64,000 bases of DNA from contig CM065650.1 in assembly GCA_033220425.1 (NCBI GenBank), forward strand, positions 3,348,001-3,412,000. Reading direction: 5' to 3'. The notes under the pieces are model-generated. The model had not been told where the DNA came from and ran no database searches. It saw nothing but the letters and a program-made list of their open reading frames with translations. The translations under genes were made by a program, and so were the position numbers. The DNA is from Lepraria neglecta (taxonomy: Eukaryota > Ascomycota > Lecanoromycetes > Lecanorales > Stereocaulaceae). The first letter of the stretch is position 1, and each line of letters opens with the position of its first letter. Of this stretch, positions 1 to 64,000 are shown one piece after another.

Positions 1-1100
1 AGAGGTAGTAGAGTCTTCGCGTAGAGGATTCTATATATTATAGGTTATATTCTTAGGTTATACCGTAAGAGAAGAATATCTAGCCCGGTAAGGTTATATA
101 GAGGTATAATAGAGATAGTAATAATAGGAAGAATGAAATATAAAGAAGTAGAGGCCCTTCGCTAAGTTAGAACGAAGAAGAATACTAGAGTATATAATTT
201 AGTAGTATCGGCGTATCGTAATTGACTAGGTTTACTAATATACCGCGGAAACGGACGTAAGGTATACCTATTATTTAATATTTTACGCGGGCCCGCTATT
301 TTACTAGAGTATAGTTAGTAGGAGTATAATCGAAGTAAAGTATAAGATATATACCTCGCAGGCGCGTCTTAATATAAAACGAGATAGGATTCTCGCCTAT
401 ATTATATATCTATAAGGTAGCTACCTTGAATTTACGGGTATAATTAACTTTAATATCGTTTTTGCTAATATAATAAAGAATTTAGTCGGTCGAGCTATTA
501 TAGATACCGTCCTCGCGTAAGACCTCTTTAAATATTCTAAATTCGATCTCGTCTAATATAATACTAGCTAGAGGTTTTTTCTCCTTAATAATATCGGAGG
601 TAAAGAAAAGTATATTCGCTATTATCTCTATCGACCGGATATAGAATCCTATTTTACCGAAGGTAAGCGGACGCGCTATATATAGAGTACTATCTATAGA
701 GAGAGACGGTATAGTACGCCTTCTACGATTACGATAGTAATTATAGGTATTATTAATCTTTCTAGCTATACCTAATTTATAACTCTCTAGCTAGGGTTAG
801 GTTAGGGGATTCTAGGTATAAAAACGGAGGGAAATACTATTTCTAACTGCTATAAGGCCTTGCTAAGTTTAGCCTAGTTCTCCGGTATCCCTAGGGACGT
901 ACTAACGATATATCTCCTTTCTATCTCTTTCTTTAATACTACTCGAATCTCCTTATAGTAGGCCTATTCGACTATAAGGCTATACGAAATAACCGAGACT
1001 GTCTAATTCCTAGGGTTAGTATTTTTATAGAATTCGGTAGAAGGTAAAGAGGCTAGAGAGGAGGGGAAAACGTTAGCAGCGACGGCTACGGGCTTATACT
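1..1100 (+). pseudogene. unidentified degraded coding relic
   Basis: A plus-strand reading gives long peptide-like stretches broken almost only by TAG/TAA, for example around 150-330 (a piece reading FNILRGPAILLEYS) and 430-760 (pieces reading EFTGIINFNIVFANIIKNLV and RPDIESYFTEGKRTRY). That is what a RIP-damaged coding region looks like. I do not recognise the family. The first 120 bases resemble 11116-11240, so this is at least partly a second copy of a sequence found further right. The strand is a judgement, because the neighbouring SNF2 relic lies on the other strand. No start, stop or domain can be fixed. The stretch 1100-1860 shows nothing assignable beyond several short TCGACTCGAA/TCCGACTCGAA-like motifs (1257-1350). 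Confidence 0.3.
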
Positions 1101-1859
1101 AGTATTCTATAGTAGGTATATATATAATATATAGAGTATTAATTAATATATTAGTAGTAAGAGAAAGGAGTATAGAAAAGGATTAAAAGGTCGATATATA
1201 ATATATAAAGAATAATTCCGTACTAAGCCTATAGTAATTAGCGTATAATAAGCGATGTTCGACTCGAACGCCAAGTATATTAAGCGCTATTCGACTTGGA
1301 TATCGAGAGTTATCCGACTCGAATACTATCTAATACTCGATATTGTTCGACGCGTAGGCTATTCCCTATATAGTATCTATATTAAGTATAGATATAACTA
1401 CTTGACTTTCGAGTAGGTTTCTCCCTTTATTTAATAATAGTCTTAGTTAAAAGAGTCTATATTAATAGAAGGGTATTATAAGGAAGATTATAACTTAAGA
1501 TAATACGTTATAAAGGAGTATAGTAGCGTATATAGTTCGTATTAAATACGATTACAATCTAGTAAGTTAGGGCTATAAATTATATTCCCTTTTACCTACA
1601 GCTTGTATTTAGTATATAAGTATATAGTATATCTAGATTTTGGTAGCGGATATTCAAGGAAGACTATAGCGCGAAATATCTACTAAAGATAGGAGAAAGC
1701 AAAGGGGAATAGCTAGCAATCTAAGTACTTTCAAGTCTTCCCGAACTAGTATAGATTAGATTTAATATTACTATAGAAGGGTAATAAGAGTCTTATATCT
1801 ATCTTATACGAAGTTAAAGTACTACCGAGTAGAAGAAAAGAAACCCGCAAAAGCGCGCT

Positions 1860-3035
1860 ATTACTTAGCTAGAAATATCTAGCTTATTTATACGCCTATT
1901 ACCTTATTATATTATCTCTACTCTATTTAAATAATACCTTCTAATCTACTCTATATTCATCGTCTATAATAAAGTAGTAGTTATATATCTTTGGATTTCG
2001 CTGAGATAACCGAACTACCCGCCTATCGCACTAAATATTATAGAATTATATCTAGTCTATATCTATATTTATACTTCTAAATATACGGGTTAGGGTAATA
2101 CTAGTTCTAAGGATATATTTTATAGAGATAAGGAAGCGCTTATTATCCTCTTCTTAGAATGGCTATATATATAACTTATCTCGCTTCTTAGAAGGTACGG
2201 TCGAGCTATACTATAGCTATTTACTAGGAAAATACTTTTTAAACTACTAGAGTAAGGTTAGTATAAGGTCAAGGTAGAACAGCGGAAGAGATATAGACTT
2301 ACTACCGCTAGAATATATACGATAATAGGAGAACTGGTAAATATAACCAGTTTCTCTGGTCGCCCGTAGATATCTTCCCCTAGCAAGCCGATTAACTCTT
2401 TGAGTTTTACTAACTTCGGTATATTACTAGTAAGTTCATCGATATATTTAGTATAAATACTATCTAGCGGCATCTTGGCCCAATTCTATATTAGGCTAGC
2501 TAACTCTATAAAATCTATATAACCCTTTCCGCTATTATATAAAGGCCCCCCTTTAAGCTCGTCCTAAGTAAGAGTAAGGTAGTTACGCCGAGAGAATTCT
2601 AGAAGGCTTAGGATAATAGTGGCAGCGCGTAGCTTATAGGCGTATTTAAAGTAGTTATTAATCGCTAGCGTAGGTATCTCCTTACTAGCCTTGCGAGTAA
2701 TTATATATTCTCTAGTATATTCGGCTTTTACTATATCTTAGATCCTCTAATCCTCGGCGCGAAGAGCTACCTTTTACTCTAGATTAAGTAAGTATATAAT
2801 ATAACGAGTCTTGTACGGAGGTAGCTTAATAAGCTTGATAGTCCTATTAATATCTATAGTTATAGGTATCCGCTTGATTTTAATAGAGTTTAAGATAGCC
2901 TTTATATCTATAATATTCTTATTATTCTCGCTCTTATTAACCGGATTCTTTCGCTTTTAGTAGCTAGTAGTTAGTTTCCTAATAACCTCGACTTCGTTAT
3001 AAGTTATATATCGATACTCTTTAACGGTATACTAC
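1860..3035 (-). pseudogene. SNF2-type ATPase relic, 3' part
   Basis: On the minus strand the frame entering at 3035 reads on with only RIP-type stops. It passes through a charged helical linker (with KIKRIPITIDI and TREYIITRKASKEIPTL) into NIPKLVKLKELIGLLGEDI and RPEKLVIFTSSPII at about 2310-2440. That order, an 'S-K-x-x-x-L' helix followed by a strand reading 'EKLVIFT', matches the start of the second RecA-like lobe (helicase C, motif IV) of SNF2-family ATPases. Motifs V and VI further left (about 1860-2200) are too eroded to assign. The 5' part lies at 9577-10420. Removing element A and one copy of its TSD restores one continuous frame across the junction, which shows A inserted into this gene. 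Family assignment is by motif order only, and the N-terminal Walker A is not seen. Confidence 0.55.
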
Positions 3036-3444
3036 TATTAGAACCATCGGTTCTAACAGGACTATCCTGTAGGACAAGGTACTATAGATAGGATAGGTAG
3101 TTGAAGCGATGAGCGCTGGAGCGCTGAGCGATCAAGCGATTAAGAATAATAAGCGCTAGAGCGCTGAGCGATCAAGCGATTATGAACTACTTGGCAGGAT
3201 TTCTTATGCCTATATATACGGGGCTCTGCCTACTATTTGGAATAGCGTGTTCAACTTGGTTAATCTTCCTGGTACCCCTTGTACTATACTTTACTAGTTA
3301 TTAATATAGAACGTATTGGTTACCTACACCTAAGAAGACTACTATTCTACCTGAGTGACTCCTCTCCTATAGAAGTATAAGACACACGATACCTATACCC
3401 GGTTATCGCACCGTTAGGTAAATAATCGGATATGGGTTGTAACA
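3036..3444 (+). repeat. element A 5' LTR (409 bp)
   Basis: Starts TATTAGAACC (RIP form of TGTTAGAACC) and ends GTAACA, so it is a TG...CA LTR. Its length equals the 3' LTR exactly. U3 carries two 30-bp GC-rich copies at 3111-3140 and 3151-3180 (period 40, built on GAGCGC and GCGAT). Confidence 0.95.
3211..3254 (+). promoter_or_regulatory. element A TATA box and predicted mRNA 5' end
   Basis: TATATATA lies at 3211-3218. The octamer GTGTTCAA at 3247-3254 begins 36 nt after the TATA start, a plausible transcription start distance. Just upstream is a small stem, here GAATA-GCG-TGTTC, a RIP form of GAACA-GCG-TGTTC. The octamer is complementary to the primer site after the LTR. The start site itself is inferred. 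Confidence 0.55.
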
Positions 3445-3446
3445 CT

Positions 3447-3454
3447 TTAAATAC
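3447..3454 (+). other. element A self-primer binding site
   Basis: The site reads TTAAATAC, which becomes TTGAACAC if TpG to TpA and CpA to TpA changes are undone. It starts 2 nt after the LTR, the usual offset trimmed by integrase. TTGAACAC is the reverse complement of GTGTTCAA at the predicted mRNA 5' end. No site beginning TGG, as expected for a tRNA 3' end, is seen here. Confidence 0.5.
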
Positions 3455-3462
3455 CCTAAGGG

Positions 3463-5148
3463 ATGAGTTCTTCAACAACTTTAGGCAGAAACCCTACCCC
3501 AAGTACCTTAACGGTTACTAGCTAGAGATGCTATACTATAGACGAAGGATCTAGAAAAAGGATTAAGGTTATAGTACTAGACCTATACTATAGAGATAGG
3601 GATAAGCTTAAGCCGTAGCTTACGCAAGTATAACTATACCTTCTGTTCCAGGGAGATTTGCTCCTAGTAACTAGATATACTACCTTCGCTATATCGTACC
3701 TACGAGGATGGGCCCAAAAGTAGGTCGAACCTTTCCTAAAGAAGTATATAGAAGATAATAACGAAGACGGCGACGTTAAGTTATAGATAGAAAGTATACC
3801 AAAGTTTATAGTTGAAATCCGCCGTATATTCGGACCTTCTAATAAGGTAAATATAGTAATATATATCATTTAGTATATAAAGTAGAAGAAGTTAGCGTCA
3901 GAGTTTTTAACTTAATTCTAAACGTATATAACCAAAATAGGCTAGGATAATAATGCGCTAATAATAATATATTGTTAGAGCCTTAAAGATAATGTTAAAG
4001 ACGAGCTTATAAGATTCGGAGGAGTAATTAATACTCTAGATAGACTTATTAAAAATGCGATTGAGATCGATAATAAGCTATTTAAATAATCTATAGAGAA
4101 ACGGTATAATAGAGGAGTTAGCGGAACCCGACACGAGGGATTCTTCTTAAAGACGAGGAATTACCGATAAGACTACGGGGAACGTAATACTTACCGTAGT
4201 ATAGTACTAATAGAGATTAACTTTATTTAGATAGGAAAGAAGAAAGGAAACTTTAAAGGGAAAAAGCAGTACGGGGGAAAGAAAGTAATTACTTGCTATA
4301 GCTATAGCAAACTAGGCTATATAGCTAGAGACTACAGGTCGAAGAATATAGTATACCGACTATAGATTAACGTAATAGAAGGAGGACCTCTAGATAATAA
4401 GGAAGACTCCGAAGAAATATAGGAACCCTACAATAAAGAAGAATTTAGTTAGGATTCGGAAGACGATACCTTCGAATTAGAATTCAATAAAGAAGTATAG
4501 AGGTATTACTATAGGGATAGTAATAGATCTTAATAGTATAAGACGGATTAGGAATAACGGAAAGCTAGTCCGGAGAGACTAGCGTCGATACCCGAACCTA
4601 GATCTACTATATCCTAAGTAGAAGGAAAATTACTAGAGATTAAGGAACCTTAATCGGACGAAGATAAATATAAACTCTTCGACGAAATCGAAAGTAAAGT
4701 ACGAGGTATATTAAATGAGTAATTATCTATAAAACCCAAATGGGACGAACCTATACGAGACTATCGATACGATAGGGAATATTAGTAATATAGCGAGATT
4801 CTATATACTAAATATATATTACCCGATTATTTAGTATATAGAGAAGAAAGGGGCCGTCTAGCGAAAGAGCGCACGGTACCTCTACTTAAGAAAGCTTATT
4901 ATAGAGAAATATAGTAGTATAAGTATAAGGAAGATAGATACTAGTAGTATCTTACGAGTAAGAGGAAGTATTATTACTTCCTATACTTTATAGAGAAGTA
5001 GGAAAAGGAAAGAAATAACTTACTTAAAATCTTTAAACGAGGAGCTTATAACCAAGTACTATAGTATAGCTACCTATATAATAAATATATTCCGTATAAG
5101 GGAATAAAGGAAGTATATAGATTCCTACTATTATAGGGAAAAGAATAA
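3463..5148 (+). pseudogene. gag: element A Gag
   Basis: Capsid/nucleocapsid polyprotein of a Ty3/Gypsy element. The ATG at 3463 matches the start seen in element B (MSSSTT). The span to the stop at 5146-5148 is 562 codons, the same as in B, F and H. Near 4294-4335 is a CCHC zinc knuckle degraded by TGT/TGC to TAT/TAC and CAC to TAT changes: only the first Cys remains and the rest read Tyr. A central piece KDELIRFGGVINTLD and KRYNRGVSGTR is conserved among copies. Many TAG/TAA stops replace Gln or Trp. The final stop TAA (TGA in B and H) comes one codon after the slippery site and looks like the genuine gag terminator. Confidence 0.85.
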
Positions 5149-5174
5149 TCTCTTATACTACAGGGAAGTATAAG
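5136..5174 (+). promoter_or_regulatory. element A -1 frameshift cassette
   Basis: Slippery heptamer G GGA AAA at 5136-5142 in the gag frame, then GAA and the gag stop. A hairpin follows: CTTATACT (5152-5159) pairs perfectly with AGTATAAG (5167-5174), with a 7-nt loop and a 9-nt spacer. Pol lies in the -1 frame (protease at 5280 and RT at 6354 are both in that frame). Confidence 0.75.
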
Positions 5175-8100
5175 GAGATTAATACGTTATTCCCCAAATA
5201 ACAATTATGTTCCGCCTAGTACCACACTTATATTATTATACTAGTGAATATTAATAGATAGCAGACCGTGGCGATAATAGATAGCGGAGCTATAGGAAAT
5301 TTTATCTCAAGGAACTTGGTAGACTTAAGCGGCCTACTAACCCGAAAGAAGAAATTATCTTATAAGCTACGCCTAGCTAATAGGTTAGTATTCTTAATAG
5401 GAAAAGTAGAGGAGGAAACTCGCTCCCTACTAGTAATAATTTAGTAATACTACAAGGAGATTATATTCGATATAGTTAGGATAGCTACTTATAATATTAT
5501 TTTAGGAATACTTTAGTTGAATAAATATAACCTAGAAATTAACTGGAAGATAAAAGTACTTAAATTCGGATGATCTAGAGATATTACTAGTATTAGATCT
5601 ATTAGTCGATAGTAGATAATAATAGATAAGAAAAAGAACCGAAGACCGGTCGAAGTATATATTACTTCATTTTTGAATAATAAGAGCGACTTCTAAGAGA
5701 GAAGGCTTAACTCCTTAGTTACTAGTAAAGGTTAGCGGGATACTAAAGAGAGAGCTATTAAAGGAAAAGACGAACCTTCTATAATCCCTCGGGAATATAA
5801 ATAGTAGGTATACCTATTTAAGGAAGAGATAAGCGTAAAAGCGTTGCCTAAGTACTAACTATAGGATTATAAGATCGAACTCGAACCTAGTAAGGCACCA
5901 ATATTTAGACCTATCTATATATTATTAGAAAAGGAACTTACTATACTTCGCGGGTATATCAATAAGAACCTCAAGAAAGGATTTATTCGGGAATCTAAAT
6001 TACTAGTAGGTTATCTAATCCTCTTCGCGCCGAAGAAGGACGGAAGCTTAAGACTATATATTAACTATCGGAAGTTGAACGACATTACTATTAAGAATTG
6101 TTACCCCTTGCCAAATATTAGCGAGCTATAGGATCGGCTCGGTAAGGCAAAGATATTTACGAAACTAGACCTTAGGGGCGTATATAATCTAATTCGGATA
6201 AAAGAAGGCGAAGAATGGAAAACTGCCTTCCGAACTAGATATAGCCACTATGAATATTTAGTAATACTATTTAGACTTACTAACGCACTAGTAACCTGCT
6301 AAGTACTTGTCAATAATATTATATAAGTATACTTAGATCGAATAGCGATAGTATACCTCGATAATATCTTGATTTACTCTAGGAACAAGGAAGAACACGT
6401 TAAGTATATATAGGACGTTATCGAATATCTATTATAAGCGGGACTTCTCCTTAAACCGGAAAAGTGCGAGTTTTATAGGGACTCTATTAAGTTCCTAGGA
6501 TTTATAGTTAGTATAAAAGGTATTAGTATAAGCCTAGAAAAGATTAAAGCTATAGCGGAATAGCCTATACTATAGGACGTCAAAGTAGTGCAAAGTTTCT
6601 TGGGATTTGCTAACTTTAATAGGAAGTTTATCGAGGGCTACTTAAAGAAAGTACTTCTACTCACGGATATTACTAAGAAAGATATCGAATTTATATAGGG
6701 ATAAGAATAATAAAAGTCGTTTAACACGTTAAAAAAAGTATATATAGATCTACTAGTACTCTATACCTTTCAGGCTAATAAACCGGCTTATATCGAAATA
6801 GATACCTCGGATCTTGTAATAGGAGTATACCTTTGTCAAATAAAGGACTAAAAGTAGTATCTAGTTACCTACTTTTTACGAAAAATGTTAGTAGTAGAAC
6901 AAAACTACGATATACACGATAAAGAACTACTTGCCGTAGTATATATACTTTAAAATTGGAGGGTATACGTAGAAAGCTACTCGGACCTAACTATCTTTAT
7001 AGATTATAAGAATCTTCTTAATTTTATAATAACGAAAGAGTTAAATAGGAGACAAGTTAGATAGTTAGAACTACTCGGATAATATAAGTTCAAGATAACC
7101 TATACCCTAGGAAAAGATAATAGTCGAGTAGATACGCTTAGTAGGCGATTAGACTATATAGAAGAAAAGAATATTACGGAACGACTAATCCTAAAACGAG
7201 AAGCCGACGGATTATTAGTACCGTACCAGGTATTAGCAATAACCCTTCGTATATTAGGACCTAATACGACTAATAGAATCGTAAAGGCCTATAATAACGA
7301 TATATTTGTAATAAAACTAAGATAGGAATAATAGGATTTAGTATTACTCAGATATTAGGATAAGACTTACTTACCTGATATATATATTAAAGAAGTAATT
7401 AGGGATTACTACGATGACCCTTTATAAGGGCACCCTAGAGTGTCTAAGACTATAGAACTCCTAGGACGAGGATACGTAGCGCCGAAACTTTGGACACGTA
7501 TTGAATAATATATTAAAGAATATATTTAGTACCAGCAGAATAAGGCGGTATAATATACCAAGTACGGGCAAATTCAGTTTGCGCCTATACTAGAATTACT
7601 ATAGGATGATATTATAATGGACTTCGTAGTTAAACTACTACCTTTAAAGGATCTAGCTATATAGGACACCTTTAATTTAATTATAGTTATTATAGATAAA
7701 CTAATAAAGTATATAATTATAATACCTTTTAAAGAAATATATAAAGCGGATTAATTAGCCTTTATATTACTCGATAAGTTAATAAGAGATTATAGTATAC
7801 CTAAGTTAATAATATCCGATAGAGATAAGTTATTTACTTCTAACTATTAGAGAACGCTAATTATAGCGATTAGAACTAAACTTCGGATATTAACTATATA
7901 CTACCTATAGACTAATAGATAAATAGAACGTGTAAACTAAATAATAGAAGTATACCTAAGATACTATATAAACCTAAAACAAGATAATTAGGTTATACTA
8001 CTTCTAATAGTATAACTAGTATATAACGATAAAAGGTCAGATATAATAGGTCTAATACTATTCTTTACCAACTACGGAAAGAATACGAATATATTTCTAT

Positions 8101-8708
8101 AACCTAGGGAGGGACCTAATATAGAAAAAGCCTTAGTTAAGGTAGAGGAGCTAAAGAATTTATATAAGAATATATAAAAGACGATTAAAAGCTTAAATAA
8201 TAAGTTAAAGGGATAAGTTAATAATAAAAGAAAGAATATTCCTCAGCTTAAAGAGGGGGATAAAGTATACCTTCTAATAAAAAATATGAAGATAATAAGA
8301 CTAAGTAAGAAACTAGATTATATTAAGGTCGGACTATTCTTGATTAAGAAGGTAAAGGGGGCCGTTAACTATAAACTCGAGCTTCTACCTGATACTAAAG
8401 TATATCCGGTATTCTATATCTTACTTCTAGAGCTAGCCGACTCTAATATACTACTCTAAGAAATATTTTATTATAATATTAAGGAAGAAATAGAGTATAA
8501 GGTCGAGAGGATCCTAGATAGAAGAAATTAGTTCTATCTGGTTAAATAGAAAGGGTATAATAAAACGGAAAGTACCTGGGAACCTCTTAGGAACCTTGCG
8601 GGGAATTATAGGGAATATCTATAAGAGTTCTATTAGAGGTAAGAGAGGACTAGTTAAAGCCCTCGGGGACTTCTAAACTGTCGGGGAAATCGAACCGCTC
8701 GGAACTAA
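5136..8708 (+). pseudogene. pol: element A Pol (PR-RT-RH-INT-chromodomain)
   Basis: Read in the -1 frame from the slippery site. Domains in order: aspartic protease AIIDSGAIGNF at about 5274-5306; reverse transcriptase about 5850-6700 with the catalytic box as YLDNILIYS at 6354 (second Asp mutated to Asn, GAT to AAT); RNase H with FIDYKNLLNF-like motif near 7000; integrase with an HHCC region about 7390-7530 and the catalytic core from about 7615; GPY/F module about 8290-8450; and a chromodomain with VERILDRRN, YLVK and TWEPLRNL at about 8490-8600. Stops are TAG/TAA at Gln/Trp positions. The end at 8708 is the first stop not easily explained by RIP; an earlier TAA at 8655 is CGA in element C. 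The 3' end overlaps the antisense ORF. Confidence 0.85.
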
Positions 8709-9114
8709 CGTCGAATATAAGGTTGTCTAGAGTAGCTGAGGAGGCTCGTTGATCTTCCTCTAGCTCTGCGATATTTAAAAGTTCCCTTTCGATAAGTCTC
8801 CTTTTTTCCTCTTCGATACGATCTTCCTCCGCCTATAAGCGTGCGAGCTTAGCGACTATTTCACGAATCTCGGTGCGAACTTTCTTTCGCGTACTCTCTA
8901 TACGACGTATCTTAAGGGGTGACACTATAAGGTCGCACTTTTTACTACCAGCTACGCAAGCGGAATAACAGTCAGAGTTAGACCCTACTAAATACTGCCT
9001 ACTAAGCCGGGTACAGTTGTTGCAAGGATGTATAATAGCTTCTAAGAGTTCCTTAGAGAGTTCGGTGCGACGGACGACAGGGTCCCTAGATCGTTTGGTA
9101 CGTTGGGGTGGCAT
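8587..9114 (-). pseudogene. element A antisense Zn2Cys6-like ORF
   Basis: A minus-strand frame starting MPPQRTK near the polypurine tract, with a Cys array at PCNNC ... SACVAGSKKCDL. Position for position it matches the CX2CX6CX8CX2CX6C array of element B, with Tyr at two Cys positions (TGT to TAT). The frame is open for the first 93 codons, through IVSPLKIRRIES, then damaged. It ends at a TAA (8587-8589) that is conserved in every copy, inside the chromodomain coding region on the other strand. The frame is also open upstream into the LTR (a conserved RFLVPRNHPSF), so the true start may be further right. The Gal4-type Zn cluster assignment is by spacing only. Confidence 0.6.
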
Positions 9115-9127
9115 GAAGGATGGATGG

Positions 9128-9162
9128 TTTCTCGGGACGAGAAATCTAGAGGAGGGGGCTAG
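9128..9162 (+). other. element A 3' hairpin and polypurine tract
   Basis: A perfect 7-bp stem TTTCTCG-GGA-CGAGAAA (9128-9144) is followed by the purine-rich tract AGAGGAGGGGGCTAG directly before the 3' LTR, the usual plus-strand primer. The hairpin occurs at the same place in B, C, F and (mutated) G. Confidence 0.75.
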
Positions 9163-9571
9163 TATTAGAACCATCGGTTCTGATAGGACTGTCCTGTAGG
9201 ACAAGGTACTATAGACAGGATAGGCAGTTGAAGCGATGAGCGCTGGAGCGCTGAGCGATCAAGCGATCAAGAATGATAAGCGCTGGAGCGCTGAGCGATC
9301 AAGCGATTATGAACTACTTGGCAGGATTTCTTATACCTATATATACGGGGCTCTGCCCACTATTTGGAATAGCGTGTTCAACTTGGTTAATCTTCCTGGT
9401 ACCCCTTGTACTATACTTTACTAGTTATCAATATAGAACGCATTGGTTACCTACACCTAAGAAGACTGCCATTCTACCTGAGTAACTCCTCTCCTACAGA
9501 AGCATAAGATACACGACACCTATACCCGGTTATCGCACCGTTAGGTAAACGATCGGACGTGGGTCGTAACA
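9163..9571 (+). repeat. element A 3' LTR (409 bp)
   Basis: Same length and structure as the 5' LTR, less RIP-damaged in places (ends CGTAACA). It is followed by the TSD ACTAC at 9572-9576. Confidence 0.95.
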
Positions 9572-9576
9572 ACTAC

Positions 9577-10420
9577 TAAGGCTACTCGATCATATAGATT
9601 ATAGCCGAGTAGTTAGTTAGGTCGCGTGTCTATAGTATAGCGGAGAAACCCTATACCTAGGGTAAAGATAATCGGTATGTTTTTATACGCCGATTATCTA
9701 TAGTATTCTACTCGTTCTTGTTATCCTCTAGTATTTTTACTAGGACTCGGGCACTAATCTTATCCTTAATACCAAGGACTATCTTGGGATATTCACCCTT
9801 TACTATCCTTATCTTATAGAACTCGTTAATAAAGATCTAGCCGATATAGAAGTTATAGACGAATAGAGACTTAGAGTCCTATAGCACTTCCTTAATATAC
9901 CTATTATACGAGCCCTTAGTTATAAGGAGTAGAATATACTCCTATCTAGGTTTAGGTTTTCTATCCTTTTTATATCGAAGTAGTTTAGTATTTTCCAATA
10001 TAAGTAGGGTAGTATTAATATTATTATATATTTTGCCTATATAGGTATAGAAGTACTATAGCTTTAATATTAGATATTAAGTGTCGATTATCTTCGTCTA
10101 CTCTTGTAACTAGTTGCCTATTACTTTCGCTAGTACGATAATAAGAATAATATCTTACTTCGGTACGCTAGTTAAATAGGTAGCGCTTTTCTCGATATAC
10201 GGATAACTAATATCCTATTTATTAGCAGAGGGATATATATTATTACTACTCTATACCTTTAATTTTAAGGGTAGGAGATACTTAGTATAATAGATTGATA
10301 CTTCAAACTGTTCGAGATTTTTATAATTCTACTTATATATTTCGAAAACCTCGCGCTATTATAAGGAGAGTTAATACTCGAGGATATATATAATAAAAAT
10401 CGTTAGAGTCTAGTTCGAGT
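9577..10420 (-). pseudogene. SNF2-type ATPase relic, 5' part
   Basis: On the minus strand one frame reads from about 10420 to 9577 and then, across element A, into 3035. In order it shows DIILIIVLAKVIGN followed by LQE-TKIID (RIP stops at the two Trp positions) near 10110-10165. This fits motif Ia of SNF2 enzymes ('liivPa.li.nWlqEw.k'). About 100 residues later comes IFINEFYKIR at 9812-9841, a RIP form of IFIDEFHKIR, the DEAH-box Walker B. A stretch like motif III with a following 'DLTNYSAIIYMIE' sits just before the A insertion. No Walker A was found in this frame. Together with 1860-3035 this makes the two RecA lobes of one protein. A chromatin or DNA-repair role is only the family default. 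Confidence 0.6.
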
Positions 10421-11240
10421 CGGATATTAGTATTATCCGAGTCGATAGCAGGTTTCATTAAAAGCTAGGAATAGATACGAACCTTGCCAAAGCCGGGATC
10501 GTCCCTATTAATGCCCCCCCTACTAGTAAGTATACCGGCGTATCTAAGCAGTATAGTAGAGTTAATAAATATATAGTATAATCTTTTTTATCTTACCGTT
10601 AGGGGCTATAATAGATAATAACCTATAGAGGGTTCGTGTATTCTTAATAGACTGGTTTCCCTTCTATAGTTGGAATAATAACTCTATATACTACTACGTT
10701 TTCTGAGACTATTGCGGACGGTCCTCTACCTTAGTTATATTAATACTAGGGTAGTATTTAGTAGTAAGTAAATAATAAGGTAGAGGCTGAAGTACTTATA
10801 TCCTATTATAATCCTCCTATTCTAACGCCTCTATATCTTTCGTAGCTACTCTAGCTACTACTACCCTACCTATCTCGATATTATATAACCCTAGAGTCCT
10901 GCCTATATAGGCCTTATTAATCTATAACGCCTTCTACTCGTCCTTATCTATTAAATCCCCTTCCTTTCTATTATTCTCTTCCTTATTATTTATACTACTA
11001 CTACTATCTAAGCTAGAGCTAATATCTATAGGCTCCTTTAGATTCCCGATAGATAGACTAGTATACTTATTAGTAAGAAGGGAAGGATCGACGAAAGGCT
11101 TTAGGGTAGAGGGTTTAGTAGAAGAGGTAGTAGAGTCTTTACCTAGAGGATTCTATATATTAGGGGTTTTCCCTTTAGGTCCTACTATAAGAGAAGAATA
11201 TTTTAAGCGGTAGGAGAGAGTAAAACTACCTCGGTAAGGT
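10421..11240. other. unassigned stretch upstream of SNF2-type relic
   Basis: Probably the N-terminal coding or upstream region of the minus-strand SNF2-type relic, but no frame could be followed with confidence. It contains a TCGAGTCGGATATTAG/TATCCGAGTCGAT motif near 10412-10450. At 11116-11240 it carries a block resembling positions 1-120 of the window (shared GAGGTAGTAGAGTCTT and TAGAGGATTCTATATATTA). No RNA gene or promoter was recognised. Confidence 0.4.
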
Positions 11241-11322
11241 TAATTTGGATAGGCCGTATTGCCCTCGATAGATACTATTATACCTATTAGTTAATATCCT
11301 AACTATTAATTAACGTAGTATA

Positions 11323-12870
11323 ACTAACGGAGTGCCCCTCGCACGATATAAAGCTCGTAGCGCCGGTAACTACGTGAATATATATCGCGGATAGTATTTT
11401 GTAGATCTTCGTTTATAGTTACCTCTATAATCCTATTAGATATATAGATAAGGGTACTCCCCGGGTATTATCTTCGGCGGTCTAGAATTTCTTAGTTTCT
11501 AGGAACTTGATTAGAGTATCGTAACTAAGTTAGTCCTAGAGCTAGTTAGCGTTAGTAAGCGAAGTATTACGTATAATATACCGTAGTTAGATAAGATAGA
11601 ATTTATTATCGCGCGTATAACCGATTCTAAGGATAATATAAGGTAGGTAGATATTATCTAGGGCTAGAGCTAGTACGAAGAATAGTCTAGTATAATCGGG
11701 TTGCTCAGCACGGGTATTATTATATCTAGGCTTTTTTGAACTAAACGAGTCGTGAGACTCCTCTAAGGGTCGTTTGCTAGTATATCGGTTAGCTACTCTA
11801 GGTACTTTATTAAGGAGTCTTACGAATATACGTATTACTTCGTCTCTAAAAGGTAGTATATAGTTAGGTAGAATGAAGTTAGTAGTAACGGAGTTAAGGA
11901 CCTTAGTGAAGTCCTAGCTAGAACCTCGAAGATTTTCGCCCTAAATAGCGGTACCCTATAGGCGGTCTTTAAGTACTTGATAGAGGGTATTAAATAAGCT
12001 ATTACTATACTATAAGCCTCTACGGATATTAGGGAGGTTCTATAGGATTCCAGGCGGATTACTAGACTTTGGCCTGCCAATAAGCGTATAGAAATTGGCC
12101 TCGGTTGGCGCAGGCTCTAGCGTTATATCGACCTAAGGGTCGATTAGAGAAGGACCGGCTATATTAGATAATATTATAGATGATTCTAATATATCTATAA
12201 TAAGAAGAAGAATAATAGGACGAATAAAATAGGGAGAAGTTAAGGATTCTTCGCTAAGTTGGAGGGATAAAGCGGGTAATACGATTAGTAGGGTCTATAC
12301 CGGGTTTTTATTTATAATAGCGATTGGTTAGTAGTTAGTAAATATAATACTAGTAAGGTAAATACGTTACGAAATAGTTTAATACTTAATATAATTAGGC
12401 GATATAGACCCTTCTCTATAGAATAGCACGTCGGAGTAGTTATAAGTAGGTAAGTTTAGCTATTAAAAGATTGAAAGTAGCGAGCTTTAATATAATAGAT
12501 AAAGATATTAATTAAAAGCGGAACTTATATATATATAGTACGTAGAAAGCGAATAGCTGATTTCAAACGTACTATATCTAGCTTTATACTTAATACCTAA
12601 TATCTAGTAAAGATAGAGTATTAAAACTTATTATCTGCTCGTAAAGATTAATTAGATTTCTTCTTCCGTTCTTCGAAATATAAGTCTTAATCAAGTACTC
12701 TATTATAAAAACAATCTAAGTTTAACTTAGACGTATATTTTAGTAATAGAGATATATACCGTAAGGTTTATAACCAATTATATTTCCTAATAAGATAAGT
12801 AACCGGGGCGTTTATTAAATATATCGTATAGAAAGAAAATCCCCTTAAACTATCTATTAATCAACGCCTT
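11323..12870 (+). pseudogene. unidentified degraded coding relic
   Basis: A single plus-strand frame stays peptide-like for over 500 codons with stops almost only TAG/TAA. Readable pieces include LDKIEFIIARITDSKDNIR, VKDLSEVLARTSKIFALN, RRITRLWPANKRIEIGLG and DWLVVSKYNTSKVNTLRN. The family is not recognised. A shorter 81-codon minus-strand frame (11835-12080) is open across part of it. I favour the plus strand because its frame holds over a much longer distance. The relic lies between the SNF2-type relic and the Plavaka transposase and could be a separate gene or the 5' part of a transposon. Similarity of 12239-12270 to 150-190 suggests it is related to the relic at 1-1100. Confidence 0.35.
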
Positions 12871-13320
12871 CTATAGGACGATACTCTACTATATATATAT
12901 TATAATTTAATTGATAGTAACGGTTAAAAATAGGCTATATAAGGCGACGTAAGGATAGATTTATCCTAACCTATAGCGGGTTAGCTTGAAGGATCTAGTA
13001 GCGAATATATTTACTAATACCTGCCTAGACGCGTTGATCTTGATAATAATACCTCTATATTACGTCTAAGCCAGATGGATCGATAGTATAAACGTTACTA
13101 GAAGTAGTATAGCAGCGGAAGCGGCCTAACTAGGTATCTACTACGCTATAAGGGCCGGGACCCTAATTAGACGCGTAGGAGATAGATACGCCTCGACGAA
13201 GATAAAGTCGAGGGCCCTATTTATAAACGCTAAAGAGACGAGGTCGACGTGATTAGTAATAGTCCCCGTAAAGGCGAAGGTAGATAAGTCCCCTAGGAGG
13301 ACCTAACTATTTTAATGGAT

Positions 13321-16230
13321 AACGATACTCCAGGGCGATTACTTAAACTTACCGACTCTACTAACGAGATCTAGTACCAGTAAGACAAGCTAGATATAGT
13401 ACTCAATTAATCGAAGTCGATAACGGCGTCAAGTACTATAGATACTATCTCTACCTTGATCGTTAGCTCTATAGAGTACTACCTATAGGAGTAAGGTACC
13501 GGGAGGCCTTTAGAGGAAGAGGATATAACCCTAGCCGAGTCGATATCCGAGTTGATACCCGAGTCGAACCCGGACTGGCACCCTTTCTATTCAGAAGCTA
13601 ATTATACCCTAGCTTTATAGATATATAACGCCCGACTATCTAGCGGTATAATAGATAATTTCTTCAAAGATACTCGATTACGACCTTTCTATAGACCCTA
13701 TAGCTTTAATAGCGCTCTATAACTAAAAGCCAAGCTATATACTATAAAGTATTCTGCTACTGCCAGTTAATAGTCTCGGCAAGCGTTTAGTATCCTATCG
13801 ATTCAACCGGACGAGACGACTAGAATATATTATATACTCTACTTTAATATAATAGGTATAATACGAACTCTTATTAGATATAAACCTTTTAATTCGAGTA
13901 TTAACTATATACTAATACGCTAGCGAAACCTCGACGGGGGTCTAATCGTTAGTAAGATATATATAGCCCGCTAGTAGTAGGAGATACAAGATAAGCTCCC
14001 TAATAGCTTAATAGTAGTACCGGTTATAATATCGTTAGACAAGACCCATTTATTATAGATATACGGAGATTAATAGGCGTAGCCAGTCTATATTACTATT
14101 AGTAACCTCGATCGAGGTATTTGGCGGGTATAGGTTCGGCTGGGGATAATATTACTTAGACTAGTACTATTAGTCTATAATAGTATAAAAGCCGAGGTAT
14201 ATTACTACGCTATAGGGCTTATAGTCGAGGGTAAGCCGGCCGAAATATAGATCTTACTTAATATACTAATAATATTCTTTTAAAGTACTTAAGGAGCTAG
14301 CGCCGAAGGGGATCCTTATTATATATATAGACGGACGAATATAACGATACTATCTAATACTCGCGTCTATACTAGGCGACTACGAGGAACAAGTTTTAAT
14401 AACCTCGATTAAGAGCGGTAAATACTATCCGGTCTACTTAGTACCGCTAAATAAACGGGAACGACTATATCCTGAAAAACTATATCTAAAGCGAATACCT
14501 AAATAGACTATAGAGTAGTTATAGATACAAAAAATGTATAATAAGAATACGCCTAGGGTGTTACTAGATATAATAGTATATAACCGGCCTAACTTTATAG
14601 ATAGCCACTTCGTAGTTAACGTCTACTAACTATAGACGTTTAATATATTATACTAATTAATAGTTAAAGGGCTATTGAACTACCTCCTAGACTGGCTTAG
14701 GGAGTATATCGGAGAGGGACGAATAAAGCTTAAGGTATAAGCCTTAATCGACGCCCGGTTTCGAGCTATACCCAAATTTACTAAGCTAAGGCGATTTCGG
14801 GAGTTTAGTAAGCTAAGCTAATAGATAGGAGAGGAGAGTAAAGAGATATTATAGATTATAATACCCGTCTTCGCTCCTCTATTATCCGAAAAAAACCTAG
14901 ATATACTATATATAGGACGAGCTATCGTTGACTTTATTATACTTATAAGATACCGATTCTATAACGAAGCGATACTAGAATATATAAACGTAGTATTAGA
15001 AAGGATTAATCTACTTAAGGAGGTATTTCGAAAATATAGGCTAGTTAATAAGAAAACGGGCGAGCAAACTTTCAACTTTCCTAAATTCTATAGTATTAGT
15101 TATTATATTGATATAATTAGATACTACGGTCTACCGGATAGATATAGTACCTAAGCCTTAGAAAGGGTATATCCGATATTACTAAAGAATTACTATAACC
15201 GAATAAATAAATATAAGGATTACTAGGAGCAATTAATAGAATATAACGAACGCTATATCAAGTTAATAATTATATAGGATATTAAAAATTTCTAAGAGAC
15301 GGAGCCTATAGTACTTAGTTAGAGGAGAAAATAAGAAGATAAGAAAAGTATAAAGGCCGGGGTCCTCCTAGATCTATACTAACTAGGATAGCGAGTAGAT
15401 ATAGAAGAGCGCTATATATTAAGACACCTATATAAATGCGATAGTCGTTACTAGCGAACGGCGAGAGATATAGCTGAATGGCTAAATATAGCTAGGTTTC
15501 TCTAAAGCCTAGCTGCGTTTCTTAAGGTATACCGAGCGAAAACGCTAAGCAGAGGTAGTATAACCTCGAACCTAGATATCGATAGAAGGGAGGCAGACTG
15601 CAGCTGGGTTAAGAGCTACCCGGTCTATATCTATTCGGGCCTCGTATATTGGAAGACTATAGGAGAGGATTCCTCTAATTTAGGATATCTCTATAAGGAT
15701 TTAGTAGTCTGTAGACCTTATAAACATTCGTAGTATTTTACCTAGCGTAGAGATTACGTATAGGTCCGAGAATAAGACTATAAGAGTCGAAACCCGGAAA
15801 CTATATAGGAGGGAAAGTTAGTTAGTAAAGTTTTAGTCGTTATAGAGGTAAAGGATCTTAGTAATAGAGACTTTAAGTAACGATCTACTCGTATATAGGC
15901 TACTCTTATAGAAGTCTTTAATTATTAATATCTAGGGTAGGTATAAAACTACTATAGAATAGTCGAAGTTGAAAAGGTACGGGCGTCGCTTATACTTAAT
16001 CCTCGAACGATAGACGCTCGCCGCTTCTATAGACTACTAAATATTAAGCGAAGTACTTATCTAGTACCGGGAACAGTTAGAGGAAAAGAGATATTCTATA
16101 TTAATAGTTTCATCGACTAGGACTAATATACTATAATATATCACCCCAAATTCCTAATAAACAATTCTAAGGCAGCGCGACGAATCTACGCTAAATTCCT
16201 ACTAAATCCTTCTTAGGCAACGCTATAAAC
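13321..16230 (+). pseudogene. Plavaka-type (KDZ superfamily) transposase relic
   Basis: A DNA transposase broken by RIP stops but readable through most of its length. The N-terminal half contains PDWHPFYSEANYTLAL, then a Trp-rich stretch (now TAG TAG TAG) before EIQDKLPNSLIVVPVI and SLDKTHL (about 14029-14052), with PVYITISNLDRG following. This is the 'SxDKTxLTxxxGDxxxxPVYxTIGN' block typical of Plavaka transposases. Later come IDARFRAIPKF and a long helical segment, then FNFPKFYSISYYIDIIRYYG (about 15079-15140), the 'FNFPKxHxxxHYxxxIxxYG' block, with YNRINK after it. The C-terminal end near 16050-16175 reads GKEIFYINSFID and IIYHPKFLINNSKAARRI. Several key residues are RIP-altered (His to Tyr, Ser to Leu). 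No terminal inverted repeats or 8-bp TSD could be located. Confidence 0.75.
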
Positions 16231-16717
16231 CTAATTAAAACCCCTTAAAAGGAAGAGAGATAATACTATAAATATATCTAGGTCGATAGAGCGGAAGAGA
16301 CGCTGCTACTAACCGCCCTTACTACGTCTAAAGTCAAGGCTTTAGTCTTAAGGAAACTCTCTAATATAAAGAACTAACCTATAGTTTTAATTACCGCAGC
16401 GGTATTAATCCTCTCTTCGGTAGATTTAATTATAGCTATATTACGTTAGTAGGCTATATAGTATCTTGCGCGTATAATATTTGCTTGCTTCAGTATCGAG
16501 TCTACGGCCCTTATACGTTACTAATATTCGGGTACTTCGGTAAGCTGAGGAGTAGAGAGGTTATTAAGCTCGCGGTATTATATATAAAGTCTATCGGGGA
16601 AGATAGGGAGTAAATTCGTCAGATATTAAGTATCTATAGCGATACTTTACTGAAATAATAGCGACGAGACTATAAACTACGAGAAGAAATATTAAGAAAC
16701 GTCTAGCCAAATATTCA

Positions 16718-16834
16718 TCCGACTCGGATAGGGTAAACCTAAGTCGGATACTACTCGGATAGTATAAAACCTAAGTTAGATACTACTCGGATAGTATAAA
16801 ACCCGAGTCGGATACTAATCGGACAAGGGCAAAA
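16718..16834. repeat. 32-bp tandem repeat, about 3.5 copies
   Basis: Units begin AAGTCGGATACTACTCGGAT and end AGTATAAAACC (16741-16772, 16773-16804, 16805-16834, plus a partial unit before). Sites of the form TCCGAGTC/GACTCGGA recur elsewhere, including the U3 of element G and 13540-13570. It lies in the 3' flank of the Plavaka relic and may be a subterminal transposase-binding repeat, which is inference. The rest of 16231-17575 shows no gene. Confidence 0.7.
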
Positions 16835-17293
16835 AAGAGCGAAATATATGTGCCTCTGATCTACTAGAGTTTTGCTAGGTACCGCTGATAGTTCGGTAAC
16901 CAGGCGTTGCAACTCTCTATCTTAGTCGGATTAGCGGATAATAGGTCGTTATAGAATCGAGGAAAGCGTAGTTGAATAACCCGTGAAGAAGTTGAAGAAG
17001 GATTAGTATGAGCGCGAGTTAAACTTATATTGATATTACTAATAACGAGCTTTTATATACTAAAGAAGCTGTCGGTAGTAGCTATATTTCAAACGGATTA
17101 TATATATAGAAGACTTTATTTAGATTCGACTACCTACTTACATCTTGTATAGAAGATATATAGCTACTAATTAGTAGAAATATATAGACTATATAAGAAG
17201 TAATTAATTATAATAAAAGAAAACTGGTAGCTATATATTAGTAGCGTTGTATTATTAATTGAGCTAATAGCTGGCTAAACGCATAATAGACAT

Positions 17294-17413
17294 GCTAATT
17301 GGTTAGACATTATACTAACAGTAATATCTAATTGCTAATTGGTTAGACATTATACTAACAGTAATATCTAATTACTAATTGGTTATATATTATACTAATA
17401 GTAATATCTAATT
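17294..17413. repeat. 40-bp tandem repeat, three copies
   Basis: Exactly spaced units at 17294-17333, 17334-17373 and 17374-17413, starting GCTAATTGGTTAGACATTAT. The third differs by C to T and G to A changes only. Degenerate related pieces continue to about 17510 (GCTAACTAACC, GAGTTGCTAATTCCGC). A subterminal array of the Plavaka element is possible. Confidence 0.85.
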
Positions 17414-17548
17414 GCTAACTAACCTAACATCGTTAAATCAGTAGTATTGAGTTGCAGATCGAGCTGATTTGATACTATTAGCAATATTGAGTTGCTAATT
17501 CCGCTAAACGTAACTGTCAGCCCTACCGGCGCGCTCGGCAACTCGGGA

Positions 17549-17570
17549 TTTCCCAGCAACTTTTGGGAAA
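17549..17570. other. hairpin at the Plavaka / element D junction
   Basis: TTTCCCA (17549-17555) and TGGGAAA (17564-17570) form a perfect stem with an 8-nt loop, flanked by GCGC on both sides. It sits where the integrase frame of element D stops making sense (about 17575), so it may mark the end of the DNA transposon that truncated D. Confidence 0.5.
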
Positions 17571-17575
17571 GCGCG

Positions 17576-20364
17576 ATGTTATATCCTTCCTTCTCTTATT
17601 TGCCTACTCGGCTATCTACTAGCTAGCGTCCTCAGCGTTAGTCTTTATATAATCTAGTATCTTAGATATTATTCCCGTAATATCTCCCGCCTTCGCGGCT
17701 TGTAATCTAGTACGCGTAGAGCTATAGGTTATAGGATCGGGGCTGAAGCTTATACGGGGGTAGAAACCCTTATTAGCGAAGAATAGGGTTAGCTTAGTGG
17801 CGGAGGAGGTAGTATTATTATTAGCGAATTCCGTAATAGGTAACTACTATAACCAGTCGTCTTATATATAGGAGCAGTAGGTACGCAGTTAGCGCTCGAT
17901 ATTCTAGTTCGCTCGTTCTATTTACCTATCCGTTTCAAGGTAAAAAGCCGTTGAGAGCTTACTAGTAATACCAAGTCTCCTATAGAAGGATTTCCAGATA
18001 TCCGCTGTAAATTGTAGTCTACGGTCCGAGACTATAGAGTCCGGCAGACTATATAGGCGGAATACGCCCTTAATTAATAATCTAGTAGTAGCTTCGGCTA
18101 AGGTACCTTCTTCCGACGTAGTATACGCGATATAATAGCGTTCCTTAGATAGCCTATCAATGACTATAAGGATAGCGTTATATCCGTCTACCTCGGGTAG
18201 TCCGGTAATAAAATCTATAGAGATATCTTTCTATCTTTACTCTAGTATTAGTAGTAGATAGAGTAGACCGTTATACTTATCCCTAGGCGCTTTAGATCTC
18301 TAGTAACTATAGTAGTTACGTACGAACTAAGCTATCGCGTCTCGTATACGGGGCTAGTAATAGTGCCGTCGTAGTAGGTCTATCGTTCTATATACTCTAG
18401 GATATCTAGAAGTAGGCGGATTATAAACCTCTCCAATTAACCTTACGAGTAGCCGCTCGTCCTTAGGTATCTATAATATATTGTTTTTATAGAGGGTACC
18501 TTACTTAACCGAGTAATTTTGTAAAGAGATCCCCTTCTACGCCTTATCTCCTTTTTTAACTATAGTATAGTAGCCTAAGTATCCTTTATCTAACCTGTTG
18601 GCCTTAAGGACCTCTTAGTATACTAAGTCCTCCTTTATATTATTACCTAGCTTAATAGAAGTAATATCTAGGCGGTCTAGCGTTAGGGTGGTTTAGTATT
18701 AGTATTTAATACACGTATCGTCTTGGCTAGCTAGGGTAGAATCTAGTATTCTAGTTAACGCGTCAGCGCGCTTATTCTTTCGTCCCGGATAGTATCTAAT
18801 CTTGAAGTTATAGTCTGCCAGTTTCTTAGACTACCGGGCCTAACGGCGGGATAGCTCCTTAGTACTTATAAAATACTCGAGGCCTTTATAGTCTATAACT
18901 ACCTTAATTAGTATATCGGTAGACTCGAGTTTAGGGCGCTAATACTCGAAATAACGGATAATAGCGAGTAGTTCCTTATCGTAGATCTCGTAGTTATACT
19001 CCGCGGGTAGTATATTTTTACTATAGAAGGCCACGGGGTAGAGGTCTCCCTTGTCGTCTTCCTAGGATAGTATACCGCTATTAATATAATCCGATAAGCC
19101 TATCTCTAGTACCGCCTTCTTGCTACGGTTATAATAGTATAGTACTAGAGCCGAGGTAATCTTTTCCTTTAGACTATCGAAGGAGGACTAATAAGCGGGT
19201 AACTATTTAAATAGGGTATCCTTTTGAGTTAGTTTTATTATAGATCGGACGATTTTCGAGAAGTCTTGAATAAACCGGTAATAGAAGTTATAGAAGCTAA
19301 TAAACCCTTATACCTATTTTAGCGACGTAGGAGTAGGCTACTCTATAACGACCTATACCTTCTTTAGGTCTATCCTTAATCCTTCCGTTAATAGTATTAC
19401 GCCTAGGAATATAGTTTCTTAGACGTAGAATTCGCACTTATAGATATCGACTTATAGGCTAGCCTACTTAAGCTTTATAAGTACTAGGCGGATATAGTTT
19501 ATATACTCTTTCTTTATCTTACTATAGATAAGGATATTATTAAGGTATACTTAGTAGAACTTATTAATAAATTCAAAGAGGACGTCGTTTATATAATACT
19601 AATAGTTTAACGGGCTATTAGTTAATCCGAAAGGTAATATATAATACTTATAGGCCCCTAGAGATATAATAAAGGTAGTATATTCCTTACTATCGGGATG
19701 TATCCGGAGCTTATTAAATACTACAATAATATCTAGCTTGGTAATATACTTATATCCTACTACCCTCGCGAGGGTCTTATCGATTAGGGGGATTAGATAG
19801 TAGTTTCTTCGAGTAATAGCGTTAAGCTTTCGGTAGTTAATATAGAACCTAAGGCTTCTATTTAGTTTCTAGACGAATAGTACTAGTAAGGTATAAGGGG
19901 CTATACTAGGACTAATAAACTCCTTCTGCAGATTCTCCTCTAAGTATTCCCTGACCTTTTAGAGCTTCTTACCCGATATATAGTAGATTCGACTATATAG
20001 GGGACGTTCGTTGGCCTTAAGCTCGATCTTATAATTATAGGACTAATAAAGAGGTAGCTTATCTACTTAGGTTTTATCGAAAACGTCGAGGAAGTTATAA
20101 TATTCTAATAGTAGCTTGTTTCGAATCTCGTCTTTTACTTAGGTAGATATCTTATAGAGATCTATAGCCTTATCGGCGTTTAATCCCTTAATAGCCTTAT
20201 CGATTTAGTATATCGTTAGTAAGAAGTAGCGGGTACCCTTCTATTTCGCCTAGGATTTACTCTATCTATAGAACGTACCGGCGCTAATAGGTACAATATT
20301 TAGAGGAGTAGGTCTTTCGCTTAGTTTTAGGCGCGGTAGCGGAGCTTCTTTACTAGGGGGTTAG
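17576..20364 (-). pseudogene. pol: element D Pol, RT to integrase
   Basis: Minus-strand reading from 20364 downward. The reverse transcriptase catalytic box reads VYLNNILIYS at 19521-19550, a RIP form of YLDDILIYS with both Asp to Asn. RNase H follows around 18900-19250. The integrase core has the MDFITGLPE-type strand near 18190-18235 and ETD-x-Q-x-ERAN near 17905-17950. The integrase tail reads LPITEFANNNTTSSATK and ANKRRKDITS, then the frame ends at about 17575. No chromodomain is reached. Stops are TAG/TAA. Integrase and RT differ clearly from A/B/C/F/G/H, so D is a separate and probably older family. B and C sit between its protease and RT. Confidence 0.75.
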
Positions 20365-20802
20365 TGTTAGAACCAGAAGGTTCTGACAGGACTGTCGCGA
20401 AGGACACAGGACTTCGGACAGGACATGTTGCTCGCAATGATCGCAGGCGCTAAGCGTGCGATCAATGCTATCGTAACATGTTGCTCGCAATGATCGCAGG
20501 CGCTAAGCGTGCGATCAATGCTATCGAGAAGTGCTTGGCAGGATTTCTTGTGTCTATATATACGGGGCTTTGCCCACTATTTGGAACAGCGTGTTTAACT
20601 TGGCAAACCATTACTTGGTTAATCTTCCTAGTACCCCTTGTACTATACTTTACTAGTTATTAATATAGAACGCATTGACTACCTACACACACGAAGACTG
20701 CCATTCTACCTAAGTGACTCCTCTCCCACAGAAGCATAAGATATCTATACCTATACCCGGTTATCGCACCGTTAGGTAAATGATCGGACGTGGGTCGTAA
20801 CA
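20365..20802 (+). repeat. element B 5' LTR (438 bp)
   Basis: Starts TGTTAGAACC and ends CGTAACA. U3 holds a tandem duplication: CATGTTGCTCGCAATGATCG begins at 20424 and again at 20477 (period 53). TATATATA is at 20555-20562 and GTGTTTAA at 20591-20598, 36 nt downstream. Confidence 0.95.
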
Positions 20803-20804
20803 CT

Positions 20805-20812
20805 TTGAACAC
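20805..20812 (+). other. element B self-primer binding site
   Basis: TTGAACAC, intact, 2 nt after the LTR. It is the exact reverse complement of GTGTTCAA in the 3' LTR of the same element (26783-26790). Confidence 0.55.
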
Positions 20813-20820
20813 CCTAAGGG

Positions 20821-22506
20821 ATGAGTTCTTCAACAACTTCAGGCAGAAACCCTACCCTAAGTACCTTAACGGTTACTGGCTAGAGACGCTATACTATAGA
20901 CGAAGGATCTGGAAAAAGGATCAAGGTTGTAGTACTAGACCTGTACTACGGAGACAGGGACAAGCTTGAGCCATGGCTCACACAAGTATAACTATACCTT
21001 CTATTCCAGGGAGACTTGCTCCTAGTAACCAGATATACTACCTTCGCTATATTGTACCTATGAGGACGAGCCTAAAAGTGGGTCGAACCTTTCCTAAAGA
21101 AGTATATGGAAGACGACGACGAAGACGGCGACGTTAAGTTATAGATGGAAAGTATGCCAAAGTTTATGGTTGAAATCCGCCGTATATTCGGACCTTCTAA
21201 TGAGGTAAATGCAGTAATACGCATTATTCAGCACATGAAGCAGAAGAAGTTAGCGTCAGAGTTTTCAACTTAGTTTCAAATATACGCTACTAAAATAGGC
21301 TAGGATGATAATGCGCTGATGACGATGTATTGTCAAGGCCTTAAAGATAATATTAAAGACGAGCTTATAAGATTCGGAGGAGTAATCGATACTCTGGACG
21401 GACTTATTGAAAATGCGATCGAAATCGACAACAAGTTATTCGAACGATCTATAGAGAAACGGTATAACAGAGGAGTTAGCGGAACCCGATATAAGGGATT
21501 CTTTTTAAAAATAAGGAATTACTAATAAGACTATAGAGAATGTAATACTTACCGTAGCACGGTGCTAATAGAGATTAACTTTGTTTAGATAGGAAAGAAG
21601 AAAGGAAACTTTAAAGGGAAAAAGCAGCACGGGGGAAAGAAAGTAATTACTTGCTATAGCTATAGCAAACTGGGCTATATAGCTAGAGACTGCAGGTCGA
21701 AGAATATGGTGTACCGACCGCAGATTAATGTAATAGAAGGAGGACCTCTAGATAACGAGGAAAACTCTGAAGAAATATGGCTACTCTACGATATAGAAGA
21801 ATTAGAATAGGATTCGGAAGATAATACCTTCGAATTAGAATTTAATGAAGAAGTGTAGAGGTACTACTATAGGGATAGTAATAGATCTTAATAATACGAG
21901 ACGGATCAGGAACAACGGAAAGCTAGTCTAGAGAGACTAGCATCGACACCCGAACCTAGATCTACTATATCCCAAGTAGAAGGAAAATTGCCGGAAATCA
22001 AAGAACCTTAATCGGACGAAGACGAATATAAACTCTTCGACGAAATCGAAAGTAAAGTACGAGGTGTATTGAATGAGTAATTATCTGTAAAACCCAAATG
22101 GGACGAACCTATGCGAGACTATCGATGTAATAGGGAATATTAGTAATATAGCGAGATTCTATATACTAAGTGTGTATTACCTGATTATTCGGTATATAGA
22201 GAAGAAAGGGGCCGTCTAGCGGAAGAACGCACGGTACCCCTGCTCAAGAAAGCTTACTATAGAGAAATATAGTAGTATAAGTGTAAAGAAGATAGATACT
22301 AGTAGTATCTTGTAAGTAAGAGGAAGTATTACTACTTCCTATACTTTATAGAGAAGTAGGAAAAAGAAAGAAATAACTTACTTAAAGTCTTTAAGAGAGG
22401 AGCTTGTAACTAAGTACTATAGTATAGCTACCTATATAATAAATATATTCCGTATAAAGGTATAAAGGAAGTATACGGCTTCCTACTATTATAGGGAAAA
22501 GAATGA
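20821..22506 (+). pseudogene. gag: element B Gag
   Basis: ATG at 20821 (MSSSTTSGRNPTLSTLTVTG), 562 codons to TGA at 22504-22506. An early piece DKLEPWLTQV and LYLLFQGDLLLVTRY is capsid-like. The central part, 21319-21525, is open for 68 codons (MTMYCQGLKDNIKDELIRFG onward). The zinc knuckle at 21652-21696 keeps the first and last Cys; the second Cys and the His read Tyr. Roughly twenty RIP stops (CAG, CAA or TGG origin) make it non-functional. It is the best-preserved Gag in the window. The terminator TGA is kept, whereas in A, C, F and G it is TAA, the expected RIP product of TGA. Confidence 0.9.
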
Positions 22507-22532
22507 TCTCTTATACTATAGGGAAGTATGAG
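22494..22532 (+). promoter_or_regulatory. element B -1 frameshift cassette
   Basis: G GGA AAA at 22494-22500, GAA, then the gag stop TGA. The hairpin is CTTATACT (22510-22517) with AGTATGAG (22525-22532), including one G-T pair that C to T mutation would create from CTCATACT. Spacer 9 nt, loop 7 nt. Pol is in the -1 frame. Confidence 0.8.
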
Positions 22533-25500
22533 GAGATTAATACGTTATTCCCTAAACAACAATTATATTCCGCCTAATACTACACTTATATTATTATACC
22601 AGTGAATATCGATAGACAGCGGACCGTGGCGATAATAGATAGCGGAGCTACAGGAAATTTTATCTCAAGGAGATTGGTGGACTTAAACGGCCTACTAACC
22701 CGAAAGAAGAAATTATCTTACGAGCTATACCTGGCTGACGGGTTAGTATTCTCAACAGGAAAAGTAGAGGAGGAGATACGCTCCCTACTAGTAATAATTC
22801 AGTAATACTACAAGGAGATTATATTCGATATAGTTGGGATGGCCACTTACAATATCATTTTGGGAATACCTTGGTTGAATAAATATAACCTAGAAATCAA
22901 CTGGAAGATAAAAGTACTTAAATTCGGACGATCTGGAAACGTTACTAGTATTAGACCTATTAGTTAATAGTAGACGACAATAGATAAGAGGAAGAACCGA
23001 AGACCGGTCGAAGTATATATTACTTTATTCTTAAATAATAAGAGTGACTTCTAAGAGAGAAGGCTCGACTCCTTAGTTACTAGTAAGGGTTAGCGGGATA
23101 CTAAAGAGAGAGCTATTGAAGGAAAAGACGAACCTTCTGCGATCCCTCGGGAATATAAACAGTAGGCATACCTATTCGAGGAAGAGACGAGCGTAAAAGT
23201 ATTACCTAAGTACTAACTATAGGATTATAAGATCGAACTCGAACCTGGCAAGGCGCTAATATTTAGACCTATCTATATATTATCAGAAAAGGAACTTACT
23301 ATACTTCGTAGGTATATCGATGAGAACCTTAAAAAAGGATTTATTCGGGAATCCAAATCACTAGTAGGTTATCTAATCCTCTTCGCGCCGAAGAAGGACG
23401 GAAGCTTAAGACTATATATCGATTATCGAAAATTAAACGATATTACTATTAAGAACAGGTATCCTTTGCTAAATATCAGCGAGCTATAGGATCGGCTCGG
23501 CAAGGTAAAGATATTCACGAAACTAGACCTTAGAGGCGTATATAATCTAATCCGAATAAAAGAAGGCGAAGAATAGAAAACTGCCTTTCGGACTAGATAT
23601 GGCTACTACGAGTATCTAGTAATACCGTTTGGACTCACTAACGCACCAGCAACCTGCTAAGCACTTATTAATAACGTTGTATAAGTATACTTAGATCGAA
23701 CAGCGATAGTGTACCTTAATAATATCTTGATTTACTCTAAGAAAAAGGAAGAATACGTCAAGTATATATAGGACGTTATCGAATGCCTGTCGCAAGCGGG
23801 ACTTCTCCTTAAACTAGAAAAGTGCGAATTTTACAGGGACTCTATTAAGTTCCTAGGATTTATAGTTAGTATAAAAGGCATTAGTATAAGCCTAGAAAAG
23901 ATTAAAGCTATAGCGGAATAGCCTATACCACAGGACGTTAAAGCAGTGCAAAGTTTCTTAGGATTTGCTAACTTTAACAGGAAGTTTATTAAAGGCTACT
24001 TAAAGAAAGTACTTCTACTTACGGATATTACCAAGAAAGATATTGGATTTATATAGGGACAAGAACAATAAAGGTCGTTTGACACGTTGAAAAAAGCATA
24101 TACGGATCTACTAGTGCTCTGTACCTTTCAAGCCAACGAACCGGCTTATATCGAAATAGATACCTCGGATCTTGTAATAGGAGTATGCCTTTATCAAATG
24201 AAGGACCAAAAGTAGTATCCAGTTGCCTACTTTTCACGAAAAATGTCGGTAGTAGAATAGAACTATGATATACACGACAAAGAGCTACTTGCCGTAGTAT
24301 ATACACTTCAAAATTAGAGAGTATACGTAGAAAGCTGCTCGGACCTAACCATCTTCACGGATTACAAGAATCTTCTTAACTTTATAACAACGAAAGAGTT
24401 AAATAGAAGATAAGTTAGATAGTTAGAACTACTTAGACAATATAAGTTCAAAATAACCTATACCCTAGGGAAAGACAATGGTCGAGTAGATGCGCTTAGT
24501 AGACGATCAGACTATATAGAGGAAAAGAACGTTACGGAACGACCAATCCTAAAACGAGAAGCCGATGGATCATTAGTGCCACATCAGGCATTGGCAATGA
24601 CCCTTCGCATATTAGGACCTGATATGACTAACAGGATTGTAAAGGCCTACAATAACGATGCATTCGCAACAAAGCTACGACAGGATTAACTAGATTCAGT
24701 ATTGCTCAGATATCAGGAAAAAACTTATTTACCTGATACATGCGTTGAAGAAGTAATTAGGGATTACCACGATGACCTACTACAAGGTTACCCTGGAGTA
24801 TCTAAAACAATGGAACTCCTAGGACGAGGATACGCAGCGCCGAAACTTCGGACGCGCGTTAAACAATATATTAAGGAATATATTCAATACCAGTAGAATA
24901 AGTCTGTACGACACGCCAAGTACGGGCAAATTCAATTTGCGCCTGTACCAGAATCACTATAGGATGATGTCACAATGGACTTTATAGTTAAACTACCACC
25001 TTCGAAGGATCCAGCTACGTAGGATATCTTCGATTCAATTATGGTCATTGTAGATAAACTCACGAAGTATACGATTATAATACCATTCAAGGAGATATAT
25101 AAAGCAGATTAGTTAGCCTTTATACTACTCGATAAACTAATAAGAGATTATAGTATACCTAGATCAATAATATCCGATAGAGATAAGTTATTTACTTCTA
25201 ACTACTAGAAAACGCTGATTAGAGCGATTGGAACTAAACTTCGGATGTTAATAGCGTACTATCCACAGACTAATGGATAAATAGAACGTGCAAACCAAAT
25301 AATAGAAGTATACCTAAGATATTATATAAACCTGAAATAAGATAACTAGGTTTTACTACTTCTAATAGTATAACTAGCGTATAATAACAAAAGGTTAGAC
25401 ACGACGGGTCTAACACCGTTCTTTACCAATTATGGAAAGAATATAAACATGTTTCTACAAGTTAGGGAAGGACCTAATATAGAAAAAGCCTTAGTCAAGG

Positions 25501-26072
25501 TAGAAGAGCTAAAGAATTTATATAAGGATATATAAAGGACGATTAAAAGCTTAAATAATAAGTTAAAGGGATAGGTTAATAGTAAAAGAAAGAATATTCC
25601 TCAGCTTAAAGAGGGGGATAAAGTATACCTCCTAACAAAAAATATGAAGATAATAAGACCAAGCAAGAAATTAGATTATATTAAGGTCGGACTATTCTTG
25701 ATCAAGAAGGTAAAGGGGGCTATTAACTATGAACTCGAGCTTCTACCTGACGCTAAAGTATATCTAGTATTCTATATCTTACTTCTAGAGCCAGCAGACT
25801 CTAATACACTACTCCAAGAAATATTTTATTATAACGTTAAGGAAGAAACAGAGTATAAGGTCGAGAGGATCCTAGATAGAAGAAATCAGTTCTATCTAGT
25901 TAAATAGAAAGGGTACGACGAAACGGAAAGTACCTGGGAACCTCTTAGGAACCTTGCGGGGAACTGTAGGGAATGTCTACGAGAGTTCTATCAGAGAGAA
26001 GAGAAGACCAGTTAAAACTCTTAGGGACTTCGGGCCCGTCGGGGAGATCGAAACGCTCGGACAAGATATTGA
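22494..26072 (+). pseudogene. pol: element B Pol (PR-RT-RH-INT-chromodomain)
   Basis: The -1 frame is uninterrupted by indels from the slippery site to the end. Protease AIIDSGATGNFIS at 22629-22667 is intact, inside an open stretch 22602-22805. RT about 23200-24020 has YLNNILIYS at 23712 (both catalytic Asp now Asn). RNase H about 24100-24520 contains YIETDTSDLVIGVC and FTDYKNLLNF. The integrase zinc region is open at 24702-24896 (RDYHDDLLQGYPGVSKTMEL). The core starts near 24975 (DFIVKLPPSKDPA) with ISDRDKLFTSNY-like second Asp near 25165. GPY/F is at 25644-25800. The chromodomain at 25842-25990 (VERILDRRN, YLVK, KGYDETESTWEPLRNL) has one stop, at the Trp of 'VKWKGY'. The first TAA at 26013 may be RIP-made (CGA in C); TGA at 26070-26072 is the likelier end. 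Confidence 0.9.
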
Positions 26073-26508
26073 ACATCAAGTCGTCAGGAACAATAGGGAC
26101 CCGGTCCCTCTCCAACTCCTGAATGTTTTGGACTTCTCAGTCCACCAGCTTCTTCTTCTCCTCTTCTACATATTCGTATTACAACTAAAGACGCGCCAAC
26201 TTGGATTGTTCGCGCACCATTTCATTTACTAACTGATCGACTCGCTCACGGGTAGCCTTTAACTGTAACCAGGTAGCCTTTCATTCAGACTCTATTCGAC
26301 GTATCTCAAGGGGCGACACCACAAGGTCGCATTTCCTACTACCATCGACGCAGTTAGAACATCGGTCGGAACCAGCACCTATCAGGCACTATTTCCCAGT
26401 AGCGGTACATCGGGAGCAGGGGCGCATTACTACCTCGACTAGTTCACGAGCCAGCTCCTTCGCACGAGTGGCTAGGTTGGATAATCATTTAGTACGTTGG
26501 GGTAGCAT
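25945..26508 (-). pseudogene. element B antisense Zn2Cys6-like ORF
   Basis: A 187-codon minus-strand frame from ATG at 26506-26508 (MLPQRTK) to TAA at 25945-25947. Residues 31-60 contain six cysteines spaced CX2CX6CX8CX2CX6C (PCSRC ... C ... DRCSNCVDGSRKCDL). This is the spacing of the fungal Zn(II)2Cys6 (Gal4-type) cluster, with basic residues between, as in DNA-binding members. A heptad-like charged helix follows (RERVDQLVNEMVREQSKLAR and onward), as in the coiled-coil dimerisation region of such factors. The C-terminus reads DLMFNILSERFDLPDGPEVP then FNWSSLL. The few stops (TGA and TAG/TAA at Arg, Gln and Trp positions) are RIP-type. It overlaps the pol end tail-to-tail by 71-128 bp. A start further upstream in the LTR cannot be excluded. 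Confidence 0.7.
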
Positions 26509-26521
26509 GAAGGATGGATGG

Positions 26522-26556
26522 TTTCTCGGGACGAGAAATCTGGAGGGGGGAGCTAG
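26522..26556 (+). other. element B 3' hairpin and polypurine tract
   Basis: TTTCTCG-GGA-CGAGAAA at 26522-26538, then GGAGGGGGGAGCTAG up to the LTR. Confidence 0.75.
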
Positions 26557-26994
26557 TATTAGAACCAGAAGGTTCTAACAGGACTGTCGCGAAGGACACA
26601 GGACTTCGGACAGGACATGTTACTCGCAATGATCGCAGGCGCTAAGCGTGCGATTAATGCTATCATAATATATTGCTCGTAATGATCGCAGGCGCTAAGC
26701 ATGCGATCAATGCTATCGAGAAGTGCTTGGCAGGATTTCTTATGTCTACATATACGGGGCTTTGCCTACTGTTTGGAACAGCGTGTTCAACTTGGCAAAC
26801 CATTACTTGGTTAATCTTCCTGGTACCCCTTGCACTATACTTTACTAGTTATCAACATAGAATGTATTGACTACCTACACACACGAAGACTGCCATTCTA
26901 CCTGAGTGACTCCTCTCCCACAGAAGCATAAGATATCTACACCCATACCCGGTTATCGCACCGTTAGGTAAACGATCGGACGTGGGTCGTAACA
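26557..26994 (+). repeat. element B 3' LTR (438 bp)
   Basis: Same length as the 5' LTR. Keeps the U3 duplication, TATATATA-type box and an intact GTGTTCAA at 26783-26790. Followed by the TSD GTTAG. Confidence 0.95.
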
Positions 26995-27007
26995 GTTAGG
27001 GAGGCGG

Positions 27008-27385
27008 TGTTAGAACCGATAGTTCTAACAGGACTATCCTAAAGGACACGGTACTATAGACAGGACTAGCAACCAAAGCGATGAGCGCGACGAGCGCCGT
27101 GCGCTTATAACGCTTATAAGATGCTTGGCGGGATTTTCTATTACTATATATACGAGTACTTATTTACCACTTGGAGTATCGTGCTTAACTTATCTATTTA
27201 TATCTAGTATCTACTATATACGATAGATCTCTTAGGCTAGGCACTGAATATATATTACCTAATTATATACTAGACCCGCTTAGTATCTATTGAAGCCTAC
27301 TTTATACTCTTGTATTAGCTATACCTCCATCCCTATTGAGAATCAATCTATATACGACCGTAGATACGTAATACGGTTCGTAACA
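27008..27385 (+). repeat. element C 5' LTR (378 bp)
   Basis: Starts TGTTAGAACC and ends CGTAACA. Has one copy of the GAGCGC-rich U3 unit where the 3' LTR has two, which explains the 42-bp length difference. The PBS follows at 27388-27395, TTGAGTAC, a C to T form of TTGAGCAC. Confidence 0.95.
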
Positions 27386-27403
27386 CTTTGAGTACCCTTA
27401 AGG

Positions 27404-29134
27404 ATAAGTACTGTACTAAGAGACCCTAGGGTACCTACCCTAAGCTCCTTAGGAGGGAGTAGATAATAACGACGCCCGACGATCGACGAAGGACTTAGTA
27501 GATATATTAAGATAGCCTAGCCCGACTTATACTATAGAGAGAGAGATAAGCTCGAGGGATAGCTATCCTAGGTATTATTGTATCTGAAGTTCTAAGGGGA
27601 CTTAATACCTATTTAACGATATCTAACCTTCGTAATTACCTACTTACGTAGAAGAGCCTAAAAGTAGGTTAATCCGTTCCTAAAGAAATATATAGAAGAC
27701 GATAACGAAGATAGCGAAATTAAATCGTAGATAGAAAGTATAGCTATATTTAGACTCGAAATCCGCTATATATTCGGTCTATTAAACGAAATCAACGTAG
27801 TAATATAAACTATTTAGTACTTGACTTAGAAGAAGTCTATATTAGAATATTTAACTTAGTTTTAATAGTACGCGGCAAAGACTAACTAGGACGATAACGT
27901 ATTAATAACTATATATCGAAGAGGTCTTAAGGATAATATTAAAGACGAATTTATAAGGTTAGGGATTATTATTAATACCCTTAATAAATTAATCGAAGAA
28001 GTAATTAAAATTAATGATAAGCTATTCGAAAGGACTATAGAGAAAAGGTATAATAGAGGAGTTAGTAGAATAGGACGCTCAAGCTTTTTTACTAAATCGA
28101 AGAGCTACCGCCTAGGATATAAAGGAGATCGCGATCCCTACGGATATACGCCTATAGAACTGGACTTTACGGAAAAGAAAGGAAAGCAAGCCTTTAGAGG
28201 GCCTACAAGGGGCAAGAAGTAGCAAGGGGGCAAGAAAATACTAAAGTATTATAGCTATAGCAAATCGGGCCACTTTACTAGAGACTACAAGTCGAAAAAT
28301 ATAGTATATCGACCGTAGCTAAATATACTAGAGAAAGTATAAACCTAGGACGATATAGACGATACGCCTAAGAAAGACCTACTAATATAGGATAAAGTTA
28401 AAGAAGACGTCGACTCCTAGTATAATAGGATGACGCAAGAATAATACAACTATAAATCCAAGGACGAGGACGAACTTATAGAGGACGTTACCTCGCGAAC
28501 CAAAGAAGATTTGGATATTAGAGACGGTAGTAGTACTTACGAAGAATCTAAGTAGGATTAGGAAAGTAAGGGGATAGACCTAGAGTAGGAAGAAGCCCTT
28601 AGCACGTTAGAAGCTAAGTAGAAAGATATACGACCACTAAGAAAATCAATACCTAGATCTACTACGTCTAAGGAAAAAGAAGGAAACTCTAAGGAATTAT
28701 AATAGGACGATAGAGAACTAGATTATCGACAAGACCGGAATTATTAAAGACATAAAGAGTTACCGTAGGAAGAATATACTACGCTTTACTATATATAGTA
28801 TAGCACGCCAAGAAGTTATAGGAAAGAACTAGTAAAGAAAGCCCTTTATAGACAAGACTTCTACTATAACTATAAGAGAAATGAATACCTATAGTATCTA
28901 GCGACGAAAAGACTTTATTAGTTCTTCCTAGGAAACGATATAGATTAGTTAGAACGCGTCAAGAAAGAGATAATATACTATCCGTATACAGAGAAATGCT
29001 ATCTAAAAGAATAGTATATCTGTTTATATAATAACTATACGGAATATAAGAGAGAAAAATCCGAAGTAGGATTTCTACTCCCAATATATAAGTAGATAGA
29101 ATCTACGTTAGGATTTCTATAGGGAAAAGAGTAA
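27404..29134 (+). pseudogene. gag: element C Gag
   Basis: Starts at ATA 27404 (RIP form of ATG, same place as in A/B) and runs 577 codons to TAA at 29132-29134. A capsid-like piece RDKLEG occurs early. The middle part DELIRFG/VIDTLD-like block (near 27940-28000) matches other copies. The zinc knuckle near 28248-28295 is fully converted from Cys to Tyr except the His (YYSYSKSGHFTRDYK-like). Acidic and Lys-rich C-terminal third. The many TAG/TAA stops are RIP-type. Compared with A/B it is 15 codons longer, marking a distinct subfamily shared with G. Confidence 0.85.
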
Positions 29135-29161
29135 TCCCTTATAGTAGGGGTAGCTATAAGG
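29122..29161 (+). promoter_or_regulatory. element C -1 frameshift cassette
   Basis: G GGA AAA at 29122-29128, GAG, TAA stop. The hairpin is CCTTATAG (29137-29144) with CTATAAGG (29154-29161), a perfect 8-bp stem. The stem bases differ from A/B on both sides but still pair. Pol resumes in the -1 frame (protease 29266, RT 30331 in phase). Confidence 0.8.
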
Positions 29162-32100
29162 AGATTAATATATTAACCCCTAAACAATATCTATATTCCG
29201 CGCAATACGATATATATATAAAAATACCGATAATCGTTAATAGATAGCGGACCGTTGCGATAATAGACTCTAGAGCTACTAGAAACTTCATTTCGCGAGA
29301 CTTGGTATAATTAACTAGATTACTAACTCGAAGGAAGCTATAATAGTACGACCTTTAGATAGCCGATAGGTTAATACTATTAATAGGAAAGGTAGACGGA
29401 GAAATACTTTCGTTACCTATTATAATTTAGTACTACTATAAGGAGATTACCTTTAATATTATTAGGATAGCTACCTATTATATAATTTTAGGAATGCCTT
29501 GGTTAAAGAAGTATAATCCAATAATCGATTAGACAAGAGGAGTACTCGAAATTAAACGATTTAGCTATATTACTAAAATCGAGCCTATATATCGATAGCG
29601 TACGATAATAGATAAGAAGTCGAACCGAAAACCGGTCGAGGTATATATTACCTTAGCTTCGTACAAGGACGGTACCAAATGGTAGTCCGACTCTATAGTT
29701 ACTAGTAGAGGTTAGTAGGATAACAAAGTAAGAGCTAAAGGAGGAACCGATATACTCTCTATCCCTTAAGAGTATAGTAAGTAGATATACTTATTTAAGG
29801 AAGAGACGAATATAGAAGTATTACCTAGGTACTAGCTATAGGATTATAAGATTGAACTCGAACCTAGTAGACAGCCGATATTTGGACCTATTTACGTATT
29901 ATTAGAAAAGGAACTTAAAGTACTTCGCGGGTATATTAACGAAAACCTCAAAAAGGGATTTATTTAGGAATCCAAATTACTAGTAGGTTATCCTATCCTC
30001 TTTACACTAAAGAAGGATAGAAGCTTAAGACTATACGTCGACTATCGAAAGTTAAACGATATTATAATCAAAAATAGATATCTATTACTAAATATAGGGG
30101 AGCTATAGGATTAGCTCGGCAAAGCAAAGATATTTACTAAACTAGATCTTAGAGGCGTATATAATCTAATACGAATAAAAGGAGGCGAGGAATAGAAAAC
30201 TGCCTTCCGAACGAGATATAGCCACTACGAGTATCTAGTAATACCGTTTAGACTTACCAACGTACTAGTAATCTACTAAGTACTTATTAATAATATTATA
30301 CGAGTATACTTAGATCGAATAGCGATAGTATACCTTGATAATATACTAATTTATTCTAAGAATAAGGAAGAATATATTAAGTATATATAGGATATTATCG
30401 AATACCTATTATAAGCGAAACTTCTCCTTAAACTAGAAAAGTACGAATTTTATCGACAAGCGGTAGAATTCCTAGGATTTATAGTTAGCACGAAAGGTAT
30501 TAGTATAAGCCTAGAAAAGATCAAAGCTATCGCTAAATAGCCTATACTATAGGACGTCAAAGTAGTACAAAGCTTTTTAGGATTTGCTAACTTTAATAGG
30601 AAGTTTATCGAGGGCTACTCCAAGAAAGTACTACCTCTAATAGATATTATAAAGAAGGATATCGGGTTTATATAGGGAAAAGACTAATAAGAATTATTCG
30701 ATATATTAAAGAAAGTATATACGGACCTACTAGTACTCTATACCTTTTAAATAAACGAGCTAGCTTATATCGAAATAGATATATTAGATCTTATAATTAG
30801 AGTATACCTATATTAAATAAAAGACTAGAAGTAGTATCTAGTTATCTACTATTCAAGGAAGATATTAGTAGTAGAATAGAACTATAATATACACGATAAG
30901 GAACTACTTACCGTAGTATATATATTATAAAACTAGCGAGTATATATAGAGAGCTGCTCGGACTTAACTATCTTTACGGATTATAAGAATCTTCTTAACT
31001 TTATAATAATAAAGGAGCTAAATAGAAGATAAGTTCGATAGTTAGAACTATTAGGTCAATATAAGTTCAAAATAACCTATACCCTAGGGAAAGATAATAG
31101 TCGAGTAGATGCCCTTAGTAGGCGATCGGACTATATAGAAGAAAAGAATATTACGGAATAACCTATCCTAAAGAAAGAGGCGAACGGATCGCTAGTACTA
31201 TACTAGGTATTAGTAGCGACCCTTTATATATTAGGACCTGACACGACGGATAGGATCGTAAAGGCCTACGGTAACGATATATTCGCAACAAACCTACGAA
31301 AGGATTAGTAGGATTTAGTATTACTTAAATACTAGGACAAGACCTACTTGCCTAATATATACGTTGAAGAAGTAATTAGAGATTACTATAACGACCTATT
31401 ATAAGGTTACCTAGGAGTATCCAAGATAATAGAACTCCTAGGACGAGGATACGCAGCGCCGAGGCTTCGCGCACGCGTTGAACAATATATTAAAGAATAT
31501 ATCTAGTACTAGCAGAACAAGGCGGCACGATACGCCAAGTACGGGCAAATATAGTTTACTCCCGTACTAGAATCACTATAGGATAATATTATAATAGACT
31601 TTATAGTTAAACTACTACTATTAAAGGACCCAGCTACGTAGGATACCTTCGACTTAATTATAGTTATTATAGATAAACTAACAAAGTATACGATTATAAT
31701 ACTATTCAAAGAAACCTATAAAGTAGATTAGTTAGCTTTCGTTTTACTTAATAAGCTAATAAGGGATTATAGTATATCGAAATCGATAATATCTGATAGA
31801 GATAAACTATTTACTTCTAACTACTAGAAAACGCTGATCGCAGCAATTGGAACTAAACTTCGGATATTAATAGTATATTACCTATAGACTAATAGATAAA
31901 TAGAACGTGTAAATTAGATAATAGAAGTATATCTAAGATACTATATAAACTAGAAGCAAGATAACTAGATTTCACTACTTCTAATAGTATAACTAGTGTA
32001 TAACGATAAAAGGTTAGATATAATAGGTCTAACTCTATTCTTTACTAACTATAGAAAGAATATAAATACGTTTCTATAACCTAGGGGAGGACCTAATATA

Positions 32101-32685
32101 GAGAAAGCTTTAGTTAAGGTAGATAAGCTAAAGAATTTATATAAAGAGATATAAAGGTCTATCGAAAGCTCTAATATTAAGTTAAAGGAATAAGTTAACT
32201 AGAGAAGAAAGAATATTCCTTAGCTAAAAGAGGGGGATAAAGTATACCTCTTAATAAAAAATATAAGGATAATAAGACTAAGTAAGAAACTAGATTATAT
32301 TAAGGTTAGACTATTCTTAATTAAACGGATAAAAGGACTAGTTAACTATAAACTCTAACTTCTACCTAACGCAAAGGTATATCCGGTATTCTATATCTTA
32401 CTCCTGGAGCTAGTAGACTCTAGTATACCTCTCTAAGAAATATTTCATTATAATATTAAGGAAGAAATAGAGTACGAGGTTAAGAGGATCCTAGATAGAA
32501 GGAATTAGTTCTATCTAGTTAAATAGAAAGGGTATAACGAAACGGAGAATACCTGGGAACCTCTTAAGAACCTTGCGGGGAACTATAGGGAATATCTCTA
32601 AGAGTTCTATTAGAAATAAGAGAAGACCAGTCGAAGCTCTCGGGGCCTTCCAGGCCGGGGGGGAGGTCGAACTACTCGGAACTAA
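29122..32685 (+). pseudogene. pol: element C Pol (PR-RT-RH-INT-chromodomain)
   Basis: Protease AIIDSRATRNFISRDLV at 29257-29307 (Gly of DSGAT mutated to Arg, GGA to AGA). RT about 29850-30640 with YLDNILIYS at 30331. RNase H near 30760-31110. Integrase zinc region about 31370-31510 and core from about 31590. GPY/F module near 32260-32420. Chromodomain near 32455-32600 (VKRILDRRN, YLVK, NTWEPLKNL). Frame phase is constant from the slippery site. Stops are TAG/TAA at Gln/Trp. The likely end is TAA 32683-32685, in the same relative place as in A. Overlaps the antisense ORF. Confidence 0.85.
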
Positions 32686-33091
32686 TATTGAATATTAGAC
32701 TATCGGGAGTACTAGAAGGAAGTTCTTTATCCTTCTCTAACTCTTCGATATTTTATAATTCGCGCTCGATTAACTTCTTTTCTTTATTTTAAATAAGGTT
32801 AAATTATAATTAAAGGCGTATAAGCTTCGCCTACGTTTCCTTTATTTCTAACTAAGTATTATTACGTACTTTCTTAATATAACGTATCTTATTAATAGAT
32901 ACGACTAGGTCGCACTTCTTACCTATAGTAATATAGTTAGAACAACGATCCGAACACGCGCCAACTATATACTATTTATAACCCTTCGTATATAGGGTAC
33001 AAGGATATATTACGAAAGTAGATAACTCGCTAGAAAGTTCTTTGCGACGAATGGCGGGGTCTTTAGATTAGGTAATTCAATAGGGTAGTAT
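32564..33091 (-). pseudogene. element C antisense Zn2Cys6-like ORF
   Basis: Same length (528 nt) as in A and G. Start ATG is ATA (33089-33091). The metal-binding stretch reads YPCTLYTKGYK, YIVGACSDRCSNY and GKKCDLVVS: at the six Cys positions of element B it has C, Y, Y, C, Y, C with identical spacing, each Tyr being the RIP product of a Cys codon (TGT/TGC to TAT/TAC). The stop TAA (32564-32566) is at the conserved site inside the chromodomain region. The helical middle part is more eroded than in B. Confidence 0.6.
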
Positions 33092-33104
33092 AAAGGATAG
33101 ATAG

Positions 33105-33139
33105 TTTCTCGGGACGAGAAATCTAGAAGAGGGGGCTAG
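33105..33139 (+). other. element C 3' hairpin and polypurine tract
   Basis: TTTCTCG-GGA-CGAGAAA at 33105-33121, then AGAAGAGGGGGCTAG before the LTR. Confidence 0.75.
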
Positions 33140-33559
33140 TATTAGAACCGGTAGTTCTAACAGGACTGTCCTGAAGGACACGGTACTATAGATAGGACTA
33201 GTAACCAAAGCGATAAGCGCGACGAGCGCCGTGCGCTCATGGCGCTCAGGGATAATAAGCGCAATGAGCGCCGTGCGCTCATAACGCTTATAAGATGCTT
33301 GGCGGGATTTCCTATTGCTATATATACGAGCACTTGCTCACCACTTGGAGCATCGTGCTCAACTCATCTGTTTATATCTAGTATCTACTACATGCGATAG
33401 ATCTCTTAGGCTAGGCACTGAATATATATCACCTAATTATATACTAGACCCGCTTAGCATCCATTGAAGCCTACTTTATACTCTTATATTGGCTACACCT
33501 CCATCCCTATTGAGAATCAATCTATACACGACCGTAGATACGCAATACGATTCGTAACA
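33140..33559 (+). repeat. element C 3' LTR (420 bp)
   Basis: Has two U3 units around GAGCGCCGTGCGCTCAT, one more than the 5' LTR. TATATATA is at 33319-33326 and GTGCTCAA at 33355-33362, again 36 nt apart, inside the stem GAGCA-TCG-TGCTC. Followed by the TSD GGCGG. Confidence 0.95.
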
Positions 33560-33900
33560 GGCGGGCTTGCCGTGAGAGGGCGTTAGAGAATTATCACCGG
33601 TGTAGTTCTCCTAGCGGGGATTACATATACGGTCTTTAGCTATACGTCTTCGCGATCTTTCGGGTTAGTAGGTTATTAATCGCGGGGAAAGATAAGTCTA
33701 TCCTCTTTTATATCGAGAAGGATACTATTTATATTCATCTACGGTTTGCCTAATATCACCTTATAGTTACCTAACCGGGTAATAAGTATAGGTACCGTAA
33801 CTTCTGTATAGCCCTTAATATCCAACGAGGGGTATATTATATATATAATTGGTCCTTCTAATAGCTATCTATTATAGCTATATAACGGGTAAGGTTTAGC
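33560..33900 (-). pseudogene. pol: element D Pol, protease region
   Basis: Minus-strand frame reading EGPIIYIIYPSLDIKGYTEV, TVPILITRLGNYKVILGKP and MNINSILLDIKEDRLIF between about 33880 and 33680, in the position of a retropepsin domain between Gag and RT. The catalytic DTG/DSG was not read with certainty. It joins the RT part at 20364 once C and B are removed. Confidence 0.55.
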
Positions 33901-35330
33901 GAGTAGTAGGGGCTGAATCCCTAGTTTAGTATAGATAAATTACGCTTCTTCTTCGTCGATAAAAGAGTAACCTATAGTATCTATATCTAGTAAAGCTGAA
34001 ACCGTATACTTCATTTTTTGACTAAATAGTATATAGGTAATTATAAGTAGAGACCTTATAAATAGATCTCGATTAAAGCTTAAAGAAGAAATTAATAATC
34101 CGCCGCTTAACGCGTCTTTATTAAGGGCTACTCGTTTTCTACTTTATTATTATCTAGACTATCCTCGTATTCCCCTTCTATAGTATCTATCTTATTTAGA
34201 CCTACCTTATAAGGCTTTATAATACGGGGTTTAGGGTAGTCGGATATAAAGTATCCGTCTTCTCTATAGTTATAGTACGAGCTATAAGGTATAAAGGGCG
34301 TGCGGGGTATAGGGACGGATTACGTATAGGGGGATATAGGTTTATTTTCACTATGCGGGGTATAGGGACGGGAGTCTTTTCCTCTAATAGGGGCTCGTAC
34401 TATAGGCTATAAGAGACCGGGAGTTAGCTAACGGGCAACTCTCGCAGTATAGACTTTGCTCGCCTGTTCGCGGTCTATAATAAGTACGGCTTATAAGTTA
34501 TCTACCTTCTATAGATATATCCTTAAGGGTTCTACGGAGGTAAAATCGGTAGGTATAGTAGTAAGGGCTTCCTTTAGATGGGGGTTAATCTTATCCTTTA
34601 ATCCGTCTATTATAGTTTTATCTTAGTAATCTAGGTAGCTAGTAAGTTTATAGAACTCTATATAGAATTTATTAAAGAGAGTATTACCTTAGTATAAGCG
34701 GGTATATTCTCGTTAATAACGATTTTCTTTATTAGGATTACCGAATAGGCTAGTAAGGAGGGTAATAACAGATTATATATTCTAGAAGTAGTCTAGGTCG
34801 CCTACGCGGTAAGATATAACCGTACCTTTCGCTTTACCTCTAGTTCGTCTAATTACGTATTTCGCTTACTCGAGGTCACTATAGAAATAGTCCGTATTTA
34901 TATCTAGCTTATCTTATATATCTTATATCTAACCCTCGAACTCGGGGTCTTTTCTATTAGTTAAGATCGGTAGATTAGGGTAACGTATACTCCTCTTACT
35001 AGCCTATAGTATTAAGGGGGTAGGAGTAACCTTACGGCTCCTCTCAGTGCGTAGGGTATTATTTAATTAGCTAATATTCCCTTCTAGTATATATACTCGG
35101 TCTTAGAGTATTATTATCTCCTCCTCTTAAGCGGCGAGCTTTACCTTAGCCTCCTTTCTCTAATATTAAGTATTATAGCCTATCTTTACTACCTTCTATC
35201 CTCGCTCGATTATTATATCCTACTTATCTAAGTAATATAGGGCCGTATCCCGCTTATATCTTAGCTTATTTAGTATCTTAAAAAACTCGAGGGGGGAGTA
35301 TTAAGCCTAGTACTATAACTAAGCTATACT
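33901..35330 (-). pseudogene. gag: element D Gag
   Basis: Minus-strand frame with capsid-like text NPNKENRY, REYTRLY, GNTLFNKFYIEFYKLTSYLD, DGLKDKINPHLKEALTTIP and DFTSVEPLRIYL between about 34750 and 34450. The zinc knuckle near 34226-34280 reads YNYREDGYFISDYPKP, that is CX2CX4HX4C with every Cys and His turned to Tyr. Upstream (35330-34900) the N-terminal part is only roughly readable (DINTDYFYSDLE, AKYVIRRTRGKAKG). Sequence and layout differ from the Gag of A/B/C. Stops TAG/TAA throughout. Confidence 0.6.
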
Positions 35331-35638
35331 AACTACTTCCTAAGTAGTCTTTGCCTCTTTAGCTCTACCTAGTATATCTACTAGTAGTACCGAAGTATAC
35401 TATATCTTTAATACCTTATCGATAATCTCCTTATATTTTAGCTAGTCCTCTATTAACTTAGGGATATATAGATTTACTATCCTAATATTTCTTCTTCTTC
35501 TCTTATATAGATTACTACCTACTCTTACTATACGATATATAGCTAAACCGTACTAGAAACTTACTTAGAGCGCGATTTACGGGCGAGAGCTTACTATATA
35601 TCTTATAGGTAGTTAAATTAGAACGCCGAGGGGGGGGG

Positions 35639-36110
35639 TGTTATAGGTTGGGTATTTTGGTATAGAGGAGTCTTTAGGTTACTTAGGGTTCTATACCGCC
35701 GTAGTTACTTTATTTCGACTTGTAGTTATAACTAGTACGAGCTTATAAGTAATTTAGAGCTTAGTTATAGTATTAGATAGCCAGTATAGAGCGAATTATA
35801 TAGGTATTAATTAACTAAGATAACTAAGCTAAAGGAGAAGAAGGAGTATATATACACGATATTTAGTATTGCTTCTAGTACCAAGCCACTACGCGGGCTG
35901 AGACGTACGTAGTCGTACTAAGAAGTACTATTAAGGCCTGCTATATATATAATAATTGAGGCTTGCGATACGATAGTGGCTGCTATATATACGCGCCCGC
36001 AATAGTAATAGCGAGAAGCTAAGCTATACTCTAATATCGTAGCGCTAGTAGGATATAGTTCCTAGAGCGTAGTAACGGTCCGCTAGCGAGGAGCCTATCT
36101 TATAGAGCGA
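35639..36110 (-). repeat. element D 5' LTR (inner edge only)
   Basis: On the plus strand the edge reads TGTTATAGGTTGGG after a run of nine Gs, i.e. an LTR ending CCTATAACA on the minus strand. There is no second copy to compare, so the outer edge is a guess. Within it, 36040-36115 holds a roughly 39-bp near-duplicate (GTAACGGTCCGCTAGCGAGG / GAACGGCCCGCTAACGGGGA). 35331-35638 holds the 5' leader of D and no separate gene. Confidence 0.4.
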
Positions 36111-36121
36111 GAACGGCCCGC

Positions 36122-36228
36122 TAACGGGGAGTATACCTTATAGTTCTAATTACTCTAACCTTTAAGGCTAAAGGCCCGGAGTAGGATATTATAGTAAGAC
36201 GACCGCGCCTTTTAGAGGAACTAGAAAT
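36122..36228 (+). pseudogene. gag: relic Gag of Gypsy family I, part 1
   Basis: Plus-strand frame reading LITLTFKAKGPE and IVRRPRLLEELEIE, with a possible start at 36140 (ATA for ATG). It runs in phase into 44185 once the 180-bp-LTR element and one TSD copy (GAAAT) are taken out. It is the N-terminal part of a Gag-like protein. Confidence 0.55.
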
Positions 36229-36408
36229 TGTCACGGCCTAATCTAGTAGTAGTAGAACGATGGCTATCAATGAGGTAATATGGATAAAATACTAATACTA
36301 AGGAAAGAAGGCCACATGGGCGCGCGCGAGGAATCTATATAGGCATGCGGCGGCAAGCCCCTGAGCTAGGCCCAATGAGATATGCGTATGTATGGCCAGC
36401 CCGTGACA
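36229..36408 (-). repeat. 180-bp LTR, left copy
   Basis: Starts TGTCACGGCC and ends CCCGTGACA, with 8-bp terminal inverted repeats. About 95% alike by eye to 44005-44184, differing by C/T and G/A changes. Confidence 0.9.
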
Positions 36409-36640
36409 TTACCCCCTCTCTAAATAGCGATGTCCGTAGCGCTATAGCAAGCCCCCTAGCAATAGTAATCCCTTCTATATTCCAACAAATGAAATAAAAT
36501 GCCTTTATAGTAGGCGCACTATATAGGTTACTCAGGCCGGGAGCGGATGATTATTCGATAGTCCTATCAAAAGGATCGAATATTGATATTGCCGCAGAGG
36601 GTAGGGTAGAGCGATAGGTAAAGAGGGCGGAGCGGAGCGG

Positions 36641-37064
36641 AGCTATAGATGTATAATGGTGCTGCTGAGGATGTAGCACCTGAAGGTAGATAGTTGCACT
36701 ATGTGTATGGTAGTGCAATAGTAGGCAATAGTTGGTAAAGCTGCTAAGGGTATAGTAGCTGAGGGCGGAGGGCGGAGCGGAGGCGGAGCTATAGATATAT
36801 AATGGTACTACTGAGGATGTAGCACCTAAAGGTAGATGGTTGCACTATATATATGGTAGTATAATAGTAGGTAATAGTTGGTGAAGCTGCTAAGGGTATA
36901 GTAGCTGAGGGCGAAGGGCGGAGCGGAGCTATAGATATATAATGGTACTACTGAGGATGTAGCACCTGAAGGTAGATAGTTGCACTATATATATAGTAGT
37001 ACAATGGTAGGCGATGGTTGGTAAAGCTACTAAGGGTGTAGTAGCTAAGGGCGGAGGGCGGAGC
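36641..37064. repeat. roughly 140-146-bp tandem repeat, three copies
   Basis: Units start at AGCTATAGAT positions 36641, 36787 and 36927 and contain GATGTAGCACCT, TTGCACTA and AGTAGCTGAGGGCG-type segments, joined by GGCGGAGCGGA runs. Further degenerate pieces continue to about 37200. The unit is GC-richer and holds more CA/TG than the neighbourhood. It fills most of the interior of the non-coding LTR element. No ORF was seen. Confidence 0.8.
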
Positions 37065-37356
37065 GGAGGCGGAATAGAGGCGGAGCTAGTTAGTAAGTCG
37101 ATGGCTCAGTTAAGAGGTCAACTTCCGGAGGAAGGTAGAAGTAGTTATTAAGCTATTAGGGATATAGTAGCTAAGGGCGAAGGGCGGAGCAGAGGCGGAG
37201 CTGGTAGTAGGAGGTAAGGATCAAATTCGGAAGGCGGCGGTTGGTGCTATAAAGCTATTGAGCTTCCGGCTTGATCGGTAGCAGGTTAAGGTATTAAGGT
37301 ATTAAGGGGCCTAGGGGTTGGTAGGTGCCCTTGGGGTGGTCCTGGCGGACCTGGTG

Positions 37357-37768
37357 TGTTAGAACCCTCGGTTCTAACAGGACTATCCTGTAGGACAAGA
37401 TACTATAGACAGGACTAGCAGCTGGAGCGATGAGCGCAACGAGCGCCGTGTGCTCATGGCGCTCAAGAATAATAAGCGCAATGAGCGCCGTGCGCTCATA
37501 ACGCTCATAGATTGCTTGGCAGGATTTCTTATATCTATATATACGGGGCTTCGCCCACTGTTTGGAACAGCGTGTTCAACTTGGTTAATCTTCCTGGTAC
37601 TCCTTGCACTATACTTTACTAGTTATCAATATAGAACGCATTAATTACCTACATACACGAAGACTACTATTCTACCTGAGTAACTCCTCTCCTACAGAAG
37701 CATAAGACATATACACCTATACCCGGTTATCGCACCGTTAGGTAAATGATCGGATATAGGTTATAATA
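37357..37768 (+). repeat. element F 5' LTR (412 bp)
   Basis: TGTTAGAACC start, end GTAATA (RIP form of GTAACA). U3 has two units around GAGCGCCGTG (about 37428-37505). TATATATA lies near 37537 with GTGTTCAAC after it. The PBS follows as TTGAATAC at 37771-37778. Confidence 0.93.
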
Positions 37769-37786
37769 CTTTGAATACCCTAAGGG

Positions 37787-39472
37787 ATAAGTTCTTTAAC
37801 AACTTCAGGCAGAAACCCTACCCTAAGCACCTTAACGGTTACTAGCTAGAGACGCTAAACCATAGACGAAGGATCTGGAAAAAGGATCAAGGTTATAGTA
37901 CTAGACCTGTACTATAGAGACAGGGATAAGCTTGAGCTGTAGCTTACACAAGTATAACTATACCTTCTATTCCAGGGAGACTTGCTCCTAGTAACTAGAT
38001 ATACTACCTTCGCTATATTATACCTATAAGGACGAGCCCAAAAGTAGGTCGAACCTTTCCTAAAGAAATATATAGAAGATGACGACGAAGACGGCGACGT
38101 TAAGTTATAGATAGAAAGTATGCCAAAGTTTATGGTTGAAATCCGCCGTATATTCAGACCTTTCAACGAGGTAAACGTAGTAATATGTATTATCTAATAT
38201 ATAAAGTAGAAGAAGTCAGCGTCAGAGTTTTCAACTTAGTTTCAAATATACGCTACTAAAACAGGCTAGGATAATAATACGCTAATAATAATATATTATT
38301 AAGGCCTTAAAGATAATATTAAAGATAAGCTTATAAGATTCGGAGGAGTAATTAATACTCTAGATAGACTTATAGAAAATGCGATTAAGATTAATAATAA
38401 GCTATTCGAATAATCTATAGAAAAGTAGTATGACGGAGGAGTTAGCGGAACCCGATATAAGGGATTCTTTTCGAAAATAAGGAATTACTAACAAGATTAC
38501 GGAGAATATAACACTTACTATAGTATAGTGCTAATAGAGATTAACTTTATTTAGATAGGAAAGAAGAAAGGAAACTTTAAAGGGAAAAAGCAGCACGGGG
38601 GAAAGAAAGTAATTACTTACTATAGCTATAGTAAACTGGGCTATATAGCTAGAGACTACAGGTCGAAGAATATAGTATACTAACTATAGATTAACATAAT
38701 AGAAGGAGGACCTCTAGATAATGAGGAAAACTCTGAAGAAATATAGCTACTCTATAATATAGAAGAATTAGATCAGGATTCGGAAGATAATACCTTCGAA
38801 TTAGAATTCAATAAAGAAGTATAGAGGTACTACTATAGGGATAGTAATAGATCTTAATAATACGAGACGGATCAGGAACAGCGGAAAGCTAGTCCGGAGA
38901 GACTAGTATCAACACCCGAACCTGGATCTACTATATCCTAAGTAGAAGGAAAATTACTAGAAATCAAAGAACCTTAATTGGACGAAGATAAATATAAACT
39001 CTTCGACGAAATCGAAAACAAAGTATAAGGTATATTAAATAAGTAATTATCTATAAAACCTAAATGGGACGAACCTATACGAGACTATCGATATAATAGG
39101 GAATATTAGTAATATAGCGAGATTCTATATACTGAGTATATATTACTTGATTATTTAGTATATAGAGGAGAGAGGGGCTATCTAGCGGAAGAATACACGG
39201 TACCCCTACTTAAGAGAGCTTACTATAGAGAAATATAGTAGTATAAGTATAAGGAAGATAGATACTAGTAGTATCTTATAAGTAAGAGGAAGTACTATTA
39301 CTTCCTATACTTTATAGAAAAGTGGGAGAAGGAAAGAAATAACTTACTTAAAGTCTTTAAGAGAGGAGCTTATAACTAGGTACTATAGTATAGCTGCCTA
39401 CACGACAAATACATCCCGTATAAAGGTATAAAGGAAGTATATAGCTTCCTACTATTATAGGGAAAAGAATAA
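37787..39472 (+). pseudogene. gag: element F Gag
   Basis: Starts at ATA 37787 (for ATG) and spans 562 codons to TAA 39470-39472, the same as A, B and H, with phase kept throughout. The zinc knuckle near 38615-38660 has all Cys and His positions as Tyr. Reads KFMVEIRRIFR and RLIENAIKINNKLF around 38130-38410. Heavily stopped at Gln and Trp codons. Confidence 0.85.
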
Positions 39473-39498
39473 TCTCTTATACTACGGGGAAGTATAAG
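39460..39498 (+). promoter_or_regulatory. element F -1 frameshift cassette
   Basis: G GGA AAA at 39460-39466, GAA TAA, then the hairpin CTTATACT ... AGTATAAG with loop ACGGGGA. RT (40678) is in the -1 frame relative to gag. Confidence 0.78.
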
Positions 39499-42400
39499 GA
39501 GATTAATACGTTATTCCCCAAATAACAATTATGTTCCGCCTAATACCATACTCATATTATTATACCAGTAAATATCGATAGATAGCGGACCGTAGCGATG
39601 ATAGATAGTAGAGCTACAGGAAATTTCATCTCAAGGAACTTAGTAGACTTAAGTAGCCTACTAACCCGAAAGAAGAAATTATCTTATAAGCTACGCCTGG
39701 CTAATAGGTTAGTATTCTTAATAGGAAAAGTAGAGGAGGAGACATACTCCCTACCAGTAATAATTTAGTAATACTACGAGGAGATTACATTTAATATAGT
39801 TAGGATAGCTACTTATAATATTATTTTGGGAATACCTTAGTTGAATAAATATAACCTAGAAATCAACTAGAAAATAAAAGTACTTAAATTCGGATGATCT
39901 GGAAATATTACTAGTATTAGACCTATTAGTTAATAGTAGATAATAATAGATAAGAGAAAGAACCGAAGACCAGTCGAAGTATATATTACTTTATTCTTAA
40001 ATAATAAGAGTGACTTCTAAGAGAGAAGGCTCGACTCCTTAGTTACTAGTAAGGGTTAGCGGGATACTAAAGAGAGAGCTATTAAAGGAAAAGACGAACC
40101 TTCTATAATCCCTCGGGAATATAAATAGTAGGTATACCTATTCAAGGAAGAGACGAGTGTAAAAGCGTTACCTAAGTACTAGCTATAGGATTATAAGATC
40201 GAACTCGAACCTAGCAGGGCGCCAATATTTGGACCTATCTATACATTATTAGAAAAGGAACTTACTATACTTCGCGGGTATATCGACGAGAACCTCAAGA
40301 AAGGATTTATTCGGGAATCTAAATTACTAGTAGGTTATCTAATCCTCTTCGCGCTGAAGAAGGACGGAAGCTTAAGACTATATATTAACTATCGAAAGTT
40401 GAACGATATTACCATCAAGAATCGTTACCCTTTACTAAATATCAGCGAGCTGCAGGATCGGCTTAGCAAGGCAAAGATATTCACGAAACTAGACCTTAGG
40501 GGCACATATAATCTAATCCGAATAAAAGAAGGCGAAGAATAGAAAACTGCCTTTCGGACTAGATATAGCTACTACAAGTACTTAGTAATACCGTTTGGAC
40601 TTACTAACGCACTAGCAACCTACCAAGTACTTATTAATAACGTCGTACAAGCACACTTAGATCGAACAGCGATAGCGTACCTCGACGATATCTTGATTTA
40701 CTCTGAGAACAAGGAAGAATATATCAAGTATATATAGGACGTTATCGAATGCCTATCGCAAGCGGGACTTCTCCTTAAACCGGAAAAGTACGAATTTTAT
40801 AGGGACTCTGTTAAGTTCCTAGGATTTATGGTTAGTATAAAAGGCATTAGTATAAGCCTAGAAAAGATTAAAGCTATAGCGGAATGGCCTATACTATAAG
40901 ACGTCAAAGTAGTATAAAGTTTCTTAGGATTCGCCAACTTTAATAGGAAGTTTATTAAAGGCTACTTAAAGAAAGTACTTCTACTTACAGATATTATAAA
41001 GAAAGATATTAGATTTATATAGGGACAAGAATAATAAAAGTCGTTTGACACGTTGAAAAAAGCATGTACAGATCTACCAGTACTCTATACCTTTCAAGCC
41101 AACAAACCGGCTTATATCGAAACAGACGCCTCGGATCTTGCAATTAGAGTATACCTTTATCAAATAAAGGACCAAAAGTAGTACCTAGTTACCTACTTTT
41201 CACAAAAAATATTAGTAGTAGAATAAAACTATGATATACACGATAAAGAACTACTTGCCATAGTATATATACTTTAAAATTAGAGAGTATACGCTAAAAG
41301 CTGCTCAGACTTAACTATCTTTATAGATTATAAGAATCTTCTTAATTTCACAACAACAAAAGAGTTAAACAGGAGACAAGTTAGATAGTTAGAACTACTC
41401 AGATAATACAAGTTCAAAATAACCTATACCCTAGGGAAAGATAATAGTCGGGTAGATACGCTTAGCAGGCGATTAGACCATATAGAAGAAAAGAACATTA
41501 CGGAACGACCAATCCTAAAACGAGAAACCGATAGATCATTGGTACCATACCGGGCATTGGCAATGACCCTTCGTATATCAGGACCTAATATAACTAATAG
41601 GATCGTAAAGGCCTATAATAACGATATATTCGCAATAAAGCTACGACAGAATCAACCGGATTTAGTATTACTCAGATATTAGGAAAAAACCTACTTACCT
41701 GATATATGTGTTAAAGAAGTGATCAGGGATTACCACGATAACCTACTACAAGGTTACCCTAGAGTATCCAAGATAATAGAACTCCTAGGACGAGGATACA
41801 CAGCGCCGAAGCTTCGGACGCGCGTTAAACAATATATTAAAGAATGTATTCAATACTAATAGAACAAGTCTACACGATACGCCAAGTACGGGCAAATTCA
41901 ATTTGCGCCTGTACTAGAGTTACTATAGGATGATATTATAATAGACTTTGTAGTCAAATTACTACCTTCGAAGGATCCAGCTATATAAGATACCTTCGAC
42001 TCAATTATAGTCATTGTGGATAAACTAACGAAGTATACGATTATAATACTATTCAAGGAGATATATAAAGTAGATTAGTTAGCCTTTATACTGCTCGATA
42101 AGCTAATAAGAGATTATAGTATACCTATATCAATAATATCCAATAGAGATAAGTTATTTACTTCTAATTACTGGAGAACGCTAATCGGAGCGATTAGAAC
42201 TAAACTTCGGATATTAACGGTGTACTATCTACAAACCGATAGATAGACGGAATATGCAAACCAAATAATAGAAGTATACTTAAGATATTATATGAACCTG
42301 AAATAAGATAACTAGGTTTTACTACTTCTAATGGTATAACTAGCGTATAATAATAAAAGATTAGATACGACAGGTCTAATACTATTCTTTACCAATTATA

Positions 42401-43037
42401 GAAAGAATATAAACACATTTCTATAAGCTAGAGACGGACCTAATATAGAAAAAGCCTTAGTTAAGGTAGAGGAGCTGAAGAATTTGTATAAAGATATATA
42501 AAGGATGATTAAAAGCTTAAATAATAAGTTAAGGGGATAAGTTAACTATAAAAGAAAGAATGTTCCTTAGCTTAAAGAGGGGGATAAAGTGTACCTCCTA
42601 ATAAAAAATATAAAGATAACGAGACCAAGCAAGAAACTAGATTATATTAAGGTCGGACTATTCTTGATTAACAAGATAAAGGGGGCTATTAACTATAAAC
42701 TCGAGCTTCTACCTGACGCTAAGGTATATCCGGTATTCTATATCTTACTTCTGGAGCTAGTAGACTCTAATATACTACTCTAAGAAACGTTTCATTACGA
42801 TATTAAGGAAGAAACAGAGTATAAGGTCGAGAGGATCCTAGATAGAAGAAATTAGTTCTATCTAGTTAAATAGAAAGGGTACGATAAGATAGAAAGTACC
42901 TAGGAACCTCTTAGGAACCTTGCGGGGAATTATAGGGAACGCCTATAAGAGTTTTATCGGAGATAAGAGAAGACCAGTTAAAACTCTTAGGGCCCTCTAG
43001 GCCGGGGGGAGGTTAAACTACTTAGAGCCGACGTTAA
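39460..43037 (+). pseudogene. pol: element F Pol (PR-RT-RH-INT-chromodomain)
   Basis: Protease AMIDSRATGNFIS near 39595-39635 (Gly to Arg). RT about 40180-40980 keeps the catalytic box YLDDILIYSENKEEY at 40678 fully intact, the only copy here to do so. RNase H near 41110-41470 (IETDASDLAIRVY). Integrase zinc region near 41725-41860 with core from about 41935. GPY/F with KITRPSKKLDYIKVGLFLI inside an open stretch 42589-42783. Chromodomain near 42810-42950 (VERILDRRN, YLVK, STWEPL partly as ST-EPL). The end near 43037 is approximate. Stops TAG/TAA. The intact RT box in an otherwise stopped frame is chance survival from RIP. Confidence 0.85.
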
Positions 43038-43437
43038 ATATTAAACCGTCAGGAGTATTAGAAGGAAGGTTCTTACCCTTCTCTAACTCCTTAATATTCT
43101 ATAATTTGCGCTTAACTAACTTTCTCTCTTTATCCTAAACTCGATCGAATTATAATTAAAGGCGTATAAGTTTCGCCTGCGTTTCTTTTATTTCCGACCA
43201 AGTATCGTCGCATACTTTCTTAATATAATATATCTCGTTAATAGATATAACTAGGTTATACTTCTTGCCTGTAGCAATATAGTTGGAATAACGGTCTAAA
43301 CGGATACCTACTAAGTATTACCTATTACCCTTCGTATAGAGAGTATAAGGATATATTATAAATCTGGATAATTTACTAGAGAGTTCTTTATAACGGACGA
43401 TAGGATCTTTAGAATAGATATTTCGACGAGGAGGTAT
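42911..43437 (-). pseudogene. element F antisense Zn2Cys6-like ORF
   Basis: Start ATG is ATA at 43435-43437. The first part is open (PRRNIYSKDPIVRYKELSSK then FIIYPYTLYTKGNR). All six Cys positions but none of the spacing is altered: Y, Y, Y, Y, Y, Y in place of C where readable (YPYTLYTKGNR, YLVG, LDRYSNY, GKKYNL). The stop TAA (42911-42913) is at the conserved site. Total length is 1 nt off a multiple of 3, so there is one small indel. Confidence 0.55.
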
Positions 43438-43450
43438 AAAGGATGGATAG

Positions 43451-43485
43451 TTTCTCGGGACGAGAAATCTAGAGGAGGGGGCTAG
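43451..43485 (+). other. element F 3' hairpin and polypurine tract
   Basis: TTTCTCG-GGA-CGAGAAA at 43451-43467, then AGAGGAGGGGGCTAG before the LTR. Confidence 0.75.
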
Positions 43486-43897
43486 TATTAGAACCCTCAG
43501 TTCTAACAGGACTGTCCTATAGGACAAGATACTATAGACAGGACTAGCAGCTGGAGCGATAAGCGCAACGAGCGCCGTACGCTTATAGCGCTTAAGAATA
43601 ATAAGCGCAATAAGCGCCGTGCGCTTATAACGCTTATAGATTACTTAGCAGGATTTCTTATATCTATATATACGGGGCTTCGCCCACTGTTTGGAACAGT
43701 GTATTCAACTTGGTTAATCTTCCTGGTACTCCTTGTACTATACTTTACTAGTTATTAATATAGAATATATTAATTACCTACATACACGAAGACTGCTATT
43801 CTACCTAAGTGACTCCTCTCCTATAGAAGCATAAGATATATACACCCATACCCGGTTATCGCACCGTTAGGTAAACGATCGGATGTGGGTCGTAACA
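43486..43897 (+). repeat. element F 3' LTR (412 bp)
   Basis: Same length as the 5' LTR, starts TATTAGAACC and ends CGTAACA. Confidence 0.93.
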
Positions 43898-44004
43898 TGG
43901 TAGTGTTATTAGGTATTAATACCGTGGTTGCTGCCGGCCAAATAGTAGCTGGTAGGATGTATATGAAGATATACCCCAGTGGCTTGTTTGGAGCATTAGT
44001 ATTA

Positions 44005-44184
44005 TGTCACGGCCTGATCTAGTAGTAGTAGAATGATGGCTATTAATAAGATAATATAGATAAAATACTAATACTAAGGAAAGAAGGCCACATGGGCGCG
44101 CGCGAGGAATCTATATAGGCATGCGGCGGCAAGCCCCTAAGCTAGGCCCAATGAGATATACGTATACATGGCCAGCCCGTGATA
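44005..44184 (-). repeat. 180-bp LTR, right copy
   Basis: TGTCACGGCC ... CCCGTGATA (last CA to TA by RIP). The outer flank is GAAAT, matching the left outer flank of 36229-36408. 43903-44004 is the short interior tail of this element, with no gene. Confidence 0.9.
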
Positions 44185-44470
44185 GAAATAGAGACTATAC
44201 GCCCCGATAACGCGCCGACAGCGGAGTCCTTAGGCTCGACCCTTTTATATCCGGTACTCTAGTAGAGGATTACCTAACTTAAGGCGGAAAACTAACGCTT
44301 ATTAGAAGAAAAACGCGTCTAGGAGTTAGAAGCTTAGAATATAGAACTTCGACTAGGAGCTAAAGCTAATTTAGAAGACTTTAATAGGCTTAGCGATAGC
44401 GAGATACTATTAGTCTTACTAGCGGTAAAGATAATACGCCCTAAAAAGATATAACTATATTATAGGAATA
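44185..44470 (+). pseudogene. gag: relic Gag of Gypsy family I, part 2
   Basis: In phase with 36228 after removal of the inserted element. Reads EIETIRPDNAPTAESLGSTL, then a coiled-coil-like stretch (LLEEKRV, ELEA, NIELRLGAKANLEDFNRLSD) and SEILLVLLAVKIIRPKKI. It is cut at 44470 by element G and resumes at 51119 in phase. Coiled coil followed by the capsid block in part 3 fits a Ty3/Gypsy Gag. RIP stops only. Confidence 0.6.
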
Positions 44471-44943
44471 TATTACGAACTACGTTACGTGCGGTAGTCG
44501 TAGTATAGATTGATTCTTACTAGGATGGGGGTACAATAGAGTAAGAGTATAAAGTAGGCTTCAAGTGATACTAAGCGGGTCTGGTATATAATCAGATAAT
44601 ATATATTCAGTGCCTAGCCTAAGAGATCTATCGTATATAGTAGATACTAGATAAAAACAGAAGTAAGTTGAGCACGATACTCCAAGTGGTAAGTAGTACT
44701 CCGTATATATAGATATACGAAAGTTCGCCAAGCCCTCCTTAAGCGTACTAATCGCACGGCGCTTATTGCGCTCATGATCCTTGAGCGTATTAAGCGCACT
44801 GCGCTTATAATACTCATCGCTTAGTATACCAAGCCTCAGAGTCTTATCCGAGTCGTATACTAATTCGTCCGACTCAGTGCCAAGCCCGTTCGACAACGTT
44901 CGGCAACTATACGTTCAAGATAGCACGGTTGTAGCTTGTAATA
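44471..44943 (-). repeat. element G 3' LTR (473 bp)
   Basis: Plus-strand edges TATTACGAAC and GCTTGTAATA (RIP forms of TGTTACGAAC and GCTTGTAACA). U3 (right part) carries GAGTCTTATCCGAGTCGTAT and TCGTCCGACTC motifs plus two GC-rich units around AGCGCACTGCGCTTAT and GCACGGCGCTTATTGCGCTC. Confidence 0.95.
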
Positions 44944-44978
44944 TTAGCTCCCTCTCCCAGATTTCTTGTCTCGAGAAA
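44944..44978 (-). other. element G polypurine tract and 3' hairpin
   Basis: On the minus strand TTTCTCG-AGA-CAAGAAA (plus-strand 44962-44978, one stem base mutated) precedes CTGGGAGAGGGAGCTAA against the LTR. Confidence 0.65.
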
Positions 44979-44991
44979 CCATCTATCCTTT

Positions 44992-45519
44992 ATATTACCC
45001 CGCTATACTAAACGTTCAAAGAAGCAAGCCGTCCGCCGAAAGGAGCTAGCTAGTAAGTTATCCGAGTTTATAATACAGCTATATTCTCGATACGTTGCCG
45101 GTGGCAAGTAGTATCTAGTAGGTACTAAATCCGATCGATACTCTAACTGCGTGGACGGTAGTAGGAAATGCGACCTTATAGTATCGGTCCTTGAGATACG
45201 TCGTATTGAAAAGCGGCGAAATGAAATACTATAGGAGCTATCCGATTCTATAGCAAAGCTCGGTTATCTCCAAAAATAGCTCGAGGCGGTAGAAGGTAAA
45301 AAGAAGCTAATAGTCGAACGTGAGCTATAGAATATTAGGGAATTGGAGGAGGACTAGCGTATCGCTCCTGCGTCTTCTAATAACCTAATGTTCAACGTCT
45401 CGTCCGAACGGTTCAATCTCCCCGGCGGGCTGGAAGCCCCCGAGAGCTTCGACTAGTCTTCTCTTATCTCTAATAGAACTCTTATAGACGTTCCCTATAG
45501 TTCCCTACAAGGTTCCTAA
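44992..45519 (+). pseudogene. element G antisense Zn2Cys6-like ORF
   Basis: On the plus strand because G is reversed. Start ATA (for ATG) at 44992, stop TAA 45517-45519, 175 codons. Text aligns residue by residue with B although the subfamilies differ: KRSKKQAVRRKELASKLSEF, then the Cys array as Y, Y, Y, Y, C, C with the same spacing (YSRYVAGGK, SDRYSNCVDGSRKCDLIVS), LEIRRIEKRRNEIL, a charged helix (LEAVEGKKKLIVEREL), and NNLMFNVSSERFNLPGGLEA, PESFD. Only about five RIP stops in 175 codons. Upstream the frame is open into RFLVSRNHLSF, as in the other copies. Confidence 0.65.
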
Positions 45520-48500
45520 GAGGTTCCTAGGTATTTTCCGTTTCGTTATACCCTTTCTATTTAACTAGGTAGAACTAATTTCTCCTATCTAGGATCCTCT
45601 CGACCTTATACTCTATTTCTTCCTTAATATTATAGTAAAACGTTTCCTAAAGAGATATACTAGAGTCTACTAGCTCCAGGAGTAAGATATAGAATACTAG
45701 ATATACCTTGGCGTTAGATAGTAGTTAGAGTTTATAGTTAATAGGTCCCTTTACCTATTTGATTAAAAATAGTCCGACCTTAATATAATCTAGTTTCTTA
45801 TTTAGTCCCGTCGTTCTTATATTTTTTGTTAGGAGGTATACTTTATCCCCCTCTTTTAGCTAAGGAATATTCTTTCTTTTCTTATCGACTTAGTTCTTTA
45901 ACTTACTATTCGAGCTTTTAATAGACCTTTATATATCTTTATATAAATTCTTTAGCTCTTCTACCTTAACTAAGGCCTTTTCTATATCTAGTCCTTTCCT
46001 TAGATCTAGAAATATATTTATATTCTTTCCGAAGTTAGTAAAGAATAGTATTAGGCCTATTATATCTAACCTTTTATTATTATATACTAGTTACGCTATC
46101 GGAAGTAGTAAAACCTAGTTATCTTGTTTCTAGTTTATATAATATCTTAAATATACTTCTATTATCTAGTTTATACGTTTAGTTTATCTATTAGTCTATA
46201 GATAGTATACTATCGATATCCGAAGTTTTGTTCTAATTACTACTATAAGCGTTCTCTAGTAGTTAGACGTAAATAACTTATCTCTATTAGATATTATCGA
46301 CTTCGGTATACTATAATCTCTTATTAGTTTATCGAGTAGTACGAAGGCTAACTAATCCGCTTTATAGGTTTCTTTGAATAGTATTATAATCGTATACTTT
46401 GTTAGTTTATCTATAATAACTATAATTAAGTTAAAGGTATCCTATATAGCTGGATCTTTTAAAGGTAGTAGTTTAACTATAAAGTCTATTATAATATTAT
46501 CCTATAGTAACTCTAGTATAGGAGTAAACTATATTTATCCGTACTTAGTATATTATACTACTTTATTTTGCTAGTACCTAATATATTCTTTGATATATTA
46601 TTCGACACGTATCCGAAGCTTCGGCGCCGCGTATCCTCGTCCTAGGAGTTCTATAGTCTTAGCTACTCCTAGGTAACCTTATAAAGGGTCGTTGTAGTAA
46701 TCCTTAATTACTTCCTTAACGTATATATCAGGTAAGTAGATCTTATCCTAGTATTTAAGTAATACTAAATCCTACTAATCTTTTCGTAGGTTTATTACGA
46801 ATATATTATTATTGTAGGCCTTTACGATTCTATTAGTTATATTAGGTCCTAATATACGAAGGGTTATTACTAATACCTAGTATAGTATAAGCGATCCGTC
46901 CGCCTCTCTCTTTAGGATAGATTATTCCGTAACGTTCTTTTCTTCTATATAGTCCGATCGCCTACTTAGGGCGTCTACTCGACTATTATCCTTTCCTAGG
47001 GTATAGATTATCTTGAATTTATATTGACCTAATAGTTCTAACTATCGAACTTATCTTCTATTTAGCTCCTTTATTATTATAAAGTTAAGAAGATTCTTAT
47101 AATCTATAAAGATAGTTAGATCCGAGTAGCTTTCTACGTATACTCGCTAGTTCTATAATATATATACTATAGTAAATAGCTTCTTGTCGTGTATATTATA
47201 GTTCTATTCTACTACTAATATCTTCCTTGAATATTAGGCAACTAGATACTACTTTTAGTCTTTTATTTAATATAGGTATACTCTAATTATAAGATCCGAG
47301 GCATCTATTTTAATACGGGCCGGTTCGTTAGCCTGAAAGGTATAGAGTACTAGTAGATTCGTATATACTTTCTTTAATATATCGAATGATTTCTATTAGT
47401 CTTTTCCCTATATAAATCTAATATCCTTTTTTATAATATCCGTTAGAGGTAGTACTTTCTTAGAGTAGCCCTTAATAAACTTCTTATTAAAGTTAGCGAA
47501 TCCTAAGAAGCTTTATACTATTTTGACGTCCTATAGTATAGGCTATTCTACTATAGCTTTGATCTTTTCTAGGCTTATACTAATACCTTCTATACTAACT
47601 ATAAATCCTAGAAATTCTATCGACTATTAATAAAATTCGCACTTTTCTAGTTTAAGGAGAAGTTTCGCTTGTAATAGGTATCCGAGGACGTTCTATATAT
47701 ATAGAATATATTCTTCCTTATTTTCCGAGTAAATTAGTATATTATCAAGGTACGCTATCGCTATTTAATCTAAGTATACTCGTACGACGTTATTAATAAA
47801 TACTTAGCAGGTTGCTAGTACGTTGGTGAGTCCAAACGGTATTACTAGATACTCGTAGTAGCTATATCTTGTTCGGAAGGTAGTTTTCTATTCTTCGCCC
47901 TCTTTTATCCGAATTAGGTTATATACGCCTCTAAGATCTAATTTAGTAAATATCTTTGCTTTCCTAAGCCGATCCTATAGCTCGTCAATATTAGGTAAAG
48001 GGTATCTATTCTTGATTATAATATCGTTTAACTTTCGATAGTCGATATATAGTCTTAGGCTTCTGTCCTTCTTTAGTGTAAAGAGGATTAGGTAATCTAC
48101 TAGTAATTTAGATTCCCGAATAAATCCCTTTTTGAGGTTCTCGTTAATATACCTACGAAGTACCTTAAGTTCCTTTTCTAATAATATATAAATAGGTCTA
48201 AATATTAGCTATTTACTAGGTTCGAGTTCGATCTTATAATTCTATAGCTAGTACCTAGGTAATACTTCTATATTCGTCTCTTCCTCGAATAAGTATATCT
48301 ACTTACTATATTCCTAAGGGATAGAGAGTATATTAGTTCCTCCCTTATCTCTTACTTTATTATCCTACTAACCTTTACTAGTAACTATAGAGTCGGACTA
48401 CCTTTTAGTACCGTCCTTGTGCGAAGCTAAGGTAATATATACCTCGACTAGTCTTCGGTTCGGCTTCTTATCTACTATTAAACACTACTAATATATAGGT

Positions 48501-48961
48501 ATAATCCTAGTAATATTGCCGGATTGATCTATCTTGAGTACTCCTCGAGCCTAATTAATTATTGGGTTGTACTTCTTTAACTAAGGTATTCCTAAAATTA
48601 CGTGATAAATAGCTATCCTAACGACGTTAAAGATAATCTCCTTATAGTAGCGCTGAATTGTAATAGGTAATAAAAGTATCTCTTCGTCTACCTTTCCTAT
48701 TAATAGTATTAACCCGTTAGCTATCTAAAGGTTATACTACTATAACTTCTTCCGAGTTAGTATTCTAGTTATTTATACCAAGTCTCGTGAGATAAAGTTT
48801 CTAGTAGCTCTAGAATCTATTATCGCAACGGTCCGCTATCTATTAACGATTACCGGTATCTTTATATATATATCGTATTGCGCGGAATATAGATATTGTT
48901 TGGGGGTTAATATATTAATCTCCTTATGGCTACCCCTACTATAAGGGATTACTCTTTTCCC
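45392..48961 (-). pseudogene. pol: element G Pol (PR-RT-RH-INT-chromodomain)
   Basis: Reading right to left. Frameshift site 48955-48961. Protease AIIDSRATRNFISRDLV near 48780-48830 (Gly to Arg, as in C). RT about 48250-47450 with YLDNILIYSEN near 47725-47755. RNase H around 47330-46990. Integrase zinc region near 46730-46590 and core from about 46500. GPY/F near 45830-45690. Chromodomain near 45640-45500 (WEPLRNL partly as EPLRNL). The left end is placed at TGA 45392-45394 by alignment to C. Stops TAG/TAA. Overlaps the antisense ORF at its 3' end as in A-C. Confidence 0.8.
48927..48961 (-). promoter_or_regulatory. element G -1 frameshift cassette
   Basis: On the minus strand GGGAAAA (48955-48961) is followed by GAG TAA, then the stem CCTTATAG ... 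CCATAAGG. Six outer pairs hold. The two inner mismatches vanish if CCTTATAG is read back to CCTTATGG before G to A RIP. Confidence 0.72.
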
Positions 48962-50622
48962 TATATAGAGAGGAATCCTATAAGTTGTTTCTCGAACTTG
49001 TATTTCTTGTAGTCGTCGTATAAATATACGTACTATTACTATAGGTAGTATTGGTTTGCTTCTAGACTCTAACGTCTTATTTGGTTTCGATAGTAAGTCT
49101 CTTCTTCGTCCTTCTTGCGCGGAAAGTAACTTAGTTATCGTTTTCTTGCTAAGTACTAAGGATATCTATCATCCTTATACTTATAGTACTAGTAATTACT
49201 ATAGGATGATTTTGTTAGAACTTCTAGTTCCTTCCTGCGGTCAATTCTATAATAGTCGTAACTATTTTCTATATACTATCTCTAGTAGACTTCCTTGTAT
49301 TTAGGGTAATAGTAGTTATACCTAAAGTCTAAGATACTAAAATCGTTCTAGAATCCTTTTAGTCTTTCTTCCTCTGAGTATTCCTTTCTCTCCTTAGATA
49401 TAGTAGATCTAGGTTCGGGTATTATCGGTAGTTCTTTCCTTTTGATTATAACCTCCTATTCTAATTCTTCCTTATCCTAATCCTACTTAGGTTATTTTCC
49501 CTAAGTATTACTACTATCCCTAACGTATAGCTTTCCTATCCGAGTATTGGCTTTATTCGTAAAGCTATCGTCGGAGAACTTCTCGTCTCCTAAATTAGAT
49601 TCCCTATCTAGTTACTAACCGTAGACTTCGTCCTATATTGGTGAGATTCTACTAGAATTACTATCCTGGTCTCGTACCTTTTCTAGTACGTTTAGCTGCT
49701 ATCGATATACTATATTCTTCGACTTGTAGTCTCTAGCGAAGTAGCCCGGTTTACTATAGCTATAATACGTAAGTATTTTCTTTCTGCCCCCTTACTGCTT
49801 CTTGCCTCTAGCTGGCCCCCTAAAGGCCTATTTACCTTTCTTCTCTATAAAATCTAGTTCTATCGGTACTAGTCTATAAGGGTCACGTTCTTTATATCCT
49901 AGGCGATAGCTCTTCGATTTAGTAAAAAAGCTCGAGTATCCTATTCTACCGACTCCTCCGTTATACCTTTTCTCTATAGTCCTTTCGAATAGCTTATTAT
50001 TAATTTCGATTACTTCCTCGATTAGTTTATTAAGGGTATCTAAGACGATCCCTAACCTTATAAGTTTGTCCTTAACGTTATCCTTTAGATCTCTTCGGTA
50101 TATAGTTATCAATACGTTATCGTCCTAGTTAGTCTTCGCTATATACTATTGAAACTGAGTCGAATACTCTAATATAGACTTCTTCTAAGTCAAGTACTAG
50201 ATAGTTCGTATTACTATATTGATTTTATTGGATAGTCCGAATATACGGCGAATTTCGAGTCTAAACATAGCTATACTCTCTATCTACTATTTGATTTCCG
50301 TATTATCGTCGTCTTCTAGTTCTTCTATATACTTATTTAGGAACGGGTCGATCTACTTCTAGGCTCTTCTACGTAAGTAAGTGATAGCGAAGGTTAGATA
50401 TCGCTAAGTAGATATATAGTCTCCCTAGAAAGCTAGGTATAGACTAACCTAAGATAGCTATCCCTCGAGCTTATCTCTTTCTCTATAGTATAAGTCGGGC
50501 TAGGCTATCTTAATATATCTGCTAGTTCCTTTATCAATAGTCGGGCGTCTCTATTATTATTATCCGCTCCCTCCTAAGGAGCTTAGGGTATTGGCCCTAG
50601 GGTCTCTTAATATAGTACTTAT
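48949..50622 (-). pseudogene. gag: element G Gag
   Basis: Starts at plus-strand 50622 (ATA for ATG) and spans 558 codons to TAA at 48949-48951. The open central stretch 49828-50112 reads YRRDLKDNVKDKLIRLGIVL, LIEEVIEINNKLFERTIEKR and FIEKKGK, matching B and C. The zinc knuckle is near 49730-49775. The PBS precedes it as TTAAGTAC on the minus strand (plus 50631-50638), the RIP form of TTGAGCAC. Confidence 0.82.
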
Positions 50623-50640
50623 CCTTGAGGGTACTTAAAG

Positions 50641-51113
50641 TGTTACGAACCACGTTGCGTGCGGTAGTCGTAGTATAGATTGATTCTTACTAGAATAGGG
50701 GTATAATAGAGCAAGAGTATAAAGCAGGCTTCAAGTGATACTAAGCGAGTCTGGTATATAATTAGATAATATATATTCGGTGCCTAGCCTAAGAGATCTA
50801 TTATATATAGTAGATACTAGATAAAAACAGAAGTAAGTTAAGCACGATGCTCCAAGTAGTAAGTAGTACTCTATATATATAGATATACGAAAGTTCGCCA
50901 AGCCCTCCTTGAGCGTACTGATCGCACGGCGCTTATTGCGCTTATAATCCTTGAGCGTATTGAGCGTACTACGCTTATAATACTTATCGCTTAGTATACC
51001 AAGCCTTAGGGTCTTGTCCGAGTCGTATACTAATTCGTCCGACTCGGTGCCAAGCCCGTTCGACAACGTTCGGCAACTATGCGTTTAAGATAGCACGGTT
51101 ATAGCTTGTAATA
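50641..51113 (-). repeat. element G 5' LTR (473 bp)
   Basis: Same length as the left LTR. On the minus strand a TATATATA-type box lies upstream of GAGCATCGTGC...TCAAC-like start sequence (plus 50835-50880; now TTAAGCACGATGCTCC on the plus strand). Confidence 0.95.
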
Positions 51114-51360
51114 GAATAGCGAAGGAGAGTATATCCGCTAGTTCGCTAACGTCGAAATTAAATTCCTCCTAAGTCCTAAATATTTTACTACTAATAGGGC
51201 GAAAATCCTCTACTATACGTAGTCTCTAGAAGGGGATATAGCGATATAGTAGCGCTAATACTTTCGGAAGGAATAGCTAGATAATTATTCTTTTAAGAAC
51301 TTTTCTTAGTTTCTCTTAGATTTAGTAGTAGATCTAGTACATCTGCAAATTATTTCTGCC
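51114..51360 (+). pseudogene. gag: relic Gag of Gypsy family I, part 3
   Basis: Resumes in phase at 51119: SEGEYIR, FANVEIKFLLSPKYFTTNRA, KILYYT, SLEGDIAI and FLLDLVVDLVHLQI. The block 'EYIRWFxxxExKFxLSPxYFxxxRAKILYxxQxLxGxxxxQW' is typical of capsid domains of ascomycete Gypsy Gags. After about 51350 the match to this family ends, so family I is truncated here. 51361-51509 shows nothing assignable. Confidence 0.65.
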
Positions 51361-51509
51361 TCGGCCCGAATAATCTTCCGCGACTTGGCAACCGATGCCT
51401 CTGAGGCGTCTTAGAGGTATCGAAGCAATACGTCCTTACTAGGAGCCGCCTATAAGGCGTCTCTAAGGCATATATTTCTTATATAGTAGTAATCTAATAT
51501 TAAAGAAAC

Positions 51510-53575
51510 TCTATCTAATAAGTTTATATCGCGATCTAATAAGTTTAAATCCCGATTAGACAAGCCCAAATTATAATTAATTGAGCCCGTATTGTCTATT
51601 AGATATACTACACTTGTATAGTAGCTTCCTAAGTAAGTATACTACCTTTCCTATATTCTAGCGCGTTCCTAAGCACCTCGAATAGTGCCGATATCGAGTA
51701 TTCTTACTCTACCTATAGTCTCTTCGGCTCGCTAGTATCTTTGTATTATATAAGCAGCCTGCTAGACCTTCCTTTCTAGTATATAGAGATAAGCTTTCAT
51801 TCGGGCTGCCCCTAGAAGCTCTCTCTACTATTCTACCTTAGTAGTATTCGATTTCCTAGTTAGAAGCTTCTTCCTCCGGCCTCTCCTCTCTCCTACTATA
51901 CGGCCTAGCCGAGCTAGATAATACTATACTTTGTAGTCAAAAGGCAATAATCGGCTAAGTATGAGATTTTGGCTATAGTAGTAAATTCAAATAAGCTAGC
52001 CAAGCAAACCCCTCATTTTGTCTCTTTATCCTTATCGTGCTTCTAGAACCTCTTACCTCCCTATATCTTATTACTACGAGTATCCTCCCTCGAGCTTAGG
52101 ACGAGCAAATATCTGATTTAGAAACTATACCCTTCTTACCAATACCTACCGCTATCTCTATGAACTTCTAAATGGTATGTGTTAAGCGCTTCCATAACTG
52201 GGATAGAATACTGATTTTTCCGCTAGTCTAACCCTAACCGCCTTCCCTTTAAGCAGCTCCTAGAAAGCTAGAAAGGTCTAAACTATAACGACTACCCCTG
52301 GGCAGAAATTGGCCGCGTGCAATGTAAGGTTAGAGAGGCCTTGGTTAGTGAGCTTATAGAATACCCGAATTAGGAAGAAAAAGCGGCTATTATATAGCTA
52401 TCAAAAGATAGCTAGCCTAATAAAAGCGAGGAAGGTTATTAAATCGAGCCTATCGAAGGCCGGGGTTGGAGTAAGTGATCTATTAATACCGGTGAGAGTT
52501 GTAGAGGGATAAAACTTGACAGTCTGAGGTAGTTACTAAGTATATACTCGAGTGGGCCAACGAGTGGCTTAACGCCTTTTATATACTAGACTATCGAGAT
52601 AGGATTCGATAGATGATCGCCGATACACATTCCAGAGTATGTCTCCCCCTCTTAACAGAGCTACTATTCCTACTAATCGTATTATAGCTAGCTACTAATC
52701 GCTCGCCTAATCTCCCCCCTCCCCCCTAAAGACCTATCCAGCAGCAGCGGTAGAGCTAGACAGGCGTCTGCCTCAGTAGCGGCCAATCCTCTACCTACAA
52801 CCAAACCAGTAGAGTAACTAGTCCTATATCCAGCTCAAATAATCCCCTGCCTGCGAGACCCCCGCTTTTAGTACGATTCCGACACAGTCGATAGTTACCT
52901 AACTAGTAGTTATACCACGGAGGATAACTAGGCTTTAGGTATATAGTTAAGCGACAACGCTGATTGTGAGCGTGAGGAGGAGAACGATTATATATATATA
53001 TCAAGTATCTCGCTCTTTAAGCTGGAAGTAGCAAGTTAATAAGGGGGCTTAGATAGTATAATAGGCACCCTGGAAATTAATTAGATATTGGTCTAACTGC
53101 AATACAAAAAGTTATCCTTCTATTTCGAAGCTTCCTTATAGGCTCCTAATATACTTTTAGTATATTACTATCGTCTACTTTATAGAGATATAAGAGGCTC
53201 GCTCCCCTTTGCTTAAATAGTTCCTAGGCCGATCCTAAGGACGAACACTATCGAAACATTCAGCGCCTAGTAGGTAGATCCTACCCGAAAGCCAATCGAG
53301 CTATATTCCCCGAACTCCTACCTCTACTTTCAAGAGTACTCTAGATAGAGCTCTAATAGGGTATTATCTTATAGCGAGGCGGAAAGAGGTAGTACTTACA
53401 ATAGCAATAAAAGCTATAGTACTCTTTAGAGATAGTTAAATCGTCCGCTACTCTGTGGCTAGCGCGTAGGGAAAGTTAGAAATAACTATTGATAAAATCC
53501 TGATTGGTAGTGGCCAAATCCCGATCTGACTTATATAAGTACCGATCTGATATAATATAAATAATGATCTCTATT
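51510..53575. repeat. long direct repeat, left copy (about 2.1 kb)
   Basis: Aligns over its length with 57776-60222 (shared landmarks TAGTAGCTTCCTAAG near 51620, CTACCTATAGTCTCTTCGGC, ACGAGTGGCTTAACGCC near 52560, ATCTCGCTCTTTAAGCTGG near 53000, AAATCCCGATCTGACTTAT near 53515). Differences are mostly C/T and G/A. Both ends carry short AAATCCCGAT-type repeats. There is weak plus-strand coding-like text near 52370-52500 (EEKAAII, GRGWSK), not recognised. The copy is upstream of the second SNF2-type relic. Confidence 0.8.
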
Positions 53576-53894
53576 GCGGGTCGGTATTTCGGTATTTCGC
53601 GCCTAGTAATTTCGCCTTTACATATCTAGCGATCTCGCCTTTATATACTTGGCGCTCTTACCTTATTATTTTCATCTATAACTATTCTCTTCTTATCCAT
53701 CTTATCTATATAACGTTAGTAACGCTTTCTTAGACCTTATTAATACTTCGTTAGTTAATAAATATTATCGTTTATTCATCGCTTAGTTACCTATTATATC
53801 CTAGCCTTAGAACTAGCCTCAAAATCCGCCTCGGAGGGGGGGCAGAATAAAGAATTCTGATATATATATTAGACCTTTCTTACCTCCCTCTATT

Positions 53895-56800
53895 GTATTT
53901 TATCTAAATAATAATAGTACTCTCAAGATCGAGGATATCCGAATCTTAGTTACTGCTATACTAAAGGAAACCGAGTACTTCTTTTACTTAGTCTAAGAGT
54001 AGTTCCTAATCTAGGGTTCTAATATACTTAAGACGAATCTAAATAAGGACGAAAAGGAGCTTAGATCTCTGGTAGTCGACCGAGTCCTCAGTTTTTACGA
54101 ACCATTTATAAGATATACGTATCGCTTTCAAAGAATCACTACGTACTAGAAGAAATTCCGAGATTCTTACGTATACTATGCCGCTAAAAAATAGCGTGAG
54201 CTTAAGCCGGATAAGCGTATAACTTACGATGGTCACTCGAATTCATAACTCCTACTATTTTACTAGCACCTCCGTATATAATACTCCGACAGCCCTCTAC
54301 TCTCTAAAATACAGCCTAAGTATCTTATCTCCGAAGGATCTCGTTTCTAGGATATATACTAGTAAGACGACAAGGACAAAGCCGCTGTAACGTTTTTAGA
54401 TCTCGACTTCTTTAGATACGTCCGTCAGAGTTCCTAGGATCTTAAGTTAGACTAGGATGGGCCAAATACTTAGTACCTAGTATGCCCGGAGATTGGCGCT
54501 GTTATTAATAACCAACGGGTTTTTCAAACTGCGTTGGCAATTATATATTTTCGAGGAAGGAAGTTATAGTTTCGTTATAAGCGAACGCTAACCTGTAAGT
54601 TTAAGGTAGTCCAGTTTCGTAATACTACTGATACTAATATTTCGTGTAGCCTTCGCTAGACTCCTTAATACTCTAGCCCCCTAAGTTTCTATAGCCTCCC
54701 TTCAGCTAGTATTATCGGGTACGAATCCGACCCTAGTCCCAGCTTATCCTGCTCCTCCTACGGTATCCTTAGATAAGTCGCCAAAAGTACCTATATAGGA
54801 CCCTAAGAATATCGGTGCAAAGAGATATAGGGAACCTGATGCCTAAGCTAAGTCTAGCAAGGCGCCGAAGGTATAGCCTAACTAGTTAACCAGGTCGAGA
54901 GTACACGAGCCAGCTCCTTAGCAGATTCTAGAGGTTATACCGTTTACTAAGCTTGATAAGGAGGCGGCCGAACCCTAAAAGAAGGATTACACCGTATACG
55001 ACGATAGTAATCTTGGCGAGATTGTTATAGACGGCGTAAAGAGGAAGGCGCAAGTATTAGCAGCAAGAGAGGCAGCGCTTAGGCGGCTAGACGGTCTTAC
55101 TGATTCTACCGATCCTGATAAAGCGTATATCATTCAGAACCCTAGACCTGCCGCTGGCTTTACTAACTTTTATATCTAGGTAGGACCTATTTACAGATCT
55201 TTCTGGCTGTAAGCGCTAGGATATATTTAATAATGTAATAGAATTATTCAGGTTGAACCCAGCGATAATCGAGTAGAACAGGATCCTATAGGTCTAGGGT
55301 ATACAGGGGCGAGGTCTTCTCTGGAAAGCGAAGAGTTAGATAATGCCCGAAGAGCTAAAACAACTGCCGCCCTGCTGGCTAAAGGCCTATCAACTGCTAT
55401 TAATATATTAGGGCCTTTTATAAGCAACGGACACATATCGAGGCGGTTAGCTTACAGACTAAATGGGTCTCGGAAAGGTATACCGTCGCTATAGCTACTC
55501 TACTAACCTATCCCAAATACCGAGCTAACTATTATCCCTCTTAGACCCGATAGTCTTGGATACTAATTATTCTGAACCGGGCGCTCTGCCTCGCCTTTAA
55601 GTATATCTATAAATCTTGTATAAAGAATAATAGGTCCTATCTCGCTGAAGGCACCGAAGAGTATCCGTAGCCCCTAGGAGCGAAGTATCCTTCGACTACC
55701 CGTGTAAAGATAGTGTTCGAATGTCCTTATATCGATAGCTCCGTCGCTATAAGAACTCTTAAGAAGCGACACGTCGGGCCTAGCGTTATAGTCGTACTAA
55801 AATCCCAGTTATATACTTGGACGCAGGAGTTTAGTAAGATTATAGATGAAACGGATAACCCCTTTTATATACGCTGTAAAGTCGCCTACGAGAGTGCTAT
55901 ATTGAAAAGGGGATTCAAGCTGGATGTCCTCCGAGCTAAAATAAATTACGGCTAGGACGATGAAGCTGATTACGCCTCGCGTCTAGAATAGACTAGGAAC
56001 GTAGTTATTATAGTATACGATAGCTATAACTCTCGAGTGAGGGGTCCGGCTAGATTCCCAAGACACGGACTTAATAGAGACGATTAGGCGTTCCTAATCT
56101 TTGACGAAGTCTATAACTATACCGGCCCATCCTCTCCGGCTAATAAGATCCTTAAGCGTGTTATACCAGAAACCGCTATCTTCTTCGTTATAGGTACCCT
56201 AATCAAGACTAGTATCGCTAATATATAGCACTTGCTGGCTAGCGTAGAGACCCCTATATAGGCCTAATATAACGAACTGAAGTTCTACACGAAGAATCAT
56301 ATCGATAAGCTCAAGGTTTATCTAGAAAAGTATTAGACTACGTTAACCAAAAAGTAGGTATATCTATATATAGATAAGTGGAAGGAGGCAATGTAGGGGC
56401 TGCGATATATCTCGATAACCGTATATCTTAAACGATCGTAGGATATATACTAGCCTATAGATAATAAGCTAATCCTTGTGCTTCCTCCCAACTATATTTT
56501 TGAGAGGATACTCACTGCGGAACCTAGAGCAGCTAAGACTTTAACGGGTATATACTAGTCTATAGCCTACGAATATAAGAGGTTAATAGTAGACGTAAAG
56601 TAGGAGTATCTCGCGGGGGGTAAAAAAGGTCCTCCGCCTTATATACCTAGGCGATATATCGAAGACGCCGCGAGGAAAATCCGGGTATTTAGTATCTTCC
56701 TATACCTAGTTATAATAGGAGAGAATGAGAAATATTACCTTACGAATAACGATAGTAAAGATCTTAGCCCCCTCTACCTTACCGTCGGAGAATTGGATAA

Positions 56801-57612
56801 ACTACCGCTCCTTATTAGAGACTAGGACTTAGAAGATTATCCGAAGGAGGAACCGGTAGTACGCCCTAGTTAGTAGAAATCCCTAGGAAATTCCCCGTAC
56901 GCCGTAGAGCTGAATTAGCTAGCGGAGTCTAGTATAAAATGGTAAGCTATACGGCCTATTCTAGATAAGCTCTTAGATTAGAAGAATATATATAGCTACC
57001 CTGCTAAGCTACTTATTGTATCCGGTACAAGTCCGGTAGTTGCGTTTATCTTTTGGCTTGTATGTCTCTCTTTTTTTTATTCTATCTCTTATCCCTCCTA
57101 TCTATCCTTAAGTAATATATTAATACTAACGCTATTATAGTTGATTAGAAAGTACTACGGTAGGCGGCTCTTTGAGCTATACCGAAAGGTATACAAGGAT
57201 ATATTCTCGAGTAATTATATCGTTTCGATTATATACGGTAGAACCCTAGCTAAGGATCGTGAGAGGATAGTACTCGGCTTTTAGGAATACCGGGATACTG
57301 AGAACCAGTTCTTAAGCGACATAAGAGTCCGTATTCTAATATCCACAGCTGCTATTATTAGTAAAGGCTTCGACCTATTTCAGACGCGTATAATTCTATA
57401 TACCGACCCCTACTAGAACTTAGCCCTGGAATATTAATTAGCGGCTCGTACTAATAGGATAGGGCAAAAGTATAACAGTACCTGCTTTGTTCGCTTGCTC
57501 CTAGATAGGTAAGTATATAGGTTCGACAGAGATATAACGGAGGTATCAGAGAGGAAGGACGTCGAGAGTAAGTTCTCGTTCGGTATTACGAATGAGTTGG
57601 ATGATTGAGACG
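53895..57612 (+). pseudogene. second SNF2-type ATPase relic
   Basis: An N-terminal region of unknown fold (LKIEDIRILVTAILKETEYF, DRVLSFYEPFIRYTYRFQRI; 53895-54900), then a SNF2 ATPase. The 'Q motif'-like LKAYQLLLIY and YRGGW/LTDQMGLGK Walker A sit at 55350-55477. After Walker A the phase shifts by one nt and then stays open-phase to the end: SVIVVLKSQLYTWTQEFSKI (motif Ia, 55800), FLIFDEVYNYTGPSSPANKI (DEAH-box position, 56103), FFVIGTLIKTSI (motif III), LLIVSGTSPVVAF (motif IV, 57010), ILISTAAIISKGFDLF (V) and LAARTNRIGQKYNSTCF (VI, 57438-57490). Stops are TAG/TAA at Gln/Trp, fewer than in the retroelements. DEAH reads DEVY and TGTP reads IGTL, both RIP-type. Stop TGA at 57608-57610 may itself be a mutated CGA. 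Confidence 0.75.
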
Positions 57613-57775
57613 AAGGTTTTCGGTATATACTAGTGCTATTAGATATCGGAGAGGTGTAGATAAAACGCGTTGTTCGGTGTCTTCGTATAGAAGTCGATAT
57701 TGTATATAGATAGCTACTAGTTGTTATATACCCTCTTCGCTTTGGTTACCTGAAGTCTAGTACTTTTAATAGTAG

Positions 57776-60222
57776 TTTATCAAGTCTAAATCATAATCAA
57801 GCAAGTTCCAATCCCGATTAAACAAGTCTAAATCCTAATTAGACAAGCCTAAATTATAATCAAGTAAGCTCGAATCGGCTATTAGATATACTATACTTGC
57901 ATAGTAGCTTCCTAAGCGAGTACTCTTATTATAGGCTGCGTACTACCTTCCCTATATTCCAGCGCGTTCCTAAGTACCTCGAATAGCGCCGATATCGAGT
58001 ATTCTTACTCTACCTATAGTTTCTTCGGCTCGCTAGTATCTTCGTATTATATAAGTAGCCCTTTACTACGGAGTAGACCTTCGCTAATAGACCGCAGAGA
58101 TTAGCTTCTATTCGGACTACCCCTAGAAGCTCTTTCTACTATTCTACCCTAGCAGTATTCGAGTCGCTAGTTAGAAGCTCCTTCCTCCGGCCTCTCCTCC
58201 CTCTTGCTATATAGCCTAGTCGAGCTATATTATACCCTTACCGATATCTCAGCAGTAGTATTAATCTATCCCTAAGCCCTTATATTCAATACTGCCTGGC
58301 CTATAATCAGACACGTAGCTAAGTCCTACTTATAATTCGCGCTCTAGATATATTTCTAGCACGGTTCAGCTGTCTATCGTGTTGTAAATACCGGCTATAA
58401 TTCGTGTATATAGCTAGGTGAGCTCACTGGCCTCTTTCTCTAACACGTGGTAGGTATTACTAAGGCCGGTGAGGCAGAAAGGCTCCCTATATTATCGATG
58501 AATTAGGGAAAAGCTACGGCCTGTAGCTGAGGGGATACCTATATCTACTAAGCGTCTCTAGAAGTATCGTTCCGCGAGCTTCTAACGAGCAAGTATTTAA
58601 CCTAGAATCTACACCCTTCCTACGGACCCCTATCGTTGTCTCTGCGAACTTCTAAATAGTATATATTAAGAGCTCCCATGACTGGCTAGACGGAATACTA
58701 ACTTTCCCGTCAGTCTAATCTTATCCGCCTTCCCTTTAAGATACTCCTAGCCGACTGGCAAGCTCTAGACTAGTACCTGCACCCTGGGCGGAAATAAGCG
58801 GTACGCAATATAAGGTTGGGGAGGCCGTGCTTAGAATAGAGTATACCTAAACGAGGAAGAAAAAGCGGCTATTATTTGGCTCTTAAAGGAGATATAGCCT
58901 AAGGAAAGCGAGTAAGATAATCGAATCAAGTCTATACAAGGCCGGGGTTAGAGTAAGTTATCTATTAACACTAGTGAGAGTTGTAGAGGGATTAAATTTA
59001 ACAGTCTAAGGTAGTTACTAAGTATATACTCGAGTAGGCCAACGAGTGGCTTAACGCCTTTTATATACTAGACTACCGAGATAGGATTCGATAGATAGTT
59101 GCCGATATGTATTTCAGAGTATGTCTCCTCCTCTTAATAGAGCTACTATTCCTGCTAACCGTATTATAGCTGGCTACTAATCGCTCGCCTAATCTCCCCC
59201 CTAAAAAGACCTATCTAGCAGTAGCGGTAGAGCTAGACAGGCGTCTACCTTAGTAACGGCTAATCCTCTACCTATAACTAAACTAGTGAAGTAACTGGTC
59301 CTATATCTAGCTCAAATAATCCGCTACCTGCGAGACCCCCGCTTTTGGTACAACTCCGACACGGTTGATAGTTATCTAACTAGTAGTTATATTACGGAGG
59401 ATAACTAGGCTTTAGGTATATAGTTAAGCGACAACGCTAATTATAAGCGTGAGGAGGAGGAACGATTATATATATATACGTGTTGTAATCTAGTTGCCTA
59501 ATTGCTCTTTATGCGATTCTATTATCTTTCTCCGCTAGTTATAGGCAGAATTATTAGTAAATAGACAGAGATATCTATTAGTACTCTATAGATTCCTATC
59601 TCTTAGCTAGTTAGTTAATTAAGTGTTTTCTGCTATTCCAATAATACGTTAAGCATCTCGCTCTTTAAGCTGGAAGTAGTAAGTTAATAAGGGGGCTTGG
59701 ATAGTATAATAGGCACCCTGGAAATTAATTAGATATTAGTCTAACTGTAATACAAAAAGTTATCCTTCTATTTCGAAGCTTCCTTATAGGCTCCTAATAT
59801 GCTTTTAGTATATTACTATCGTCTACTTTATAGAGATATAAGAGGCTCGCTCCCCTTTGCTTAAATAGTTCCTAGGCCGATCCTGAGGACGAATACTATC
59901 GAAACGTTCAGCGCCTAGTAGGTAGATCCTACCCGAAAGCCAATCGAGCTGTGTTCCCCGAACTCCTACCTCTACTTTCAAGAGTACTCTAGATAGAGCT
60001 CTAATAGGGTATTATCTTATAGCGAGGCGGAAAGAGGTAGTACTTATAATAGCAATAAAAGCTATAGTACTCTTTAGAGACAGTTAAATCGTCCGCTACT
60101 CTATAGCCAGCGCGTAGGGAAAGTTGGAAATTAGCCTTAATGAAATCCTGATTAGTATTGGCTAAATCCCGATCTGACTTATGTAAATCCCGATCTGATA
60201 TAATATAAATACTAATCCTCGT
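57776..60222. repeat. long direct repeat, right copy (about 2.4 kb)
   Basis: Counterpart of 51510-53575, longer because of a 163-bp solo LTR and a few small insertions (e.g. near 57925-57945). Its left edge has 21-22-bp internal repeats of the form AATCCCGATTAAACAAGTCT. 57613-57775 shows nothing assignable. No gene was recognised in either copy. Confidence 0.8.
59481..59643. repeat. solo LTR, 163 bp, in the right direct repeat
   Basis: TGTTGTAATC ... TTCCAATA (RIP form of CAACA), flanked by an exact 5-bp TSD ATACG (59476-59480 and 59644-59648). It is absent from the left copy of the direct repeat near 53000, so it inserted after the duplication. LTR family not identified. Confidence 0.8.
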
Positions 60223-60389
60223 GTTACCCTCGGCCCTACGGGTAGCGCGTCTACTTTTATATACAAACCTCCCCTATTTCGAACTTTCTAGCACTCTAAT
60301 ATGCCCCTATATATTCCTTTATTTAATACGTTGATCGATCTCTTACCTAGTACTTCTAAATCTACTCAACCTTTTATTAATTGAATACG

Positions 60390-61536
60390 AGTAAAGCTTA
60401 CTATATTGTGAGAACTACGCCTATACCCCCTCCTTTGGCTATAGCCTTGAACCTAACTTAAGCCGAAACTTATTATTAAAGCCTTAATTTCTCGTTATGA
60501 CCCTCTATAACCGCCTCCCCCTAGTAAAAGGCTACCTCTACCTTACCCTAAGTCCTTTTAGACCGTTAAAGCTAATAGATCTTGCGCTTACCTCTTGAAA
60601 TACTTCTAGTAGACCGAAGAATAATATAATAAAGGCTTAGACTATATTAAGGAAAGGTTCTAGGAAGCCGCTAATAGGCCCGAGAAGCCTATAGATATCT
60701 ATAGAATTGATTATATAAGCGAAGGCACTGTATAAGATCTAATAAACGATATTTACAAGGATTTTTTCACTGCGAAGCCCGACCTGAACCGCCACGTCCC
60801 TAGATCAAACGCTACGTGGGAGAAAAACGCTATTCATCTACTTATATAACTTGTACGAGACAAAAAAAGACGACAGATAAAAACCAAAGTATTACGCAAC
60901 ACCCGGAATGCTGCTAAAACCGTCGGCTATAGCTCGTCGTCTATACCTATTTATGCGCGCCCTCTTGGCGGTATCTCTATAATATACCTATATTAAGACT
61001 CGGCGAAGTCTATATTCTGTTAGCCTATAGACCTCCTGAACCCCGATTACCTACTTAGTTTACCTGATATCTCGGACTTTAATTAAAAGTAGAAGATTTA
61101 GAAGGGCGACCTCGATTTCGAGGCTTTAAAGACTCTATTTCGAGTAGAACGGAATCTCCGAAATAATAATAATAAAATCTAGTTTAATAGAAAATAGTTA
61201 GTAGAAGAAAGAAATTGGTAAATAGTAATTAAGGGAGCGTACGAGGAGAATAGATATGTCCTAAACTTCTATATCAGAAAGTCAGCTACCTATAAGTTTG
61301 CGGAACTTGCGATTTCTCTGCCTTTAACCATTAACTATTCGCGTAGCCCTCGCCCAAGTGCCCTCCGAGCCTTCTAAGGCCTCTTTACCTACTAGATAAT
61401 CGCCCTCCCTTCTTAAAGAATCGTTATATACTAACGAGACTCTACCCGAACCTCCTCCGCCTCCTATAATAACACCTCTTTTCAAGTAGTTAGGAGTATC
61501 TATACTAAGACCTAGGGACGCTGGTATAAAGCTACG
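60390..61536 (+). pseudogene. unidentified degraded gene, cut by element H
   Basis: One plus-strand frame reads for over 350 codons with only RIP-type stops: YNKGLDYIKERF, EAANRPEKPIDIYRIDYISE, DLINDIYKDFFTAKPDLNRH, RQIKTKVLRNTRNAAKTVGY, ARPLGGISIIYLY, PDYLLSLPDISDFN, GDLDFEALKTLFRVERNLRN, VIKGAYEENRYVLNFYIRKS and AELAISLPLTINYS. I do not recognise it. It keeps more CA/TG than the retroelements. The start is unclear; sequence from about 60240 may be its 5' region. Element H enters at 61537 (expected TSD CTACG at 61532-61536), so the 3' end may lie beyond the window. Confidence 0.55.
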
Positions 61537-61948
61537 TGTTAGAACCCTCGGTTCTGACAGGACTATCCTGTAGGACAAGATACTATAGACAGGACTAGCA
61601 GCTGGAGCGATAAGCGCAACGAGCGCTGTGCGCTTATAGCGCTTAAGAATGATGAGCGTAATAAGCGCCGTGCGCTTATAACGCTTATGGATTGCTTGGC
61701 AGGATTTCTTATATCTATATATACGGGGCTTCGCCTACTATTTGGAACAGCGTGTTCAACTTAGTTAATCTTCCTGGTACTCCTTGTACTATACTTTACT
61801 AGTTATTAATATAGAACGCATTGATTACCTATACACACGAAGACTGCTATTCTACCTGAGTAACTCCTCTCCTATAGAAGCATAAGATATATATACCTAT
61901 ACCCGGTTATCGCACCGTTAGGTAAATAATCAGACGTAGGTCGTAATA
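61537..61948 (+). repeat. element H 5' LTR (412 bp)
   Basis: TGTTAGAACCCTCGG start, end CGTAATA (for CGTAACA). Contains the U3 double unit, a TATATATA box and GTGTTCAAC. The PBS TTGAACAC is intact at 61951-61958. Confidence 0.93.
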
Positions 61949-61966
61949 CTTTGAACACCCTAAGGG

Positions 61967-63652
61967 ATAAGTTCTTTAATAACTTCAGGCAGAAACCCTA
62001 CCCTAAGTACCTCAACGGTTACTAGCCAGAGACGCCAAACTATAGACGAAGGATCTGGAAAAAGGATCAAGGTTATAGTACCAGACCTGTACTACGGAGA
62101 TAGGGATAAGCTTAAGCCGTGGCTCACACAAGTATAACTATACCTTCTGTTCCAGGGAGACTTGCTCCTAGTAACTAGATATACTACCTTCGCTATATTA
62201 TACCTACGAGGACAAGCCTAAAAGTAGGTTGAACCTTTCCTAAAGAAATATATAGAAGATGACGACGAAGACGGCAACGTTAAGTTATGGATAGAAAGTA
62301 TACCAAAGTTTATAGTTGAAATCTGCCGTATATTCAGACCTTCTAACGAGGTAAACGTAGTAATATACATTATCTAATATATAAAGTAGAAGAAGTTAGC
62401 GTTAGAGTTTTTAACTTAGTTTCAAATATATACTACTAAAATAGGCTAGGATAATAATACACTGATAATAATATATTGTTAAGGCCTTAAAGATAATAAT
62501 CAAGACGAGCTTATAAGATTCGGAGGAGTAATTAATACTCTAGATAGACTTATAGAAAATATGATTAAGATTAATAATAAGCTATTCAAATGATCTATAG
62601 AAAAGCGGTATAACGGAGGAGTTAGCGGAACCCGATATAAGGGATTCTTTTTAAAAACAAGGAATTACTAATAAGATTACGGAGAATATAATACTTACCG
62701 TAGTATAGTACTAATAGAGATTAACTTTATTTAGATAGGAAAGAAGAAAGGAAACTTTAAAGGGAAAAAGTAGTATAGGGGAAAGAAAGTAATTACTTAC
62801 TATAGCTATAGCAAACTGGGCTATATAGCTAGAGACTACAGGTCGAAGAATATAGTATACCGACTACAGATTAATATAATAGAAGGAGGACCTCTAGATA
62901 ATAAGGAAAACTCCGAAGAAATATAGCTACTCTATAATATAGAAGAATTAGATTAGGATTCGGAAGATAATACCTTCGAATCAGAATTTAATAAAGAAGT
63001 ATAGAGGTACTACTATAGGGATAGTAATAGATCTTAACAATATAAGACGGATTAGGAACAGCGGAAAGCTAGTCCGGAGAGACTAGTATCGACACCCGAA
63101 CCTAGATCTACTATATCCTAAGTAGAAGGAAAATTGCTAGAAATTAAAGAACCTTAATCGGATAAAGATAAATATAAACTCTTTAATAAAATCGAAAACA
63201 AAGTATAAGGTATATTAAATAAGTAATTATCTATAAAACCTAAATGGGACGAACCTATACGAGACTATCGATACAATAGGGAATATTAGTAATATAGCGA
63301 GATTCTATATACTGAGTGTATATTACCCGATTATTCGGTATATAGAGGAGAGAGGGGCCGTCTAGCGGAAGAATATATAGTACCCCTACTTAAGAGAGCT
63401 TACTATAGAGAAATATAGTAGTATAAGTATAAGGAAGATAGATACTAGTAGTATCTTGTAAGCAAGAGGAAGTACTATTACTTCCTATACTTTATAGAAA
63501 AGTAGGAGAAGGAAAGAAATAACTTACTTAAAGTCTTTAAGAGAGGAGCTTATAACCAGGTACTATAGTATAGCTACCTATATAATAAATATATCCCGTA
63601 TAAAGGTATAAAGGAAGTATATAGCTTCCTACTATTATAGGGAAAAGAATGA
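61967..63652 (+). pseudogene. gag: element H Gag
   Basis: ATA (for ATG) at 61967, 562 codons to TGA at 63650-63652, the same length as in A, B and F. Zinc knuckle near 62798-62840 with Cys and His as Tyr. Reads KFIVEICRIFR near 62310. The genuine terminator TGA is kept here as in B. Confidence 0.85.
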
Positions 63653-63678
63653 TCTCTTATACTACAGGGAAGTATAAG
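63640..63678 (+). promoter_or_regulatory. element H -1 frameshift cassette
   Basis: G GGA AAA at 63640-63646, GAA TGA, then CTTATACT (63656-63663) pairing with AGTATAAG (63671-63678). Confidence 0.78.
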
Positions 63679-64000
63679 GAGATTAATATATTATTCCCCA
63701 AATAATAATTATATTCCGCCTAATACCATACTTATATTATTATACTAGTAAATATTAATAGATAGCGGACTATAGCGATGATAGATAGTAGAGCTATAGG
63801 AAATTTTATCTTAAGGAACTTAGTAGACTTAAGCGGCCTACTAACCTGAAAGAAGAAATTATCTTACGAGCTACGCCTGGCTGATAGGTTAGTATTCTTA
63901 ACAGGAAAAGTAGAGGAGGAGACACACTCCCTACTAGTAATAATTTAGTAATACTACAAGGAGATTATATTCGATATAGTTAGGATGGCTACTTATAATA
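63640..64000 (+). pseudogene. pol: element H Pol, protease part
   Basis: The -1 frame from the slippery site gives AMIDSRAIGNFI near 63775-63810, the retropepsin motif with Gly to Arg and Thr to Ile changes. It is cut by the window end before RT. Confidence 0.8.

What the first reader, a model, noticed from the sequence alone, without database searches (positions are those of the whole stretch)
25945..26508. Conserved antisense Zn2Cys6-like ORF inside the retrotransposons
Five elements of two divergent subfamilies (A 8587-9114, B 25945-26508, C 32564-33091, F 42911-43437, G 44992-45519) carry a frame on the strand opposite to gag-pol, between the chromodomain and the 3' LTR. In B six cysteines are spaced CX2CX6CX8CX2CX6C, which is the Gal4-type Zn(II)2Cys6 pattern, followed by a coiled-coil-like helix and a conserved tail (SERF-LP ... 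F-WSSL). In the other copies the same positions are Cys or Tyr, the RIP product of Cys. The stop is at the same place in all copies, overlapping the pol end. It looks like an accessory gene transcribed from the 3' LTR region that could bind DNA (perhaps the element's own U3) or target sites. I know of no described chromovirus with this arrangement.
Basis: partly seen in the sequence, partly recalled or inferred. Interest (0 to 1): 0.9.

Follow-up and report, generated by a model that had tools for sequence, protein, structure and literature searches.

The report
Antisense zinc-cluster gene in fungal retrotransposon
Hidden on the back strand of a decayed family of fungal jumping genes is a real, long-conserved gene for a small protein built like a DNA-binding switch, next to a strictly kept DNA palindrome that it may bind; an antisense gene at this place was already reported in one related mould element.

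Summary
In this fungal genome 150 scored places (of 464 candidates) carry the antisense frame, each with at least one stop, nearly all stops of RIP type. Across 99 distinct copies it behaves as a protein gene: transversions concentrate at its third codon positions, a degeneracy test rules out the one sense frame that mimics this, and in 101 copies all 606 cells at the six Cys columns are Cys or Tyr. Database searches found 37 relatives, 15 with all six Cys, two of them open over 174 aa. The protein looks like a minimal transcription factor: basic head, CX2CX6CX8CX2CX6C cluster, long helix, acidic-aromatic tail. Pfam's Zn_clus model stays below its cut-off, so Gal4-type membership is not shown. 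New here: the 48-bp leader between antisense start and 3' LTR holds the palindrome TTTCTCG-N3-CGAGAAA, with no transversion in 98 copies, also between unrelated LTR types. Most likely the gene makes a dimeric nuclear regulator of its own element, in the manner of HTLV-1 HBZ. The arrangement is not new: the Botrytis chromovirus Boty has an antisense gene (brtn) there. Zinc, DNA binding and expression are inferred.

The parts
25945..26508 (-). Element B: antisense frame, 187 codons plus TAA (7 stops counting the terminal one)
26329..26418 (-). Element B: six-Cys cluster C-X2-C-X6-C-X8-C-X2-C-X6-C (residues 31-60)
   Evidence: column statistics
26086..26313 (-). Element B: stretch matching the long predicted helix of relative P0001 (residues about 66-141 in B, which has an insertion)
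   Evidence: (model of P0001), motif positions; mapping is inference
25948..26085 (-). Element B: acidic-aromatic tail, its last part encoded opposite the chromodomain end of pol
   Evidence: tail composition of relatives
25854..25997 (+). Element B: chromodomain at the pol end (PF00385, E 1.1e-10, 41.7 bits); pol stop TAA at 26013-26015
26522..26538 (.). Element B: palindrome TTTCTCG-GGA-CGAGAAA in the antisense leader
26542..26552 (+). Element B: polypurine tract (by position and composition)
   Evidence: sequence
26557..26994 (+). Element B: 3' LTR (starts TATTAGAAC, RIP form of TGTTAGAAC; paired with about 20366-20802)
   Evidence: self-comparison
8587..9114 (-). Element A: antisense frame (two internal stops)
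9128..9144 (.). Element A: palindrome, exact
32564..33091 (-). Element C: antisense frame
33105..33121 (.). Element C: palindrome, exact
42911..43437 (-). Element F: antisense frame with a C-terminal frameshift also seen in five genome copies
43451..43467 (.). Element F: palindrome, exact
44992..45519 (+). Element G (inverted): antisense frame lies on the plus strand here
44962..44978 (.). Element G: palindrome with two transitions

Best explanation
The frame is an accessory gene of a Ty3/gypsy chromovirus, read opposite to gag-pol; it starts 48 bp away from the inner edge of the 3' LTR and ends inside the chromodomain codons. Shown: it was under selection as a protein, it is present in nearly every copy checked, and open relatives exist elsewhere. 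Its product has a basic head, a six-Cys cluster, one long helix and an acidic-aromatic tail, the layout of a minimal dimeric transcription factor (composition and model; zinc and dimer inferred). Inferred mechanism: an antisense promoter in the 3' LTR makes the mRNA; the protein goes to the nucleus, dimerises through the helix, binds the palindrome TTTCTCG-N3-CGAGAAA between LTR and its own start codon, and there regulates its own transcription and the activity of the adjoining LTR, so that each element carries a regulator and its operator. It would work like HTLV-1 HBZ without being related to it. Step by step: protein gene 0.97; zinc-cluster dimer with a nuclear, nucleic-acid-directed role 0.7; own palindrome as the binding site 0.35.
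For: Coding and selection. Presence: 150 scored antisense places; of 150 scored chromodomain ends I picked by eye 10 that were absent from the antisense list, and 9 carry the frame over 143 or more codons, 1 only its last 32. Relatives: 8 then 36 proteins, 37 distinct, two open ones of 174 aa with six Cys, 25 of 37 ending in QGS, the tail that overlaps pol here. Two relatives (P0006, P0018) read on upstream through the same leader...FLVPRNH(P/L)SF-M, as the genome copies do, so at least these two sit behind the same palindrome and polypurine tract. Architecture: helix 66-127, pLDDT about 95 over 71-120, short helices 32-37 and 51-56 starting after the first Cys of each CX2C; tails with net charge -6 to -12 and 4-7 aromatics in 13 of 14 relatives measured. 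Leader: 0.0019 transversions per site over its first 43 bp in 24 representatives, none in the palindrome in 98 copies; 0.0006 between LTR groups whose LTRs differ at 0.387 when compared without gaps. The palindrome with any spacer occurs 242 times in the genome, 241 with the spacer RGA, 235 with the element's flanks, reversed control 0.
Against: PF00172 stays below cut-off in the 15 copy pieces and the 18 of 37 relatives scanned; profile comparison reaches probability 25-61% and aligns one half-cluster only, and permuting the non-Cys columns of Zn_clus still gave 53% or more in at least 4 of 40 trials. The Pro before Cys 4 that is invariant in 20 of the host's own Zn_clus domains is absent. 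No PDB relative. No RNA data, no promoter shown. The leader also holds the polypurine tract, so its conservation may serve plus-strand priming. The palindrome also folds as an RNA hairpin in 3 of 4 strands tested. Part of the tail's conservation comes from the overlapping pol. All 101 copies read carry internal stops.
Confidence: 0.5

Rival explanations
1. The protein is real, but the conserved leader belongs to reverse transcription: palindrome and purine tract are the plus-strand primer region (or an RNA hairpin next to it), and the antisense protein acts elsewhere.
For: The polypurine tract follows the palindrome after 3 bp and the whole measured leader is conserved, not the palindrome alone. 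RNA folding gives the 7-bp hairpin as the minimum in 3 of 4 strands tested, z -0.5 to -2.5.
Against: A purine tract needs no perfect 7+7 dyad beside it (recalled); the dyad lies 13 bp from the antisense start codon in 71 of 71 exact copies among 97. RIP-type transitions in dead copies cannot tell DNA site from hairpin.
Confidence: 0.3
2. The protein is a chromatin or integration cofactor: the zinc cluster and helix tether the pre-integration complex or the chromodomain integrase to target chromatin.
For: Position beside and overlapping the chromodomain; plant antisense accessory proteins have been proposed to serve nuclear steps (PMC7264820 section 7).
Against: No direct evidence; the acidic-aromatic tail and leader dyad fit transcription control better (inference).
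Confidence: 0.12
3. Only the antisense RNA matters (double-stranded RNA feeding silencing); the protein frame is incidental.
For: Antisense non-coding roles are proposed for other elements (PMC7264820 passages).
Against: Codon-position, degeneracy and Cys statistics and open relatives require selection on the protein.
Confidence: 0.04
4. Artefact: an overlapping open frame preserved by chance or by constraint on a sense-strand frame, with RIP making spurious Cys/Tyr patterns.
For: One sense frame shares the third positions, gives Kn/Ks 0.53 and has fewer stops (mean 4.4 against 5.6).
Against: Degeneracy of that sense frame has no effect (0.184 v 0.184) while that of the antisense codon has (0.246 v 0.106); homologous proteins elsewhere.
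Confidence: 0.01

Closest known systems
brtn, antisense gene of Boty-like retrotransposons of Botrytis cinerea (Zhao et al. 2011, Virology 417:248; not held, seen only as title and in citing papers)
   Same: Antisense to gag-pol, between pol and 3' LTR (PMC7264820 passages), fungal chromovirus (gag-pol with CHROMO domain, PMC4227169 passages); a Monilinia transcript similar to truncated Pol and BRTN is reported (PMC5987419 passage).
   Different: Whether BRTN has the six-Cys cluster, the helix or the palindrome could not be checked: no BRTN sequence or full text was available.
Plant antisense accessory ORFs (aORF-3R): Grande gene23, RIRE2, Retand TRP28 protein, PvRetro13 ORF2
   Same: Same position and orientation, present in most copies, nuclear or DNA-binding role suspected (PMC7264820 and PMC11963269, passages).
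   Different: Other protein domains (TRP28, SMC) are named for them; Retand is a non-chromovirus lineage with a pol-LTR region of 2.9-6.6 kb; no zinc cluster described in the passages seen.
HTLV-1 HBZ
   Same: Nuclear protein encoded antisense in a retroelement, antisense promoter inside the 3' LTR (PMC11963269 and PMC7264820 passages); zipper-type dimer (recalled).
   Different: bZIP, not a six-Cys cluster; retrovirus; no common descent claimed.
Gal4-type Zn(II)2Cys6 factors (PF00172)
   Same: Two CX2CX6C halves, helix after the cluster, fungal; relative P0026 (Lasallia pustulata, 40% identical to P0001) is named Zn(2)-C6 fungal-type domain protein by UniRef.
   Different: Below the Pfam cut-off; X8 between halves against X5-6 in the 20 host domains aligned; no Pro before Cys 4.

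Membership tests
Antisense accessory ORF between pol and 3' LTR (aORF-3R) | Antisense to gag-pol, between pol end and 3' LTR | tested here: met
Antisense accessory ORF between pol and 3' LTR (aORF-3R) | Present in most copies with conservation at protein level | tested here: met
   (capped lists; 9 of 10 picked ends)
Antisense accessory ORF between pol and 3' LTR (aORF-3R) | Antisense transcript | not testable with these tools
   no RNA data
Chromovirus (Ty3/gypsy with chromodomain) | Chromodomain at the C-terminus of pol | tested here: met
   PF00385 41.7 bits, cut-off 25.1
Chromovirus (Ty3/gypsy with chromodomain) | Reverse transcriptase placed in a chromovirus clade by phylogeny | not tested
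   only stop-free pieces read by eye
Gal4-type Zn(II)2Cys6 (PF00172) | Score over the curated cut-off (21 bits) | tested here: not met
   best 16.0 bits; 13.8 and 13.3 bits best in the 18 of 37 relatives scanned
Gal4-type Zn(II)2Cys6 (PF00172) | Six Cys in two CX2CX6C halves | tested here: met
   15 of 37 relatives, one of them with X8 in the first half
Gal4-type Zn(II)2Cys6 (PF00172) | Pro before Cys 4 (invariant in 20 host domains) | tested here: not met
   compare
Gal4-type Zn(II)2Cys6 (PF00172) | Basic stretch between Cys 2 and Cys 3 | tested here: inconclusive
   absent as a run in the window's family, but P0035 has RRSKRD and P0012/P0014 have several basic residues
Gal4-type Zn(II)2Cys6 (PF00172) | Profile-profile homology over the whole cluster | tested here: inconclusive
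   probability 25-61%, one half only
Gal4-type Zn(II)2Cys6 (PF00172) | Binds two zinc ions and DNA | not testable with these tools
   needs a bench test
BRTN family of Boty elements | Sequence homology to BRTN | not testable with these tools
   paper not held and no BRTN sequence at hand

The most novel reading that the evidence does not exclude
A widespread lineage of fungal chromoviruses carries, antisense beside its 3' LTR, a self-contained regulatory unit: a zinc-cluster transcription factor of its own (possibly a six-Cys cluster not homologous to Gal4 domains) and its cognate operator palindrome, kept intact while the LTRs beside it were exchanged, so that the element, like HTLV-1 with HBZ, times its own silence and expression.
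Probability: 0.33. Interest if true: 0.85.

Novelty: new variant of a known kind. Interest (0 to 1): 0.6.

Why it matters
The function of antisense accessory genes of LTR retrotransposons is not known (PMC7264820, passages and section 7). Here one comes with a readable protein architecture and an adjoining strictly conserved DNA dyad, which turns the question into a single binding experiment. It also shows that heavily RIP-mutated copies still hold a usable selection signal if only transversions are counted, and it would give fungi a counterpart to the antisense regulators of complex retroviruses.

Tried and rejected
Rejected: chance overlap or sense-frame constraint (degeneracy test); RIP artefact (Cys/Tyr columns still vary between C and T at third positions, and transversions follow the codon); antisense RNA alone. 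Led nowhere: first protein search with one copy (none at E 0.01); profile search of PDB sequences; structure of a 95-residue piece (mean pLDDT 63.6, low in the cluster); viral contigs, prokaryote genome contigs, plasmids: no match; Rfam at gathering scores: none. The palindrome as a motif of the host at large: not supported, 241 of 242 exact-arm sites have the element spacer and 235 the element flanks. Literature: searches gave no paper; some searches gave listings; among these I saw no paper joining Zn2Cys6 with an antisense retrotransposon gene, but the library holds open-licence papers only. The species of the genome was not identified.

Full report
What is there. The window lies in a 42-Mb, 11-contig genome; it is fungal by its RIP-like mutations and by 68 Zn_clus matches over the cut-off, the species unknown. 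The elements are Ty3/gypsy chromoviruses: stop-free sense pieces of A and B include protease-, reverse-transcriptase- and integrase-like segments in that order (recognised by eye), and the pol end of B is a chromodomain (PF00385, 41.7 bits). Opposite to it, from 26508 down to 25945, runs the antisense frame; its stop lies within the chromodomain codons, 71 nt inside the pol end at 26015. Its start lies 48 bp from the 3' LTR (26557-26994).

Is it more than chance. A protein search of the own genome with copy A (X at stops) scored 150 of 464 candidates, all at E 2.2e-39 or better, most over the full length and each with at least one stop. I read 101 copies (98 loci and three window copies); all have internal stops. 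Window F and one duplicate were dropped for the counts, leaving 99, from which 25 representatives more than 0.03 transversions per site apart were taken. Counting transversions only, which RIP does not make, the antisense-only part changes at 0.120, 0.089 and 0.221 per site at codon positions 1, 2 and 3; the part overlapping pol at 0.0275, 0.0191 and 0.032, as expected where two proteins share the DNA. Transversion Kn/Ks is 0.40 in this frame; in the other five it is 1.16, 1.46, 1.23, 0.53 and 1.58. The sense frame with 0.53 shares its third positions with the antisense frame and even has fewer stops; a test on degeneracy separates them: four-fold against other antisense codons 0.246 v 0.106, four-fold against other sense codons 0.184 v 0.184. 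Of 537 antisense stops, 527 can arise by C-to-T or G-to-A from a codon seen in another copy; the share is also high in other frames (446 of 489 in the rival sense frame), so this point alone proves little.

The cluster. In all 606 cells the six columns are Cys (279) or Tyr (327). Nine of 101 copies keep all six Cys; six copies do so within a stop-free stretch, in a scan in which 13 of 97 loci fell out for a Pro that my pattern required.

Presence. Of 150 scored chromodomain ends I picked by eye 10 with no partner in the capped antisense list; 9 have the frame over at least 143 codons and one, L126, only its last 32. How many of the 150 lack a listed partner was not counted.

Relatives outside. 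A profile of ten copies found 8 proteins, a profile with those found 36, 37 distinct in all. P0001 and P0002 are 174 aa, open, with a Met start, six Cys and the ...SSQGS end. Of the 37, 15 carry all six Cys in this order, 3 have Cys or Tyr, 19 do not span the cluster or lack it; 25 end in QGS. 35 of 37 are unnamed ENA predictions; P0026 of Lasallia pustulata is named Zn(2)-C6 fungal-type by UniRef and lacks the pol-overlap tail. P0006 and P0018 happen to be predicted with an upstream extension; it reads ...APP(S/P)RFLVPRNH(L/P)SF before the Met, as does the antisense translation of the leader in the window's family, in which 79 of 98 copies contain FLVPRN. Thus the same leader precedes the gene in those two. 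DNA context of the relatives could not be fetched.

The leader. The 48 bp between the antisense start and the LTR contain TTTCTCG-GGA-CGAGAAA and a polypurine tract; the palindrome is exact in 71 of 97 copies. In the 98 of 100 copies without gaps (L031 and L089 excluded) it has 37 transitions and no transversion; the first 43 bp average 0.0019 transversions per site in 24 representatives. Copies fall into 84 with one LTR start, 9 in a second group that is itself mixed, and 5 unassigned; between the two groups the LTRs differ at 0.387 transversions per site over 56 positions compared without gaps (little likeness left), the leader at 0.0006, the palindrome at 0. Because the dyad has no CpA or TpG it is largely spared by RIP, which explains the few transitions but not the lack of transversions. 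Genome-wide the pattern with any spacer occurs 242 times, 241 with RGA as spacer, 235 with the element's flanks; the reversed pattern 0.

What the protein is like. The 29-residue heads of P0001, P0002, P0009 and P0010 have net charge +5 to +6; the tails of 13 of the 14 relatives measured run from -6 to -12 with 4-7 aromatic residues (P0026, with another tail, -5). That is the layout of a DNA-binding, dimerising, activating factor, by composition only, and part of the tail is shared with pol. Zn_clus membership is not shown: 8 of 15 pieces list it at E up to 10 but the best is 16.0 bits against 21; of 18 of 37 relatives scanned, the 8 that list it score 8.4 to 13.8 bits; profile comparison with 20 host Zn_clus domains gave probability 25 (A4), 34 (A1) and 61 (cluster part), the printed alignments covering one half only; 40 random column orders of Zn_clus reached at most 24.7, but with the Cys columns fixed at least 4 of 40 reached 53 or more, so most of the resemblance is Cys spacing.

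Known or new. [quoted passage not shown] PMC8365987 and PMC4227169, passages). The original brtn paper is not held, so I cannot say whether BRTN is the same protein; I guess it likely (about 0.6, from position and host group alone). What I did not see in the searches made is the six-Cys cluster, the selection test, or the leader palindrome.

Verdict. A real, old protein gene of a chromovirus lineage, broken in all 101 copies read here, probably a small nuclear regulator of its own element; the operator role of the palindrome is the boldest step and is open to one experiment.

Noticed in passing
window 26557-26580 and equivalents: The main LTR type begins with an inverted repeat (T[GA]TTAGAAC...GTTCT[AG]A[CT]A) whose arms recur in many of the 20 copies printed while the spacer changes.
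   Followed up: no
L027, L037, L044, L061, L074, L082, L097, L098, window G against the rest: Nearly identical leader joined to unlike LTR starts: at least two LTR types within one family, which suggests LTR exchange.
   Followed up: partly
window 42911-43437; L019, L020, L022, L023, L024: These six copies have a C-terminal frameshift that gives the antisense product another end (...RA[PL]R...).
   Followed up: partly
window 25945-26015 and equivalents: In the antisense codons that overlap pol (last 25 or so) all three codon positions are conserved, a case of two-strand coding.
   Followed up: partly
P0035, P0036, P0026: Relatives with the same kind of cluster and an EL..IEELE motif but other tails; they may belong to other elements or to host genes derived from them.
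   Followed up: no
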